DNA of 59,738 nucleotides from Vulcanimicrobiota bacterium (GTDB lineage Bacteria; Vulcanimicrobiota; JAJTBE01): contig JAIORV010000062.1 of assembly GCA_021107945.1 (NCBI GenBank), positions 1 through 59,738 on the forward strand, given 5' to 3'. Both the position numbers and the translations under genes were made by a program. Positions 1 through 59,738 of this stretch are shown here, piece after piece; within the stretch, counting starts at the first letter, position 1; each line of letters opens with the position of its first letter. Under the pieces are notes generated by a model that was not told the DNA's origin, did no database searches, and saw only the letters and a program-made list of their open reading frames with translations.

Positions 1-1
1 C

Positions 2-1351
2 ACCCTGAAAAGATCCGCTACTTCCGCCGCTTCGCTGGAGGATTCCAAAGCAGGCGCACCTATTTTGTATGTACCCGAGCAGGATATGATAAAAGTGGCG
101 CAGGACAACCCGAGGCTGAATATTCGACCCATAAAGAAGGGGACAGGCTTTGACAACGTAGAGAACCACGGACTCCTTTACCTGCCAAATGATTATATCG
201 TACCCGGCGGACGGTTTAACGAGATGTACGGATGGGATTCATACTTCACTGTCATGGGCTTGATGCAATCGGGTAAGACCGATGTTGCAAAGGGAATGGT
301 CAGGAATATGTTTTACCAGGTTGACAATTATGGAAAAATTCTGAATGCAAACCGCAGTTATTACCTGAGCAGATCATCTCCTCCGTTCCAATCCTCCTCT
401 GTTCTCTCGGTCTATGAGAAAACCGGGGACAAGGAATTCCTTAAAGAGGGCATTGATCATGTAATAAAAGAATATAATTACTGGACAAATCCTAAAAATG
501 ACAAGGAAATGGATCATCTCACACCCACCGGACTATCCCGTTACTACAGTCCCGTGGATGTAAAATGCCCCGAGGTTGAAGAGGGATATTACGAGGAAGG
601 TCACTTCCCTGTAAATGACCCACAGTTCTTTAAACACGACAGGGCGGAGAGAGAGTCCGGCTGGGATATGACCGACCGTTATGGCTATGAATGCAGTGAC
701 TACAACCCTGTTGATCTGAACTGCTACCTTCACAAATACGAAAAGGATCTTGCCCATATGTACCGTGAGGTTGAAGGAAAGGATTCCGTGAACGCAAAAA
801 AATGGGATCAAAAAGCGGAACAGCGAAAAGACCTTATCAACAAGTACAACTGGAATGAAGAAAAGGGCATGTATGTTGATTATAATTTCAAGGAAGGAAA
901 GCAGTCCGATTACGAGAGTCTCGCCACATTCGCCCCGTTGTGGGCCGGAGTTGCCGACGAGCATCAGGCGGCAAAAGTAATGACAAACCTGGATAAATTC
1001 GAGATGGATCACGGACTTGCAACTTCATCGGAGGATTCCGCTAAAAATTCTGTTGGCAAACAGTGGGATCACCCCACCGGATGGGCTCCTCTTCACATCC
1101 TCACCGCAAAGGGAATGAGAAGATATGGGTATAACGGGGATGCCGACAGGGTCTCGGTCAAATTCCTCGATACAATAACAAGCAATTTCGACAAAGCCGG
1201 GGGAATACTTGAGAAGTATAACGTCGATAAAGGAACCGCCGACGTCGATGTGGGATACGGCAACCAGGTCGGATTCGGCTGGACTAACGCCGCATTCCTC
1301 GAGCTTCATCACGATATGAGCGATCAGGCGAAAAAACAACTGGAGCAATAA
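2..1351 (+). CDS. Alpha,alpha-trehalase (GH37), 5' end outside the window
   Basis: Hydrolyses trehalose to two glucose molecules. Numbering from the TTG codon at 65, both family signatures are present: PGGRFNEMYGWDSY at residues 47-60 and QWDHPTGWAP at 333-342. The catalytic acid lies in ESGWD (Asp201) and the catalytic base in LEKYNV (Glu383), so the enzyme should be active. The frame stays open to the window edge and the TTG at 65 has no ribosome binding site, so the true start lies upstream. The visible part (449 codons) is somewhat short of typical bacterial trehalases of about 550, which fits a missing N-terminus. Whether it is periplasmic (TreA-like) or cytoplasmic (TreF-like) cannot be told without the start. 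It converges on the transporter genes downstream and shares a terminator with them. The family call is firm. Confidence 0.95.
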   Translation, partial: TLKRSATSAASLEDSKAGAPILYVPEQDMIKVAQDNPRLNIRPIKKGTGFDNVENHGLLYLPNDYIVPGGRFNEMYGWDSYFTVMGLMQSGKTDVAKGMVRNMFYQVDNYGKILNANRSYYLSRSSPPFQSSSVLSVYEKTGDKEFLKEGIDHVIKEYNYWTNPKNDKEMDHLTPTGLSRYYSPVDVKCPEVEEGYYEEGHFPVNDPQFFKHDRAERESGWDMTDRYGYECSDYNPVDLNCYLHKYEKDLAHMYREVEGKDSVNAKKWDQKAEQRKDLINKYNWNEEKGMYVDYNFKEGKQSDYESLATFAPLWAGVADEHQAAKVMTNLDKFEMDHGLATSSEDSAKNSVGKQWDHPTGWAPLHILTAKGMRRYGYNGDADRVSVKFLDTITSNFDKAGGILEKYNVDKGTADVDVGYGNQVGFGWTNAAFLELHHDMSDQAKKQLEQ

Positions 1352-1408
1352 ACATAAGATCAGCCCAGCAAATTTTCATACTCCGCTTTATTTGAAACGA
1401 CATTTAAC

Positions 1409-1445
1409 AAATAGCCGGGAGGCAATTTCTCCCGGCTATTTTAAA
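1409..1445. terminator. Bidirectional terminator between convergent genes
   Basis: A near-perfect stem AAATAGCCGGGAG / CTCCCGGCTATTT with a short loop is followed by TTTAAATT on the plus strand and preceded by A residues that give a U tract on the minus strand. It sits between the end of trehalase and the end of the transporter frame on the other strand. Confidence 0.8.
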
Positions 1446-1497
1446 TTCCAAATTTTTTGTGACAGAACGCCACAAGCACCTGACTATGGGAAATCAG

Positions 1498-2925
1498 TCA
1501 CTCTGATGAATATCCCATGTCGGCACTGATTTTATATGCTCCGTTATCTTTATCTCTATCTTCTTTGCCCATTCTTGAAACTGTTGAGGAAGCAGGATTG
1601 GTGGGGGAGGGTGATGCTTGTTTAAGCATCACGTATTTTTCGATACTCTCACTTCCATCTTCCAATTTCTTATTTCCATTTTCCATGCGCGAGGCCGCGT
1701 ATTCGTGAAAATCATAATACTTTGAATTATAGCTTACCTTTTCCACAATAACCGCTCTTGCCTTCTCGGACCCCGGAGGAGCCACGACTTTGAGTCTTGT
1801 TTCACCGGCAAGCATTCCTGCAATTGTAGCGCTTTGGAAACACGCCAGGGTTCCAGCTATGACTCCATATATGCCGAGTTTTGCCAGGTCTGACCTTCTC
1901 GATGGCGCTATACCTCCGATTCCGCCGATTTGGATGGCGATCGATGAGAAATTGGCGAAGCCACACATTGCATATGTGACAATGACAACAGATTTGGGGT
2001 CGAGTTTTACACCTCTTGAAAGCATACCAGCAAGCTCCGCATATGTTACAAACTCGTTTATGGCAAGTCTTTTTCCGAGGAGTCCGCCGATAACTATACA
2101 ATCTTTCCAGGGCACTCCCATAACAAAAGCGATAGGAGCGAAAATCCATCCGAGGAGGATGCCCAGGCTGAGTCTCTGGTCTCTTTTCAACATCTTGCTT
2201 GAAAAAACAAATTGCATGAGGTATCTGTTAAGTTGAACAAGTTTTCCCTTTGAAATTTTATCATTACTCAGGGATTTGATCATATCATTAATCTCGGCTT
2301 TCAGGTCCTGTCCTTCCTCGCCGAAGTTCTTTCCTGCAAAATCTTTGGCCTTATAGAAATCCGGGCTATTTAAAATCCCATTAAATCCCACTATAATAGA
2401 CTTCTTCGCATTTTCATCGAGTGCAGTTCCCTTTTGCCATGCATTAATGATATCCTGGTCTTCTTGGCTCATCATATCATATACTCTTTGAACATCGGGA
2501 GTATTATGCGCCTGCAATTTTTCCATTAATAGTTCCCAGTTCACTATCTGCTTGGCCTGTATTGTATGGTTCCTGAAAATCAAATCTCCCACTTTATTGA
2601 GACCGAAGTTTACCATTGCAATGAGTGCTATAAACGCCAACAGCATTGCGCCCACATTCATTGCGAGGTGCATTCCCTGTCCGGCTCCGTTTGCCGCCGC
2701 ATCCACTACGTTTGCATCGGTTATCGGAAGCTCGACTTTTACATCACCCTTCGTTACAGGCTCATCTTCCTCGGGGAGAATTATCTTTGACATAAGAATT
2801 GCACAGGGAGCATTCATAATACTCGCTGAGAGCAAGTGTCCTGCAATTTCAGGAAAGGTTGAGGATAACATACCCACATATGCCGCCATAACTCCACCTG
2901 CCACGGTTGCAAATCCTCCGGTCAT
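1498..2925 (-). CDS. Concentrative nucleoside transporter, C-terminal part (split gene)
   Basis: This is the second half of a CNT (NupC/NupG-type) cation-coupled nucleoside transporter in the inner membrane. It opens exactly at the conserved MTGGFATVAG motif and continues through MNVGAMLLAFIALIA, GVPWKD and NEFVTYAEL, all CNT core segments. Between the transmembrane segments at about residues 100 and 250 it carries a hydrophilic insertion of about 110 residues that ordinary CNTs lack. A C-terminal extension of about 80 polar residues follows the last membrane segment. The start codon overlaps the stop of the upstream frame (TTATGAC), so translation could be coupled. Alternatively the two frames are one gene broken by a deletion of about 19 nt. 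No separate ribosome binding site is evident, since the start lies within conserved coding sequence. Confidence 0.85.
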   Translation of the reverse strand: MTGGFATVAGGVMAAYVGMLSSTFPEIAGHLLSASIMNAPCAILMSKIILPEEDEPVTKGDVKVELPITDANVVDAAANGAGQGMHLAMNVGAMLLAFIALIAMVNFGLNKVGDLIFRNHTIQAKQIVNWELLMEKLQAHNTPDVQRVYDMMSQEDQDIINAWQKGTALDENAKKSIIVGFNGILNSPDFYKAKDFAGKNFGEEGQDLKAEINDMIKSLSNDKISKGKLVQLNRYLMQFVFSSKMLKRDQRLSLGILLGWIFAPIAFVMGVPWKDCIVIGGLLGKRLAINEFVTYAELAGMLSRGVKLDPKSVVIVTYAMCGFANFSSIAIQIGGIGGIAPSRRSDLAKLGIYGVIAGTLACFQSATIAGMLAGETRLKVVAPPGSEKARAVIVEKVSYNSKYYDFHEYAASRMENGNKKLEDGSESIEKYVMLKQASPSPTNPASSTVSRMGKEDRDKDNGAYKISADMGYSSE

Positions 2926-3869
2926 AATGTCATTGTCTCGACAAAGGGTCTGATAAGAAGCGGAGCTTCTGTCTGTCCCACAAATATATTTGCAGAGCAG
3001 GAGAGGGTCTCGGCTCCACTTGTGCCCAGAATCTTCATCATGACATAGGCGAATACCTGGACAATTTTCTGCATGACTCCAAGGTAGTATAGAACGCTGA
3101 TCATTGATGAGAAGAAAATAATTGTAGGGAGTACTTTGAAAGCGAATATCGCTCCGATACTATAATCACTGACCAGGTTTCCAAATATAAATGAAGCTCC
3201 CTGGTCAGAAAAACTCAAGATTTTAAGGACTGCATCATTGAAGAACTGGAAGAAAGCTTTTCCCCATGGCGTCTTCAGGATAAGAACCGCAAAAATAAAC
3301 TGCATTAATGTTCCCAGTCCCACAATACGCCAGTTTATCTTTCTGCGATTAAACGAGAAAGCCACAGCAATTCCAAGCATAACAAAGATTCCAAGCATGC
3401 CGTTTAGAACTTTTAGAACAATCTTTTTTATAGAAAATCTGACAAGATTATCTACAAGCCACTTTCCATTATCCAGCTTGAAAGTAATTGTGTCTTTTGC
3501 CGTGCCTTTTGTTGTCTTTCCTTTTTCTACGGATGTGTATCCCACTTTGACATCCACTTTTATGGATGTCTCCTCTTTCTTTACTATCTTTATTTGAGGA
3601 TCACCGAATGTAATTTTCTGTTCCCCTTCTTTTACCAAGGACATCTGGTTGAATAGACCCCCCAGTTCTCCTGCCGCCGCCGGATTCTCCTGCATCGCTG
3701 CAACATTTTCCGGCATAAGCACTGATAAGAAACCTTCTTTGTCCCCATTCTCTATACTCTTGTACAACTTGGCGGTTGTCTCATTGATCTCGCTGTCCTG
3801 GCAGAGACCGGGGATTGAAAGACTCAGTATCATTGATAAAACAAGTAAAAATAGAAAAGCTTTTTTCAT
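2922..3869 (-). CDS. Concentrative nucleoside transporter, N-terminal part with periplasmic NTF2-like domain
   Basis: Residues 1-24 form a cleavable-looking signal peptide ending at GLCQ. Residues 25-143 are a hydrophilic alpha+beta domain resembling NTF2-like/DUF4878-type exported domains. From about residue 150 the CNT membrane domain begins (NWRIVGLGTLMQFIFAVLILKTP is spread over several segments) and reaches GQTEAPLLIRP, the CNT substrate/ion-site motif. The frame stops right after this motif, where the family normally runs on for about seven residues into MTGGFATVAG, which opens the next frame. Start chosen at 3869: AAGGGAGT lies 7 nt upstream. The exported domain fused ahead of a CNT is unusual. 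Function is nucleoside uptake if the two halves assemble; otherwise this is a pseudogene. Confidence 0.82.
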   Translation of the reverse strand: MKKAFLFLLVLSMILSLSIPGLCQDSEINETTAKLYKSIENGDKEGFLSVLMPENVAAMQENPAAAGELGGLFNQMSLVKEGEQKITFGDPQIKIVKKEETSIKVDVKVGYTSVEKGKTTKGTAKDTITFKLDNGKWLVDNLVRFSIKKIVLKVLNGMLGIFVMLGIAVAFSFNRRKINWRIVGLGTLMQFIFAVLILKTPWGKAFFQFFNDAVLKILSFSDQGASFIFGNLVSDYSIGAIFAFKVLPTIIFFSSMISVLYYLGVMQKIVQVFAYVMMKILGTSGAETLSCSANIFVGQTEAPLLIRPFVETMTL

Positions 3870-3949
3870 GACGGACTCCCTTTATCATAATTTGTCGATA
3901 TAGATATCTGAAATTCCTGAATTTAAGGCAAGTATTCACTGAAAAAGAC

Positions 3950-4933
3950 TTAAATTCCTTCTAATAGCATCCTGTCAATAATTTGTGCGGCGGCGTTTAT
4001 TTTTAAAGTCGATTCAAATCCCTTGATGCCTGGAGAAGAATTGATTTCAAGAACAGCCCATCCCTTGTCTGTCTCGATCAGATCCACTCCGGCGAGGAAA
4101 ATTCCCGTCGCCCTGCAGGCAGATAATGCCATCTTTTCCATTTCAACGGAAAGCAAAAATTCATTTGTATCACCGCCCCTGCTGTAGTTGGAACGAATGA
4201 GATTATCGGTTGAAACAGGATTGTTTTTGGATTTTTCTGCAAATTCTTTTTCTTCATTGTTATGTATGTCTTTCCTGACTTTGAACGGGAATTTTGCCGG
4301 TTTGTTCATTACCGCACCGATTACCTCGTCTGCGCATACAAGGACTCTCACGGTTTCTCCCTTTGATTTCTCTGCATACTCCTCTATAAATATATTCGTG
4401 TAATATGCCCACATCGTTTGAGCGGCGGCATATAGCGTCTCGCGGCACGGGCAGAAAATCACACCGATTCCCCTTGTTCCGTAAAAAGTCTTCAAAAAAA
4501 CCGGGAATCCCCCGACATGGCTAACCGCTCCGTCGAGATTACACGCCTTTCTGACAGCAACGGATTTCAGCACGGGTATTCCTTTTTTTACAAGCTTAAG
4601 CTTTGTAAGCATCTTGTTGCCAACAATTTCCACCGCCGACGGCGAATTAATCACCCACACGTCCCTCGATTCGAGAATCCTGGCGGCGTGATGAAAGAAC
4701 TCCTTTTCTTCCCTGTATGGCGGCGACCTGAGAATGACACATGAGAAATCCGTCAGCGACTCATCTTCTAAGAGAATGTTATCGGGATATAATAAAAAGT
4801 CAGAGGGATGCATTACCTTGCATTCAATCCCCTTTTTCTGCGATTCTTCTTTTATCCTTAAATTGAAATATATATCGGGAGATTTGGACAGAATTCCAAT
4901 TGTCATATTTTGTTTTAGCTTGTCTTTCTTCAT
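3950..4933 (-). CDS. RimK-like ATP-grasp ligase
   Basis: A member of the RimK family, whose enzymes ligate glutamate or another amino acid to a protein or small molecule through an acyl-phosphate intermediate. Visible features are an N-terminal pre-ATP-grasp domain (ILSKSPDIYFN), the central GGFPVFLKTFYGTRGIGV loop, IEEY, and the Mg-binding EINSSPGIKGFE near the C-terminus. An insertion of about 25 residues rich in N, S and G (around SKNNPVSTDN) precedes the metal-binding strand. The frame is open a further 52 codons upstream, but that stretch translates an intergenic repeat (PLNPPASGWEG). I therefore start at the ATG at 4933; an alternative ATG lies at 4906, closer to the conserved core. The substrate cannot be inferred, as no lysine-biosynthesis or F420 genes are nearby. 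Confidence 0.85.
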   Translation of the reverse strand: MKKDKLKQNMTIGILSKSPDIYFNLRIKEESQKKGIECKVMHPSDFLLYPDNILLEDESLTDFSCVILRSPPYREEKEFFHHAARILESRDVWVINSPSAVEIVGNKMLTKLKLVKKGIPVLKSVAVRKACNLDGAVSHVGGFPVFLKTFYGTRGIGVIFCPCRETLYAAAQTMWAYYTNIFIEEYAEKSKGETVRVLVCADEVIGAVMNKPAKFPFKVRKDIHNNEEKEFAEKSKNNPVSTDNLIRSNYSRGGDTNEFLLSVEMEKMALSACRATGIFLAGVDLIETDKGWAVLEINSSPGIKGFESTLKINAAAQIIDRMLLEGI

Positions 4934-5089
4934 ATGCAATATTTCTTTATTGGCATATAAAAAAATCCTCTCTTTTGGGTTAGTGTTTTTTATAGTTAAT
5001 TGTATTCCTTTTGACTCCCCCCTTCGTCCCCCCTCAGAGAGGGGGAAAATACCCTCCCACCCGCTTGCGGGGGGATTGAGGGGTGGCAA

Positions 5090-5415
5090 ACTTGGGTAAT
5101 ACTTATAGAAAATAGCTTAAACCTTCTATGAGAATAGGCCCCGGTTTGGCCCATTAGAATAACCCCCGGTTTCAACCGGGGGAAGAAAGGAATCCCACCC
5201 CTTTACTTTTTTAGCCACTTCAGTGGCTTTCCTGTAAAGACTACAGGAATTGGTCTTCTTGGGAAGATAAGAAGTTTTACCTCCAGGGAAATAAGGAAAA
5301 GGGATAACGGATGCCACCTCCCATTTACCGTTTCCCACTCACATTGCCGGTAGCGGAGGCTTCTCCTGAAGTTGGCGCTCTATAAATTTTTACTTATTAT
5401 AAATAATCAAGCCTA
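5090..5415. repeat. Intergenic repeat cluster: TTCA-loop hairpins and a heptad array
   Basis: About 325 bases without a convincing gene. At 5166-5184 a hairpin CCCCCGGTTTCAACCGGGGG and at 5213-5231 a second hairpin AGCCACTTCAGTGGCT occur in the same order as in the 15.8 kb repeat cluster. 5290-5345 is a pyrimidine-rich 7-bp-phased stretch of the satellite family described elsewhere. The open frame at 5126-5338 only translates these repeats. Confidence 0.65.
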
Positions 5416-5991
5416 TTACCAATGAACCTTCTTCAAAAGCCACGCCATGTTCTCACCCAGCGTTTTTATTGTAAGTAAGCCCTCTTGATCGTTTTGTACT
5501 TCTCCCTTTTGGAGGCCAATGCCAAAATTGGAGGCATTCGAACCGGGGACTATCATCTCGTTTGTGAGGAAAAAACGGTTTATCGAATCGCAGACATTAA
5601 CTCCACCTTCACGCCCGGCTGAAGCCACCGCAACGCCCACTTTCCGCTTGAATATATCGCCGTTGACTTTTGCAACCAAGCCTGCCCTGTCAATCAGCGC
5701 CTTCATCTCCGCTGTCACATTTGAGAAATATGAAGGCGAGCCAAGAATTATCCCGTCGGATTCAAGTATCTTTTTAATACATTTATTGATAATATCGTTA
5801 TCAATGGCACAGCGACGATCCTTGTTCTTCATACATTTGTAACAGGAAATGCAACCCCTTATTTTTTTACCCGCCAATTGCACCATTTCCGTCTCGATTC
5901 CTTCTTTTTCCAATTCCTTAAATACATATCGGATAATAAAGTCAGTATTTCCGTCTTTCCTGGGACTTCCATTAAACGCAGTTACTTTCAT
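5416..5991 (-). CDS. Iron-sulfur flavoprotein (NADPH-dependent FMN reductase fold)
   Basis: A flavodoxin-fold redox protein of the iron-sulfur flavoprotein family. The N-terminus has the FMN phosphate loop NGSPRKDGNT (residues 7-16). The compact cysteine motif C-x2-C-x2-C-x7-C at residues 47, 50, 53 and 61 matches the CX2CX2CX4-7C 4Fe-4S ligand set of this family. GSPSYFSNVTAEMKALIDR is the second flavin loop and dimer region. At 191 residues it has the usual length. Such proteins pass electrons to oxygen, peroxide or quinone-like acceptors in anaerobes. It stands alone between repeat-rich spacers. The start at 5991 is preceded by a purine-rich GGGAGGGTAAT ribosome binding site. Confidence 0.9.
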   Translation of the reverse strand: MKVTAFNGSPRKDGNTDFIIRYVFKELEKEGIETEMVQLAGKKIRGCISCYKCMKNKDRRCAIDNDIINKCIKKILESDGIILGSPSYFSNVTAEMKALIDRAGLVAKVNGDIFKRKVGVAVASAGREGGVNVCDSINRFFLTNEMIVPGSNASNFGIGLQKGEVQNDQEGLLTIKTLGENMAWLLKKVHW

Positions 5992-6150
5992 ATTACCCTC
6001 CCTCTTGACCTGATAATGTCTTGATCATCCCTGTTATATTCGCCGTGTCGTTCAAATTCCAAAAATGTAGCTTATTCTTTCAATTTCTTCTCTAACTCTT
6101 TTGTTTTACTTTGGAAACATGCGTTAGCGCTAGTACTAACAGGGAAGTGG

Positions 6151-7044
6151 CTATTTTTTGACATTTACAACTTCTCTGTTTACATCAATTATTCTTCCTT
6201 TTTTTGTTATTAATAAATTATACTTAAAAAGGACATGCGTTTCTCGAGAAAAGACAAAAAATTTAATACCGAGAATACCGGGCGATTTGACAATGTATTC
6301 TGGAAAAACTCTATTATAAAAATATAATTTTTTGCTATCTGAAGTATTTCTTAATTCGATATGTCTGGAAAAATATCTGGAAACAATCTCTTTAATTGCT
6401 TCTTTGTCCTTTTCGTCAAATACTATAATTGGGTTTACCCCCTGATCTGAATCAAAAGTAAGATATATATATAGCTTTAAATAGTTTTTGTAATTTTTAT
6501 CGTTTAGATTAAATTTGGTTTCAATTTTATTAATTATATTATTAAATATTATTGAATTTAATCTATAATCATCTCCATAATTTGTAATTATTAAATTCTT
6601 ATCTGAATCGTATATTTTATAATATTCCCATAAACAATTAGCTTTTCCCACTAAACCAAAAACTGTGTGCTTAATAACAGTAACTTTTTTTTGTGATATC
6701 TGATGTGGAGTTTCAATATCCATTCTTTCAAAAAAAAATGGCTCAAGATGACGAAACTTGGAAGTTATAGATATCTTCTCTATATCAGATTGTGAGTATT
6801 TAGATTTTTTTTTCTTTTCTAAAAATTTAATTAAATAATCCTCGGCACTTTTGCTTTTTTTAATATTTCTATCTGAACTCAGCCTCTGCTTAATGCCCCT
6901 TTTAAGAAAATTTACTGAAGTTGGAATAACCAATTTTTTCTTTATTGGGAAATTTATAAAATAGATATATAAAATAAAAAAAAGAACTATAACAAAAATA
7001 AATAATATCCTTGTTTTTAATTTTTTTGTAATAGATGTCTTCAT
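6151..7044 (-). CDS. Unknown membrane-anchored protein, AT-rich
   Basis: I do not recognise a family. One transmembrane segment follows a lysine-rich start (about residues 13-31, FIFVIVLFFILYIYFI). The rest is a 265-residue hydrophilic domain likely on the outer side of the membrane, with mixed alpha/beta character and many K, N and I residues. The nucleotide composition is far more AT-rich than the flanking genes, with long A and T runs, shared with the next gene upstream on the same strand. That suggests recent acquisition as a pair. The last 60 bases before 6151 hold a short inverted repeat, GTTAG...CTAAC, without a clear T run. Confidence 0.6.
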   Translation of the reverse strand: MKTSITKKLKTRILFIFVIVLFFILYIYFINFPIKKKLVIPTSVNFLKRGIKQRLSSDRNIKKSKSAEDYLIKFLEKKKKSKYSQSDIEKISITSKFRHLEPFFFERMDIETPHQISQKKVTVIKHTVFGLVGKANCLWEYYKIYDSDKNLIITNYGDDYRLNSIIFNNIINKIETKFNLNDKNYKNYLKLYIYLTFDSDQGVNPIIVFDEKDKEAIKEIVSRYFSRHIELRNTSDSKKLYFYNRVFPEYIVKSPGILGIKFFVFSRETHVLFKYNLLITKKGRIIDVNREVVNVKK

Positions 7045-7103
7045 AACGGTTAATTACTTTCCTGTGAAATTCTTCACGTTCCGACTTCCTGGTTTTACTA
7101 TGT

Positions 7104-7949
7104 TTAGCTTTTAAGAGCCTTCACTCTCTTCTCGGCTTCCTTTCTTGGTTCTGAAATTATCTTTTCTTTTTTAACTTTTTCAGGAACTATTAATACATAA
7201 TGTAAAAACATGTTGTAATATTTTATTGCCTTTTTCTTATCCCCTGATTTGTCATAAGATTTACCTAAATAATAATATAAAGGAAGCTTATGATATCCCA
7301 TTTCCTGGAGTTTGTTGAAATCCTTCAGAGCTAATTCAGTTTTGCCTTTATTTAGATTTGCTATCCCTCTAACCATAATTCCGAAGGGATCATTGGGAGA
7401 TATTGAAAGCCCTTTTTTGACATCTTCAAGAGCTTTATCGTTTTTTCCAATATTTGTTTCCGCCGATGCACGATTGAAATATGCAAGATAACAATTTTCA
7501 TCAAGCTCTATCGCTTTATTGCATTGAGATATAACTTTCTGATATTCTTGCTTATTCAGATAGGCAAACCCAAGATTGGAATAATACTCGGGAACGTCAG
7601 GGTTTATCTTTATTGCAGTCTCTATATCTTTTATTCCCTTATCAAATTCACCAATTTCTCTGTATGCAATACCTCGGTTGCAATATGCTTTGTCATTTTC
7701 AGGATCTAACTCTATAGCCCTGTTAAACTTCTCGATAGCTTCCTGTTGTTTATTTTGACGAAGCAATTTATACCCTTCTTTATGCAACATTTTTGATTTT
7801 GCACTTTTATTAAGAGGGATTCTGACAGTCGGCAGTTTTATGCATGAACTGTTTATCAAGAGAAAAAGTGAAATAAATACGAAACAGATAACTTTCTTTT
7901 CAATTACATCAAAACAAGTGAAATATTCTCTATAAAAATTTTCTTTCAT
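7104..7949 (-). CDS. TPR repeat protein, exported
   Basis: A tetratricopeptide repeat scaffold. After a hydrophobic segment at about residues 18-35 ending in LINSSC (a poor lipobox), six to seven TPR units run to the end. Typical spacing is visible: GYKLLRQNKQQEAIEKFNRAI, AYCNRGIAYREIGEFDKGI, YYSNLGFAYLNKQEYQKVI. TPRs mediate protein contacts and no enzymatic motif is present. It is upstream of the unknown AT-rich gene by 59 bases on the same strand and shares its low GC content, so the two may be co-transcribed and co-inherited. The only methionine in a sensible place is at 7949, leaving a 17-residue charged leader before the hydrophobic stretch. Confidence 0.8.
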   Translation of the reverse strand: MKENFYREYFTCFDVIEKKVICFVFISLFLLINSSCIKLPTVRIPLNKSAKSKMLHKEGYKLLRQNKQQEAIEKFNRAIELDPENDKAYCNRGIAYREIGEFDKGIKDIETAIKINPDVPEYYSNLGFAYLNKQEYQKVISQCNKAIELDENCYLAYFNRASAETNIGKNDKALEDVKKGLSISPNDPFGIMVRGIANLNKGKTELALKDFNKLQEMGYHKLPLYYYLGKSYDKSGDKKKAIKYYNMFLHYVLIVPEKVKKEKIISEPRKEAEKRVKALKS

Positions 7950-8023
7950 AAAAACACCTCATAGAAATAAACTGGGGTCTTTACTTGTTGTTCTGCGATA
8001 TATTTCGAGCACATCTCATAGAT

Positions 8024-9487
8024 TCATCCCACCATCAGCACAAAAAGGTCGTTCACATTTGTCCCCGTGGGACCCGTTATGATGAGATCGCCTGTTAACT
8101 TGAGATATTCATACGAGTTGTTGTTGTCGAGGTATTCGTGTATATCCAGGTCTTTTTGTTCATTCCTGCAGGAGGGGCTTCTCAACTCTGATTTCATGCC
8201 GTTTCCGGGCTGGTCGGGAGACCAGCCCCTACCCAAATCGTGGGGCGGTCTGAATAGTAAAGCCAAATTACTACCGATTCCACCGGCCGCATCTGTAGGA
8301 CCGTCGGTGCCGTCCGAGCCCGCCGCTAGGAAAAGGCTCCGGCTCAATTCCCCCGATGAGGCTGTGAATGAAATCGCCGCCTCCTGGCATCGGCCTCCCT
8401 TGCCTTTACCCCTTATTGTAACAACAGGCTCGCCGCTCGCTATTACACAACAGGGAGCAGATACGGGAAAATCATCGCCACTTTCGACATGCCTTGCGAT
8501 TGATGTGAAAAAATCTCCGATATGCCTGGCCTCGCCACGAATCCAGTTCGTCAGGATCATGGTATTGTATCCTAATTTCTCTGCAATAATTTTTGCCTGC
8601 CTCGTCATTGCGATATTATCCCCTATAACGACAGATGAGGATTTTGCAAGGCAAGGATTACCCGCCTTTATAGTCTCCAGAATGTCTCCTGACACTCCCC
8701 TTAGAATAAAATCATAAATTAACTGTGGTATCTCGTCTTTTATTTTGTATTTTTCGATTATTTTCATCACATCTTCAAATGTCCCGGTGTCGGCAACCGT
8801 GGGACCTGACGCGATTGATTCCAGGGGGCTTCCCAGAACATCGGACAGGATAAGCGAGACGACCCTGGCGGGATATGCAAGCTCTGCGGTCTTTCCACCT
8901 TTCACCATTGAAATATGCTTCCTTATGGTGTTTATCTCCTCGATATCCGCTCCGCATTTTAACAATGTGTTCGTTATCATTTTTAAATCATCAATTGTCA
9001 TGCCGGGGTAAAGGGATTCATAAAGAGCAGACCCGCCGCCGGAAATCAGGAACAGAACAAGATCATCCTCACCTGCGTTCCTCAATATGTCGATAATCTC
9101 CCCCGTTGATTCAAGAGAACGCTCGTCAGGCACGGGATGTGACGCCTCCTTAACAATCAAAGGATGAAGGTCCTTCTCTCCCGCATGTCCGTCTTTTGTT
9201 ATGACAAGCCCGCCTGCAATCATTTCTTTGATTTCTTTCAGGGAGTCAAGAGCAGACCCTGCCATAACATACCCTGCCTTGCCTATGCCGAATATGAATA
9301 TTTTTCTTAATTTCTTGTAGTTGATCTCGATACAGGTCGGAGTTCCCTTTTTTCCGAAAAGTATCAAATCTCCCTCGATTTTCAGGTTTTCCCATATCGC
9401 CCTGTGGGGGATCATTTTCTCAACGGCTCCCCGGTATATGGAAAGGGCATCATTTCTCAATTTTTCGATGATATTTTTCTCAGGCAT
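8024..9487 (-). CDS. Glycerate 2-kinase (GckA/TtuD type) with an in-frame repeat insertion
   Basis: Phosphorylates D-glycerate to 2-phosphoglycerate, feeding lower glycolysis. The DUF4147 N-terminal domain shows FGIGKAGYVMA, HPVPDERS and LISGGGSALYE. The C-terminal MOFRL domain shows ASGEPVVTIRGKGKGGRCQE and AAGSDGTDGPTDAAGG, ending in TGPTGTNVNDL. At about residues 403-445, where the family has a short variable loop, an extra stretch including FRPPHDLGRGWSPDQPGNGM is present. Its DNA (8190-8259) is a copy of the intergenic repeat at 9637-9706, so a mobile or dispersed repeat has been tolerated inside the enzyme without breaking the frame. Start at 9487 has GGGAG 7 nt upstream. All recognisable motifs survive, so it is probably active. 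Confidence 0.92.
   Translation of the reverse strand: MPEKNIIEKLRNDALSIYRGAVEKMIPHRAIWENLKIEGDLILFGKKGTPTCIEINYKKLRKIFIFGIGKAGYVMAGSALDSLKEIKEMIAGGLVITKDGHAGEKDLHPLIVKEASHPVPDERSLESTGEIIDILRNAGEDDLVLFLISGGGSALYESLYPGMTIDDLKMITNTLLKCGADIEEINTIRKHISMVKGGKTAELAYPARVVSLILSDVLGSPLESIASGPTVADTGTFEDVMKIIEKYKIKDEIPQLIYDFILRGVSGDILETIKAGNPCLAKSSSVVIGDNIAMTRQAKIIAEKLGYNTMILTNWIRGEARHIGDFFTSIARHVESGDDFPVSAPCCVIASGEPVVTIRGKGKGGRCQEAAISFTASSGELSRSLFLAAGSDGTDGPTDAAGGIGSNLALLFRPPHDLGRGWSPDQPGNGMKSELRSPSCRNEQKDLDIHEYLDNNNSYEYLKLTGDLIITGPTGTNVNDLFVLMVG
8190..8259. repeat. Dispersed 70-bp repeat, coding copy
   Basis: Aligned with 9637-9706 this segment shares most positions, including TTTCATGCCGTTTCC, CTGGTCGGGAGACC and CTACCCAAAT. 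It contains the palindromic core GGTCGGGAGACC. Here it is read in frame by glycerate kinase; the other copy is non-coding. Confidence 0.8.
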
Positions 9488-9978
9488 TTTTGACTCCCAT
9501 CAGGTTATTTTCAGCTATTTTTTAAAACCGCAAAGACCACAAAGACTATAGATTATTCTCTTTGTGTTCTTTGCAGATTTGCGGTTAAATATAATATTTA
9601 ATCAGACCCCTCTTATGGGAAGAACTCATTAATCTCGATTTCATGCCGTTTCCAACCTGGTCGGGAGACCGGCCTCTACCCAAATAGCGGGGTGATCTGA
9701 AAAGTGGCCTATCCTTTGTTTTCCATCCTCCGTGTCCTTCGTGTCTTCGTGGTTAAATTTCCGTCCTCCATCTTCCGCTATCTGTTATTCGTCCTCCGTC
9801 TTCCATTTATCGGGACGGGGACGTCCCTCCTACAAATTGAGATGTGAGAAATGAGAAGTGGGAAATGGGAGGTGTGAAGTGAGAGGTGGAAAACGAGATC
9901 CGACAACTGACAACCGACATCCGTCCTCCGCCCTCTATCCTTTGTTTTCCGTTCTCCGTGTCCTTCGTGTCTTCGTGG
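9488..9978. repeat. Intergenic repeat cluster with three element types
   Basis: No gene seen in about 490 bases. 9526-9587 is a nonamer-phased inverted repeat, starting AACCGCAAAG and ending TTTGCGGTTAA. 9637-9706 is the non-coding copy of the repeat found inside glycerate kinase. 9771-9805 is a pyrimidine-rich heptad array and 9806-9833 carries the GGGACG/CGTCCC hairpin. 9840-9945 is a second heptad array that changes from purine-rich to pyrimidine-rich at AACGAGATCC. Confidence 0.75.
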
Positions 9979-12540
9979 TTAAATCTCCGCTCTCCGTTTC
10001 GCCGTTATCCCCAGTTCTTCAAGCTTCATCAGAAGTTCACGGGGGCAATCGGAGGGTATGATCACCTGCTCTATATCCCCGATGTTCAGGGATCCTTTTA
10101 TCTTTCCTTCCAGGTAGGCCAGATCATATTTATTCAGAAACTCCGGCAATTTATCGATAGGTGAATCAAGCAATTCCTGTTTTATTGCGGGATCTTTTTT
10201 GCGAACCTGCCGTATTGCCCACGCGGCCATTGATCTTCGGTAATCTTTGGGAACAACGACCCATTCCCCGAATCGCTCCCTTGCTTTCTTCATCAGCGCC
10301 GGATCTGCGGAATCATATGATAGCGATTTACCTCTCATTTTATTGCTCATTATTTTGAGCGCCCTCCACCCCGATCTATATGTCGCCCAGGATCTTGCCT
10401 GTAATGTCTCAGGCTTTATTCTCACTTCCACTTCTCCGTATTCCGGGTTGCCGTCGCCAAAGCCTATCTCGCCGAATGTATATTCAAACGCCCCGTACAT
10501 TTCATCTTCAACTTTCGGGGTGTATGGGGAAACTTCAACATTTTTAAGCCTTGCTACCTGTGCTGTTGATAGGATTGCGCCGTCTTCCAGGATTCTTGCA
10601 AGGCGGTTTGTTTTCATGCGGAAGGAATACTTCGGAAGCAGTCCTGTTATTCTATCGAAAAGGACTTTCTCATCGGGCGTCATCTGCCCTATCTTATTCA
10701 TTTCCCAGTCCATATTTTCCGTTGACAATTCTTCAAGAGTTTTTCCCGCCTGAATTTCAATTTCGTTTTCATAAACAGGCTTGCCTTCTGTAAGATAGTT
10801 AAAAAGAGCGGAGGTATAGCTCTTCATGCTTTTGTATTTTTGGCCGGGATCCTGAAATGTCAGGTTCACATTCCGGCTTATCTTCCGCTCCACCGGGAAA
10901 TCGGTTACAAGGATGCCGACGCCAAGTTTGACATCGCATTTTGCCAGCGCCGATGCCACATGACCCATTTCCATGTCAATCGTGGTTATCTGTTTCTCCA
11001 TAGCCTGATTTAGAAAATCGGGGGTTTCCGCCATTGGTGAAATAACACTTACATGGGACAATTGCCCGGAACCTCCGGACAGAACATTTTTCATCTCCAC
11101 ACCGGATTCCCCCAAAATATGGTCGGGGAAAACGATACTATAGGGATCCCTGATATGTGTGGACCCCGCCGACCCCGCGGTAAAAACATACTTTATCTCC
11201 GGGTTATCATTGACAAGTCGCTTCAGATTCTCTCCCAGGATCTCCCCGTGATAGGAATCTTTTGAAGCCAACACAGCCACCCGCTTGTTATCGGGTAATT
11301 CATATATATCAGCCGACCAGCTCGAGGATTTGCTATGGACAGGAGAGAGATGATATTTATTCCAATCTTCCTGGAATGCGTTGTCATATCCCACGACAAC
11401 AGCATCAATTCGCCCCGTTTCGTCTTTCTTTTCCCGGAAAAAGTCTTTCAATTTATTATACTGATTTTCATAAATCGATTTCGATTCCAGAACGGAAACT
11501 TCAGGAATGCTTTCTTTCCCGTGAAGTCTCCTCTTGACCAGTAATTCGAAATGCTTCAAAAGCGTCTTGCCGTCAAAGTTACTTATGATTAGGGTTTTTT
11601 TGCCGCCTGGATGAGTGAGCAGGTGGATATCCTTTGACCAGGAGCTTATGGGCAGTTTAAATGTCTCTGCCCTTTCGATTTTGGGCAGATCCGCTATTGA
11701 TTGCTCCAGTGGAATATTGGAAAAGCGTATGTGGTCTTTTTCGTTCAGGACATCCAGGACACATGCCAGCGCGCCGAGTCTTGTTTTTACGTATGAATCC
11801 ACATCATCCCAGCGAAGCTTATCCACTTCCACATTATTGACTTCAGGGCTGAAACCCCGGTGAATCACGCCGTCGGAGGATTTTACCCTGTTTATTGAAG
11901 ACGGGGAAATCTCCGAGACAATTAGCTCATTCTCAAGTCCCAGGTAGTCTCTGGCCTTCTCAAGGGATTCAACCACCACGGGTTTATATTCCTGAAACGC
12001 CGGGATCCCTATCACTCTTTTTTCGATATCCCTGTAAAGATCAAGCTGTGTGGGGACGGTTTTTGTGTTGTCCTGTGAGGCGGTGATTGTCACGGGAGCA
12101 TCTTCCATTGCGTTTGCTCCCGGTAGATTCTTTCCGGGCAGGGCGCGACGGAATTCATATAAGAAACCGTCCTGAATACTCCGGCTCGCCGCTTTCAGAG
12201 CGGGACCAAGCGCGCCTCCCATTAATGAGAATGCGACATCCTGTGCCGTGCCGGCGGTTATTTTTGCGAGTTGGGATTCCATTCCGCCAATTGGGGAAGA
12301 GATTTTGGCGGTTGAAACATCCTTTATATATTTATCATGGATAGCATCCGGGGATGAGTCCTCTCCGGAAGATATTATTGAATTATCTTTTGATTCAGAG
12401 CTTTTTTCGGTTACGCTCTTTTGTCCGGCTCGCCCAACGGCAAAACCGGCCTTCTTCGAGGCCTGAGATTGCCCTGAAAGCGTGTTGTTTGTGGAGCCAA
12501 TAATTGATTCCAGATTAAAATTTGCCTTTATTTCGCTCAT
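9979..12540 (-). CDS. Large protein with nucleoside-phosphorylase-like and unrecognised C-terminal domain
   Basis: 853 residues from the chosen start. Residues 1-110 are low-complexity and alanine/serine-rich with a short glycine-rich helix (MGGALGPAL). About 375-585 resemble the PNP/UDP phosphorylase (MTA/SAH nucleosidase) fold: IDAVVVGY, YVFTAGSAGS and TTIDMEMGHVASALA, the last matching the ribose-binding Glu-Met-Glu region. About 628-853 form a separate domain with YGEVEVRIKPETL and YLEGKIKGSLNIGDIEQVIIP, which vaguely recalls DUF3626/ADP-ribosyltransferase-like effector domains; this is a weak inference. No signal peptide. The frame is open 37 codons further, but the ATG at 12540 has AGAGGC 9 nt upstream and a plausible cytosolic start (MSEIKANFNLES). 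The overall function is unknown. Confidence 0.7.
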   Translation of the reverse strand: MSEIKANFNLESIIGSTNNTLSGQSQASKKAGFAVGRAGQKSVTEKSSESKDNSIISSGEDSSPDAIHDKYIKDVSTAKISSPIGGMESQLAKITAGTAQDVAFSLMGGALGPALKAASRSIQDGFLYEFRRALPGKNLPGANAMEDAPVTITASQDNTKTVPTQLDLYRDIEKRVIGIPAFQEYKPVVVESLEKARDYLGLENELIVSEISPSSINRVKSSDGVIHRGFSPEVNNVEVDKLRWDDVDSYVKTRLGALACVLDVLNEKDHIRFSNIPLEQSIADLPKIERAETFKLPISSWSKDIHLLTHPGGKKTLIISNFDGKTLLKHFELLVKRRLHGKESIPEVSVLESKSIYENQYNKLKDFFREKKDETGRIDAVVVGYDNAFQEDWNKYHLSPVHSKSSSWSADIYELPDNKRVAVLASKDSYHGEILGENLKRLVNDNPEIKYVFTAGSAGSTHIRDPYSIVFPDHILGESGVEMKNVLSGGSGQLSHVSVISPMAETPDFLNQAMEKQITTIDMEMGHVASALAKCDVKLGVGILVTDFPVERKISRNVNLTFQDPGQKYKSMKSYTSALFNYLTEGKPVYENEIEIQAGKTLEELSTENMDWEMNKIGQMTPDEKVLFDRITGLLPKYSFRMKTNRLARILEDGAILSTAQVARLKNVEVSPYTPKVEDEMYGAFEYTFGEIGFGDGNPEYGEVEVRIKPETLQARSWATYRSGWRALKIMSNKMRGKSLSYDSADPALMKKARERFGEWVVVPKDYRRSMAAWAIRQVRKKDPAIKQELLDSPIDKLPEFLNKYDLAYLEGKIKGSLNIGDIEQVIIPSDCPRELLMKLEELGITAKRRAEI

Positions 12541-12949
12541 TATGAATGCCTCTGAAAGAGTATTCTCCGAAAAAAACCACAAAACAAGATAATTGACCGG
12601 GGTGGTTGCCCCCGACCACCCATTTTGGACATTAGTTTCGAGAAGTACCATATGCAGTAGGGGGATAATGAGTCGTGGTTTTGATCATGTTCATTTTAAT
12701 TCATGAAGTGGTTGAAATCAATCTATTTTTGTTAACTTTAGATTAACATTTGAGCATAATGGAAGAACCGGATTGGCAGTGAAGAAATGTATGCATATTT
12801 GTGTTTACCTCTTTATCGGGGCTGTCTAAGAAGTGGAAACAGTCATCCTGAAGACGTCATCCTGAACTTGTTTCAGGATCTAATGACCAAGCTGTTTTTT
12901 AGATCCCGATATCCATCATCCATCCTCCGCAATCCGCCCTCCGTCCTCT
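12541..12949. repeat. Intergenic stretch with an inverted repeat and a heptad array
   Basis: About 410 bases without a gene. 12849-12877 holds the inverted repeat ATCCTGAAC...GTTTCAGGAT, a common dispersed palindrome type. 12905-12950 is a pyrimidine-rich array in steps of seven (CATCCTC, CGCCCTC, CGTCCTC). The rest is AT-rich and may hold the promoter of the gene to the left. Confidence 0.6.
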
Positions 12950-14023
12950 TTACCTGAAATAACTCTTTTTTCTTTCAGGCAACTTTTCCTCAAACTGCTC
13001 ATTGTATCTATCTCTCAAAAATGTAATAAAAAACACATAGTTTCTCGTTTCGCTATAAGGTGGAATTCCCCCGTATCTTTGCACCGCTCCGGGTCCCGCG
13101 TTATAACTTGCAAGCGCCAGGGGAATGGTATTCTTGTACCCTCGCCACCTGCGAAGCTGGTAGTTGAGGTATTTTGCCGCTCCTCCCACATTCTGAACAA
13201 CATTTTCCGGGTCCACACCAAGCGATCTTGCCGTTCCGGGCATCAATTGCCCCAGCCCGATTGCGCCTGAAACCGAAACGGCATCCACATCAAACGCAGA
13301 CTCGATGTTTATAAGCGCTGTCAGAAGAAGGGGATCGATATCATATTTCCTGCTGTAATATATGATACTCTTGCCGATTTTTTTAATATCTTTCCACGGG
13401 TAATGAGGATTGTGGCAATAAACCCTGTGAAGCACGAACGGGTAATATTTATTCCGTATGGTAACTTCCCCACCTGTTGTATTCATTTTGAAGTTTTCGG
13501 TCAACTTATATTTATTCTTGAAACAAATAAATGATATTTTTTCAGGTGGAGCAATGATGACAACTGATTTTGCCGGAACATATAAAAGCTTGTTGTCCCT
13601 GAGATTAAGGCTTCCTTTCACTCCTATGGTATATCCGGTTCTGTTAAAATCAAGGTTTCTTATTTTTTTGTCGGCATAGACCCAGAAATGAAGTCCTTCG
13701 GGAGATTTCACATAGAGCCAGTAATTTTGGGGATACTTGATGAATTTTTCAACTTTGCCCTTCCAGAATATGGTCTGCTGACTGAATGACTCGAGCTTTT
13801 TAATTAAATCCTCATCAGTACCGCCCGAGTCGGCAATTCTGCGCTCAATAACATTCACCCGGTAAGGTGTGATGGAATGGTTTATCACCCTGCTCTTATA
13901 TTTCTTTATTGGACCGTCGGAAACCCCGGCATGCGAGGGTGAAACTTTGGCTGATAAAGCGAAAATCAATAATAATAATAGGGAAAATATCGCAATTTTA
14001 TTTATATAAATACCGTTTTTCAT
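12950..14023 (-). CDS. Exported lytic transglycosylase (SLT domain)
   Basis: Cleaves the MurNAc-GlcNAc bond of peptidoglycan with formation of anhydro-MurNAc. A signal peptide occupies residues 1-32 (HAGVSDG follows). Residues 84-160 form an OB-like beta-rich domain ([32 protein letters not shown]). The catalytic SLT domain spans about 208-340: Glu241 in [12 protein letters not shown], then [10 protein letters not shown] (256-265) and [14 protein letters not shown] (306-319), the standard family-1 motifs. The OB-like N-domain fused to SLT is less common and could position the enzyme on a partner or on the wall. The gene is isolated by repeat-bearing spacers on both sides, so it is probably its own transcription unit. 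Confidence 0.93.
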
Positions 14024-14301
14024 TCAATATGCGACCGCCTGAATTTTTAAGTATAACAAATTCAATCTTCCCCATCTATTCCCTGCAAGAAACCTGTGGT
14101 TTGAAGTCATTCTCAAATAAGCTGTTTTAATAAGCATTATCCTTTTTGAACTGCGGCGAGACGCCGCAGCTACCTATATTATTATAATGGTGGGGGTGGC
14201 GTCCCGCCGCCCAAATAACAAGATAGTTTTTTGAAGATGGCGGGTGCCCCTTGGGCGCGGGAAGAGACTTTAAAAAAAGATTCTTCCCCGAAATGCCCTG
14301 A
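14024..14301. repeat. Spacer with a GC-rich hairpin
   Basis: About 280 bases. The hairpin GCGGCGAGACGCCGC at 14154-14168 and a related GGCGTCCCGCC at 14198-14208 are the only clear structures. They look like degraded members of a dispersed hairpin family. No open frame of note. Confidence 0.5.
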
Positions 14302-15390
14302 TTAAATTATTCCCTCATTTCTCTGCTTTACAAGATCATACCAGAATGTGCCGGGAGTTATCATCCTTCTGGGTTTGTAATCCTTCAAAGATGTGTCTGT
14401 GATCTTATCTCCCCGAACTGAAACCATCCGACCCCACTGGTTGCCCGCGACCATTTCCGCCGCTTTCACTCCCATTCTGAATCCGTAGAATGCGTCAAAT
14501 GCAGAGGGATCTCCCCTGAACGGATGTGTCGCCTGGAAAGATCTCGACTCGATGCCTGTCAGTTTCTCAATCTCTTTTGCGATTTTACTTCCGGTCTGTT
14601 TCTTGAAGAAGAAGACATTGCCAAATGTATCGTGGGTTTTATCTTTCTTTTTGTCTCCCTCTTTCTTTTCATCCGATGCTTTAATTTCGATAGCTTCTCC
14701 CACAATAACCAGCGCCCATTTATGCTTTGAATAAAACTCGGTTACTCTGTCCGCTAACTGCTGAAGATCCAACTCCATTTCAGGAATTGCGATATAACAT
14801 GCTCCTCCCGCAATGCCTGCAACAACGACGGTGAAGCCTGAGTGTCTGCCGAATAACTCAATTACTCCGCATCTTTGGTGCGATTTCAGCGTGTCGATAA
14901 ACCCGGGGATTGCATGGTCATATACAGCTTCGTTGTATGACCAGAAGCCTACTGAATAATCGGTTCCCGAAAGATCCAGGTCCATCGTCTTGGGGATGCC
15001 GATAACATTTGCTCCTGCCTGTGAAATTTTGTTGGCAACGGTTAATGTATCGTCACCTCCGAATGATACAAGCCCGGTCACGCCTAATTCCTTGAGGTTT
15101 TTAAGGACGGTTGCCTCTCCGTTTTCAATATCTGCCTGGTATGGATTTGTCCTGGATGTGCCGATTGAAGTACTGCCGCTGCGCGTCAATCCCTCGATCT
15201 TGTCACCTTCAAGGAGAATCGTTTCCGGAGGGGTCCTCAGAAGACCTCTCCACCCGGCTTCTATACCGATGACCTGATATTTTTCATGGTTCATCTTTCT
15301 TGCAAACGCTTCAAGAAAGGGATCCAGTCCCGGCGCGCATCCGCCTCCCGTAAGGACTGCCACTTTTGCTTTCATTTCTTTTGATGACAT
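14302..15390 (-). CDS. 6-phosphofructokinase, probably pyrophosphate-dependent
   Basis: Phosphorylates fructose 6-phosphate in glycolysis. The family loops are clear: GGGCAPGLDPF (15-25), GGDDTLTVA (111-119), PKTMDLDLSGTDYSVGF (133-149), GRHSGF and the C-terminal RRMITPGT. Two residues that set phosphoryl-donor choice in this family are of the PPi type: Asp in GGDD instead of Gly, and Lys in PKT instead of Gly in PGT. Both catalytic aspartates of the T-x-D-x-D loop remain, although the usual Asn between them is Leu. A lysine-rich loop (EKKEGDKKKDKTHD) is inserted around residue 225. Start 15390 has GAGGAGTGAT upstream. The donor assignment is inferred from motifs only. Confidence 0.87.
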   Translation of the reverse strand: MSSKEMKAKVAVLTGGGCAPGLDPFLEAFARKMNHEKYQVIGIEAGWRGLLRTPPETILLEGDKIEGLTRSGSTSIGTSRTNPYQADIENGEATVLKNLKELGVTGLVSFGGDDTLTVANKISQAGANVIGIPKTMDLDLSGTDYSVGFWSYNEAVYDHAIPGFIDTLKSHQRCGVIELFGRHSGFTVVVAGIAGGACYIAIPEMELDLQQLADRVTEFYSKHKWALVIVGEAIEIKASDEKKEGDKKKDKTHDTFGNVFFFKKQTGSKIAKEIEKLTGIESRSFQATHPFRGDPSAFDAFYGFRMGVKAAEMVAGNQWGRMVSVRGDKITDTSLKDYKPRRMITPGTFWYDLVKQRNEGII

Positions 15391-15922
15391 ATGTATATCA
15401 CTCCTCTGATTATTATGATTATATCCTTATATAATTTTGGAAAATGTCGATATTGGTTTTGTTAAAAATAGAAAAAATAAAATTCACAACCGTCAGTATA
15501 TCATATTATAATCAAACATTCCAGATTTCGCATCTATTCACCGCAAAGACCGGATGCCGGATGTCAGTTGTCAGAGGTCTGATGTCAGATCTGTAGGAGG
15601 GACGTCCCCGTCCCGATAAACGAATAACGCCGTCCGGATCTGTTTTCTCACCGCAAAGACCACAAAGACCACAAAGGGATTCGGAGAATGGATAAACGGA
15701 GGCGGAGAACATATCCCACTACACGCTTCTCATTTCCCGATTGCGACTTTACTCTATTGGTAGCGGAGGTTTTTAAATATCTCATGAGACTATCCCCCGG
15801 CTTCAGCCTGGGGTAATAAACCTCTCATGAGACTATCCCCCGGCTTCAGCCGGGAGTAATAAAGCTCTAATAATCCCTTTTAACTGCTTCAGCAGTTTAC
15901 CAGGCATTCCGCGGGCTCTGCG
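15391..15922. repeat. Intergenic repeat cluster
   Basis: 530 bases with no gene. 15538-15592 mixes a nonamer start with a purine-rich heptad run (CGGATGT, CAGAGGT). 15593-15620 is the GGGACG/CGTCCC hairpin. 15650-15675 is a nonamer run. 15782-15863 holds a tandem pair of about 45 bp units, each ATGAGACTATC followed by a CCCCCGGCTTCAGCC hairpin. 15878-15895 is a second hairpin AACTGCTTCAGCAGTT. Confidence 0.75.
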
Positions 15923-17221
15923 TTAACAAATCTCTCTGAATCTTCGACAATACTCATAAAATGTATCAGGAGTCATCATTTCATTTATATAGATATATTT
16001 CTCAGGCGAAAAGTCGTCTATGTGGGTGAAATTCTCCAATATCGACCAGTCCTCAATTTCTTCCTTTATCTTCCCCTTTGTTACCGCATATTCCCAAAGG
16101 GGAGTCCCGGGAAACAGGTTGACAGGTGATATCTGAACAGCTTTTAACTTGTAACGATTTACTTCCACAAACTTTATGATATCATCCAGATCCTCCATTG
16201 TCTGCCGGGGAAGTCCAATTACAAACGAACAATTTACCGACATCCCGGCTTCGTAGCATATATCCACCGCCCTGGTATTCCTGTCAAACGCTTTTTCGTC
16301 CCTTGTGCCGTCAATCTTCATGTCAAATACCGTGTCTGCGCCGAGGTATATCTCTTTTACTCCCATTTTCACAAGGTCTTCAACAACATCTTGATTTATC
16401 GCCCTTGTCCTGCCGAAACAAGTAAATTCTATTTTGCCCGCTATGTCATTTTTCTTTAAAAGGCTTGATATTTGCTTTATCCTTTTTTTATCCGCAAGGA
16501 AATTATCATCGAAAAGTATGATTTCTCTCACATTTTCTTTCCTGTAAAGATGCTCAATTTCCCTTGCAACATACTCTGCAGAATGTGACCTTACATTTCC
16601 CCATAACAGGTAAGTGGCGCAATATATACAGGCATATGGACAGCCTCTCGATGTTACTATGTGTGTTAATCCGTATCCTGCAAGCCTCCGTTTCGGGCAT
16701 GGGATAATATCGAGATCTTCCAGCGATTTCCGGGGAGTGGATGTCAAGACGGTTTTCTTCTCTTTCCTGTCCTGGCTGTCAAAATATGCAGTGCCGGAAA
16801 TCTTCGCCACATCAATAGTATCGAGCTTTCCTTTTTGTTGGAATAAATTTACAATCTCAAGAAATGTCTCCTCACCCTCGCCAATGACTCCAATATCAAA
16901 TACATCAGGGAGAGACCGGGGAAGTGCCGATATATGACATCCTCCGATGATGACAGGTATCTTATTGCCAAGCTTCTCCCTTATCTCTCCGCCTATTTTT
17001 ATAGCAGTTGTGAAATTTTCCGTCACGGATGAGATTCCTATGATTTCAGGGGGATTATCCCGGTCAATCATCGACGAATCGGTTGACGATGTTACTCTTA
17101 TTTCAAGATTAAAACCGGCATATTTTTGCAGGTACGATTCAAGATAACATAACCCCAGGGGAGGATATATTCTTGTAATAAAGCTTCTTCTTTTCATCGC
17201 TTCGATGAGAAGGATTTTCAT
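15923..17221 (-). CDS. B12-binding radical SAM protein
   Basis: Residues 1-130 form a cobalamin-binding-type Rossmann domain (PPLGLCYLESYL, IGISSVTENF, VIIGGCHISALP, GVIGEGEETF). The radical SAM core follows, with the cluster-binding CxxxCxxC at Cys194, Cys198 and Cys201 in SRGCPYACIYCAT. IILFDDNFLAD and SFVIGLPRQTMEDLDDI are later barrel strands. The layout matches the large group that includes BchE, hopanoid methylases and Elp3-like proteins, but I see nothing that fixes a substrate. At 432 residues it lacks any large extra C-terminal domain. It is a single gene between repeat-rich spacers. CGGAGAATC precedes the ATG by 6 nt. Confidence 0.9.
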   Translation of the reverse strand: MKILLIEAMKRRSFITRIYPPLGLCYLESYLQKYAGFNLEIRVTSSTDSSMIDRDNPPEIIGISSVTENFTTAIKIGGEIREKLGNKIPVIIGGCHISALPRSLPDVFDIGVIGEGEETFLEIVNLFQQKGKLDTIDVAKISGTAYFDSQDRKEKKTVLTSTPRKSLEDLDIIPCPKRRLAGYGLTHIVTSRGCPYACIYCATYLLWGNVRSHSAEYVAREIEHLYRKENVREIILFDDNFLADKKRIKQISSLLKKNDIAGKIEFTCFGRTRAINQDVVEDLVKMGVKEIYLGADTVFDMKIDGTRDEKAFDRNTRAVDICYEAGMSVNCSFVIGLPRQTMEDLDDIIKFVEVNRYKLKAVQISPVNLFPGTPLWEYAVTKGKIKEEIEDWSILENFTHIDDFSPEKYIYINEMMTPDTFYEYCRRFREIC

Positions 17222-17417
17222 GTGATGATTCTCCGGTGCAAGTTTTTCGATGTTATAAATAGGTATGAATAATGTTTTAAAAGCAAATATATTTTCTCCT
17301 CCCGGATCATATGAGAAAAGATATATTTATGGAGAGAATAGGGTTTTTATGAAGTAAGGAGAAAAACAATAATTCTTTGTGCCCTTTGTGGTGAATAGAT
17401 ACTTGAAAAGATTGTAT

Positions 17418-18599
17418 ATGAAAAATATTATTTTATCTGAAAACACACTTCTTCTGCTCACGGGGGATGAAACCAGAAAAGAATTTATAAAAAACGTTCT
17501 TTACCGGTGGAGTCCTGTTCCCGTATATAATGTGGGTGAAGTCTCATCAAATGATATCAATGAATCTCATGATCTATTTTTTGCTGCAATCGAAAAAAGG
17601 CTGAAAGCAGGCATCTTCACCGCAGTGGATGTTGATGATATATCAAACGCAATCCGTCAGAAGATGCAGGAGCTATGCAACTGGTACTATTATAAACTTT
17701 CAATTCTCTTTTTTGCCGGTAATGATGAAGCAGGGCGATGGGACTGGAAAATCCGTTCGCTTAAAAAGAATGGCATAAAAAACATATGGATATTGAATGA
17801 AAATAATATTCATGAATTTAATGTGGAAGTAAAACCTGTCAGTGCTTATTGCTCAACTCCTCCGCCATACGACATCATCGGCGATGTGCATGGGTGCCTG
17901 GATGAGTTGGAAGAATTGTTCGATAAGCTTGGATATGAAAAGACCGACTCCATTTACATACATTCGAATGGTAGAATGCCGGTTTTCATTGGAGATATAT
18001 CGGACAGGGGCCCGAAGAGCGTTGAGGCAATCGAGCTTATGCTTGATATGGTTGAGATGAATAAAGCGATGTTCCTGCCGGGAAATCACTGCTACAAACT
18101 TGCCCGGCATCTGATGGGAAAGAATATAACCATGAAATTCGGTGTTGAAGTTACTCTGGATGAGCTGAATTCTATTGACAATACCAGGAGGGAAAAACTT
18201 GAGACCCGGTTTGTCAATCTTGTGGAGGAATCGCCATATTATCTCATCCTGGACAACGGCAATCTTGTCATTTCACATGCGGGGATAAAAGAGAGAATGA
18301 TAGGTCGGGAGCATAGAAAGATAAGGGATTTTTGCTTTTACGGCGCAACAACGGGCAAGCTCGATGAACGGGGGCTCCCGGAAAGAATAGACTGGGCGGC
18401 AAAATATAAGGGAAAGCCATTGGTAGTATATGGACATACGCCGGTTGGGAAAGCTGAGTTTTATAACAATACCATAAACATTGACCAGGGTTGTGTGTTT
18501 GGCGGTAAACTGACCGCATTGAGATACCCGGAGATGGAAACGGTAAGTGTAAAGGCAAAAAAGAGCTATTATTGCAGGTTGAGAATGATTAAGGTTTGA
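17418..18599 (+). CDS. Pnkp-like calcineurin phosphatase with a decayed N-terminal kinase domain
   Basis: Residues 145-393 form a PPP-type metallophosphatase like the central domain of bacterial polynucleotide kinase-phosphatase: GDVHGC (155-160), GDISDRG (192-198), GNH (222-224), SHAG (286-289) and GHTP (339-342). Residues 1-140 align by pattern with the Pnkp kinase domain, notably HDLFFAAIEKRLKAGIFTAVDVDDI. The P-loop is gone, though (TGDETRKE in place of GxxGxGKS), as is the SSD base motif. GNHD of many relatives is GNHC here. The C-terminal ligase domain of Pnkp is missing and no Hen1 is nearby. Start chosen at the ATG at 17418, because the 13 codons upstream translate a common intergenic repeat. 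It probably dephosphorylates nucleic-acid ends or dinucleotides; the target is uncertain. Confidence 0.82.
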   Translation: MKNIILSENTLLLLTGDETRKEFIKNVLYRWSPVPVYNVGEVSSNDINESHDLFFAAIEKRLKAGIFTAVDVDDISNAIRQKMQELCNWYYYKLSILFFAGNDEAGRWDWKIRSLKKNGIKNIWILNENNIHEFNVEVKPVSAYCSTPPPYDIIGDVHGCLDELEELFDKLGYEKTDSIYIHSNGRMPVFIGDISDRGPKSVEAIELMLDMVEMNKAMFLPGNHCYKLARHLMGKNITMKFGVEVTLDELNSIDNTRREKLETRFVNLVEESPYYLILDNGNLVISHAGIKERMIGREHRKIRDFCFYGATTGKLDERGLPERIDWAAKYKGKPLVVYGHTPVGKAEFYNNTINIDQGCVFGGKLTALRYPEMETVSVKAKKSYYCRLRMIKV

Positions 18600-18860
18600 T
18601 TCTTCTTTTGACCATGAAGTAGCACCGGAGAATTAAGGTGTTGTGTGACTCCTTTCTTGCCCCGGATGAATTCGGGTTCAACCCAGGAATCATGAGGGTT
18701 TGCGGTGTCGGAGAAAGAAGTATTGTGACCCATTGGAGTAGGCTATTCAAATTGTTTCAATATAGAAATTTTGAAGGGAATATGTAATCAGCGCTAAATT
18801 ATTAAATTATGGATCAATAAGATTTTTATTATATTAATATGAATAGGAGGAGATATTTTG

Positions 18861-21248
18861 ATGAAAAAATACGGAGTGGCGTTAGGGCTTGGAATCATCT
18901 TCGTATGGGTCATTGCCATAATGGTGGGATGCGGTAGCAGTAGCGACGGGGGCGGAGATGCCACCCCGACTACCGGGGGATGGACATCCCAGACCACCGG
19001 CACAACCCAGAATTTGAATGATGTATTCTTTGCAAGCACAAACACAGGATGTACCGTGGGAAACCAGGGCACAATCCTCAGAACAACCGATGGGGGCTCA
19101 AGTTGGGCATCCCAGACTTCTGGAACCACCAGCAACTTGAATGGAGTTCATTTTACAAGCACAAATAATGGTGTTGCGGTGGGAGCTTCAGGTGTTATCC
19201 TTACCACAACTGATGGTGGATCCACCTGGACTTCGAGAGTAAGCTCACGCCAGGTTCTTGTAGGGTTGAACAGTGTTTATGCCCTCGGTACCAGCATGTG
19301 GACCGTTGGAGACAGCGGGTCCATCCTTTATTCAACTGATTCCGGTGCAAACTGGACGACCCAGACATCCGGAGTTTCCACTTCCCTTCACGATGTGGTT
19401 TTCACCGATTCAACCACTGGATGGGCTGTGGGCGCAGGCGGCGTCGTGCTGCACACCACCAACAGCGGAAGCACCTGGGTTGCGCAGTCATCAGGCGTGA
19501 ACGGCAGCCTGTATGGCGTTTCCTTTGTGAGTTCATATAGCGGATGGGCCGTGGGCTCAGGCGGCGCAATAATCGGCACCTCCGACGGCGGAGCGACCTG
19601 GACAGACCAGACATCAGGAGCCCAGACAGACCTTTATGGAGTTTACTTTACAGACTCCACTAACGGATGGGCTGTCGGTAACAACGGTGTAATTCTTCAC
19701 ACAACTACCGGAAAGGCAAACTGGTCGCAGCAGACAACAGGAATTACCACCAATCTCAAGGGGGTTCATTTCGCCGACCAGAATTATGGACATGCAGCAG
19801 GAGCAAGCGGGACAGTGATGGGCACTTCATCGGGAGGAGAACCAACTACCTCTCCGACGGCAACGCCAACCACAACCCCAACGGTAACTCCGACACCTAC
19901 ACCCACAACAACAGTAACCCCCACACCCACACCGACAACTTCTCCGACAACCACACCGACACCCACTCCCAGCCCGACAGCAACGCCGGGACCGGGACCC
20001 GCTCCAGTGCCTGCGAGCTGGCAGGGAGCGGCAATCATAGACGCGGGCGCCGGTAATAATGCCATAACCCCCCAAGTTGCGTTCGCCCCCGATCTGAGCG
20101 CAATATCTGTTTTTTCGCAGTCCGATGGAGCTAACACCAGAATTTACGCTTCTCGCTGGACTCTCGCAGGAGGATGGGGAGCAGCCGCCACAATCGACGC
20201 AGGAGCAGGTAATAACGCTTTAAAGCCCCTGATTGCATTCGACACAGGCGGGAACGCAATTTGCGTTTTTGTGCAGAGCGACGGTGCTAACAGCAGAATT
20301 TACGCCAATCGCTGGACAGGAGCCGCATGGGGAGGAGCCGCTACAATTGATGCAGGAGCCGGTAATAACGCCAACTTCCCCCAGATCGCCTACGCCCCCG
20401 ACGACACGGCATTTTGTGTTTTCCAACAGAGCGACGGCGCCAACGACAGGATTTATGGCAATCGCTGGGGCGGAGCCGCATGGGCGGGAGCAGCCACAAT
20501 TGATGCAGGAGCCGGAAATAGCGCCGGTTCTTCTCAAGTTGCATACGATAGCGCCAATAATGCATTCTGTGTTTTCCGACAGAACGACGGTGTCAACAAC
20601 AGAATTTACGCCAATCGTTGGACCGGAGCCGCATGGGGAGGAGCAGCGACAATTGACGCAGGAGCAGGTAATAACGCTGGCACTCCTCAGATTGCCTACG
20701 ATAGTGCTAATAATGCATTGTGTGTTTTTGAGCAGAACGACGGCGCCAACACCAGAATTTACGCCAACCGTTGGACCGGAGCCGCCTGGGGAGGAGCCGC
20801 TCTGATTGATGCGGGAGCAGGCAATAACGCTTCAGTGCCCCAAGTTGCTATTGGCGAGAACAACAACGCCACCTGTGTCTTTATTCAGACCGACGGCGCC
20901 AACGACAGGGTTTATGCCAATCGGTACAGTTTTGGTGCAGGCACCTGGGGAGGAGCAGCAACAATTGACGCGGGAGCAGGCAATACCGCCCTAACACCTC
21001 AGATTTCCTTTGACCAGACTCGATATGGATTCTGCGTATTTGTCCAGAGTAATGGCGCGTTTAACAGAGTTTACGCCAATCGCTGGGATGGAGGCACAGG
21101 AACCTGGCTGGGAGCTGCAACAATTGACGCGGTAAATCAAAACGCTACAGTTCCCCAGGTTTCCTTCGATGCGAATGGAAACGCGGCATGCGTTTACAGT
21201 CAGAGCGATGGAGCCAACACCCGGATCTACGCCAACTTGTTTAGATAG
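18861..21248 (+). CDS. Lipoprotein with two beta-propeller repeat domains joined by a Thr-Pro linker
   Basis: An exported lipoprotein: signal peptide and lipobox ending at Cys24 (IMVGC). Residues 40-325 are about seven Ycf48/BNR-like units of about 42 residues with the pattern GxxGxILxTTDGGxxW. Residues 328-385 are a T/P-rich linker (TPTPTPTT). Residues 388-795 are eight units of about 52-57 residues built on GAATIDAGAGNNA and CVFxQxDGANxRIYANRW. The high identity between the units suggests recent expansion. The likely place is the cell surface or outer membrane; the role could be binding or scaffolding. The ATG at 18861 is preceded by AGGAGG; a TTG one codon earlier is possible. A strong terminator follows. 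Confidence 0.85.
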   Translation: MKKYGVALGLGIIFVWVIAIMVGCGSSSDGGGDATPTTGGWTSQTTGTTQNLNDVFFASTNTGCTVGNQGTILRTTDGGSSWASQTSGTTSNLNGVHFTSTNNGVAVGASGVILTTTDGGSTWTSRVSSRQVLVGLNSVYALGTSMWTVGDSGSILYSTDSGANWTTQTSGVSTSLHDVVFTDSTTGWAVGAGGVVLHTTNSGSTWVAQSSGVNGSLYGVSFVSSYSGWAVGSGGAIIGTSDGGATWTDQTSGAQTDLYGVYFTDSTNGWAVGNNGVILHTTTGKANWSQQTTGITTNLKGVHFADQNYGHAAGASGTVMGTSSGGEPTTSPTATPTTTPTVTPTPTPTTTVTPTPTPTTSPTTTPTPTPSPTATPGPGPAPVPASWQGAAIIDAGAGNNAITPQVAFAPDLSAISVFSQSDGANTRIYASRWTLAGGWGAAATIDAGAGNNALKPLIAFDTGGNAICVFVQSDGANSRIYANRWTGAAWGGAATIDAGAGNNANFPQIAYAPDDTAFCVFQQSDGANDRIYGNRWGGAAWAGAATIDAGAGNSAGSSQVAYDSANNAFCVFRQNDGVNNRIYANRWTGAAWGGAATIDAGAGNNAGTPQIAYDSANNALCVFEQNDGANTRIYANRWTGAAWGGAALIDAGAGNNASVPQVAIGENNNATCVFIQTDGANDRVYANRYSFGAGTWGGAATIDAGAGNTALTPQISFDQTRYGFCVFVQSNGAFNRVYANRWDGGTGTWLGAATIDAVNQNATVPQVSFDANGNAACVYSQSDGANTRIYANLFR

Positions 21249-21561
21249 TGTTGAAGTTGGAGACTATTGAGATTATTATACTGTAATTAAAATAATCAAA
21301 GGGGCAGGCGTTGAGCCTGCCCTTTTTCTTTTTTTTAACTATTTTCAGAATATAATATCTTTATTCTTTCACAGGCTTTCGCAGGATATTCGGGAGATTG
21401 AAAACAATAAACTGTATGTAAATTATCTGTATTGTGGGAGCGGTTTCCTGACCGCCATAGGAAACTATATCGAATAAATCGCCTTTGAAAAGGCTCCTGC
21501 AAAGCTTCTCCCGCAGAAGGCCGGCGGGAAATGACAGAATTTATTAGAATCAGCCTATAAG
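21249..21561. other. Spacer with terminator and a dispersed repeat copy
   Basis: About 310 bases. After the terminator the segment 21478-21550 (GCCTTTGAAAAGGCTCCTGC, then a CCCGCAGA-type core and ATGACAGAA) resembles 59388-59470 near the end of the window. It is a second copy of a dispersed element. No gene. Confidence 0.55.
21300..21338 (+). terminator. Rho-independent terminator
   Basis: Stem GGGCAGGC / GCCTGCCC with loop GTTGA, followed by a T-rich run of about 14 bases, placed 54 bases after the propeller lipoprotein stop. Confidence 0.9.
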
Positions 21562-22749
21562 TTGACAATAATTATCAAAGATTTATGGAGAGTGAGAAAA
21601 ATCTACGACGTAATAATAATCGGAGCAGGAAGTGTGGGAGTTCCCACATCAATGGAGCTGGCGGGGCAGGGAATTTCCGTAGTTGTTTTCGATAGGAATC
21701 CTTCTCCCGGACAGGGTCAGAACAAATCTGCAATAGGCGGGATAAGGGCTACATTCTCGGATCCCGGTAAGATCAGAGTATGTCAACAGAGCATTGATAT
21801 TCTCTCATCATGGGAAGAAAAATATGGAGATGACATAGGTTGGCAGAGGGGTGGGTATTGCTTCCCTGCATATACTGAGGAAATCGAAAGGCAATTGAAA
21901 GACCTGCTTGTGACTCAGCAGGAGCATGGGCTTAATATCAACTGGGTCGATGTCGATAAAGTAAAGGAGCTTGCCCCCGGAATAAATCCCGACGGGCTGC
22001 GCGGGGGGACATTTTCTCCCGATGACGGCAATGTATCTCCGCTGCGAACAATCAATGCCGCTTATAAACAAGCTGTTTCACGGGGAGTTGATTTTCATTT
22101 TGACGAAGAAGTTCTGGAGATTCTGACGGAAAAAGGGAAGATCAACGGAGTGAGGACAACAAATGGTGAATATCATTCTCCCGTCGTTATTATCGCCGCA
22201 GGGGCGGATGCAAGAGGCTTTGGCGTTCCTCTTGGTATTGATATACCTGTATTTCCTGACACACACGAAGCCGGCATCACGGAGCCGGTGAAACATTTCT
22301 TCACACCGATGATTGTCGATTTGCGGGAAAGACCCGGTTCCGGCAACTTCTATTTTTACCAGAATTACGAGAGTCAGATTGTATTTTCTCTCACGCCGGA
22401 TCCTCAGATATGGGATGAAAACCGATTAACCACTTCAAGTTATTTGCCAATGGTTGCAAGAAGGTTGATTGAAGTCATACCCAGATTGAAGAATATCAGG
22501 ATTAGAAGAACATGGCGGGGACTATACCCTATGACTCCCGATGGAATTCCCATTGTTGACAGGGTCAGGGAAATCTCCGGTCTTTACCTTGCCGTGGGAC
22601 TCTGTGGGCAGGGACTTATGCTGGGACCCGGCATAGCCAAAAATATTGCTTCAATTATCATGACAGGAAAGCCTGTGATAAGCGATGAAGTATTCAGGGA
22701 GTTTACATATTACAGAAACTATGAGGGTGCGGAAGAAATATTGAAATAA
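21562..22749 (+). CDS. FAD-dependent oxidoreductase, DAO/sarcosine oxidase family
   Basis: An FAD enzyme of the D-amino acid oxidase superfamily, usually oxidising secondary or small amino acids such as glycine, sarcosine or proline. The dinucleotide-binding motif IIGAGSVGVPTSMELAGQG lies near the N-terminus, followed by VVFDRNPSPGQG. VVIIAAGAD is the second FAD strand, and the C-terminal GLYPMTPDGIPIVDR and GLCGQGLMLGPGIAKNIASIIM are the conserved end of the family. At 395 residues it is of normal length. The start is uncertain: the TTG at 21562 lacks a good ribosome binding site and a GTG at 21592 has GGAG too close. No electron-acceptor subunit or transporter is adjacent, so the substrate is open. 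Confidence 0.88.
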   Translation: MTIIIKDLWRVRKIYDVIIIGAGSVGVPTSMELAGQGISVVVFDRNPSPGQGQNKSAIGGIRATFSDPGKIRVCQQSIDILSSWEEKYGDDIGWQRGGYCFPAYTEEIERQLKDLLVTQQEHGLNINWVDVDKVKELAPGINPDGLRGGTFSPDDGNVSPLRTINAAYKQAVSRGVDFHFDEEVLEILTEKGKINGVRTTNGEYHSPVVIIAAGADARGFGVPLGIDIPVFPDTHEAGITEPVKHFFTPMIVDLRERPGSGNFYFYQNYESQIVFSLTPDPQIWDENRLTTSSYLPMVARRLIEVIPRLKNIRIRRTWRGLYPMTPDGIPIVDRVREISGLYLAVGLCGQGLMLGPGIAKNIASIIMTGKPVISDEVFREFTYYRNYEGAEEILK

Positions 22750-22868
22750 GTTATTGAAAAATGGCAAAAACAAACTTTCAATTAAATCTTCCTTAAAAAG
22801 AAAGATTTCGATAAAAAATAATTGATATAACTTTCTAAAAAAAACTGACGAAGGGGTTCGTTAAATAG

Positions 22869-23930
22869 TTGTTACTACTTATATTTTACGTGGCACTTGC
22901 ATTGGTTGTGTCTTTTCTGTGTTCCATCCTTGAAGCGACAATCTTGTCCGTTTCCAACTCATACATAAAAACTTTGGTAAATGAGGGTAAGAAGTCGGGA
23001 TTTCTTTTGCAAAAATTCAAGTCGGACATTGATCGACCACTTGCCGCCATATTGACGCTCAATACAATTGCAAATACTCTTGGGGCGACCGGGGCTGGCG
23101 CACAGGCGCAGGAAGTTTTTGGGAATAAGTGGATCACACTTTTCGCCGTCTGCCTTACACTTGCCATTCTTTTTTTCTCCGAGATTATACCCAAAACTAT
23201 AGGGGCGGTATATTGGCGAAAAATTGCGCCTGCCTGTTCATACATCCTCAATTTTATTATCACCTTGCTTTATCCCTTTATTGTCCTTGCCAGGTGGATT
23301 ACCGACAAGCTCAAGCCAAAAGACAAGCCTAAGCTTTCAGTATATCGCCAGGATATTGCAATGCTTGCGGAAATCGGGGAAGACAGGGGCGCGCTTACCG
23401 GATGGGAGCAAAATGTTATTAAGAATATCCTGCGTCTTGACAAGATCAAGCTCAGGGACATAATGACCCCCCGGACTGTTGTGCTTAGCTATCAGAAAGA
23501 TATAACAGTTGGAGAGTTGATTCAAAAAGAAAAGGTTCTGCCGTTTTCAAGAATTCCTGTATATAATGGGAATCAGGATGATATGATTGGGATGGTGTTG
23601 AGGCCTGATATACTGGACAGGATGGCGCAAGATCAAGATGATACAACTCTTGAGTCAATAATGAGACCCATTCATGCCGTTCCTGAAAGCCTGACCGTGG
23701 CAAACTCAATTGAGCTTTTTATCCGGAGACAGGAGCATATTTTCCTGGTTATTGATGAATACGGAGGCACGGCGGGCATAGTAACAATGGAAGATACAAT
23801 GGAGGCACTTCTTGGCACGGAAATTGTCGATGAAACGGATACCGTGGAGGATATGCAAGAACTTGCATTAAGACTTTGGAAATACCGCAATAAAGAGATT
23901 GAAAAAGAAGAAATGAAAGAAAAGGAATAA
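22869..23930 (+). CDS. DUF21/CBS-pair membrane protein (CNNM/CorC-like)
   Basis: Inner-membrane protein of the CNNM/CorB family implicated in divalent cation (Mg/Co) export or homeostasis. Residues 1-150 are the DUF21 transmembrane domain (VALALVVSFLCSILEATILSVS; NTIANTLGATGAGA; FFSEIIPKTIGAVYW). Residues 190-320 are a CBS pair (VIKNILRLDKIKLRDIMTPRTV; FSRIPVYNGNQDDMIGMV; IFLVIDEYGGTAGIVTMEDTMEALLG). The C-terminal CorC/HlyC domain of longer relatives is absent, replaced by a charged helix (KEIEKEEMKEKE). Start is the TTG at 22869 with AAGGGG 12 nt upstream; no ATG is available in the right place. Confidence 0.9.
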   Translation: MLLLIFYVALALVVSFLCSILEATILSVSNSYIKTLVNEGKKSGFLLQKFKSDIDRPLAAILTLNTIANTLGATGAGAQAQEVFGNKWITLFAVCLTLAILFFSEIIPKTIGAVYWRKIAPACSYILNFIITLLYPFIVLARWITDKLKPKDKPKLSVYRQDIAMLAEIGEDRGALTGWEQNVIKNILRLDKIKLRDIMTPRTVVLSYQKDITVGELIQKEKVLPFSRIPVYNGNQDDMIGMVLRPDILDRMAQDQDDTTLESIMRPIHAVPESLTVANSIELFIRRQEHIFLVIDEYGGTAGIVTMEDTMEALLGTEIVDETDTVEDMQELALRLWKYRNKEIEKEEMKEKE

Positions 23931-24237
23931 TACCTCTGCCGGGAAAGTATGTAAGTTGTAGAAATTTTGTTGATAGTTAGAAGATTTATTATTCACCGCA
24001 GAGGTCGCGGAGAGCGCGGAGATAGGAAAACAGGTAGAACTTTCAAATAATTTTATCTTAAAACAAGCCTGCCCTGTTGGCAAGCCGGGGCTCAGGATAG
24101 GTAGTTTAAGATTGGGAATTATTATTCAGAATTCAGGTAATAACATAAAATTCTTCCAGTCCTCTGCGTACTCAGCGTACTTGGCGGTAAAAAATTCTTC
24201 GCGATGAATATATACCAAATAACAGGAGGATACCGGG
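23931..24237. repeat. Spacer with a nonamer inverted repeat carrying an insert
   Basis: The left arm at 23994-24026 (CACCGCAGAGG, then GCGGAG steps) and the right arm at 24158-24190 (CTCTGCGT ... TTGGCGGTAA) are the two ends of the nonamer-phased inverted repeat. They are separated here by about 130 bases of other sequence. No gene in this 300-base stretch. Confidence 0.6.
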
Positions 24238-25758
24238 ATGGATAAAAATGGCATGGTGGAGTCGCTTGTCTATACGGGAAAGCTTATCAGGATGGGTAAC
24301 TACAATGAGGCGATAGAACGACTGGAAAAACTGCGAAAAGATCATCCGGATAATGTGGATGTACTCAAACAACTTGCCGAGTCATATGACTCACTTGGGG
24401 ATCCCGACAGGAAAGTTGAATTCTTTGAATCCGTAAAACACCTGAATAGGCCGGAGTTTCTTGAGAGCCTTGCTATGTCATATATAAACCTTAATGATAT
24501 TGAGAAGGCCCGTGATGTACTTGAAACGGCCTTGTCAATTGACCAAGAGAATTACCGCCTGTGGCTTAACATGGGAAGGATAAAAGAATTGTTCGGAGAC
24601 CTTGAGGGCGCGCTTTTGTCATATAAGAAAAGTTATGTTCTCTCGCTTCAAGATCAGGTGGTTTCCATTTATCTTGCCGGTATCCACGGGAAAATGGGTA
24701 ACTATTCAAAAGCTCTCAAAATATACGAGAAAGTATTGCGTCAGAACCCGGATAATCCTCATGCCAGGGCGGGTCTCGAGATTTGCAAGACACTGGACGG
24801 TCTGAATGACGTTTCCGGCAGGGAGAACGTCCTGAACCTGGTCTTAAAGGAAGAATATAATAAGGACTTCGCCAATGCGCTTATGGTGGCACTTTCGGCC
24901 ATTGCCAACGCCGATGATCACCTGGCGGTATCGGAGATAAACCTTATATCCATGGCTTTGAGACCTTTTATGAAGCTGCTTCCCGGCAATGTTGAAGAAG
25001 AGCTTGCAAAAAAATACAGGGTTCAGGAAGTAACAGAACATTTAAAGGAATTGCCTGACTTTACAAAACTCCTCATATACCAACTATCTTGCGAGCTTGC
25101 AAGTGTTGACAAGAAATTGACAGGATCCGAGATGCAGGTTCTTGCCCGACTTTCGGAAATACTGGAGTTGTCTCTGAATGAAGCGGATGCCATCCTTCGA
25201 AGAACCCGTCCAATAACATGGCTCGTTCTTGAAAGGGAGATGAGATATTATAGAAAAACACTCGACATGGGCGATCTCGAGCTTCTTCTCTTCAACTGGG
25301 AAAGGTACTGGAGGCAGTTCTGGGAACAAGACCCCCTCACCCTTGATGAGCTTATGAATTACCTGGAAAAGGCGAAAAATTACATTGAAATCCTTGAACG
25401 GGGTGATACCAGGGTCTATAGATTCAAAGACATTCTTGAAATATTCGAGCTTCAATGCAGGATAAAGAAAAGGGTTTTCAGACATGGGATCATTATAGGA
25501 AATACAGTTCTCTCATCGGAAGATATCGAAAAGATGATACTCAAACTTTATAAACATGATCTCAATAAGGCAATGTCAAGGAAAGTAACGGAAATGTTCC
25601 TCATAAACCGCCTTGTTCTTGCCCTCCAACAATTTTGCGAACTTTTTCCCTCCGAAAGCTGGATCGAACCACAACTCCGGCCATCCGAGATCGAAATAAT
25701 CATTGATAAAACCGAGAGAGCGGTTGAAGTCGGTAAAGATGTGGGATTGTTGAAATAA
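24238..25758 (+). CDS. TPR protein with a TerB-like helical domain
   Basis: A cytosolic 506-residue protein without signal peptide. Residues 5-190 are TPR units (LIRMGNYNEAIERLEKL; SYINLNDIEKARDVLETAL; IHGKMGNYSKALKIYEKVL). About 208-320 look like a TerB/DjlA-N-type helical domain with the two-lobe pattern: ALSAIANADDHLAVSEINLISMAL and YQLSCELASVDKKLTGSEMQVLARLSEIL, each with an acidic cluster of the kind that can bind metal. The last 180 residues are helical and unrecognised. It is followed after 15 bases by an exported helical protein with its own AAGGAG site, so the two form an operon. AGGAGG lies 8 nt before the ATG. Role not known; possibly a stress or envelope scaffold. Confidence 0.75.
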   Translation: MDKNGMVESLVYTGKLIRMGNYNEAIERLEKLRKDHPDNVDVLKQLAESYDSLGDPDRKVEFFESVKHLNRPEFLESLAMSYINLNDIEKARDVLETALSIDQENYRLWLNMGRIKELFGDLEGALLSYKKSYVLSLQDQVVSIYLAGIHGKMGNYSKALKIYEKVLRQNPDNPHARAGLEICKTLDGLNDVSGRENVLNLVLKEEYNKDFANALMVALSAIANADDHLAVSEINLISMALRPFMKLLPGNVEEELAKKYRVQEVTEHLKELPDFTKLLIYQLSCELASVDKKLTGSEMQVLARLSEILELSLNEADAILRRTRPITWLVLEREMRYYRKTLDMGDLELLLFNWERYWRQFWEQDPLTLDELMNYLEKAKNYIEILERGDTRVYRFKDILEIFELQCRIKKRVFRHGIIIGNTVLSSEDIEKMILKLYKHDLNKAMSRKVTEMFLINRLVLALQQFCELFPSESWIEPQLRPSEIEIIIDKTERAVEVGKDVGLLK

Positions 25759-25773
25759 TAAAGGAGTCTTGTC

Positions 25774-26751
25774 ATGAGTAAAAAGCATATCTTTTCCCAT
25801 TTATTAATCCTTACAACCCTGATTATGATCTTTTCCGCCTTTTCATTTTTACCCGCGAAGGCACAGGAGAAGTATTACACTCCCGAGGAGATACAGGCAA
25901 GGGTGAGAAACCTGGAAAGCTTGAATCTTCTGAAAGGACTTCACCTGAATGCCGGGCAGATGAAAAAACTTCTTGTTCTCCTTTACGAGGCGAGACTTGC
26001 CGAGAAAGAAGTGTTAGAAGGCTTCAAGAAAGACAGCCTGCATGCTATCAAGATGATGAATATGCTCACGGAGAAATTAAAGAAGGGAGAGGGAATCGAC
26101 GTGGAAACCGAGGAAACGGTATGGTTCTCCCTCGGCACTCTTTATGAATACGAGTATGATCGATATAGAATAATGGAAAAATTGGTTGATGATGCAAGGA
26201 ATATTCTGAATAAAAACCAGTTGAGGATTGTCTCGGAATACATGCCCTGTGTGATTCCCTGGAGTACCGTGAAAGCTCCGGAAAGGATCGGGCAGTCGGG
26301 AAGCATTGCAAAGCTCGAGAAAATTCTTGATAAATTGAGGACATTAAAGGGTGGGGAATACAAAAAAGAAAAAAGATTGTTTCTGGTGGAGCTTGACTGG
26401 AGGCTCAGGATTGACCGCCATGAAGACGACAAAACAAGGCAGATACTTGTAAGAAAAATAGATGAAAAGATAGATAAAATATGCAAACTGCCTGAAAATG
26501 AATACCAGATCAGGAAAGAAGACCTTGCCCAGTCGATCAGACCGCCGGATCTGGAGATTCTACCACCCAGAGTCGGTGAGGAATTAAATGAGTATATAGC
26601 TGAATATATTCTGAATCCTGCCAATATTGAATACTTGCAATGTCAGCTTGAAGCTCGGGGAGTGAAGGATTACCCGAAGCTTGATGACACGATAGACAAG
26701 GATATTGACAGCAAAGTTGAAGAAAACAATAAGGACATGGATGTAGACTAG
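25774..26751 (+). CDS. Exported helical protein of unknown function
   Basis: A signal peptide at residues 1-30 (ends FLPAKAQEKYY) is followed by an almost entirely helical, charge-rich chain of about 295 residues. No motif I recognise. The segment LHLNAGQMKKLLVLLYEARLAEKE recalls helical periplasmic sensors of the CpxP/Spy type (the LTxxQ-like repeat region), but the resemblance is weak. The acidic tail ends in DKDIDSKVEENNKDMDVD. It sits directly after the TPR-TerB-like gene with a 15-base gap and the ribosome site AAAGGAG, so it is probably co-transcribed and may be its periplasmic counterpart. Confidence 0.7.
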   Translation: MSKKHIFSHLLILTTLIMIFSAFSFLPAKAQEKYYTPEEIQARVRNLESLNLLKGLHLNAGQMKKLLVLLYEARLAEKEVLEGFKKDSLHAIKMMNMLTEKLKKGEGIDVETEETVWFSLGTLYEYEYDRYRIMEKLVDDARNILNKNQLRIVSEYMPCVIPWSTVKAPERIGQSGSIAKLEKILDKLRTLKGGEYKKEKRLFLVELDWRLRIDRHEDDKTRQILVRKIDEKIDKICKLPENEYQIRKEDLAQSIRPPDLEILPPRVGEELNEYIAEYILNPANIEYLQCQLEARGVKDYPKLDDTIDKDIDSKVEENNKDMDVD

Positions 26752-26782
26752 ATAGAGGCAGGAAATGGGAAACTCCAGATCT

Positions 26783-26810
26783 GTAGGAGGGACGTCCCCG
26801 TCCCGATAAA
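26783..26810 (+). repeat. GGGACG/CGTCCC hairpin element
   Basis: One of 14 copies seen in the window. It contains GGGACGTCCCCGTCCC and the flanking GATAAA. It is preceded and followed by short heptad-phased sequence (26755-26860). The remainder of the spacer up to 27048 is AT-rich and holds AGGGAGG before the next gene. Confidence 0.8.
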
Positions 26811-27048
26811 CGATAAACGGAGGGTGGATCTCGTTTCTTGTTTATCATTTCCCATCAACAAAAATTCATTCATCTTTACACTTTCTTTACATTTACACAA
26901 ACTTTCTTTACATTAATTCCTTATTATATATTTGCAGGATAGAAAAATGAGTATCAATTCAGTGCAATCCGGGAGTATCGTCCCACGATTTTCTTCACTG
27001 AATAATACCGGGAAATAATCCGCAAAAATAATAAAGGGAGGAACTAAA

Positions 27049-28221
27049 ATGAAAAAGAAAGCGACAATAGCACTTCTGATTCTTGCTTCTTTTCTAATGC
27101 TTGCTTTGCCGGTGCTGGGAGCGGCGAAGAACGATTTCCCATTACTTGACAAATTGATGAAAGCGGACTTTGGTGCGAAAAAGAAAGTGGCCGAGTTTAT
27201 CAGGAGCAAGTATCCTGACCTGAGAATGGAGATTTTCCGGTTCGTCAGTAAGAATAGCCCGGAGACACTGACGCTGATACGGGCGGAAAAAATGCAGCTT
27301 ATTGCCGACAAGTATCCCGGACTTCCAGTAAAGCTTCCCCGGGCGGTTCTGTCGGATCTGGAGAAAAAATACCCTTGCCCCATAATGGATATTGCGGTTG
27401 ATGTAACAGGATTGATTAAGGATAAATATCCTATGTTGCCCGCAGAAGTGGTTCGCTGGAGGAGCGACTCGAAAATCAAGTCGAAGACCGTCAGGGTAAT
27501 AATGAGAAAGCATGCCACACTGATTCCCGATGTGATGAAGGTTATGGCCGAGGGCAATTACCCGCAACAGGTGAATTCTCTGAAAGCTGATCTCAAAGAG
27601 ATGATGGCGAAGAAGCACCCGGGATTGAAAGAAAAAGTGAAGCTTGAGGTTGTAAGCCTGGTTGTAACAAAGTATCCCGATCTTCCTGTAAAAATCGCCG
27701 CCATAAAGGAAAACCCGAAAAAGAACCCGAGGATTGCAATAATCGAGATGATTTGCAAAGAGCACCCGGAGTTTATCAACGATGTTGTCAGAACGGTGAG
27801 AGATAAACATGGCACGGAGATTCACGAGGCCGTTATGGATGCCCTCAAGCTGGTTGAAGACAAATACCCAAAATTAATAACCGACCTGCCAAGGGATATG
27901 AGCGCAATGATTGCAAAGAAGCATCCCACGCTTATGACGGATATTGCAAGGGTTAGAATGGACAGCAGGCATTCTGTAAGAGCGAAGGTTGAGAAGAAAT
28001 ATCCCGGTCTCAGAAAAGATGTAAAGGATATGATTGCAAAGAAGTACCCCAATCTTGGCGAAGATGTGTCACTTTCAATCGAAAAGAACTTCCCCGGTCT
28101 GAAAAAGGATATGGCCGATATGATGAAGACAAAATTCTCCGGGTTCATGGCAAGTGTGAAGGAGCATATCAATAAGAAGCACCCGAGATTGATGCCCGAT
28201 GTCGAAAAAATGCTTAAATAG
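27049..28221 (+). CDS. Exported KYP-repeat helical protein, unknown family
   Basis: A signal peptide at 1-26 (MLALPVLGAA) is followed by 12 to 15 degenerate repeats of about 16-30 residues anchored on K-[KR]-[YH]-P-x-L, then x2-D/K-[VI]-x3-[IVM]. Examples are SKYPDLRMEIFRFV, DKYPGLPVKLPRAVL, KKHPGLKEKVKLEVV, KKYPGLRKDVKDMIAKKYPNL and KKHPRLMPDVEKML. Each unit looks like one helix ending in a Lys-Tyr/His-Pro turn, so the protein is probably a basic helical solenoid in the periplasm or outside the cell. I do not recognise the repeat. GGGAGGAAC lies 5-12 nt before the ATG. It is isolated by repeats on the 3' side. Confidence 0.75.
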   Translation: MKKKATIALLILASFLMLALPVLGAAKNDFPLLDKLMKADFGAKKKVAEFIRSKYPDLRMEIFRFVSKNSPETLTLIRAEKMQLIADKYPGLPVKLPRAVLSDLEKKYPCPIMDIAVDVTGLIKDKYPMLPAEVVRWRSDSKIKSKTVRVIMRKHATLIPDVMKVMAEGNYPQQVNSLKADLKEMMAKKHPGLKEKVKLEVVSLVVTKYPDLPVKIAAIKENPKKNPRIAIIEMICKEHPEFINDVVRTVRDKHGTEIHEAVMDALKLVEDKYPKLITDLPRDMSAMIAKKHPTLMTDIARVRMDSRHSVRAKVEKKYPGLRKDVKDMIAKKYPNLGEDVSLSIEKNFPGLKKDMADMMKTKFSGFMASVKEHINKKHPRLMPDVEKMLK

Positions 28222-28897
28222 TCGGGTCAAATATTCAACGCAGGGATTGCGGGATTCGCAGAGGATAACCGGAGAAAAAGCATCGATATCTCCAGGTAGA
28301 AGTGAGAAATAGGAATAAGGAAGATGGAATAAGGAAGATGGATCCATTTTCCTTTTTCTTTTTTCGTTATCCATCTTCTTTTATCGGGACGGGGACGTCC
28401 CTATTATAAGGGAAATGGGAAGGGGGACGTGGGAATGGGGAATAGGGAAAGGGGACGTGGGAAACGAGATCCATCTTCCATTTTCCATCATCTATCTTCT
28501 GTTATCCGTTTATCGGGACGGGGACGTCCCTCCTACAGTTCTGACCTCCGTTCTCCATTTTCATTATTTCCTAATTTCCTTAGAGGTAGTAATCCTCATT
28601 TCCTTATGAATAGAGGAGAATTTTGGAGGGAAAGGGACAAAAAGGAAAATACCAGGATTTTGAGGTTTTTCGACGCCCTCTTCTCCATCCTCCGTTTTCC
28701 GTTATCCATCATCTTTTATCGGGACGGGGACGTCCCTCCTACAGTTTTGGCCTCTGCCCTTCGTTATCCGTTCTATATTTTCATTATTTCCTAATTTCCT
28801 TAGAGGTAATAATCCTCATTTCCTCATTAATAGAGGAGAATTTTGGCATGGATTTAATAGAGTTCATGCGTTAATATTTCATTATCCGGAGGGGTGT
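28222..28897. repeat. Repeat-filled spacer: three hairpins, heptad arrays, a 70-bp direct repeat
   Basis: About 675 bases with no gene. GGGACG/CGTCCC hairpins are at 28380-28405, 28509-28536 and 28715-28742. Purine-rich heptads run at 28410-28460 and switch to pyrimidine-rich at GAAACGAGATCC. A 70-bp direct repeat at 28557-28626 and 28777-28846 (starting TCATTATTTCC, containing TTAGAGGTA, ending GAGGAGAATTTTGG) differs at only a few positions. A related fragment is at 47290-47330. The next gene has GGAGG 7 nt before its ATG. Confidence 0.8.
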
Positions 28898-30226
28898 ATG
28901 GAAGAAATTAAAAACCTTGTTGCAGTGCCAAAATTAGACAAGATAAAATTGAGCTGGGATTTGAATGATGATTCTAATATAAATCATATAGAAATATTCG
29001 GTAAGTATTGCAATAATAAGCATTACTGGAAATATGACGGGTTTCACAGGGCTACCCGGGCGGTGGATTTATGGGCGGACCCTCTTGCTCCTGTTACATA
29101 CAATGTACAATTGGTTTTTAACGACGGCTCCCGTAGCAGGGGAGAAACCGTCGGCTCAACAGCGTTTCATAGAAATGTGAAGGTGGATGAGTTCGAGGGC
29201 AGAAAACTTCTTGTTTATTTGCCAGATGGATACGAAGATGAGAAAGTGCGATATCCCGTCATATATATGCACGACGGACAAAACCTTTTTTCTGAGAGAC
29301 TTTCATATATTTGGGAATGGCAGGTTGATGAAGTATTAAACAGGCTCATACAGGAAGGGAAGATGCAAAAGGTTGTGGTTGTGGGGATATATAATTCCTC
29401 AAAGCGGGCGGAGGAATATACTCCTTTTGCCGACAGGAGATTCGGTGGCGGAGAGGCGAGGGAGTTTTCCGCCTTTGTTGTTGACAGGATTATTCCATAT
29501 ATCGAGCAGAAATACAAAGTATCCAGAAGCCGGAACAACCGCGCCGTGATGGGATCTTCGTTTGGTGGGATTCTGTCGCTGTGGATGGGATATACATACC
29601 CGGAAGTCTTCTCTATGGTGGGCGCAATATCTCCGTCACTGTGGGTCGCTGACGGGGCGATGTTACTGGAGCTTGAAAAACAGCCTAAAAAGCCAATAAA
29701 AATCTGGATTGATCAGGGCACGGGAGAATGGTCGGACTTTACAAGGAATGCCGTAACCATACTAAAACAGAAAGGCTACAGATACGGGAGGGAATTATTT
29801 TACTACGAGGCCAAGGGTGAGGAGCATAATGAAATTGCCTGGTCAAGAAGGGTTGAATGTCCCTTTATTATTTTCAAGGGACATATCGCAAGAAAAGTTG
29901 TTGACCTCAGACTTGAAGTTAACCTTGTCCCCCAATTTGCTGTGGGTCCTCACAGGATAGTCGTTAATCCTGTCGCCAAGTTTGATAACGGATTGTGGTA
30001 TTCTCTATTTTCTTCCGCAAAATATTCCGTTGAAGGCTCAAGAAAATGCGCCGCAAGAATTGACCCCACGGGAGTACTTCTATTCAACGGTGAGAGACGG
30101 GCAAGGGTGGTTGTGCGATACAGGGACATAAAAAGGTCGATTACAATAGATAATCCATATCCTATCAAGAAAATCAGGAGAAGAAAGTATAAAAAGCCGA
30201 GAAGAACAAAGAAGATAAAAACATAG
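28898..30226 (+). CDS. Alpha/beta hydrolase of the esterase D/enterochelin-esterase family with flanking beta domains
   Basis: The middle part (about residues 95-325) is an esterase-D-like alpha/beta hydrolase: LLVYLPDGYEDEKVRYPVI, then YMHDGQNLF, the nucleophile elbow GSSFGG (Ser about 219) and a histidine in KGEEHNEIAW (about 309). A candidate Asp lies in IDQGTGEWSD. The N-terminal 90 residues look like a fibronectin/Ig-type beta sandwich (KIKLSWDLNDDSNINHIEIFG). The C-terminal 110 residues are another beta-rich domain ending in a very basic tail. No signal peptide. Such enzymes cleave siderophore, feruloyl or trehalose esters; the substrate is unknown. It is co-directional with the methyltransferase 50 bases downstream. 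Confidence 0.85.
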   Translation: MEEIKNLVAVPKLDKIKLSWDLNDDSNINHIEIFGKYCNNKHYWKYDGFHRATRAVDLWADPLAPVTYNVQLVFNDGSRSRGETVGSTAFHRNVKVDEFEGRKLLVYLPDGYEDEKVRYPVIYMHDGQNLFSERLSYIWEWQVDEVLNRLIQEGKMQKVVVVGIYNSSKRAEEYTPFADRRFGGGEAREFSAFVVDRIIPYIEQKYKVSRSRNNRAVMGSSFGGILSLWMGYTYPEVFSMVGAISPSLWVADGAMLLELEKQPKKPIKIWIDQGTGEWSDFTRNAVTILKQKGYRYGRELFYYEAKGEEHNEIAWSRRVECPFIIFKGHIARKVVDLRLEVNLVPQFAVGPHRIVVNPVAKFDNGLWYSLFSSAKYSVEGSRKCAARIDPTGVLLFNGERRARVVVRYRDIKRSITIDNPYPIKKIRRRKYKKPRRTKKIKT

Positions 30227-30276
30227 CACATGGGAAGGTCTGAAGACCTTCGCCAAGTTTTTTGGAGGCGATATTT

Positions 30277-31020
30277 ATGACATATAAAAATAAATATGAG
30301 ACATTTTTTGACGAGCATGCGTCTCAATATATGGAAAATATATTCACAAAAGGAACGAAGATGGAAGTTGATTTCCTTTTGAAAAAATTAGATCTCCCGA
30401 CAGGGAGTAAAATTCTGGATGTCGGATGTGGCACGGGAAGGCACTCTGTAGAGCTTGCGAAAAAGGGGTATAAAATGACCGGCATTGACCTCTCCGCCGG
30501 AATGTTGGAAAAGGCAAGAGAGGCGGCATCTAAAGAGGGTGTTGAGGTTGAATTTATTAAAGCCGATGCCACAAAATTCAGGGCGGATAGCAGGTTTGAC
30601 GCCATAATATGCCTTTGCGAAGGAGCCTTTACTCTGAGCGATTTAAGTGAAGATCCCATTGAGCATGACAGGATGATTCTGAAAAACATATACAATTCCC
30701 TTGAACCGGGAGGGAAGTTTATACTCACATGCACCAACGCAATGAAGCTTATCAGGAAGCATTCACAGGAAGATGTTGACAGGGGAATATTCGATCCCCT
30801 TACACTTACCGAGATTGTTACAATGGAATATGACGCCCCCGAAGGCAAGAGAAAGGTAAAGGTGAGAGAAAGGGGATATACCGCGCCGGAGCTTCAACTT
30901 CTTTTCAGCCTGGTGGGATTTGAAATTAAAGCTATATACGGGGGCACAGCCGGCAACTGGGGAGAACGCCCAATAGAACTTGATGAATATGAAATTATGG
31001 TAATTGCCGAAAAACCATAA
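30277..31020 (+). CDS. Class I SAM-dependent methyltransferase
   Basis: Transfers a methyl group from S-adenosylmethionine. Motif I ILDVGCGTGRHSVELA is at about residues 45-60, motif II GIDLS follows, and the AD of the third strand is in FIKADATKF. The C-terminal half has FILTCTNAM and ends in EYEIMVIAEKP, typical of small-molecule or tRNA/protein methyltransferases of the Methyltransf_25 group. The acceptor is not identifiable. The ATG at 30277 is preceded by TTGGAGGCG at a spacing of 8; a TTG-type start five codons upstream is less likely. It converges on the sulfur-transfer operon with only about 50 bases between. Confidence 0.88.
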   Translation: MTYKNKYETFFDEHASQYMENIFTKGTKMEVDFLLKKLDLPTGSKILDVGCGTGRHSVELAKKGYKMTGIDLSAGMLEKAREAASKEGVEVEFIKADATKFRADSRFDAIICLCEGAFTLSDLSEDPIEHDRMILKNIYNSLEPGGKFILTCTNAMKLIRKHSQEDVDRGIFDPLTLTEIVTMEYDAPEGKRKVKVRERGYTAPELQLLFSLVGFEIKAIYGGTAGNWGERPIELDEYEIMVIAEKP

Positions 31021-31072
31021 CTTCAGTTATATCAGATATATTAGACAAAATATGTCTTTAACTTACCCTCTT

Positions 31073-31708
31073 TTATTCCGTGAATTCAACTGTCAATTCT
31101 TTGACGTCCCAGAGCGGCTCTATTTTCTCTTTTATCTCTTCCTTTATTGCCGGAGCAAACTGGTGATCCGGGGGCAAGTCGATAACTACCCGGACAGATC
31201 CTTTCTTTATCTCAATTCCCTGCACCAGGTTGGTGCGCACAAGGTCTAATCCGGCCATAGGGTTCATGACTTTCTTGAGGCGTTTGCGAACTATCTCTAT
31301 CGTAGTCGGTTTTCTATCCTTAATCAGTCCATGGCGCTCTTCGTAGTTTTCAATGGCCGAAAGTAAACCCTCCACAGCAAGCACCGAACAGTGGACTTTG
31401 ATTTTGGGAAGTCCTCCCAGCGCTTCTGAAGCTTCCTTCCAGGTAATCTTCTTGGCTTCATCCAGTGTCTTTCCCTTGGCCAACTCGGTAATGATAGAGC
31501 CGGTGGCAATGTTGGAGGCACATCCATAAGATTCAAATTTGATATCCGAGATAATCTTTGTCTCAGGGTCAACTTTTATATGAACAGACACCATGTCGCC
31601 ACAGGCCGGGCTACCCTCCATCGCTTTTCCGTCAGCGTTCTCAATTTTACCTACGTTATGAGGGTTGCGAAAGTGTTCCATTACAGTTTCACTATATGGA
31701 AAGCTCAT
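31073..31708 (-). CDS. IscU/NifU-type Fe-S scaffold fused to a MIP18/DUF59-like domain
   Basis: Residues 1-125 are the IscU scaffold with the three cluster cysteines at 36 (SPACGD), 63 (YGCASN) and 107 (KVHCSV); Asp38 next to the first Cys is kept. Residues 138-211 (IVRKRLKKVMNPMAGLDLVRTNLVQGIEI ...VKELTVEF) look like a MIP18/SufT/DUF59 domain, a family linked to Fe-S maturation, but without its usual conserved Cys. The LPPVK Hsc66-binding motif of bacterial IscU is replaced by LPKIK. It is the last gene of the four-gene operon, 23 bases after the desulfurase-like gene, with AGGAG ahead of the ATG. Role: assembly and delivery of Fe-S clusters; the joined carrier domain is unusual. Confidence 0.9.
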   Translation of the reverse strand: MSFPYSETVMEHFRNPHNVGKIENADGKAMEGSPACGDMVSVHIKVDPETKIISDIKFESYGCASNIATGSIITELAKGKTLDEAKKITWKEASEALGGLPKIKVHCSVLAVEGLLSAIENYEERHGLIKDRKPTTIEIVRKRLKKVMNPMAGLDLVRTNLVQGIEIKKGSVRVVIDLPPDHQFAPAIKEEIKEKIEPLWDVKELTVEFTE

Positions 31709-31731
31709 TTCAATTTCTCCTATTCTTCTTT

Positions 31732-32898
31732 CTATTTACCCAATGGGCTGATACTTCTAAGTTTCTGTACCACCTCAGCCAGCGTATCAACTACGGCATC
31801 GACGTCTTCCATAGTATTGTAACGCCCGAAGGTGAAACGAATTGAGCCATGCGCCTTTTCATGATCACCGCCAATGCCGAAGATAACATGGCTTCCCTCC
31901 AGCGAGCGGCTGAAACATGCGGAGCCTGTGCTTACGGCAAAACCATGCATATCCAGATGCAGGATAATAGATTCACCTTCTATGAAGTGGAACGAAATAT
32001 TGGCATTCTGCGGGAGTCTTTTCCAGCGATGGCCATTGAGGTCAGCATCAGGTATTTCGGCAAGTATGCGGTCTATGAGATGATCACGCATTGATTGTAA
32101 CCGTTCGGTTTCCCGGTCAGTAACCAATTCCGTCGCTTTGGCGAAACCCACCGCGGCAGGTATATTTTCAAGTCCGGGGCGGAGGTTAAACTCTTGAAAT
32201 CCACCGTCCATCCACTTGGCTATTTTTGTCCCTTGTCTAATATACAGTCCCCCAATACCTCTCGGACCGTGAATGGTGTGGGCAGATACAGTGATCAGGT
32301 CCACGGGTATTTTCTTCACGTCAAGTGGGACTTTGGTGAAAGTGTGCGTGGCATCGGTATGAAAGAGCACTCCCTTCTCACGACAGATGAGACCGATTTT
32401 TTCAATATCCTGGATGGTGCCGATCTCCTGGTTTGCATGCTGGATGGAAACCAAAATGGTTTCGTTAGTGATAGATTCTCTGAGTTGATCAAGATTTACA
32501 AAACCTTCGTTATCTACATCCAGGTAGGTCACATTGAACCCATGCTTTTCAAGATCTTTGGCGCTATTAAGAACCGGAAAATCCTCGATTTTTGACACAA
32601 TCAGATGTTTCCCTTTTTTGTTACCAAGAGCTAGCGCAACTCCCTTCAGGGCGATGTTTGAGGACTCGGTGCTTCCCGATGTAAAAATGAATTCTCCTGA
32701 GTCAGCTCCCAGAGCCCTGGCAAGGGTTTCCCTCGCCCCATCAAGACCCTCCCGGGCTTCTATGCCCATAGAATAGGCAAAATCTGAGGTTGCGACGGCA
32801 TATTTTTCGAAGTAATATGGCTTCATTGCCTCTAATACGCGCTCATCCAGACGAGTGACCGCCGAGTTATCCAGATATACTTCTCTTCTTTTTAACAT
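31732..32898 (-). CDS. IscS/NifS homologue lacking the PLP-binding lysine
   Basis: A full-length class V aminotransferase fold (388 residues) that aligns end to end with NifS/IscS: YLDNSAVT, FTSGSTESSN, QHANQEIG, GGFQEF, LENIPAAVGFAKA and RFTFGRYNT. The persulfide-forming Cys328 is present in STGSACFSRSLEGSH. The lysine that forms the PLP aldimine (SAHK in relatives) is Thr208 here: the codon is ACC in SAHTIHGPRG, read directly from the DNA. The PLP-stacking His is Asp106 (KIEDFPV) and the usual Gln of DAxQ is His185 (TDATH). Ordinary desulfurase chemistry therefore seems impossible. A non-desulfurase IscS is, as I recall, known from Archaeoglobus fulgidus. It may act as a cysteine ligand or persulfide acceptor for IscU. 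Confidence 0.92.
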   Translation of the reverse strand: MLKRREVYLDNSAVTRLDERVLEAMKPYYFEKYAVATSDFAYSMGIEAREGLDGARETLARALGADSGEFIFTSGSTESSNIALKGVALALGNKKGKHLIVSKIEDFPVLNSAKDLEKHGFNVTYLDVDNEGFVNLDQLRESITNETILVSIQHANQEIGTIQDIEKIGLICREKGVLFHTDATHTFTKVPLDVKKIPVDLITVSAHTIHGPRGIGGLYIRQGTKIAKWMDGGFQEFNLRPGLENIPAAVGFAKATELVTDRETERLQSMRDHLIDRILAEIPDADLNGHRWKRLPQNANISFHFIEGESIILHLDMHGFAVSTGSACFSRSLEGSHVIFGIGGDHEKAHGSIRFTFGRYNTMEDVDAVVDTLAEVVQKLRSISPLGK

Positions 32899-32937
32899 AT
32901 CTTACTCCTGTTATCTTTCCAAAATCTCTCTCTTCTC

Positions 32938-33357
32938 TTATATGAAGAGGGTTATCGATGATTCCCTTGCCTCATTAATATAAGTGCCTACTGCGCAATA
33001 CTCCGATATTAAATCCTCACGCATGTCTTCCTTCTTAATTCCCATTATTTCCATGGTCATATCGCAAGCGAGGATTTTTCCTCCGAGCTCTTTGCAGTCT
33101 TGTAGTAACTTCTCCAGGGAAACCACACCAACCTTTTTCATCTTTTCCTCCATTACAAATTTGCCAAATCCCAGCATATTCTTCCTGGAGAGAGGTCCTT
33201 TCTCAAGACCTCCTTTTTTAAGGCGAAGAAGTCCCCAGAAAGTGAAGAAAAGTGACGCTTCCATCCCCATCGCCAGTGCTCCATTTGCAATAATAAGAGC
33301 ACTATATATTTTATCCATGTCGCCACTGTGAACTATAATCGTAGTTTTGTCGGACAT
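32938..33357 (-). CDS. DsrE/DsrF-like sulfur-carrier family protein
   Basis: A small DsrE2-type protein (about 139 residues). It has the Rossmann-like start KTTIIVHSGDMDKIYSALIIANGALAMGMEASLFFTFWGL and a conserved cysteine in GGKILACDMTMEIMGI, the position that carries persulfide in this family. A lysine-rich middle loop (LKKGGLEKG) matches DsrE2 proteins found beside TusA and rhodanese genes. Start chosen at 33357, because AGGAGGAA ends 6 bases before it while the ATG at 33363 abuts that site. It is 14 bases from tusA upstream and about 39 before the IscS-like gene downstream. It probably receives sulfur from, or passes sulfur to, TusA. Confidence 0.88.
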   Translation of the reverse strand: MSDKTTIIVHSGDMDKIYSALIIANGALAMGMEASLFFTFWGLLRLKKGGLEKGPLSRKNMLGFGKFVMEEKMKKVGVVSLEKLLQDCKELGGKILACDMTMEIMGIKKEDMREDLISEYCAVGTYINEARESSITLFI

Positions 33358-33371
33358 GGTCATTTCCTCCT

Positions 33372-33593
33372 CTACCTTTGTATCCTGATCTTCCAGACCC
33401 CGTCTTTCTCCTGAATCTCTAAGAGCTCCAGCCCCAAAGCTTCAACGGCCATGGGTATTTCTTTTTTAGAAGCAGGATGAGTCCCGACAACCTCGACTAT
33501 ATCATTTTCTTTTGCTTTCATCAAGGCCTTGCGGGTTTCAACAAGGGGTACCGGGCATGTTTCACCCGTACAGTCCACTCTTATCAAAGTCAT
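33372..33593 (-). CDS. tusA: TusA/SirA-family sulfur carrier
   Basis: A 73-residue protein with the signature CPVP at residues 13-16 (GETCPVPLVETRKAL). Its cysteine binds sulfane sulfur as a persulfide. The rest (IVEVVGTHPASKKEIPMAVEALGLELLEIQEKDG) follows the TusA fold. It is the first gene of the sulfur operon and has AGGAGCG 7 nt before the ATG. In E. coli TusA feeds tRNA 2-thiouridine. With a DsrE-like partner, as here, it is often part of sulfur-oxidation or general sulfur-relay routes. Placed upstream of an IscS lacking its PLP lysine, it is a good candidate for the true sulfur donor. Confidence 0.92.
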   Translation of the reverse strand: MTLIRVDCTGETCPVPLVETRKALMKAKENDIVEVVGTHPASKKEIPMAVEALGLELLEIQEKDGVWKIRIQR

Positions 33594-33878
33594 TATGTAT
33601 CGCTCCTATACGTAGCGCGGGTTTTTAAACCCGCAAATTATCGTGTATAAACCACGTAGCGCGGGTTTTTAAACCCGCTAATATATCGTATTTCAATCTT
33701 GGGCAGGCACCATATATGGGCAAGCCTGAAGACCCCCGCTACTTATAACATGTCCTGACAATGAAGTTAAAAAGTTTGTTTGGCAAGGATTATAATATCC
33801 TATAAAAACATCCACATTTAAAAACATGGATGCTTCTTTATTATTAAATAATTCAAACCCTGCATGAAGAGCTGATTC
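33594..33878. repeat. Promoter region of the sulfur operon with two GCGGG/CCCGC palindromes
   Basis: Two copies of a palindrome, GCGGGTTTTTAAACCCGC (33617-33634 and 33661-33678), each preceded by CGTA, lie about 20 and 60 bases upstream of tusA. Related copies are at 39463-39486 and 39503-39526, so this is a dispersed element, not a dedicated operator. It may still act on the tusA leader or promoter. The right part contains a terminator for the glycine-zipper genes. Confidence 0.6.
33802..33833 (-). terminator. Terminator after the glycine-zipper gene pair
   Basis: Read on the minus strand: CATCCA ... TGGATG stem with an AT-rich loop, followed by TTTTTATA. It lies about 45 bases after the stop at 33879. 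Confidence 0.7.
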
Positions 33879-34583
33879 TTACTTCTTCCCTTTCATGCCG
33901 GTTGCAATATTCTTGCCAACTTCATACACGCCTTCGGCGATGCCTTCAACTGCTCCGACAACACCGCTGACTATTCCTTTACCGGATTCGTAGCCAACTT
34001 TCCAGCCTGTCTTTAATCCGGTTGCAGACCCGATTATCGAACCTTCCGTAGCATTCTGGAAAGCAACCTCGGTCTTCGTGCCTTTGTTGTCTTCAAGAGC
34101 CTTGCCAATCTTTGCTTCCATATCATCTGTCATCTTGTCGTAAGCTTCCGATTTGCCACCTATATATGTGGTGATTCCGCTCAATGCAAGTCCCGCTCCT
34201 CCACCGATGAAAGCTCCAAGGACTCCGCCTACGAGAAAGCCTACACTAGCTCCTGCGATCATATTCTGAGCGAACATCGCAACATGGAAAGAACCCTGTT
34301 CACCTTCACCTTTGTATTCGGTTACTCCCTCATGCATTCCCTTTACAGCCCCGGGAATAACATGCAATGGAGTGGTCGCCACACCTACAACGGTTCCTGC
34401 CGCCGCTTTTATAACTTTACCGGGAAACTCGATGACTTTCTTGCCGAAACTTTTCTTTGGCTTTGAAAGAGTCACCTCGTCTGTCGGCTGTTTAATTTCC
34501 TCTGAATCTGCCTTTACAGGCGGATTCTTGGGAATATTTGATTTTGTATAATTAATTGCCCCTGTATCTCTTATCTCTGTCAT
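33879..34583 (-). CDS. Glycine-zipper protein, single-module paralogue
   Basis: 234 residues without signal peptide. A polar N-terminus (1-45) is followed by KKVIEFPGKVIKAAAGTVVGVATTPLHVIPGAVKGMHEG. Two strongly hydrophobic glycine-zipper hairpins follow (AGASVGFLVGGVLGAFIGGGAGLALSG). The end is an amphipathic Gly-rich tail with repeated GxxxG steps (GKGIVSGVVGAVEGIAEGVYEVGKNIATGMKG). The same module occurs twice in the neighbour upstream. Glycine zippers insert in or disrupt membranes, and related segments occur in phage tape-measure and type III/VI effector proteins; no function can be named. GGAGGT lies 9 nt before the ATG. Operon: 34 bases after the two-module gene. Confidence 0.75.
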   Translation of the reverse strand: MTEIRDTGAINYTKSNIPKNPPVKADSEEIKQPTDEVTLSKPKKSFGKKVIEFPGKVIKAAAGTVVGVATTPLHVIPGAVKGMHEGVTEYKGEGEQGSFHVAMFAQNMIAGASVGFLVGGVLGAFIGGGAGLALSGITTYIGGKSEAYDKMTDDMEAKIGKALEDNKGTKTEVAFQNATEGSIIGSATGLKTGWKVGYESGKGIVSGVVGAVEGIAEGVYEVGKNIATGMKGKK

Positions 34584-34617
34584 TTTAATGTACCTCCTTA
34601 TTTCACCGACATATAAA

Positions 34618-35889
34618 TCAAAGACCTTTTATCCCGCCTGCTATACCCTTGATAATGCCCTTACCGGCGTCAAATACGCCGTCAACAACACCTTTGCCAA
34701 CCTGATATCCTTCCTTAAAACCTTCCCTTACTCCTGCGCCGGTTCCGGTCATTGTGCCTTCGATACCGTCTCGGAAAGTTTCATATACAACCTTTTCACG
34801 ATCTCCATATTCATCAGGCTTATTCTTATATACATTATCGGACTGGGCGTGCTTTACTGCATCCGTAATACCTTGGGCGAATTCTTCGTCCGCATCGGTG
34901 TGTTTGGAAATCTTACCCATTATTATTCCTGTGAGAAGTCCCGCTCCCGCGCCGATTCCGGCTCCCAGGGGACCGCCCATCATTAAGCCTACTCCTGCAC
35001 CTGCCAGAGTGGTCTCGATTCCTCTTATTATATTGTGAGCGCCTGCATCTGCTTCCTCGTCTTCCGTGCCGCCGACGATCGTTCCCTGTATCGCTCCGTC
35101 AACTACGCCAAGCGCGCTTCCTGTCAATCCTGTCGCCGTCCCTACAACGCCACGGGCTACTTTCCTTGGGACCGATAGGATTGCGTTCAGAACCTTCTTG
35201 CCGAAGCTCTTTGTCTGACCCTCATCGGGTTTCGTCGCTTCATCTTTTTCGTATGTGCCTGCCAGCGCTCCGACAAATCCCTTGGTTCCCTCGATTGCTC
35301 CGGAAACGATTCCTGCTCCGTATGATGTGCCTTGTTTAAAACCTTGCACACTACCGTGGATTGTTCCGACAACAGCTCCCTCGGTGAAATTCAGGGTTGT
35401 ATCTCTTACTTTGGATTCCGAAGGCTCGTTATCCGAGACCGCCGCTTTTGCCTTGTCGCCAACATGCTCACCGATTTTTTCCATCGAACCGGATGTACCG
35501 GAAAGAATTGCCATAACCAGCCCGACAACTCCACCGACGATTCCACCGACAATAGGGGTCGCCAGCATTGCGCCTGCAGTTGCACCAATTCCTACATAAG
35601 CCGCTCCGGACATCAATCCGTGAGGACCCTCGGCAGAGCTTGCTCTACCTTTTACACCGGCGACTCCTCCACCGAAGAGTCCGCCGACAGCATTAGCCGC
35701 CGTTGTAACCAGACCCACCGGGGACCCGATTACCTTCTCAATAACCTTCCTGGGAAGGCTGATGTTTTTCTGGATTTCTACCATATCTTTTGGCTCAGCT
35801 TGAACCGCTGATTCCTTTTTGTCAACTGTTTTAGTTGGAAGGTTTGCGTATTGTTTGTCTGCTCCTCCAACTGCTCCTAATCCTGACAT
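34618..35889 (-). CDS. Glycine-zipper protein, two-module paralogue
   Basis: 423 residues. After a polar head (1-45) come two tandem copies of the module seen in the downstream gene: residues about 46-205 and 228-423. Each has a SLPRKVIEKVIGSPVGLVTTAANAVGG or SVPRKVARGVVGTATGLTGSALGVVDG start, a GxxxG double membrane helix (AGAMLATPIVGGIVGGVVGLVMA and GVGLMMGGPLGAGIGAGAGLLTG), an acidic linker (DKAKAAVSDNEPSESKVRD; DEEFAQGITDAVKHAQSD) and a GxxxG tail. No signal peptide, so it is made as a cytosolic precursor or inserted without one. GCGGAGGTGC precedes the ATG. The internal duplication and gene pair indicate recent expansion. Confidence 0.78.
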   Translation of the reverse strand: MSGLGAVGGADKQYANLPTKTVDKKESAVQAEPKDMVEIQKNISLPRKVIEKVIGSPVGLVTTAANAVGGLFGGGVAGVKGRASSAEGPHGLMSGAAYVGIGATAGAMLATPIVGGIVGGVVGLVMAILSGTSGSMEKIGEHVGDKAKAAVSDNEPSESKVRDTTLNFTEGAVVGTIHGSVQGFKQGTSYGAGIVSGAIEGTKGFVGALAGTYEKDEATKPDEGQTKSFGKKVLNAILSVPRKVARGVVGTATGLTGSALGVVDGAIQGTIVGGTEDEEADAGAHNIIRGIETTLAGAGVGLMMGGPLGAGIGAGAGLLTGIIMGKISKHTDADEEFAQGITDAVKHAQSDNVYKNKPDEYGDREKVVYETFRDGIEGTMTGTGAGVREGFKEGYQVGKGVVDGVFDAGKGIIKGIAGGIKGL

Positions 35890-36419
35890 TTTTGCACCTC
35901 CGCTGATTTATCTTGATTCTTAAAAAATATTATTTCCAATTTGGTTAACTCATTATAACAGAACATGACTTATTCGTTAAGACTTTTCATGTTAATAAGA
36001 TGTTAACAGATGGAAGAAATGGATAAAGGATGCCGGATGTGTTTTTTTAACGCGGAGAACGCAGAGGACGCAGAGATTTTGCAGAGGGAATTGAGAGGTC
36101 GGATCCCATTTCTCGTTTCTCACCTCTCACCTCTCAATGTGTAGGAGGGATGTCCTCATCCCGATAAATAGAGGCCGGATGCCGGAGATTTTTCACCGCA
36201 AAGATCGCGGAGTCCGCGGAGGAAAAACATTGATTTCTCTGTATCCTCTGTGCCCTCTGTGGTAAAAAATCAACTATCAATAGACGGGACTTTGAGATTT
36301 TTCGATCCCCTCTTGTTCCCGCCTCCCGCCTCTCGCCTCCCGTTTCCCAACATGTTGCAGGGAATGGATGACTCAGGAAGAAGTTTAATTTGACTTTATA
36401 TAATATTGGAGGAATTTAC
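35890..36419. repeat. Divergent promoter region filled with repeats
   Basis: About 530 bases between divergent genes. 36045-36085 is a nonamer run. 36086-36140 is a heptad array (GAGAGGT, CACCTCT steps). 36141-36168 is the hairpin in its GGGATG/CATCCC variant. 36195-36264 is a complete nonamer inverted repeat. 36312-36352 is a heptad run (CCGCCTC). 36390-36419 contains TTGGAGGAATTTACA for the next gene. Confidence 0.75.
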
Positions 36420-37712
36420 ATGAGAAATCTCAAGTTAAAAATAATTCTGTTAATAGTCGGCTTGTTAATAATAACTCTTGTTTCACAGGCATGGTGCTCA
36501 GAGGATGTTCTCAAATTTTACGGGCCGAAGCCAAACTATGGTGGTCCCGGGGAAACTGTGGACCTCCGGGGTGACGGCTTCGGAGCTACAATGGGCAAAT
36601 CGAATGTGTTTTTTGGATCGGTTAAAGCTGATGTAATATCCTGGAGTCACAATGAGATTTCAGTCTTAGTGCCAAATAATGTTAGCCCGGATGAGATAAA
36701 AGAGGTTAAAAAGCGAAGGCGAATGAAAAAACTTCTTCCTGTACATGTTTACATTGAAGGCTCTGGAAAAAGTGAGATAAAGTATTTTGATATTTTGCCC
36801 CGGATTGGAAGAATTTCCCCAAATAACGGTGGACCCGGAGAAAAAATTACAATAAAAGGAAAAAATTTCGGCAACTATATCGATATTGGTAAAGTATTTG
36901 TGGGGACAACAGAGGCGAAGGTGGAAAAATGGACAAAAAAAAGCATCACCTGCACATTGCCCTCATCCGTCAACCCCGATAAAATTCACACTAACAGAAG
37001 AAAAAGAAGAAAAATCGATGTGTATGTCCATGTGGCAAAGTTAAAAGGTCCCGGCAAGGAATTCGGATGGGACCCGCATATATCGAGTGTTTATCCTAAA
37101 AAAGCAGGGCCCGGGACAAAGGTTGAAATAAGTGGAAGGAATTTTGGCATACTTTTATCATCGGTAAAAGTTGTCTTTGGATCGATTCAAACGAAGCCAT
37201 ACTCACTTGAAGAGAATTTGATTTGCGTAAATGTGCCTAAAAATATATCGGGTGATGATTTGAAAGACGGCACTTTGCCGGTAAGAGTCGTCGTGGGCGG
37301 CGTTAATTCTAACGAGAAATCGATTGTTCCCGGACCCGAGATAACGAAAGTCCATCCTCGCCGATCAAAAGGTGGAGTAATAATAATCATGGGGTCAAAC
37401 TTCGGCTATCATCAAAAGGGAAATCGAGTTGTATTTATTACCGAGGCAAAAGATGTTCCCGGCAAATTCGAAGCAAAGATAATCGACTGGACCCAGGAAG
37501 AGATAAAGGTCGAAATTCCCTCCGAGAAGAATCCGACGGGTGAGGATGTTATTTACAAGGTAAAGATTTACTCCGGAGATTTGAATTCCAATGAGAAAGA
37601 GCATAGATATCAGAGTCACATAAGGAAAGAGACAAAGGAAAAAATTGAAGAGATAAAGTCTGATAGGGAAGTAGAAAAGAAGAAAAAGGAAACCCCAAAA
37701 AAGGGAAAGTGA
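36420..37712 (+). CDS. Exported protein with four IPT/TIG domains
   Basis: A signal peptide at 1-26 (ends SQAWCSE) precedes four IPT/TIG immunoglobulin-like domains of about 85 residues. Each opens with a GGPGExVxxxGxxFG-type turn (NYGGPGETVDLRGDGFG; NNGGPGEKITIKGKNFG; KAGPGTKVEISGRNFG; SKGGVIIIMGSNFG). The C-terminal 50 residues are a lysine/glutamate-rich coil. TIG domains in bacteria occur in surface adhesins and polysaccharide-binding proteins. The basic tail could bind nucleic acid or acidic polymer. ATG at 36420 with TTGGAGGAA at a proper spacing; the earlier in-frame start lacks one. Followed by a terminator. Confidence 0.82.
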   Translation: MRNLKLKIILLIVGLLIITLVSQAWCSEDVLKFYGPKPNYGGPGETVDLRGDGFGATMGKSNVFFGSVKADVISWSHNEISVLVPNNVSPDEIKEVKKRRRMKKLLPVHVYIEGSGKSEIKYFDILPRIGRISPNNGGPGEKITIKGKNFGNYIDIGKVFVGTTEAKVEKWTKKSITCTLPSSVNPDKIHTNRRKRRKIDVYVHVAKLKGPGKEFGWDPHISSVYPKKAGPGTKVEISGRNFGILLSSVKVVFGSIQTKPYSLEENLICVNVPKNISGDDLKDGTLPVRVVVGGVNSNEKSIVPGPEITKVHPRRSKGGVIIIMGSNFGYHQKGNRVVFITEAKDVPGKFEAKIIDWTQEEIKVEIPSEKNPTGEDVIYKVKIYSGDLNSNEKEHRYQSHIRKETKEKIEEIKSDREVEKKKKETPKKGK

Positions 37713-37837
37713 TATTCCCGGGGTTGAGAAATCCCTCATGTAATTCCGATGAAACTGTCGATAAAGGTGTTTTCACCACTTGTACAACAATAATTTTGTC
37801 AAGTTAAAGGTAAAAATAGATCTATGTGGAAATGAAA

Positions 37838-37867
37838 AAAAGCGGTGATTGCTTCACCGTTTTTTTA
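37838..37867. terminator. Rho-independent terminator
   Basis: Stem CGGTGA / TCACCG with loop TTGCT, followed by seven T residues on the plus strand and preceded by A residues. It lies between the TIG protein and the PLP enzyme, about 125 bases past the stop. Confidence 0.85.
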
Positions 37868-37911
37868 TATCGAATATTTGTTCTATTAGTTTTAAAAGGA
37901 GGAATTTATAT

Positions 37912-39384
37912 ATGTTAGCAAGTCAGAAAGTACTGAAAAACACTATTCAAAGATGCAAAGAGCGGGATATAATTGTTCCCACTTATGAGCAAATGAGAAA
38001 TCCCGACAAGATTCCCGGTAAAATCAAGGAAGAACTGAAAAACATCGGACTCTGGGATTTACACCCCCGGAATCTTTTCAGGATTTCCTGGAAGAATGAG
38101 CCTGTAAAATTCGGTGGAAGATACGGAGGCGTTAATTACCTGGAGCTTCCAAAAGAGTTGACAGGTGTGAATGCGAGAATTTTTGTACTCGTGGGCAAAT
38201 TCTTTCCCACGGGATCTCACAAAGTTGGCGCCACATTCGGTCCCCTCGTGGAAAAGCTTATCAGCGGAGAACTCGATCCCACCACCCAGAAGGCTCTGTG
38301 GCCTTCAACAGGGAATTATTGCAGGGGCGGCGCATATGACGCACACCTTCTCGCCTGCCCGTCAATCGCCGTGTTACCCGAGGGTATGTCAAAAGAGAGA
38401 TTTGAGTGGCTCAAAAAAGTGGGATCCGAGATATACGGCACTCCAGGCTGTGAGTCCAACGTTAAGGAAGTATATGACAAGACAAAAGAATTAAAAGAAG
38501 CAAGGCCAGATGAAATTGTCGTCCTCAATCAGTTCTCCGAGTTCGGCAACCCAATATGGCATTATGCCGTTACGGGACCGGCGATGGAAGAGGTGTTCAA
38601 CAAGGAGAAGAAAGAGAACCAGAAGTTCAGGGCTCTGTTCCTCACCCAGGGATCTGCGGGAACACTTGGCTGCGCCGATTATCTCAGGGAAGTCTATCCC
38701 ACAATGAAGGTTTGCGCCGGTGAAGCGATGCAATGTCCCACATTACTTTACAACGGATACGGCGGACACAGGATCGAGGGAATCGGCGACAAGCATGTGC
38801 CCTGGGTTCACAACATCAGGAATATGGATATGGTTGCGGATATTGACGATGAAGCCTGCATGCGTATGATCAGACTATTCAATGAGCCGGAGGGCAGAAA
38901 ATATCTGAAGAAAATGGGAATAAACCCCGATATCGTCGAGAAACTTAACCTGTTTGGAATATCATCCGCGGCAAACATCATCGGCACGATAAAAATGGCG
39001 AAGTACTACGAGATGAATGAAGACGATGTTCTCTTCACAATCGCTACAGACTCGATGGAGCTTTACGGATCCAGAATTCAGGAGCTGAGAGACGAATTCG
39101 GCGAATATACCGAGATCGAAGCGGCGAAAGATTTCGAAACATGCCTGATGAATATCGGTGTTGACTGGATGCTGGAGCTTTCATACTGGGATAAAAAAAG
39201 AATGCACAACCTCAAATATTTCACATGGATCGAGCAGCAGGGCAAGACAGTTGAGGAGCTTGATCGCCAGTGGTATGATGATAATTACTGGAGTGAAAAA
39301 TTCAATTCATACAAGGAATGGGATAAGCATATAGATGAGTTCAACGAGCAAACCGGACTGCTCAAACAACTTGTGAATGCATAA
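37912..39384 (+). CDS. PLP-dependent fold-type II enzyme (cysteine/threonine synthase-like)
   Basis: A 490-residue relative of the cysteine synthase/threonine synthase/tryptophan synthase beta superfamily. The PLP lysine is Lys104 in PTGSHKVGATFG. STGNYCRGGAYDAHLLACP follows where relatives have the substrate and asparagine loop, and FLTQGSAGTLGCADYL is the phosphate-binding glycine loop. It is longer than O-acetylserine sulfhydrylase (about 310), with extra N-terminal (about 75) and C-terminal (about 110) segments (DWMLELSYWDKKRMHNLKYF). The exact reaction is unknown. The ATG at 37912 has AAGGAGGAA 8 nt upstream; the ORF runs further upstream but through the terminator. A stem-loop follows at 39410. 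Confidence 0.86.
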   Translation: MLASQKVLKNTIQRCKERDIIVPTYEQMRNPDKIPGKIKEELKNIGLWDLHPRNLFRISWKNEPVKFGGRYGGVNYLELPKELTGVNARIFVLVGKFFPTGSHKVGATFGPLVEKLISGELDPTTQKALWPSTGNYCRGGAYDAHLLACPSIAVLPEGMSKERFEWLKKVGSEIYGTPGCESNVKEVYDKTKELKEARPDEIVVLNQFSEFGNPIWHYAVTGPAMEEVFNKEKKENQKFRALFLTQGSAGTLGCADYLREVYPTMKVCAGEAMQCPTLLYNGYGGHRIEGIGDKHVPWVHNIRNMDMVADIDDEACMRMIRLFNEPEGRKYLKKMGINPDIVEKLNLFGISSAANIIGTIKMAKYYEMNEDDVLFTIATDSMELYGSRIQELRDEFGEYTEIEAAKDFETCLMNIGVDWMLELSYWDKKRMHNLKYFTWIEQQGKTVEELDRQWYDDNYWSEKFNSYKEWDKHIDEFNEQTGLLKQLVNA

Positions 39385-39409
39385 AAATACTATATTGAAA
39401 TAAGCTTAA

Positions 39410-39454
39410 TTACCCCGGGAGATGTGCAATGCTTCTCCTGGGGTAATGGCTTTT
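39410..39454 (+). terminator. Probable terminator
   Basis: Stem TTACCCCGGGAGA pairs with TCTCCTGGGGTAA with one wobble, then TGGCTTTT. It lies 26 bases after the PLP enzyme stop. The T run is short, so termination strength is uncertain. Confidence 0.55.
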
Positions 39455-39462
39455 AGCTTAAA

Positions 39463-39526
39463 CGTAGCGCGGGTTTTTAAACCCGCAAAAAAAACCTCGT
39501 AACGTAGCGCGGATCTTTAGACCCGC
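39463..39526. repeat. Two GCGGG/CCCGC palindromes
   Basis: CGTA followed by GCGGGTTTTTAAACCCGC (39463-39486), and a variant GCGGATCTTTAGACCCGC (39503-39526). Same family as the two ahead of tusA. Confidence 0.7.
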
Positions 39527-39577
39527 AAATATATTGTGTTTCAATCCTTGCGAAACCTGCGGTGAAAAAATAATATA

Positions 39578-40387
39578 ATGATAAAAGACACAAACAAATC
39601 AACGACCAATCAGGCATTTCTCTGTGAAATATTCTCCTCCATATCCGGGGAAGGCTTATTTTGCGGACTTCGTCAACTTTTCGTCAGGCTTGCAGGATGC
39701 AACATATCCTGCAGTTTTTGCGACGCGTCGGAGACACAGTCAATTCCGGAGAGATTCCGTGTTGAGACAAAACCCGGAACTCCTGAATATGAAACATTCC
39801 CCAACCCTGTTTCAATTGACAGGTTTCTTCAATTGATAAAAGATTTTAACAAATTCCCTCATCATTCCATATCTTTCACCGGCGGTGAGCCTCTTTTGCA
39901 GGTGGGTTTTCTCGCATCAATCTTTCCCATATTAAAAGAATCGGGACATACAATCTACCTCGAGACAAACGGAACCTTACCAGGTAATCTAAAAAAAGTT
40001 CTTCCTTACATAGACATAATTGCCATGGATATAAAACTCCCATCAATATCCGGGATTGAAAATCAATTGGAGAATCACCGGGAGTTTATCTCAACGGCTT
40101 GGAACGAGAAATACCGCCACAGCTCGGGACTTGTTTCTGAAGACCGTTTCTTCATCAAGATTGTGATCGGAGATAATCTTGATACTGCTGAGTTGGACAG
40201 GGCATGTGAAATGATTGCCGGGTTTTCTCCCGATATTCCATTAATCCTGCAACCCATGACAGATCCCGACGGAAGAATTCACCCGGAGGGAGCGACATGT
40301 ATCTCCCTGCAGGATCGGGCGCTCGGGTTTTTAAGAGATGTGCGTGTAATACCTCAGTTACACAAGATCCTGGGTGGAATATTGTAA
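39578..40387 (+). CDS. queE: 7-carboxy-7-deazaguanine synthase (radical SAM)
   Basis: Converts 6-carboxytetrahydropterin to 7-carboxy-7-deazaguanine in queuosine/preQ0 synthesis. The N-terminus follows the family pattern EIFSSISGEGLFCGLRQLFVRLAG, leading to the cluster motif C41-x3-C45-x2-C48 (CNISCSFCDA). GGEPLLQ binds SAM, and YLETNGTLP is typical of QueE. The insertion after the cluster (ETQSIPERFRVETKPGTPEYETF) is of the long type. At 269 residues it is slightly longer than average (210-245). No queC, D or F lies beside it, so the rest of the pathway must be elsewhere. No strong ribosome binding site is seen before the ATG at 39578 (GGTGAAAA). Confidence 0.92.
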   Translation: MIKDTNKSTTNQAFLCEIFSSISGEGLFCGLRQLFVRLAGCNISCSFCDASETQSIPERFRVETKPGTPEYETFPNPVSIDRFLQLIKDFNKFPHHSISFTGGEPLLQVGFLASIFPILKESGHTIYLETNGTLPGNLKKVLPYIDIIAMDIKLPSISGIENQLENHREFISTAWNEKYRHSSGLVSEDRFFIKIVIGDNLDTAELDRACEMIAGFSPDIPLILQPMTDPDGRIHPEGATCISLQDRALGFLRDVRVIPQLHKILGGIL

Positions 40388-40417
40388 TTAAGTAACGATT
40401 CAGCTTCTATTGTTTTT

Positions 40418-40488
40418 TACCGCAAAGCACGCTGAGTACGCAGAGAATTCTCCGGTTTATCTCCGTGATCTCTGCGACCTCTGCGGTG
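40418..40488. repeat. Nonamer-phased inverted repeat
   Basis: Left arm TACCGCAAAGCACGCTGAG and right arm ending CTCTGCGGTGAA enclose ATTCTCCGG. One of five complete copies of this family seen in the window. Confidence 0.7.
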
Positions 40489-40566
40489 AATATTAACTAA
40501 TTAAAAAACTTGCCTAATTTTCTATTTAAGGATAGAATATAACAAAGATAAAATCGGAGGAAATCC

Positions 40567-40863
40567 GTGACAGGATATTTAAAAGGCGGAAGAAAACCTA
40601 AAAATTACAACTACCTGACTTTTAAAATTATCATTTCAATTTCAAATAAGGGAAAGATCAGACTTTTGAAAAGCCTTGAGAAGCTGTTGCTCAAGGGAGT
40701 GATGTATAGACCCGTTCCCGAGTGTCAGGTTCCCGTTGAATTCGTTCGTATTTTTTCCGGGAAAAAGTTTTCGAATATTCTATCCGTATGGTTCGGTCAT
40801 ATTACCCATAGAAGGAAATTTGCCGGTCTTCTTTTAAATTTATGCAGGGTGAAATTCAACTAA
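40567..40863 (+). CDS. Small basic protein upstream of holB
   Basis: A 98-residue, strongly basic protein with no family I know. It begins at a GTG with TCGGAGGAAAT 5-10 bases ahead, one of the best ribosome sites in the window, and ends three bases before holB, so it is very likely translated. The sequence has a KGKIRLLKSLEKLLLKGVMYRP helix-like segment and a few cysteines (PECQVP, NLCRVKF) but no zinc pattern. Location first in a holB-ricT group suggests a nucleic-acid role, but that is only inference. Confidence 0.65.
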   Translation: MTGYLKGGRKPKNYNYLTFKIIISISNKGKIRLLKSLEKLLLKGVMYRPVPECQVPVEFVRIFSGKKFSNILSVWFGHITHRRKFAGLLLNLCRVKFN

Positions 40864-40866
40864 ATT

Positions 40867-41877
40867 GTGTTTAATATAAATAAGCTAAAAGGACATAATA
40901 GAAATAGGAAGCTACTTGAGCGTTTATACCGGGAGGGAAGCGCCTCCGGTGCTTATTTATTTTCGGGAATGGATGCAATAGGCAAGAAACTTACCGCACT
41001 GTGGTTCTCCCAATTTATTAATTGTCCTGAAGAGAATCCCCCATGCGGAAATTGTTTATCCTGTCGAAAAATTGACAAAAATATCCATCCTGATATCAAG
41101 ATAATCTCAAGAAGAGAAGACAAGACAGTTATCACTATAGACCAGATTCGCGAGGAGCTTATATCCGAGGCAAATTATAAACCCCATGAGGCAGCGTACA
41201 GGATTTTTATCATTGATGATGCCCATCAATTGAACGAGCAGTCTCAAAATGCCTTGTTGAAAGTGACGGAGGAGCCCGGCGATTCGATAATCATTATACT
41301 GGTTACATCCCGTCCTTCTGAGCTTATTGACACTATTGTCTCCCGTTGCAGGATACTGAGGTTTTTCCCGTTGTCTTCTTCCGAGATGGAGTCCGTATTA
41401 TCCGATGCCTCCGATGTCCCCGAAGATAGAATCAAACTTGTTACCGCAACTTCGTCAGGTTCACCGGGGAAAGCAATAAGGCAGGCATGTGATAAGGATT
41501 TCTGGGAAATGAGGAAGAAGATTTTTGGTGTCCTGGAAAAACTGCCTGACGGAAGCCTGGGTGATATAATAAAATTTTGCGATGGATTTAAAATTTCACG
41601 TAGAGAAGTTGAAAAGCTGGAATCGTTTTTCGAGATTTTATTATCCTGGATTCGCGATCTGCTTTACATCCAGGAAGGACTGGAGGACGATACACTAATC
41701 AACAGGGATTTCGGGGATTCCATGAGAAAGGTTGTTTATTGCTTCCAGGCTGAAAATTTAATGTCGCTGGAGGATCTTATACTTGAGGTAAGAAAACTTG
41801 TTTTTGAAAACAATTTAAATATTCGTTTTGGCATGCAGAGAATGTTTATAAAGATTAAAGAGTATGGCTCAATATAA
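40867..41877 (+). CDS. holB: DNA polymerase III delta' subunit
   Basis: Clamp-loader subunit. AAA+ domain with a degenerate P-loop (FSGMDAIGKKLTAL), the Zn-binding cysteine cluster CPEENPPCGNCLSC, the Walker-B-like RIFIIDDAHQLN, the sensor region ALLKVTEEP, and the SRC motif (TIVSRCRILRF) that acts as arginine finger in trans. A C-terminal helical collar domain follows. At 336 residues it is standard. Starts at GTG, three bases after the small basic gene, and is followed after 15 bases by ricT. The holB-yaaT/ricT order is a conserved pairing in Firmicutes and other bacteria. Confidence 0.94.
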   Translation: MFNINKLKGHNRNRKLLERLYREGSASGAYLFSGMDAIGKKLTALWFSQFINCPEENPPCGNCLSCRKIDKNIHPDIKIISRREDKTVITIDQIREELISEANYKPHEAAYRIFIIDDAHQLNEQSQNALLKVTEEPGDSIIIILVTSRPSELIDTIVSRCRILRFFPLSSSEMESVLSDASDVPEDRIKLVTATSSGSPGKAIRQACDKDFWEMRKKIFGVLEKLPDGSLGDIIKFCDGFKISRREVEKLESFFEILLSWIRDLLYIQEGLEDDTLINRDFGDSMRKVVYCFQAENLMSLEDLILEVRKLVFENNLNIRFGMQRMFIKIKEYGSI

Positions 41878-41892
41878 TTACAGGAGAAGACC

Positions 41893-42765
41893 ATGGGAAA
41901 AATTGTAGGTGTATCATTCCGCAGATGCGGTAAAATATATAAATTCGACTCGGGAGAGCTTGAGATCTACCGCGGCGATTGGGTAGTGGCAGAGACCGTG
42001 CGGGGTCTTGAGCTTGGGCAAGTTATGTATGACAAGGTAAAACAGGAAGGAAGTGAGGAGGAAAAAGAACTCACTGTTTTAAACCGGAAGGCGACGACTG
42101 AAGATTTCAAATTCATGGAGAAGAATCATTTCAAGGCGGCTGAAGCTTTCAGGGTTGGACTTGAAAAGATCCGCAAGCATGGACTTCCAATGAAACTTGT
42201 GGATGTTGAATATACACTGGATGAGAACAAGATAGTATTCTATTTCAGCGCGGATGGAAGAGTTGATTTTCGCGCATTGGTCAGAGATCTCGCCGCTATA
42301 TTCAGAAAAAGGATTGAGCTTCATCAGATCGGCGTCAGGGATGTGGCGAAGATGCTGGGCGGCATAGGCCCCTGTGGCAGGACTGTTTGTTGTGCAACAT
42401 TTCTGACAAATTTTAACCCGGTTTCAATTCGTATGGCCAAAGAGCAGAACCTGTCACTCAATCCTGTCAAAATATCGGGAGCATGCGGGAGACTTATGTG
42501 CTGTCTTCGTTATGAGCATGATCAATACAGGGATCTGGCGGGTGACCTCCCGGAAATCGATGCAAGTGTTACTCTCGATGAAGGTGTCGGGCGTGTGGTG
42601 GATCTCAACATTCCAAAGCAAACCGCCCTCATAGAAATGCCCAGCAAGGCCAGGCTTGAATACGAGGGATCAAGCTTCAGAAAAGTCGGTGAGGGCAGAT
42701 ACGAGATACATAAATCTTGTAAACCTTTTCAAAAGAAAAATCCAAATAATCCTTTTCCCGGATGA
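41893..42765 (+). CDS. ricT: PSP1/YaaT-family protein (RicT-like)
   Basis: A RicT/YaaT protein, which in Bacillus works with RicA and RicF in RNase Y-dependent processing and sporulation/biofilm control. The core region DFRALVRDLAAIFRKRIELHQIGVRDVAKMLGGIGPCGRTVCCATF and GACGRLMCCLRYEHDQY carries the conserved cysteine pairs that bind Fe-S clusters with the partner proteins. At 290 residues it has the family length. CAGGAGAAGACC precedes the ATG. Directly after holB and seven bases before the GHMP kinase start, so part of the same operon. RicA and RicF are not visible nearby. Confidence 0.92.
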   Translation: MGKIVGVSFRRCGKIYKFDSGELEIYRGDWVVAETVRGLELGQVMYDKVKQEGSEEEKELTVLNRKATTEDFKFMEKNHFKAAEAFRVGLEKIRKHGLPMKLVDVEYTLDENKIVFYFSADGRVDFRALVRDLAAIFRKRIELHQIGVRDVAKMLGGIGPCGRTVCCATFLTNFNPVSIRMAKEQNLSLNPVKISGACGRLMCCLRYEHDQYRDLAGDLPEIDASVTLDEGVGRVVDLNIPKQTALIEMPSKARLEYEGSSFRKVGEGRYEIHKSCKPFQKKNPNNPFPG

Positions 42766-42772
42766 GGAATGA

Positions 42773-43870
42773 ATGATGATTGTAAAAACAAAAACACCCA
42801 CCAGAATAGATTTTGCCGGAGGAACTCTTGACCTTTATCCCCTTTACCTTTTTATGGACGGGGGAATCACCGTCAACGCCGGCCTTAATCTGTATTCCAA
42901 TGTTTCTATTGAAACCGGGGATGATAATAAAATTAACATCGAATCGATTGATCTTGATGCGAGAATATCATATAAAAATATCGATGATATGACTCTCGAA
43001 GGGACGACGGGGTTTATTGAGAGAGCTGTAAAATCTTATTGTCCTTCCACGGGGATTAATGTCAAAACGAGAAATACCGCCCCAAAGGGCTCAGGATTAG
43101 GAGCATCCTCAAGTCTGTTAATGGCTTTGTCTTCCGCTCTTGTCAAATTGGCCGGAGATGAAATTGATATTCGGGAGATTATAGAACGAGGCGCGGCTAT
43201 TGAAGCGGCGCATCTTGGCATTCCTACCGGAAAGCAGGATTATTATGCCGCCATGCTTGGAGGAATTCATATTCTTCATTTTGACGAGAAGGGTTGTTAC
43301 CCGGAAGAAATAACTGTGGGACCGGAATTCAAGAAGGAAATACAACGGAGCCTCATTGTGACTTTTACGGGGATATCCCATTTCTCAGGAACAAATAACT
43401 GGGATATGATCAAGAAAGCTATTGACCGGACAGGCGAGACGTTTGACAGGATGTTGGAGATTAAAGAAATCGCAAAACAAACAGGAGAAGCGATAAAGAA
43501 ACATGACCTTGAAAAAATCGGGGTTCTGATTGGAAATGAGTGGGAATGCAGAAAGCGTCTGGCCCCGGGCATTTCGAACTTCTTCATAGATACGGCCATC
43601 GAAAACGCGCGGCAAGCCGGCGCCTGGGGTTCAAAACTATGTGGAGCCGGTGGAGGTGGATGCATGATAACCCTTACCCCGCCGGAAAAGAAGAAAGATG
43701 TCATGGAAGCTCTGCTTGAATCAGGGATCGATTTACTTGACGCCGATCTCGATTTTAACGGACTGGTTGTTGAAGTGGAGAACGGAAGTCGGAGGCCAGA
43801 AGCCAGAGGTCGGAGGCCGGATGCCAGATGTCGGAAGTCGGAAGTCGGAAGTCGGAGGTCGGATCTGTAG
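42773..43870 (+). CDS. GHMP-family sugar kinase with a repeat-derived C-terminal tail
   Basis: A galacto/heptose-type kinase of the GHMP superfamily, probably phosphorylating a sugar such as a heptose 7-phosphate. Motif 1 TRIDFAGGTLDLYPLY, motif 2 TAPKGSGLGASSSLLMALSSA and motif 3 LCGAGGGGCMITLTPPE are intact. Residues about 337-365 are not family sequence: they translate heptad satellite DNA (SRRPEARGRRPDA...), and the stop codon is supplied by the CTGTAG start of the adjacent hairpin element at 43867. Starts eight bases after ricT with TGAGGAATG. The true substrate is unknown. Confidence 0.87.
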   Translation: MMIVKTKTPTRIDFAGGTLDLYPLYLFMDGGITVNAGLNLYSNVSIETGDDNKINIESIDLDARISYKNIDDMTLEGTTGFIERAVKSYCPSTGINVKTRNTAPKGSGLGASSSLLMALSSALVKLAGDEIDIREIIERGAAIEAAHLGIPTGKQDYYAAMLGGIHILHFDEKGCYPEEITVGPEFKKEIQRSLIVTFTGISHFSGTNNWDMIKKAIDRTGETFDRMLEIKEIAKQTGEAIKKHDLEKIGVLIGNEWECRKRLAPGISNFFIDTAIENARQAGAWGSKLCGAGGGGCMITLTPPEKKKDVMEALLESGIDLLDADLDFNGLVVEVENGSRRPEARGRRPDARCRKSEVGSRRSDL

Positions 43871-43893
43871 GAGGGGCGTCTCGCCCCGATAAA
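43867..43893. repeat. GGGGCG/CGCCCC variant of the hairpin element
   Basis: A copy whose stem reads GGGGCG ... CGCCCC in place of GGGACG ... CGTCCC, with loop TCT. Both arms have changed together. It supplies the stop codon of the GHMP kinase. 43786-43866 and 43894-43960 are heptad arrays. Confidence 0.8.
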
Positions 43894-44001
43894 TGGAGAT
43901 CGGATAACGGATGTCGGAGGACGGATCCCGTTTCCCGCTTCTCATTTCACTTTTCCCGAAAAGCGATCTCTGCGGTGAAAAAACACTTATTCGATAATAT
44001 T

Positions 44002-44532
44002 ATGAACACCAACGAATCAAAAACACAGTCCGATCAGGGCAACGATAACAGGTTACACAGATTATTTTTTATTATTTCTATTTTGTTTTTTGTATTTTCC
44101 ATCTCCCTTTATCTATATGTGTTTTTTGCGCCGGAGCCTGTAACTGTTGTCGGAGCGGAAATGAATGAATTGATTGATTCTGAGCTTTTATCCACTCCAG
44201 GGCGCGATACAGGTACAATCAAACATCCAACGGACACTGTACAATCCACGGAAAACACCGGCATAACCCAACCTCTCCAATCGCCTCCCGCCACCTTGCC
44301 GACTCAATATAAGCCATTTGTAGTGAAATCCCCTGAAATGAAAATAAAGATTAACTTTGCGGATATCGAGGAAATAGCTAAACTTCCCGGCATAGGACCG
44401 AAGAAAGCGGCAAATATAATAAATTACAGGAAGCGGCATGGAAGCTTTACAAAGAAAAAAGATATAATGTCCGTCCCGGGGATTGGCGAGAAAATATACG
44501 AAAATATTAAGGACAAAATCGTACTATGGTGA
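44002..44532 (+). CDS. Membrane-anchored helix-hairpin-helix protein (ComEA-like)
   Basis: One transmembrane segment (residues 20-42) places the C-terminus outside. Residues 60-112 are a T/P-rich linker. Residues 115-176 are two helix-hairpin-helix motifs (LPGIGPKKAANIINYR and VPGIGEKIYENIK) in the ComEA arrangement INFADIEEIAKLPGIG, a domain that binds dsDNA during uptake. The frame can be opened to 43828, but those codons read repeats, so the ATG at 44002 is used. No ComEC or pilus gene nearby; a DNA-uptake role is an inference from domain layout. Confidence 0.85.
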   Translation: MNTNESKTQSDQGNDNRLHRLFFIISILFFVFSISLYLYVFFAPEPVTVVGAEMNELIDSELLSTPGRDTGTIKHPTDTVQSTENTGITQPLQSPPATLPTQYKPFVVKSPEMKIKINFADIEEIAKLPGIGPKKAANIINYRKRHGSFTKKKDIMSVPGIGEKIYENIKDKIVLW

Positions 44533-44563
44533 CAGTTTCTTCCGGGTATTGCGGGACGATCGC

Positions 44564-45637
44564 TCATTTGCCTCTCAATAACACAAATTCCTTTATATAA
44601 TCAATGAGATCCTCCCTGAAGCGGGGTCCCATGTTCAGCAGAATTTCCGGGTTTCTTTGAGAAAGGATTTCGAAAAGAACAAACTCTCTGAGGAAAAACC
44701 TGTACTGTATTCTCTCGAGTCTCTCCAATATTGGATCTTTTCCGGATTTTCCATGAAGACGGAATGTATTATAAGCCCAAGTCATATTCCTGATGCATTC
44801 AATCTCCTCCCGGGGGAGCAGTCGATATTCCGTCAATCCTGTCTTTTCGTGGAAAAATTGGGAATCATATCTCCATACCGCCTTGGTAAAAGAGTACGGC
44901 ATCCATCTTGTGCGCTCAGTGTCGTCAAAATATATACGTACCTTGCCGTTATCAAGTTTCTGAAAAGAATAAAGTGGGACGAACTGCAATCTGTATGTGG
45001 AAAACCTCATTTCTTTACCGAGATCCTCCAGGGCATTCCAGGCATCGCTGTAATTCCTGTTGTAAATTATGGACAGTATATAATTATCCAGCGCTTTTTC
45101 CGGTTTCTCCCTTTTTCGATAGCAATCACCCCTGCGCTTGTATGCCATGAAATCTATGGGATTCTTTTTTATCGCTATATCAAACTGCTTTAGCGCCGCC
45201 CGGTATCTGCCCCGGTTGAAATAAATCATTCCTTTTAAAACATCAATCCTTGAATAATCTGGATCCCTTGTTTGCGCTCTGTCCAGTTTTTCCATCGCCC
45301 TGTCGTAATATTTTTGTGACATAAGCTTTTCTGCCGTTTCTAACAAACTTATGACTTCTTTAGTGGGCTTGTGGATTTCGACTATATTTTCCCCGCCCTT
45401 CTCCACAAGTTTCTGATCCGGGTTAGATTCCCGATATTTCGACAATAGCTTGTCCGTTTCAATTTTCTTGTCGAAATGGGTCATATGATAATCGAAATTT
45501 CCCGATTCCTTAACTATGTCAACAATATCAGCAAAATGCGTCCATTCTTCCGGGAATGAGGACGTGGTTAAAAGCACAAAAAAAAGTAGCGATAATATTA
45601 ATATTGATTTACTTTGTATAAATCTACTATGTCTCAT
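44564..45637 (-). CDS. Exported TPR protein
   Basis: A signal peptide at 1-29 (SSFPEE). Residues 95-200 are about three TPR units (AEKLMSQKYYDRAMEKLDRAQ; KGMIYFNRGRYRAALKQFDIAI; RGDCYRKREKPEKALDNYILS). The C-terminal half, with YSFQKLDNGKVRIYFDDTERTRWMPY and many aromatic and arginine residues, is not recognised and may be a separate alpha/beta domain. It is transcribed convergently with the ComEA-like gene (31 bases apart). AAGGATGATCCG lies ahead of the ATG. Likely a periplasmic assembly or scaffold protein. Confidence 0.75.
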   Translation of the reverse strand: MRHSRFIQSKSILILSLLFFVLLTTSSFPEEWTHFADIVDIVKESGNFDYHMTHFDKKIETDKLLSKYRESNPDQKLVEKGGENIVEIHKPTKEVISLLETAEKLMSQKYYDRAMEKLDRAQTRDPDYSRIDVLKGMIYFNRGRYRAALKQFDIAIKKNPIDFMAYKRRGDCYRKREKPEKALDNYILSIIYNRNYSDAWNALEDLGKEMRFSTYRLQFVPLYSFQKLDNGKVRIYFDDTERTRWMPYSFTKAVWRYDSQFFHEKTGLTEYRLLPREEIECIRNMTWAYNTFRLHGKSGKDPILERLERIQYRFFLREFVLFEILSQRNPEILLNMGPRFREDLIDYIKEFVLLRGK

Positions 45638-45710
45638 CGGATCATCCTTAATCGTATTATTGTTGATTTTTTTGTTCTATTCAAATGGAAAATGCCCTTC
45701 TATTTAAAAA

Positions 45711-45794
45711 GCTAAAACCTCGCAGCTAAAACCTCGTAGTCAAAACCTCGTAGCCAAAACCTCGTAGCTCAAACCTCGTAGCTCAAACCTTTAG
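45711..45794. repeat. 14-bp tandem repeat, six units
   Basis: Six contiguous units with the pattern GCTAAAACCTCGTA (variants GTC/GCC/GCTCAAACC). They lie in the divergent spacer between the TPR and metacaspase genes. No spacers, so not CRISPR. The last unit leads into AAACCTTTAGGTTTG, a small palindrome. Confidence 0.9.
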
Positions 45795-45910
45795 GTTTGC
45801 CGCCAATCTTTGTGGTAAATAAATATAACATGCATTGAAATAGATAATTGATTGTGATAAAATTAACTATCTTTTTATTCTCTAAAAAAAATAATTCAGG
45901 AGGTAATTCG

Positions 45911-46921
45911 ATGAAGAAATATTCCGCAATACTATTCTTTACAGCCATCATAGTATGGATCATATTGGCAGTAACAGGATGCACCGGTGGCAGCAGCGGA
46001 GACGGAGGCAGTGTTATTACTCCCACTCCCAGCCCGTCCGTTACCACTACACCCACATCCACACCTACGATCACACCAACGCCAACACCAACACCAACCG
46101 TATCCGGCAATGTACATGCTCTGATTATAGGCATAGACGATTATCCCGGAACCGGCGAAGATCTGGAATACTGTGTTAACGATGCCACAGATTACAAGGG
46201 AGCGTTTGAAAACTGCAATATGTGGAGCAGAGCGAATATCACGATGTTACTTGATACCCAGGGCACAAAATCAGATATTCAAAACGCCATTACAAATGCT
46301 AAAAATACAGTGGAATCCGATGACCTTTTTGTTATGACATTCAGCGGTCACGGTACAAATATTGATGATGACGCGGCGATTATAGTCTGGGAGAATGGAA
46401 ACGAAGGCTATATTACCGATGACGAATTGGCACAGTGGCTGTCGGGAATGCCATGCCCGATGGTGATATACATTGATTCCTGCAGCAGTGGCGGAATGAT
46501 CGGGAAGGATCCTGTCAGGATAGTAAACGGGGTTAAATACAGGTCCCGTCTCAGAACTGATGTTCCGGGATATAACCCGTTTTTCAAGGGCACATTCAAC
46601 CCCTCTGCGTATCTTGATCGCGGACTGGAGAGTGTGAACAGGATTGTCGTGCTTACGGCAACAGCAGATGAAGAAATCGCCGATGAGAACTCCGAGCTTC
46701 AGAACGGCCTCTTTACATACTATACCGTGCAGGGACTTGGCTCCGGAAGCGGAATGGGACCGGCGGACGCAAACAACAGTGGAAGTATTACCGCGGTGGA
46801 GACTTTCAATTATTGCAGTCCCAGGGTCGTTGATTATTCGGAAGGAGACCAGAATCCACAGATTGCCGATAACTATCCGTCCATTGAAAACCCCGACGGA
46901 AGTTTGGTTGTGAAGGAGTAG
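45911..46921 (+). CDS. Lipoprotein metacaspase (peptidase C14, caspase-like)
   Basis: Cysteine peptidase of the caspase/metacaspase p20 type attached to the membrane as a lipoprotein. The lipobox cysteine is Cys24 (LAVTGC). A T/P-rich stalk (33-65) resembles that of the 18.9 kb propeller lipoprotein. The catalytic dyad is His147 in FSGHG and Cys191 in IDSCSSGG; the fold begins at HALIIGIDDYPG. The substrate pocket loop RLRTDVPGYN follows. It ends with a small-subunit-like segment (GLFTYYTVQGLG) and a calcium-like loop (GPADANNSGSITAVE, EF-hand/dockerin-like). Starts at ATG 45911 with AGGAGG. Secreted metacaspases of this build are uncommon; no inhibitor gene is adjacent. Confidence 0.9.
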   Translation: MKKYSAILFFTAIIVWIILAVTGCTGGSSGDGGSVITPTPSPSVTTTPTSTPTITPTPTPTPTVSGNVHALIIGIDDYPGTGEDLEYCVNDATDYKGAFENCNMWSRANITMLLDTQGTKSDIQNAITNAKNTVESDDLFVMTFSGHGTNIDDDAAIIVWENGNEGYITDDELAQWLSGMPCPMVIYIDSCSSGGMIGKDPVRIVNGVKYRSRLRTDVPGYNPFFKGTFNPSAYLDRGLESVNRIVVLTATADEEIADENSELQNGLFTYYTVQGLGSGSGMGPADANNSGSITAVETFNYCSPRVVDYSEGDQNPQIADNYPSIENPDGSLVVKE

Positions 46922-47328
46922 GGAAAGGGCGTCGAAAAAATATGTACTAACCACGAAGACACGAAGTGCGCGAAGAACTTAGAATCAAAAAAACTTTGTA
47001 CCCTCTGTGTTCTCCGTGCCTTCGTGGTGAATTAAACATTCCTCATAACCCTCACTTCCGACATCCATTATCCGTTTATCGGGATGGGACATCCCTCCTA
47101 CAGATCTGACATCCGACTTCCGTTTATCGGGACGGGGACGTCCCTCCTACAGATCTGACATCCGACTTCCGTTTATCGGGACGGGGACGTCCCTCCTACA
47201 GATCTGACATCCGACTTCCGTTTATCGGGACGGGGACGTCCCTCCTACAATTCCGACCTCCGTCATCCGTCATCCGCGATCCGTAATCCACAATCCTTAT
47301 TTCCTTAGAGGTAGTATTCCTACTTTCC
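46922..47328. repeat. Spacer with nonamer inverted repeat and a 49-bp tandem array containing hairpins
   Basis: 46949-47029 is the nonamer inverted repeat. 47075-47101 is a GGGATG/CATCCC hairpin. 47103-47249 is three near-identical 49-bp units, each made of GATCTGACATCCGACTTCCG followed by the TTTATC...GGGACG/CGTCCC hairpin (47123-47150, 47172-47199, 47221-47248). 47250-47290 is a run of heptads ending ATCCG. No gene. Confidence 0.85.
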
Positions 47329-50300
47329 TCACTCTTCAATCCTGAATATCGCCTCGTTACTTCTTCCGCCGACATCGGGGATATACATTAAATCAGCCGT
47401 TGTCGGGAGCGCCCTGTATTTACCGGGGGTCTCGGCGCGAAGGCGGTATTTCAGTACTTTTTTACCTTTCCAGAAATATGAGGCAAAGAATACCACTTTT
47501 TCATCGCGGTATTCTCTCTGGGCATACCACCAACTCCAGTATCCACGTTCTTTTTCCTTGACGGCCTCGCAACCGGCAGGCTTCATATCCTCGATTATCA
47601 CATACTCGTTGTTTGTGTCGGTCTGAAGTGTTATCCGGACCTCCACTATATCCTGGGGTTTCAAAACAATAGGCTTCGACATATCAAGGGGGATAAGCTT
47701 CTCATCACTTCTTACCGACGGTCGATAGGGCCCCTTGCTTTTCTTTGCCGGTTTTTTCACATCTTTACTTTTTTTCGTCACGAGGAAATATTGCCGTCCG
47801 ACTTCTATTCCATTGTCGGCGGCCTTTATCATATCAGCTCTTGTATAGCTTGTAAGAGTTGCCGAGCAATAAACCCGACCCACTCCTTTTTTCTGAACGA
47901 GTATTCTGTTCTCGCCTTCCCGGAGTTTTTCTCCCGGAATTTCGACGATAACTCCACTCTTTGCAATATCAGCTTTCGTGAAGTTCATCGACTTAATCTC
48001 TTTACCGTTGACTGTGAGAACGGCATTGAATTCCGCATTGAATTCCTTCGTCATTTTCACATAATCAATCAGCGCAAGCACCGCCGCCGCCGTGTCCTTC
48101 GTGGAATACCATCCGAATCCCCTGCGGGAGATAGTCAGGTATCTCACACCCTTTTCAACGAGTGGGCTGTTCGGTTTTATCAGGAGAAACGCCTTGATTA
48201 CGTATGCGGTGGTCTCCACGGGGTTATCAGTCCAGCTTCGCGACCCCTTGCCTTTCCAGAATGCAACGGTTCCCTTTTCCGAGACTGTCTTCTCAAGAGA
48301 ATGCAGAACCGTCTCGGCGCTGTTCTTCTCGCCGGCATTGTAGAGGGAGATTGCAAGAATAGCTCTGGAATAATTATCAAGCTTTGGATACATGTCGAAA
48401 AGAATCCTCAACTTCTTCTTGTCATGAACACCCGCATCAGACATCGCAAAGAGCATATAAGCTTTAGTGTTAAGCTCTTTTGTTTTATCGTAGTTTTTCT
48501 GGAGCCACTTTATGCCGGATTGTAAGACATCTTCTCTTACCTTGTATCCCGCCTTCTTCGCCAGGGACAATCCATATACAACATAAGCGGTCATAAAGGG
48601 CTGTGAATTGTCATTTTTCCACCATCCCCATCCGCCGTCGGAATGGTGATAGTCGTAGATCCGGTCAAATCCCTTTTTCATCATTTTCGGAAGCTCTTTT
48701 TCAAGCTTCTTGTTTTTCAAGCCGAATTCTTTGAGCGAAGACTGGACGATGGCGTTGGGAATGAATCTGCTCATTGTCTGCTCCACGCAACCGTACGGGT
48801 AGGCGGCAAGGTATTCCAGCGCGTTAATCAGCGTCCCTGCAAGTGAGGGCGAGATGACAATCTTCAATTTTGTCGAGTGTCTCACCGTGTTCCCGGGAAG
48901 ATTCAGGGAAAGCAGGAGCTTGTCTTCCGAGCTTCCCGCCGCCGCACTGACTTCTTTTACGCCATGGGGAATGACGGGCATCTTCAATGCCATTGCATCA
49001 GATTCAACTGTTGTGCGTGCCTTTACTGTGAATTTCGCTTGTCCCGATTTCTCAGCCCGGATAGTCCACTCGATCCTCTTCTTTCCATTCCGCTCAATCT
49101 TGACAATGGACTTTTGCGGGCTTTCCAGTTTTACGCCCTTAACAAAAAGCTCAACATGCGCTTCCACGGGCTTGTCAAGATAGTTGTGAACGATACCCGA
49201 TATCGTCGTCGTGTCCCTCTCTACAAGGAATCTAGGCGTTATCAGGCGTACGAGAAGATCCTTGGTAACAATGACCTTGTGTGTGGTTTGACCCACTTCC
49301 GTCTTTTTGCTCGCCGCTCTGGCAGTCGCCCTCCAAGTAGTCAGGCTGTCGGGGAGCTTTGCAACGACGGTGGCTTTTCCCTCATGGTTTGTGATTATGT
49401 CCGGTCTGAAAAAGCATGTGTCAGGGAAAAACTCCCTCACAAATTCAGGCTCAACAAGGTCTTTCTCATCATCACCACCGCCGTTTCTGGGTTCGGAAGC
49501 TTTCTTTCGTTTGGGGGCGCTGCTTGCAGCCGGTGGTGACGCCGGAACCTCTGAAAGTGTGTCTATACCAAAGTAATTGTAATACCGGCTGACATAAGAC
49601 GAATTTGTCCTTACATGGTTATATCGATTTCCGAAGAAGAATTTCTGGATGTTCGGCGTGTTGTCGGGAGAAACGGCATATATCGACTCGTCAGCGATTC
49701 CCATCGTCACCTGGCATGAAACCGGTGTGCCGTCTTCCTTTTTTGTTGTGATTGTATAAGACGCCGCTTCCCTGGGTCTGTATTTCTTCTTATTGCTCTT
49801 CACGGTAACATTCAGGAACTTGTCTTTGGCGGGAATGATGATTTTTTTCGTGCTATGATAAAATTTATTGTTTTTCCAGAACGCCACGGAAACATACACA
49901 TTTGGCGCATACTTCGGTTTCGCCTTAAACTCCATAAGCTTCATCGGGTTCTCGAAACGGAGGAGTCTTTTCTCGTAAATGTTGTCTCCCTCTATGGTGA
50001 CAATCGCCGTCGTATCCTTCTCGGGGCTCATTATCATCAACTTCACGGTGTCGCCGTAATTGTAGAACGATTTATCAGGCTTTATGGTAATTGACGATGT
50101 GGGCCTGTACCAATAGTGGCCTGTGTCTTTGGCGACATAGTAGCTTGTTACTCCGGTAATTTTATTCCCAAGGGAGTCCGTTGCGGTTGCGGTTACATTG
50201 AAATATCCTATATGATCAGGCGTGAATTCATATACGCCTTTTCCGTTGCTTTGGGTCTCAATCGTCTTTTCCTTGATGGTTGTCCTGAGGTATTTTCTCT

Positions 50301-51825
50301 TTTTCCACTCAAGCTTTTCGAATTTGAGATTAACTTTTACACTCTTTGGCTTTCCATAAAAATCTTTCGTTGAGATATTAATCTTCGTCTTGTCGGAGGG
50401 GTAATAGAAATACTTTTCCGTATTCATGCTGATATAAAACTGTCCCATAGTTGCGATAACGGATCCGGCTCCCGTTACCTGCCTCCTGCTCTCGTCAACC
50501 ATATTGACACGCAGGGAATATCTGACATTACGTTTCAAATCTGGGATTTTGTATTCAATCACGGCCCGTCCCTTTTCATCCGTCTTTCCTTTGCCCGTTT
50601 TCACAGTCTTTCCGCCGTAAGAATAGTAAGGTGTCCCCTCCCACCAGTAGCGGGAATAATAGGGATAAAAATTGTACTGATAAAGCGTATATGTGAATTC
50701 GGTGTTTGACACGGGCGCGCCGAAGTAGTATTTTGCCGATACATCAAATTTGACTTTCTCCCCCTGGATTTTAAACTTCTTATCAGGCTTTACAGTAATC
50801 TCATACTCGGGTTTTCTATACTCCTCCACCTTGAAATGACCATATTGAGAATGACCTTTGTATGTGACATAAACATAATATGTGCCTAACGGCGGCTCTT
50901 CGCTCAGTTTTATCGATCCGGAAATGCCTCCAAAATTATCGGTTGCAATTTCCTTCTCGAAAACTTTCCCGCCGCGGGGATCCGTTATCTTGATCTTCAC
51001 TTTTTCTTGAGCTATTGGGTGAAGAATACTGTCTTTCTCCTCCCTGAGAACACCCTTGAAATAAACTAATTGATTCGGGCGATATACAGGGCGGTCGGTG
51101 AATATGTACGCCTTGAACACGACCCTGCCCTTGCTAATGCTTGTGGAACAGAGGGCGACCTCGTCATCCTTATAAGCTATAATTGCAAAATCTTTGTTAT
51201 TGGGCAGCTTGGCAGGAATCAGACTGCGACTGAACATAAACATTCCATTATCATCAGTCTTACCCAACGGATAAAATGATTTATCATCCCTGACGGCGAC
51301 TTCCATCCCTGGCATCGGTGCGCTGGTCTTCTTGTCCTGGGCATATAAAAGGATGTTTTCTCCAACTGACTTTACAATAATACCCGCTCTGGATATATGG
51401 AAATGTCCCATTGCCTTTTTCTTGCCAAATTCAAGCGTTGCCATGTAATATCCGGGTTTGAGACCGTCTATCTTGATCTTCTTTAACTCCGTCTTCCAAT
51501 AACTTGCGGATTTCTTGTATTCAACATGTCCCTTGAAAGAACGAACCGGTTTGGTTAAAAGCTTTTTCTCTATCCTGGATTTTTTCAGTATATCCTCGTT
51601 TACATGAAAAAGTGTTACGGTGTAAGGGAATTTCATCTGCTTTGCAAATTTCATGCCAACTTCAAACCTCAATGATAACTCGACATCATCCCCCGGGTAA
51701 AGGTTCGGATTTGCAACCCATATACGGGGATAATAACTGATACCTCGCCTTGCAACTGCCGCTGTGGCGAAAATCAGAAAGATGAGAGGTAAGATAAGAA
51801 ATACTTTCCAGTGTTTTTTCAGCAT
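47329..51825 (-). CDS. Alpha-2-macroglobulin family protein with thioester
   Basis: 1498 residues. A signal peptide (1-25) is followed by MG1-MG7-type beta domains with the MG2-like line DRPVYRPNQLVYFKGVLREE, a bait-region-like hydrophilic segment (SAPKRKKASEPRNGGGDD), and the conserved KDLLVRLITPRFLVERDTTTI. The TED domain has the thioester Cys1013-x-Glu-Gln in YPYGCVEQTMSRF, then the helical toroid (WKNDNSQPFMTAYVVYGLS). The receptor-binding-type end is ETPGKYRALPTTADLMYIPD. Bacterial A2M traps proteases covalently and usually sits beside PBP1c, which is missing. It follows a coiled-coil membrane gene by about 140 bases and may be co-transcribed. Confidence 0.93.
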   Translation of the reverse strand: MLKKHWKVFLILPLIFLIFATAAVARRGISYYPRIWVANPNLYPGDDVELSLRFEVGMKFAKQMKFPYTVTLFHVNEDILKKSRIEKKLLTKPVRSFKGHVEYKKSASYWKTELKKIKIDGLKPGYYMATLEFGKKKAMGHFHISRAGIIVKSVGENILLYAQDKKTSAPMPGMEVAVRDDKSFYPLGKTDDNGMFMFSRSLIPAKLPNNKDFAIIAYKDDEVALCSTSISKGRVVFKAYIFTDRPVYRPNQLVYFKGVLREEKDSILHPIAQEKVKIKITDPRGGKVFEKEIATDNFGGISGSIKLSEEPPLGTYYVYVTYKGHSQYGHFKVEEYRKPEYEITVKPDKKFKIQGEKVKFDVSAKYYFGAPVSNTEFTYTLYQYNFYPYYSRYWWEGTPYYSYGGKTVKTGKGKTDEKGRAVIEYKIPDLKRNVRYSLRVNMVDESRRQVTGAGSVIATMGQFYISMNTEKYFYYPSDKTKINISTKDFYGKPKSVKVNLKFEKLEWKKRKYLRTTIKEKTIETQSNGKGVYEFTPDHIGYFNVTATATDSLGNKITGVTSYYVAKDTGHYWYRPTSSITIKPDKSFYNYGDTVKLMIMSPEKDTTAIVTIEGDNIYEKRLLRFENPMKLMEFKAKPKYAPNVYVSVAFWKNNKFYHSTKKIIIPAKDKFLNVTVKSNKKKYRPREAASYTITTKKEDGTPVSCQVTMGIADESIYAVSPDNTPNIQKFFFGNRYNHVRTNSSYVSRYYNYFGIDTLSEVPASPPAASSAPKRKKASEPRNGGGDDEKDLVEPEFVREFFPDTCFFRPDIITNHEGKATVVAKLPDSLTTWRATARAASKKTEVGQTTHKVIVTKDLLVRLITPRFLVERDTTTISGIVHNYLDKPVEAHVELFVKGVKLESPQKSIVKIERNGKKRIEWTIRAEKSGQAKFTVKARTTVESDAMALKMPVIPHGVKEVSAAAGSSEDKLLLSLNLPGNTVRHSTKLKIVISPSLAGTLINALEYLAAYPYGCVEQTMSRFIPNAIVQSSLKEFGLKNKKLEKELPKMMKKGFDRIYDYHHSDGGWGWWKNDNSQPFMTAYVVYGLSLAKKAGYKVREDVLQSGIKWLQKNYDKTKELNTKAYMLFAMSDAGVHDKKKLRILFDMYPKLDNYSRAILAISLYNAGEKNSAETVLHSLEKTVSEKGTVAFWKGKGSRSWTDNPVETTAYVIKAFLLIKPNSPLVEKGVRYLTISRRGFGWYSTKDTAAAVLALIDYVKMTKEFNAEFNAVLTVNGKEIKSMNFTKADIAKSGVIVEIPGEKLREGENRILVQKKGVGRVYCSATLTSYTRADMIKAADNGIEVGRQYFLVTKKSKDVKKPAKKSKGPYRPSVRSDEKLIPLDMSKPIVLKPQDIVEVRITLQTDTNNEYVIIEDMKPAGCEAVKEKERGYWSWWYAQREYRDEKVVFFASYFWKGKKVLKYRLRAETPGKYRALPTTADLMYIPDVGGRSNEAIFRIEE

Positions 51826-51963
51826 AACCGGTCGCCCCTTTTTTTGAGATTAAGCTTAATTAAAAATATTAATACTACAAATCTATACTTTAATAAACCA
51901 TGAATATTCCCTTTTGTATCTAATGGAAATGGGAAATGAGAAGCGGGAAACGGGATCCGTCCT

Positions 51964-53535
51964 CTATTCCTTTCCGGGTTTTATATCATCGTAATAATTC
52001 CTTATCAAATCCTTGTACTGCGCCGGAATCTTCTCTCTTTTTAACGCAGACTCACCAATGGTTCTATATTTTGCATATCTCTCTTCTGCGCCGACCCGTG
52101 CCTTGTCGCCAATTCTGGGCGCACCTCTCTTTTTTGTGCGGAGGCTCTTGATAACAGGTCCGTCGCTGAGCTTTCCCCTCACCTTGCCGGTTCCTTTTTT
52201 GAATTCATCCCGCTCGGGCTTATATAATCTCTCGTATATAGACTTCATATCGGGCGATTTGTCACTATGCCGTTTCGTATATTTGTTATCGAATTCTCCG
52301 TCAGGCTTTCTCTCCTTGTTGGTGGAGGATCGACCGAAATCAGCCGGGAATTTGCCATTGATTACTCTCATTTTTCTCTTCGGGAGTCCGTCGGATAATT
52401 GCCTCCCCGATATCATATTCTTGCTGTCCTGCAATTGTCTGGCCATATCCTGAAGCCCCTGCATATCCTCAAGCTCCCTCTGCCTCTGTTGAAATTGATC
52501 CGCCGCCTGCGTCAAGCTTTTAGCCGCCTTGTCGCACTGGCCTTTTTTTATATCATTCATCGCTTTTTCGATGTTATCCGTTTTCATACCGGCTTTTTTC
52601 ATCGCAAGCTTGATCTTCTCAAGTTTTTTTACCAGCTTCTTCCGTTCTGCATCGGAAAGATTTCCCTGTTTCAGCTTTTTTGCAATCTCCTGCATTTTTC
52701 TTGAAAGCCTGTTGAATGCACTCTTTTCGCTTTCTTTTTGTTCAGATTTTCCTGACATTAACGAACGGCGGAGCTGCTCTTCCATCTTCTCAAGCTCTTC
52801 TTTTTTTTGCATCTCCTTTGCCAGAGTATCTTTTACCTTTGATATTTTGGCAAGAGCTTTTCTCTTTGTAATGTCAGATTTACTTAACTCTTTTGAAAGC
52901 TTCTTCATATCCTGTGACGATTTTTTCAAATGTTTCAATGAAGCAGGAGTCCGGGGCTTCTTTTTATCAAGCTTCCTTGCGGCGTTTTCAATCTTCTTCG
53001 CCTCTGTATGAATTGTCTTTACAACCTTGGGATCAACCTTAGGCTTTATAAGGGAAAGAGGGGGGATCCAGATGAATGCTACTAATAAAACTGTCGCTAC
53101 AGACAACCTTTTAACTTGCTTCTTCCATATATATGGGAATACATCGGGCGTGGATATTTTCTCGGCTTCTCTTGCGGTATCTCTCAAAAGAGCACGAAAC
53201 ATGGGGGTCCTGACGCGGTTGTCCTCTATCCATTCCAGCGCGGTGGAAAGCTTTTCCTTCAAACGGAGCACCTCATCGCTTTTCAGGGAGATTTCCATGA
53301 GGGATACTTTTCTTGTAAAATGATAAATCAACCCCGCGATAACACTCACACATATTGGAATAGCGAAGAAATAGTAAAACTCAAGGTATAAACCTGTAAT
53401 CTTCACAAACAGAATATAAAAGGAGGCGGCGATAATTCCAAATAAAAGAGATATACACAGGGTTCTCAACCCGGCTGTAAATCTATATCTACGCCGCAAA
53501 TCGCGAATTTTTTGTAATATAATCGATTCTTCCAT
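51964..53535 (-). CDS. Two-TM coiled-coil membrane protein, unknown (DUF4175-like)
   Basis: 523 residues. Two transmembrane segments near the N-terminus (about 24-45 and 54-72) and a third at about 144-162. Then a very long Lys/Glu-rich coiled coil (about 170-400), and a basic Gly-poor end with ALKREKIPAQYKDLIRNYYDDI. This end and overall build recall DUF4175-type membrane proteins encoded beside MoxR/BatA clusters, although no vWA or MoxR gene lies in the window. The gene ends about 140 bases before the alpha-2-macroglobulin start, so a joint transcript is plausible. Confidence 0.7.
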   Translation of the reverse strand: MEESIILQKIRDLRRRYRFTAGLRTLCISLLFGIIAASFYILFVKITGLYLEFYYFFAIPICVSVIAGLIYHFTRKVSLMEISLKSDEVLRLKEKLSTALEWIEDNRVRTPMFRALLRDTAREAEKISTPDVFPYIWKKQVKRLSVATVLLVAFIWIPPLSLIKPKVDPKVVKTIHTEAKKIENAARKLDKKKPRTPASLKHLKKSSQDMKKLSKELSKSDITKRKALAKISKVKDTLAKEMQKKEELEKMEEQLRRSLMSGKSEQKESEKSAFNRLSRKMQEIAKKLKQGNLSDAERKKLVKKLEKIKLAMKKAGMKTDNIEKAMNDIKKGQCDKAAKSLTQAADQFQQRQRELEDMQGLQDMARQLQDSKNMISGRQLSDGLPKRKMRVINGKFPADFGRSSTNKERKPDGEFDNKYTKRHSDKSPDMKSIYERLYKPERDEFKKGTGKVRGKLSDGPVIKSLRTKKRGAPRIGDKARVGAEERYAKYRTIGESALKREKIPAQYKDLIRNYYDDIKPGKE

Positions 53536-54549
53536 TATTTTGAAATCCTGCCTATCCCTTTATAACACAATAGTACCGTTTCTCATAAGATTTATTTCCA
53601 TTCTACCCGACAATGATAATTACCATACCCGACAATGATAATTACCATAATTTTAACACAAAGATAAATGAGGTTCAAAAAAAAATAAAACTGTTTTTAA
53701 CGTTAACGCAAAGATCGCAGAGCCCGCAGAGGATAACCGGAATTAAATTAGGGACAGCGCCCTATTAATCGGGAAAAATGAAGAGGCATGTGAGAGGCGC
53801 AAAACGGTATCAATGCTTGTGTTGGGGCTGTGGCGAGAATGAATAAATTAGGGACAGCGCCCTAATATCGTGTTTTTCCTCCGCTTGTATTAATGGCGTA
53901 AAGCATTGATGTCACAGGGTTTCTGCAATTGCTAAAATAGGGGACACCGGCTTTTTGGTAAAGCGAGAGGCGAGAAGTGAGAAATGGGAAGTGAGAAATG
54001 GGAAAAAATCGGGATTTTGTGGTTTTTCGCTATCCTCACTTCAGTCCTCCGTACCCCTTTGTGGTCTTTGCTTCTTTGCGGTTTATATTACAATTAGTCC
54101 ATTAAATTGGGGACAGCGCCCTATTTTTCGGGAAAAATGAAGAGGCAAGTGAGAGGCGCAAAACGGTATCAATGCTTGTGTTGGGGCTGTGGCGAGAATG
54201 GATAAATTAGGGACAGCGCCCTAATATCGTGTTTTTCCTCCGCTTGTATTAATGGCGTAAAGCATTGATGTCACAGGGTTTCTGCAATTGCTAAAATAGG
54301 GGACACCGGCTTTTTGGTAAAGCGAGAGGCGAGAAGTGAGAAATGGGAAGTGAGAAATGGGAAAAAATCGGGATTTTGTGGTTTTTCGCTATCCTCACTT
54401 CAGTCCTCCGTACCCCTTTGTGGTCTTTGCTTCTTTGCGGTTTATATTACAATTAATCCAATCATTTCACCCCAAAATGGAACAAGAATCCCTTTTTAGT
54501 GTACAATATATATTGAAGATATGAGGAGATACTCAGGGGATGTGATGAT
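53536..54549. repeat. Spacer with a 359-bp tandem duplication (RAYT-type repeats)
   Basis: 53742-54100 and 54101-54459 are the same 359-bp unit side by side, with only a handful of differences in the first 110 bases (for example CTATTAATC versus CTATTTTTC). Each has ATTAGGGACAGCGCCCTAAT (53847-53866 and 54206-54225), an arm-perfect palindrome, and GGGGACACCGGC. These motifs occur at the borders of REP-associated tyrosine transposase (Y1) elements in other genomes. No transposase is present, so these look non-autonomous. Purine heptads run inside each unit. Before it, 53703-53730 is a nonamer run. Confidence 0.8.
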
Positions 54550-55470
54550 GTGGCGGGATTCATAAAAAAGCTATGCGATAATCCTATATTTATCAAGGAT
54601 TTACAAGTAAAAAAAAGACTCGACTCAAAGAAGAAATTCAACATATCACCCGTCATAGGCTATCTGGTAATCTTGCTTCTTCCTCTTGTGGTTTACGCGG
54701 TTTCTTATCAAACTGTTTATTACCTTCATATAGCCACAATGCAATGGCTTTTTGTTACAACTTGCTTTCTGCAGGTTCTGTTTTTCTGTTATAACAGTAT
54801 ATTCAGCTCATACAACTTGATCTCCCGTGAAAAAGAGATGAGGACATACGGGAACCTTATATCCACAAAGGTCCCGCCGGAAGGTGTTGTTCTTGGTAAA
54901 TTGTGCTTCGCGGCATTCCCTCTTATTCGAGATCTGACCATACTCTCACCGGTTTACTTTTTTACGGGCTACAAGTGCGGTTTGCCTGCATATAGTCTTA
55001 TAATGTTATATATCTTCACTGTTGCTCATATTCTGTTTTTCTGTATGCTCGGGCTATATTTCTCGGCAAGGGCAAAAAATTCCAGAACATCACATAGTAT
55101 GGCAATTGTATTTACAGCTATATTAATTGTATCCACACTCCTGATCGGGTGGATGCTTTTTAATCCACCGGTGAAGCTTCCGCCAAATAAATATAGATGC
55201 TCATTTGAAGACCTATATCATCCGTGTAACACCAAAGTGATGATCGCCGCCGCTGCAAATTTACTCAATCCCCTTGTGAATGTAATATCTCTTTTCCTTC
55301 TCAACAGCAATCGTCAATTATCACTGCGAATCAAGATTGTATCTCCGACTTCAATTTCTCTCTGCTGGAATGTTATGTATCCTTTTTTGTCCCTTCTTTC
55401 ATATCTCATCGGCGGATGGTTTCTCTTCAGGAAAACGGCTATAAGGATTTATGAAGTTCCGGGGGAGTGA
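54550..55470 (+). CDS. Membrane permease-like protein, copy 1
   Basis: 306 residues with six or so transmembrane segments and no signal peptide. The cytoplasmic part ISREKEMRTYGNLISTKVPPEGVVLGKLCFA follows TM2. The pattern SREKExxTYxxLxxT+x+GKL is that of ABC-2 type permeases, in which an EK-R-G region binds the ATPase. It is a close paralogue of the next gene in order of segments and motifs. No ATP-binding subunit is adjacent. Starts at the GTG at 54550 with AGGGGA about 10 nt upstream. Confidence 0.72.
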   Translation: MAGFIKKLCDNPIFIKDLQVKKRLDSKKKFNISPVIGYLVILLLPLVVYAVSYQTVYYLHIATMQWLFVTTCFLQVLFFCYNSIFSSYNLISREKEMRTYGNLISTKVPPEGVVLGKLCFAAFPLIRDLTILSPVYFFTGYKCGLPAYSLIMLYIFTVAHILFFCMLGLYFSARAKNSRTSHSMAIVFTAILIVSTLLIGWMLFNPPVKLPPNKYRCSFEDLYHPCNTKVMIAAAANLLNPLVNVISLFLLNSNRQLSLRIKIVSPTSISLCWNVMYPFLSLLSYLIGGWFLFRKTAIRIYEVPGE

Positions 55471-55624
55471 GGAGGGAAGACGGAGCTCAGAGGTCATCTG
55501 TAGGAGGGACGTCCCCGTCCCGATAAATTCTGCGACCTCCGCGAACTCTGCGGTAAAAGAATATGTTGAAAAATCATTGTTATATGGTATCATATAAATA
55601 ATAATTACAAACAAGGTGATAATT
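55471..55624. repeat. Hairpin and nonamer half element
   Basis: A copy of the GGGACG/CGTCCC hairpin (55500-55527), then CTGCGACCTCCGCGAACT (nonamer half). The ribosome site AAGGTGATAATT precedes the second permease. Confidence 0.7.
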
Positions 55625-56521
55625 ATGATAGGATTAATCAAAAGCTTTAACCAAAATCCCATATATATCAAGGATCAACAGATCCAGAAAAGGCTGACAT
55701 CCCGGAATAAATTATCGATACCGCCCTGGCTGGGGTATCTGACAATCCTACTGTTGCCACTTATCATGTATTCACTTTTTAGTATAAAACATCCCAGTTT
55801 TGATGTTAAGGACATGAGAAGTATCTTTATCGTCACTTGCTTCCTTCAGGTCATTTATTTTTGCTATCGGGGCGTATCTCATTCATACAACCTGATAACC
55901 CATGAAAAAGAGATGAAAACATACGGAAATCTTATTTCGACGATGATGTCTCCCCGGGAAATTGTAAAAGGCAAATTCTGGATGTCATTCTATCCCCTTG
56001 CAAAAGAGCTTACCATTTTCTTCCCCCTGTTTTTCTTTATAGGATTTCTTCTGAAAGTTTCCATACAAAGCTTGATTATGATATACATTTTTGGCTTGAT
56101 TCAAATAGGATTCTTGTCAATTGTGGGATTATTCTTCTCAGCAAGGAGTAGAGATTCCATGTCCGCGAGGTCATCTGCAATCGGGACTCTCGCTTTTATG
56201 GTATTCGGAACATACCTGATTGGAATCTTGTTATCGATGGCGTCCGGATTCATAGCCGAAGCTATTAATTGTTCCTCGGGAGGAATGGGTTTTATGATAA
56301 TGGCGATTCCAATTGGAATCCTGAATATATTTAATCCCGTCAGCAATACAATAGCTGCTCTACTTCCCACTTTCTCGAATTTTATTCAGAACCTCATGGA
56401 TATTTCCACTAGCATGTTAATAGGCTTTGTATATCCGGTTTTTTGCATGGTCGTATATTTCTATGTGGGGATGGTTATTTTTAAAAAAACAGTTAAAAAG
56501 GTAGCAGAGTTGCCCTCATAA
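55625..56521 (+). CDS. Membrane permease-like protein, copy 2
   Basis: 298 residues, about six transmembrane segments. It aligns along its length with the upstream gene (NPIYIKDQQIQKRLTSRNKLSIPPWLGYLTILLLPLIMY versus NPIFIKDLQVKKRLDSKKKFNISPVIGYLVILLLPLVVY). The motif THEKEMKTYGNLISTMMSPREIVKGKF is better preserved than in copy 1. It is most likely an ABC-2 type permease. Two related permeases often form a heterodimer with one ATPase, here not adjacent. Start at the ATG at 55625; three codons earlier an alternative exists. Confidence 0.75.
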   Translation: MIGLIKSFNQNPIYIKDQQIQKRLTSRNKLSIPPWLGYLTILLLPLIMYSLFSIKHPSFDVKDMRSIFIVTCFLQVIYFCYRGVSHSYNLITHEKEMKTYGNLISTMMSPREIVKGKFWMSFYPLAKELTIFFPLFFFIGFLLKVSIQSLIMIYIFGLIQIGFLSIVGLFFSARSRDSMSARSSAIGTLAFMVFGTYLIGILLSMASGFIAEAINCSSGGMGFMIMAIPIGILNIFNPVSNTIAALLPTFSNFIQNLMDISTSMLIGFVYPVFCMVVYFYVGMVIFKKTVKKVAELPS

Positions 56522-56565
56522 GCATTCTTTTCTTTTGTTCACCGCAGGCCCCGTCCCGATAATCT

Positions 56566-56593
56566 GTAGGAGGGACGTCCCCGTCCCGATTAA
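56566..56593 (+). repeat. GGGACG/CGTCCC hairpin element
   Basis: A full copy in the spacer between the second permease and the Rossmann protein; the following heptad-like segment is short (TGGACGG, CGGATGT). Confidence 0.75.
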
Positions 56594-56693
56594 TGGACGG
56601 CGGATGTTAGAAATAACTATAATCAACTTACAGAGGATTAGATAAAAAAACGTTGAAAATCCAATTGCAATAGTGTTTAAAGGAGTATTGTCC

Positions 56694-59099
56694 ATGCATT
56701 ATAAAAAAGTAAGAAACGGTTTCCTGCGGGCGTTGGAACGTCCCGCTTTGTATAACGATGTTCATGTTATTTTTGGCGGAACCGGCGCGGTTGGAGGCAC
56801 AACAGCGTTTCAACTTATTCAATTATATGAGGAATTGATGCGTTATAAAAAGCCCGGGGACGAGCAGGTTCCCACTATAATCGTAACAGGTCTCAACAAA
56901 AATGAAATCCGCAAATTCACAACACGAATATTTCAATTTTGTGAAATGAAATATGGCGACCTACAGCCTGTCCGTTATCAGAAAAGAGGTTATATGACGC
57001 CATCGGGGATTTTTATCGAGCTGAAGCATTTTGCAGTAAAACCCGAAATCCCGGGGCTTTCTGATCTGACGAGAAAACCCATGAAAGATCGCATAAAGAT
57101 GATCGATAAATTCCTGCAAGATAATGGTCTTTCAAAAACAAGTCCCATTGGTGAAAAAATCGCCCTTTTAAAAACAACAATTAAAGAAAAACTCGAGAGA
57201 CCGTTTAAGGAATTTCTCGATAAATATATTGAAGAACGACAATTTGGCGATAATTTCAAATTTCAATCGGTTATAGCGGGGATTCCTCTCGCAAGCGTCG
57301 CCGCATATCACCTGACAAGCCTTGAGGAAATATGCAGGTTAATGGGAATAACCGACAGCAACACCGTAGGAGATATAAAAACACTTTTCCTCGAGGGAAT
57401 TCGTGATGACCTCGTTGGAATCAAGGGAGTGTTGGCGAACGAGGTTCTGATCGCCCACACAACCGCAGTCGGGGGAATGTATGACGAGACACCTGACGGA
57501 AAACGCATTATCAGAATAGGCTTCGCCCACAGCGCATCCGGAGAGAGGCTAAAGCACAAACAGATATTTGCAGAGAAGCTGTCAGACCTTTATTCCGAGG
57601 GGGGAGTTGACGTTCTTGTAACCGCCGCCGCCATAGGAATTGACGGTGTTACCGCCAGAAAAACCGTTCCCGTTAAAAAGGACATATTCGCCAGGCTTGA
57701 GTCAGCGGTCAGGGAAGGCTCGCCCGTTGTTTGCGAGAGCGATCTGAAAAACAGAAGCCTTAAAACGTATCGTCCCGTTACGGTTGAGCTTGACGAAAAA
57801 TCAAGCGAATCCCTCTTCTTTGAGCATGGACATGATATTATATGTGATTATGTAATACATAGCGGCGAAAACGGATTTTTCTCCATAGCCAATGCCGACG
57901 CCCTTTACAGGATAATGAAGGTGACGTCCGCAAGCGAGCTTTCCGTTGTCTTGTCCGATGTCGCCATTGCGGGGGACGATCCACTCTGCCCCTGGTTCAA
58001 GGATCATATATGTTACTACACGGAAACCGACAACAGCAGACTGCTCATGGATTTCCTTTACCAACCGCAGTTGTTTAATTCGCAGTTGAATGGGCTGGAA
58101 CCCCAGGCTCTGCAGGATCTGGGATCATCAAAACATCAGGGAGAGCTTCACACGCTCAATCTTCTCATTATGCTTCATCGACTGCGCACATTGGATCTGG
58201 ACAAGCTCGAGCCGGAGATTGACCTGGAGAGGTTCAATCCCAGGGAATATTTCATAAAAAATTCGAAAAGACTCACATTCGAGGAATTGATCGGGTGGGA
58301 TATGCCCGCGTTACACCAGGATCTCGTTACAATGATGAGGGCGGAGGATCCGTCAGACCTATACGCGATAAATTCCCTTAAAAACCGCACTTCACCAACC
58401 AGAAACGAAGCCTGCCACAGGATTATGAAGGAGATTATCCAGGCGATATGGGCAATGCCGTCTCTGGGATCTCCCATTATATATGATTACCATGGAAAAA
58501 CATATGTCAGGGTGGGTTACTATATCGCTCCCCTGGATGTTCTCATGGAAAAGAAGGACAGCATAAGTAAGCATCTTTATGAGGCATTTAAGAAATCCGG
58601 GAAAAACAGGGGGTACTATGATAAGTATGTCCAGTTCCATATCACAAACAACGGATTTATTGATCTCAGGCAGTCTGCAACAATCGTCACGGCGCGATCC
58701 CCGGAAGAGGATCTGTCGGATAAAGTAATGTTCTTTGAGTCCGAGGCGGAATTTAAAAAAGTCCTTGAGAGAATCACGCCATTTTCCTATTTCACAACAA
58801 GCGGACTCATCGCCCTAATGGCAAGGTTAAAGGGACTATTCGAACATGTAAGCAGAGCGAGTATCGAGCTTGGAACCCTGATTGACTTCAGAGCTCAGAT
58901 TCCCAGAGACGACAAGGGAAATTTCCTCCTCCTCCCCGGCGCGGTAGAAGCATTCAGAATGAGCTCCGAGGGACTCGAAAAGAATACGGGGACGGAAAGA
59001 ATAAGCGGATTCTGGGGATATTTCCCAAGAAAAATGGAACGGCAGGGCGTCCTTGAAAAGGTGGTTGACGCTGAGGAATTGGTTGAGGTGGGTGGATAG
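56694..59099 (+). CDS. Large Rossmann-fold protein of unknown function
   Basis: 801 residues. The only motif I can name is the dinucleotide-binding loop VIFGGTGAVGG at about residues 25-35, as in short-chain or saccharopine-type oxidoreductases. A long helical segment (about 110-190) and further alpha/beta parts with IAGIPLASVAAYHL, HTTAVGGMYDETPDGKR, GFAHSASGERLKHKQIFAEK and VTAAAIGIDGVTARKTVP follow. No signal peptide. The C-terminal third has many aromatic, Arg and Asp residues and IRRM-like basic patches without a known domain. ATG at 56694 with AAGGAG 9 nt upstream; the seven codons further upstream lack a site. The reaction is unknown. Confidence 0.72.
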   Translation: MHYKKVRNGFLRALERPALYNDVHVIFGGTGAVGGTTAFQLIQLYEELMRYKKPGDEQVPTIIVTGLNKNEIRKFTTRIFQFCEMKYGDLQPVRYQKRGYMTPSGIFIELKHFAVKPEIPGLSDLTRKPMKDRIKMIDKFLQDNGLSKTSPIGEKIALLKTTIKEKLERPFKEFLDKYIEERQFGDNFKFQSVIAGIPLASVAAYHLTSLEEICRLMGITDSNTVGDIKTLFLEGIRDDLVGIKGVLANEVLIAHTTAVGGMYDETPDGKRIIRIGFAHSASGERLKHKQIFAEKLSDLYSEGGVDVLVTAAAIGIDGVTARKTVPVKKDIFARLESAVREGSPVVCESDLKNRSLKTYRPVTVELDEKSSESLFFEHGHDIICDYVIHSGENGFFSIANADALYRIMKVTSASELSVVLSDVAIAGDDPLCPWFKDHICYYTETDNSRLLMDFLYQPQLFNSQLNGLEPQALQDLGSSKHQGELHTLNLLIMLHRLRTLDLDKLEPEIDLERFNPREYFIKNSKRLTFEELIGWDMPALHQDLVTMMRAEDPSDLYAINSLKNRTSPTRNEACHRIMKEIIQAIWAMPSLGSPIIYDYHGKTYVRVGYYIAPLDVLMEKKDSISKHLYEAFKKSGKNRGYYDKYVQFHITNNGFIDLRQSATIVTARSPEEDLSDKVMFFESEAEFKKVLERITPFSYFTTSGLIALMARLKGLFEHVSRASIELGTLIDFRAQIPRDDKGNFLLLPGAVEAFRMSSEGLEKNTGTERISGFWGYFPRKMERQGVLEKVVDAEELVEVGG

Positions 59100-59738
59100 T
59101 TAAAATTAACCACAAAGTCACGGAGAACACAGAGGACGGGGAGTTTTTTATTTTACAGTTCTCTGTGAATTTCGTGTCTTCGTGGTGAAAAATCCCATCC
59201 GTTTATCGCGGTCAGGAAACCAGTGTTGTCCAATAAAAGAGTAATCTTGACTTTGCCTACATTGATAAAATAAGGTGTCTTCATTGTTTGTGAAATGATT
59301 GGACAAACTTATGCATTAGAACCGATGAAGAATTTAGGAGTAATAGAATCTCAGATTTCATCGAACTTTACAAGTTAAATAAAAATGTCGCCTTTGGAAA
59401 AGGCTCCTAAAAAACCCCTGCAAACCCCCACCCGCAGAGGGCTGACAGAAATAGACGGAATGTATTAGAAAAAGCTTTACGTCAAAAAAATGCTATGCTC
59501 GTTCTTGCCGGAGTTGATCCGGTAAAGCAAAGTGATCATTTTCCACTCAGGATAACAGCGTAACGGACGATTTGTTATAAAAACGGCACTTGCAAACTGT
59601 CATTCTGAGCGATAAACAAGAGAATTGCTTTAATTCGATGACTTAATGGAAGAATTGTTTTTCTTTACACTCGTGATTCACATAGCGAAGCTTGCTATAA
59701 TGTAGTAGGATATTTCAGGTGGAAGTAAAAAGTGGCTA
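59100..59738. repeat. Repeat-bearing end spacer
   Basis: About 640 bases. 59108-59189 is a complete nonamer inverted repeat. 59388-59470 is a copy of the element at 21478-21550. The remainder is AT-rich with no gene I can support. Confidence 0.6.

Follow-up and report, generated by a model that had tools for sequence, protein, structure and literature searches.

Lysine-less members of the IscS family are known from archaea. In Archaeoglobus fulgidus, Asp stands in place of the PLP lysine of IscS, the protein has no desulfurase activity and it supplies a Cys ligand to the cluster on IscU, as cited in PMC7585200; the precedent that a sequence-only reading of the present DNA had named, an Archaeoglobus IscS inactive as a desulfurase after a similar Lys loss, is thus real. 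The same protein, with Asp at the lysine position, has been crystallised with PLP (PDB 4EB5; PMC9769115). Besides this inactive enzyme, the lack of the lysine in IscS1 of Methanosarcina acetivorans and the 24 kDa size of its IscU1 are already on record in PMC7585200; IscS1 itself is uncharacterised, having gone into inclusion bodies (PMC7585200). As to the supply of sulfur, sulfide feeds IscU in iscS-deleted E. coli, with no IscS needed (PMC13015791), and also feeds SMS (PMC12192291), while both the thiolation of tRNA and the oxidation of sulfur involve TusA and DsrE proteins (PMC3397948).

A four-gene cassette around a lysine-less IscS homologue

The window (the whole stretch analysed, 59,738 nt of contig JAIORV010000062.1 from a Vulcanimicrobiota bacterium) contains four tightly spaced minus-strand ORFs (Table 1), whose Pfam families confirm their reading from sequence as TusA, DsrE-like, IscS and IscU genes; in the order tusA, dsrE2-like, iscS*, iscU59 the gaps are 8, 39 and 23 nt. 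No promoter match above chance was found in the region directly upstream. The perfect palindrome GCGGGTTTTTAAACCCGC, for which 0.02 matches are expected by chance, occurs at 33617-33634 and 33661-33678, both just upstream of the operon, and again at 39469-39486. Elsewhere in the window, a non-coding near-repeat with GGGACGGGGACGTCCCT (28360-28846) looks similar to a stretch near 1187-1438 of L001, another contig of the same genome, such stretches being apparently a dispersed repeat of the host genome, and 27049-28221 encodes a 390-aa protein with a signal-like N terminus followed by many imperfect KYP/KHP repeat units.

Table 1. Features of the cassette locus in window coordinates
Feature	Position	Strand	Details
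tusA (TusA-like sulfur carrier)	33372..33593	-	73 aa, CPxP motif; Pfam TusA 4.8e-23
dsrE2-like gene (sulfur carrier, PF13686)	32938..33363	-	141 aa; Pfam DrsE_2 1.6e-36
iscS* (Lys-less group I IscS/NifS homologue)	31732..32898	-	388 aa; Pfam Aminotran_5 1.2e-68
iscU59 (IscU scaffold fused to DUF59/MIP18)	31073..31708	-	211 aa; NifU_N 4e-42, FeS_assembly_P 6.3e-14
Region directly upstream of operon	33594..33690	-	two copies of palindromic 29-nt repeat GCGGGTTTTTAAACCCGC

Translation and alignment placed T208, D106, H185 and C328 of IscS* at the positions of K206, H104, Q183 and C328 of E. coli IscS, which upholds the earlier claim that the Lys, His and Gln of the PLP site are replaced while the persulfide Cys is retained. 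The N-terminal loop is rewritten and carries an inserted Phe, and Q157 corresponds to E. coli N155 (an N155Q change); the equivalents of E. coli T76, D180 (D182 here), H205 (H207 here), R354 and C328 are kept. One scan of GTDB genome contigs gave 226 encoded relatives, 80 of which (67-84% identity to IscS*) were kept. Among these 80 and the window, D104, Q155, H183 and C328 (E. coli numbering) are present in 81/81 sequences, the Cys lying in a GSACFS context with Phe as its next residue, and position 206 is T in 71 and L in 10, never Lys; the phosphate-binding Thr, T243, is altered in 80 of the 81. The Lys-type enzymes compared have H, N, Q and K at 104, 155, 183 and 206 without exception (31/31). 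Such conservation rules out sequencing error, which had already been judged unlikely, or chance as the source of the changes. The eight pocket positions average 97.5% conservation vs. 78.5% for the whole protein, so that the site is maintained in a new form rather than decaying. The C-terminal LRxISPL stretch, which contributes to IscU contact in IscS, shows little or no variation among the relatives.

The AlphaFold2 model of IscS* (pLDDT 84.5) matches solved NFS1/IscS chains of fold-type I at a TM of about 0.9; by sequence, the top match of IscS* among solved structures is A. fulgidus IscS. Scores against two NCBIfam models lie below their cut-offs (TIGR03402, 451.3 vs. 530.75 bits; TIGR02006, 381.7 vs. 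643.2), and three features by which a group I cysteine desulfurase is judged, namely the PLP lysine, the PLP-stacking His and the O3' Gln, are missing in 81/81 sequences. Judged from these residues, IscS* can no longer make a Schiff base with PLP (the internal aldimine), and cysteine should therefore not serve it as a source of sulfur; we infer that it has no cysteine desulfurase activity. The sequence-only reading had held that PLP cannot be bound in the normal way: this stands for the internal aldimine, but the cofactor itself could still bind without the lysine, by analogy with 4EB5 and with the kept equivalents of D180, T76, H205 and R354.

IscU59 consists of an IscU scaffold (residues 5-126) and a DUF59/MIP18 domain (140-207), the latter scoring 52.4 bits against the FeS_assembly_P cut-off of 23.5. 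Its cluster-ligand cysteines C36, C63 and C107 are present in 80/80 sequences, and D38 and H106 are at least 97% conserved. A conserved reactive Cys is the defining feature of SufT/Cia2 DUF59/MIP18 proteins; no conserved Cys was found in the DUF59 domain among the IscU59 relatives, which have a DHQF motif in its place. The carriers have invariant cysteines, C13 in TusA (74/74 relatives) and C100 in DsrE2 (72/72), and the cassette DsrE2 scores 71 bits with NCBIfam SulfCarrDsrE2, far under the cut-off of 210. A selenium link suggested by YedF-like matches of TusA was set aside as weak. The IscU-DUF59 fusion, the N155Q change, the loss of T243 and the rewritten loop are features beyond those noticed at first reading.

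Distribution and transfer of the cassette

The 80 kept relatives (of 226) come from Chloroflexota, Desulfobacterota, Atribacterota, methanogens, Altiarchaea and Heimdallarchaea, and in nearly all of them the Lys-less pocket with its D and H recurs beside tusA/dsrE, the recurrence that the sequence-only reading had proposed to look for. All four genes are together in 70 of the 80 loci, with gaps mostly below 40 nt, 59 of these full cassettes having the gene order of the window and 11 the order iscS-iscU-tusA-dsrE (Anaerolineae-type). Four of the remaining 10 loci are cut by contig ends; in the six others (L038, L056, L072, L073, L079 and L080) tusA and/or dsrE2 were not found near iscS*, and in two of the six, labelled Methanococcoides, neither was found beside it.

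No conserved fifth gene recurs next to the cassette apart from lineage-specific neighbours, nor does any of iscA, hscBA, fdx and iscR of the bacterial ISC operon recur in its neighbourhood. A ferritin gene separates iscS* from iscU59 in four Anaerolineae (L050:7216-7719, L072:6011-6505, L068:4209-4709 and L022 near 6810-7682), and upstream in two of these four a fusion of a hexapeptide-repeat protein (CysE-like serine acetyltransferase) to DUF59/MIP18 (L050:4954-5958, L072:3788-4792) adjoins a second IscU; these neighbours point to an iron/Fe-S context for the cassette. Between iscS* and iscU59 of six Dehalococcoidia (L037, L042, L045, L046, L051 and L063) there are one or two Asp/Glu racemase-like genes.

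The IscS* clade is monophyletic (100/100) with a long stem, placed among archaeal Lys-type IscS, and pairwise distances of the four cassette proteins correlate (rho 0.42-0.66, p=0.002). Among 393 Halobacteriota genomes IscS* was found in 55 and IscU59 in 56, single-copy and adjacent, the one extra IscU59 starting at a contig edge, while within the class to which a Dehalococcoidales genome belongs only 8 of 294 genomes carry IscS*. This patchy spread, with a tree that mixes bacteria and archaea, indicates that the whole cassette moved horizontally between the two, repeatedly. In the phylum of the window, IscS* occurs in 1 of 149 genomes, the window's own, and its closest relatives are Dehalococcoidia proteins (84%). 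The tetranucleotide profile of the contig falls inside the range spanned by 20 further stretches of its assembly, which argues against bin contamination; with the contig native to its assembly, this single occurrence argues for horizontal acquisition by the Vulcanimicrobiota bacterium. The locus first noticed in that bacterium is accordingly real but not peculiar to it, being part of a horizontally spread cassette that is common in methanogens.

Sulfur supply and the role of IscS*

The Vulcanimicrobiota genome also has a complete Lys-type IscS on L001, two free-standing IscU-like genes and one SufB-like gene, so the proposal of a bacterial Fe-S system without a working desulfurase applies to the locus, which lacks one, but not to the genome. 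The same is usual elsewhere. Most IscS* host genomes have a Lys-type IscS or SufS as well, by which TusA could be loaded, or which it could serve. Each of 35/35 methanogen genomes examined has exactly one IscS* plus other desulfurase-like proteins, which in eight of the genomes score only like SufS types. No other match at IscS/SufS level was found in two Methanofastidiosum, one Methanothrix and one small Dehalococcoidia MAG, drafts of a kind that can miss genes. Several methanogens have SufS-like matches with one in-frame TGA or TAA (e.g. G564:C41, G318:C1, G434:C1, G457:C1 and G337:C1), which could reflect recoding, decay or overrun beyond the true end.

A search of Halobacteriota with A. 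fulgidus IscS gave 16 close loci with a different Lys-less pocket: 16/16 have D at 206, A at 183, N at 205 and L/V at 354 and keep the stacking His104, and none of D206, A183 and L/V354 is found in the 81 sequences of the IscS* clade. All 16 have tusA and/or dsrE within 1.5 kb upstream and iscU downstream, the IscU being too short for a DUF59 fusion; three have a ThiI-like gene upstream, as read from sequence. Neither tusA nor dsrE was found, within the stretch read, beside Lys-type group I IscS at 24 loci, each of them verified or identical to verified paralogues. The contrast of 16/16 with 0/25 (the 25 including one unverified truncated locus) gives a Fisher p of about 1e-11, which is indicative only, the loci being kin and partly from the same genomes. 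The two Lys-less types form separate clades, each at 100/100, although the AU test does not reject a tree in which the A. fulgidus row joins IscS* (p=0.36); Lys types fall on one side in 14% of bootstraps.

On the sequence evidence we consider it probable that the cassette is a module for assembling Fe-S clusters that draws on persulfide from TusA/DsrE (or on sulfide), IscS* acting in it as a relay or ligand partner and not as a desulfurase. Sulfide, polysulfide or another desulfurase would load TusA/DsrE2 with persulfide, the IscS* dimer with its mobile Cys328 loop would still dock on IscU59, and persulfide sulfur would pass from TusA/DsrE2 to Cys328 and on to the Cys/Asp site of IscU59; alternatively, Cys328 would act as a transient cluster ligand for IscU59. 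The DUF59 domain may help to pass the cluster onward. A relay from TusA/DsrE2 through C328 to IscU59 is consistent with the loop Cys and C-terminal SPL end that IscS* has kept, with its obligate scaffold partner and with the persulfide carriers encoded next to it. The earlier proposal that sulfur comes from TusA/DsrE or sulfide has gained a strong genomic link, in nearly all IscS* relatives and in the Archaeoglobus type, whereas the direction of flow from TusA/DsrE2 through IscS* to IscU59 is one that we infer.

The main rival holds that IscS* is purely a structural or Cys-ligand partner of IscU59, with free sulfide as the source and a separate job for TusA/DsrE2. The ligand role of A. fulgidus IscS (PMC7585200), the feeding of IscU (PMC13015791) and SMS (PMC12192291) by sulfide, the mostly anaerobic hosts from sulfidic settings and the two loci lacking both TusA and DsrE2 speak for it; yet a structural role predicts no TusA/DsrE adjacency, which tracks lysine loss in two IscS clades, and we regard it as a good deal less probable than the relay or ligand module fed by persulfide. 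A comparably tentative extension of that module is that both clades are persulfide-accepting chaperones fed by TusA/DsrE independently of cysteine, the IscS* pocket (D106, D182, H185, H207 and Q157) having been rebuilt for another ligand, possibly iron.

It is unlikely that IscS* is instead a lysine-less PLP- or PMP-dependent enzyme with new chemistry based on the fixed D106, H185 and Q157. Fold-type I enzymes of the ColD type, which lack the lysine and work with PMP, offer a precedent, and the pocket conservation (97.5% vs. 78.5%) and the kept equivalents of D180, T76, H205 and R354 would suit such an enzyme, but the stacking His and phosphate-binding Thr are gone, and the T/L alternation at 206 indicates that there is no replacement nucleophile. 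Less likely again is that the cassette relays sulfur to a target other than Fe-S clusters, such as tRNA thiolation, thiamine or Mo cofactor, with IscU59 as a regulator: TusA/DsrE do serve both sulfur oxidation and tRNA thiolation (PMC3397948) and the ThiI-like genes lie upstream of three Archaeoglobus-type loci, but the three cluster-ligand cysteines persist in 80/80 IscU59 sequences, the Anaerolineae neighbours include ferritin and CysE-DUF59, and the surroundings of the IscS* cassette show no recurrent thiolation gene. That the cassette is a pseudo-operon in decay or a superfluous duplicate, which the other desulfurases usual in host genomes might suggest, is very improbable given the single copy in 35/35 methanogen genomes and residues invariant across bacteria and archaea.

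With the persulfide-fed module as the favoured reading, the inactive A. fulgidus IscS passes from a curiosity to an instance of a rule, that Lys-less IscS is encoded with TusA and/or DsrE and Lys-type IscS is not. The cassette, common to many oxygen-avoiding bacteria and archaea, is a candidate answer to how IscU is fed without cysteine in anaerobes of sulfidic settings; the rule gives a testable sulfur source, and Methanosarcinaceae, in which the cassette is present, are a family with working genetics.

Comparison with known systems

The open-access literature yielded no account of the cassette with its TusA-DsrE2 partners or of how widely it is distributed among bacterial and archaeal phyla, of the IscU-DUF59 fusion or of the fixed D/Q/H/T pocket, nor of the TusA/DsrE link common to IscS* and the Archaeoglobus type. 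The nearest solved relative, A. fulgidus IscS (PDB 4EB5, 4HVK and 4R5F), is likewise a Lys-less group I protein with an intact Cys loop and an IscU partner, and its gene lies beside dsrE, and in relatives also tusA, as in the cassette; it differs in having D at the Lys position, His104, A183, N205 and L/V354, and its IscU has no DUF59 domain, unlike IscU59. In M. acetivorans IscS1 (MA0808), compared by description only, PLP-site residues including the lysine are reported missing, as in IscS* (PMC7585200), and the STGSACFS loop is that of the IscS* family (PMC7585200); IscU1 (MA0807), at 24.2 kDa, has the size expected for a DUF59 fusion (PMC7585200). The iscS1/iscU1 pair stands in a cluster with four genes that were labelled unknown at the time (PMC7585200), and the account of it describes no TusA/DsrE2 partners, DUF59 fusion or wide spread (PMC7585200).

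The Minimal ISC System (MIS) and ISC share with the cassette an IscS-like and IscU-like pair, without carriers or chaperones in the case of that pair, but the definition of both includes a functional cysteine desulfurase (PMC12192291), whereas the cassette lacks the catalytic lysine and has TusA, DsrE2 and DUF59. The TusA/DsrE2 relays of sulfur oxidisers and E. coli use the same carrier families with invariant cysteines, and the E. coli TusA-IscS complex has been solved (3LVJ). In E. coli sulfur flows from IscS to TusA (PMC3397948); since IscS* is probably unable to start the chain, the flow in the cassette is probably reversed.
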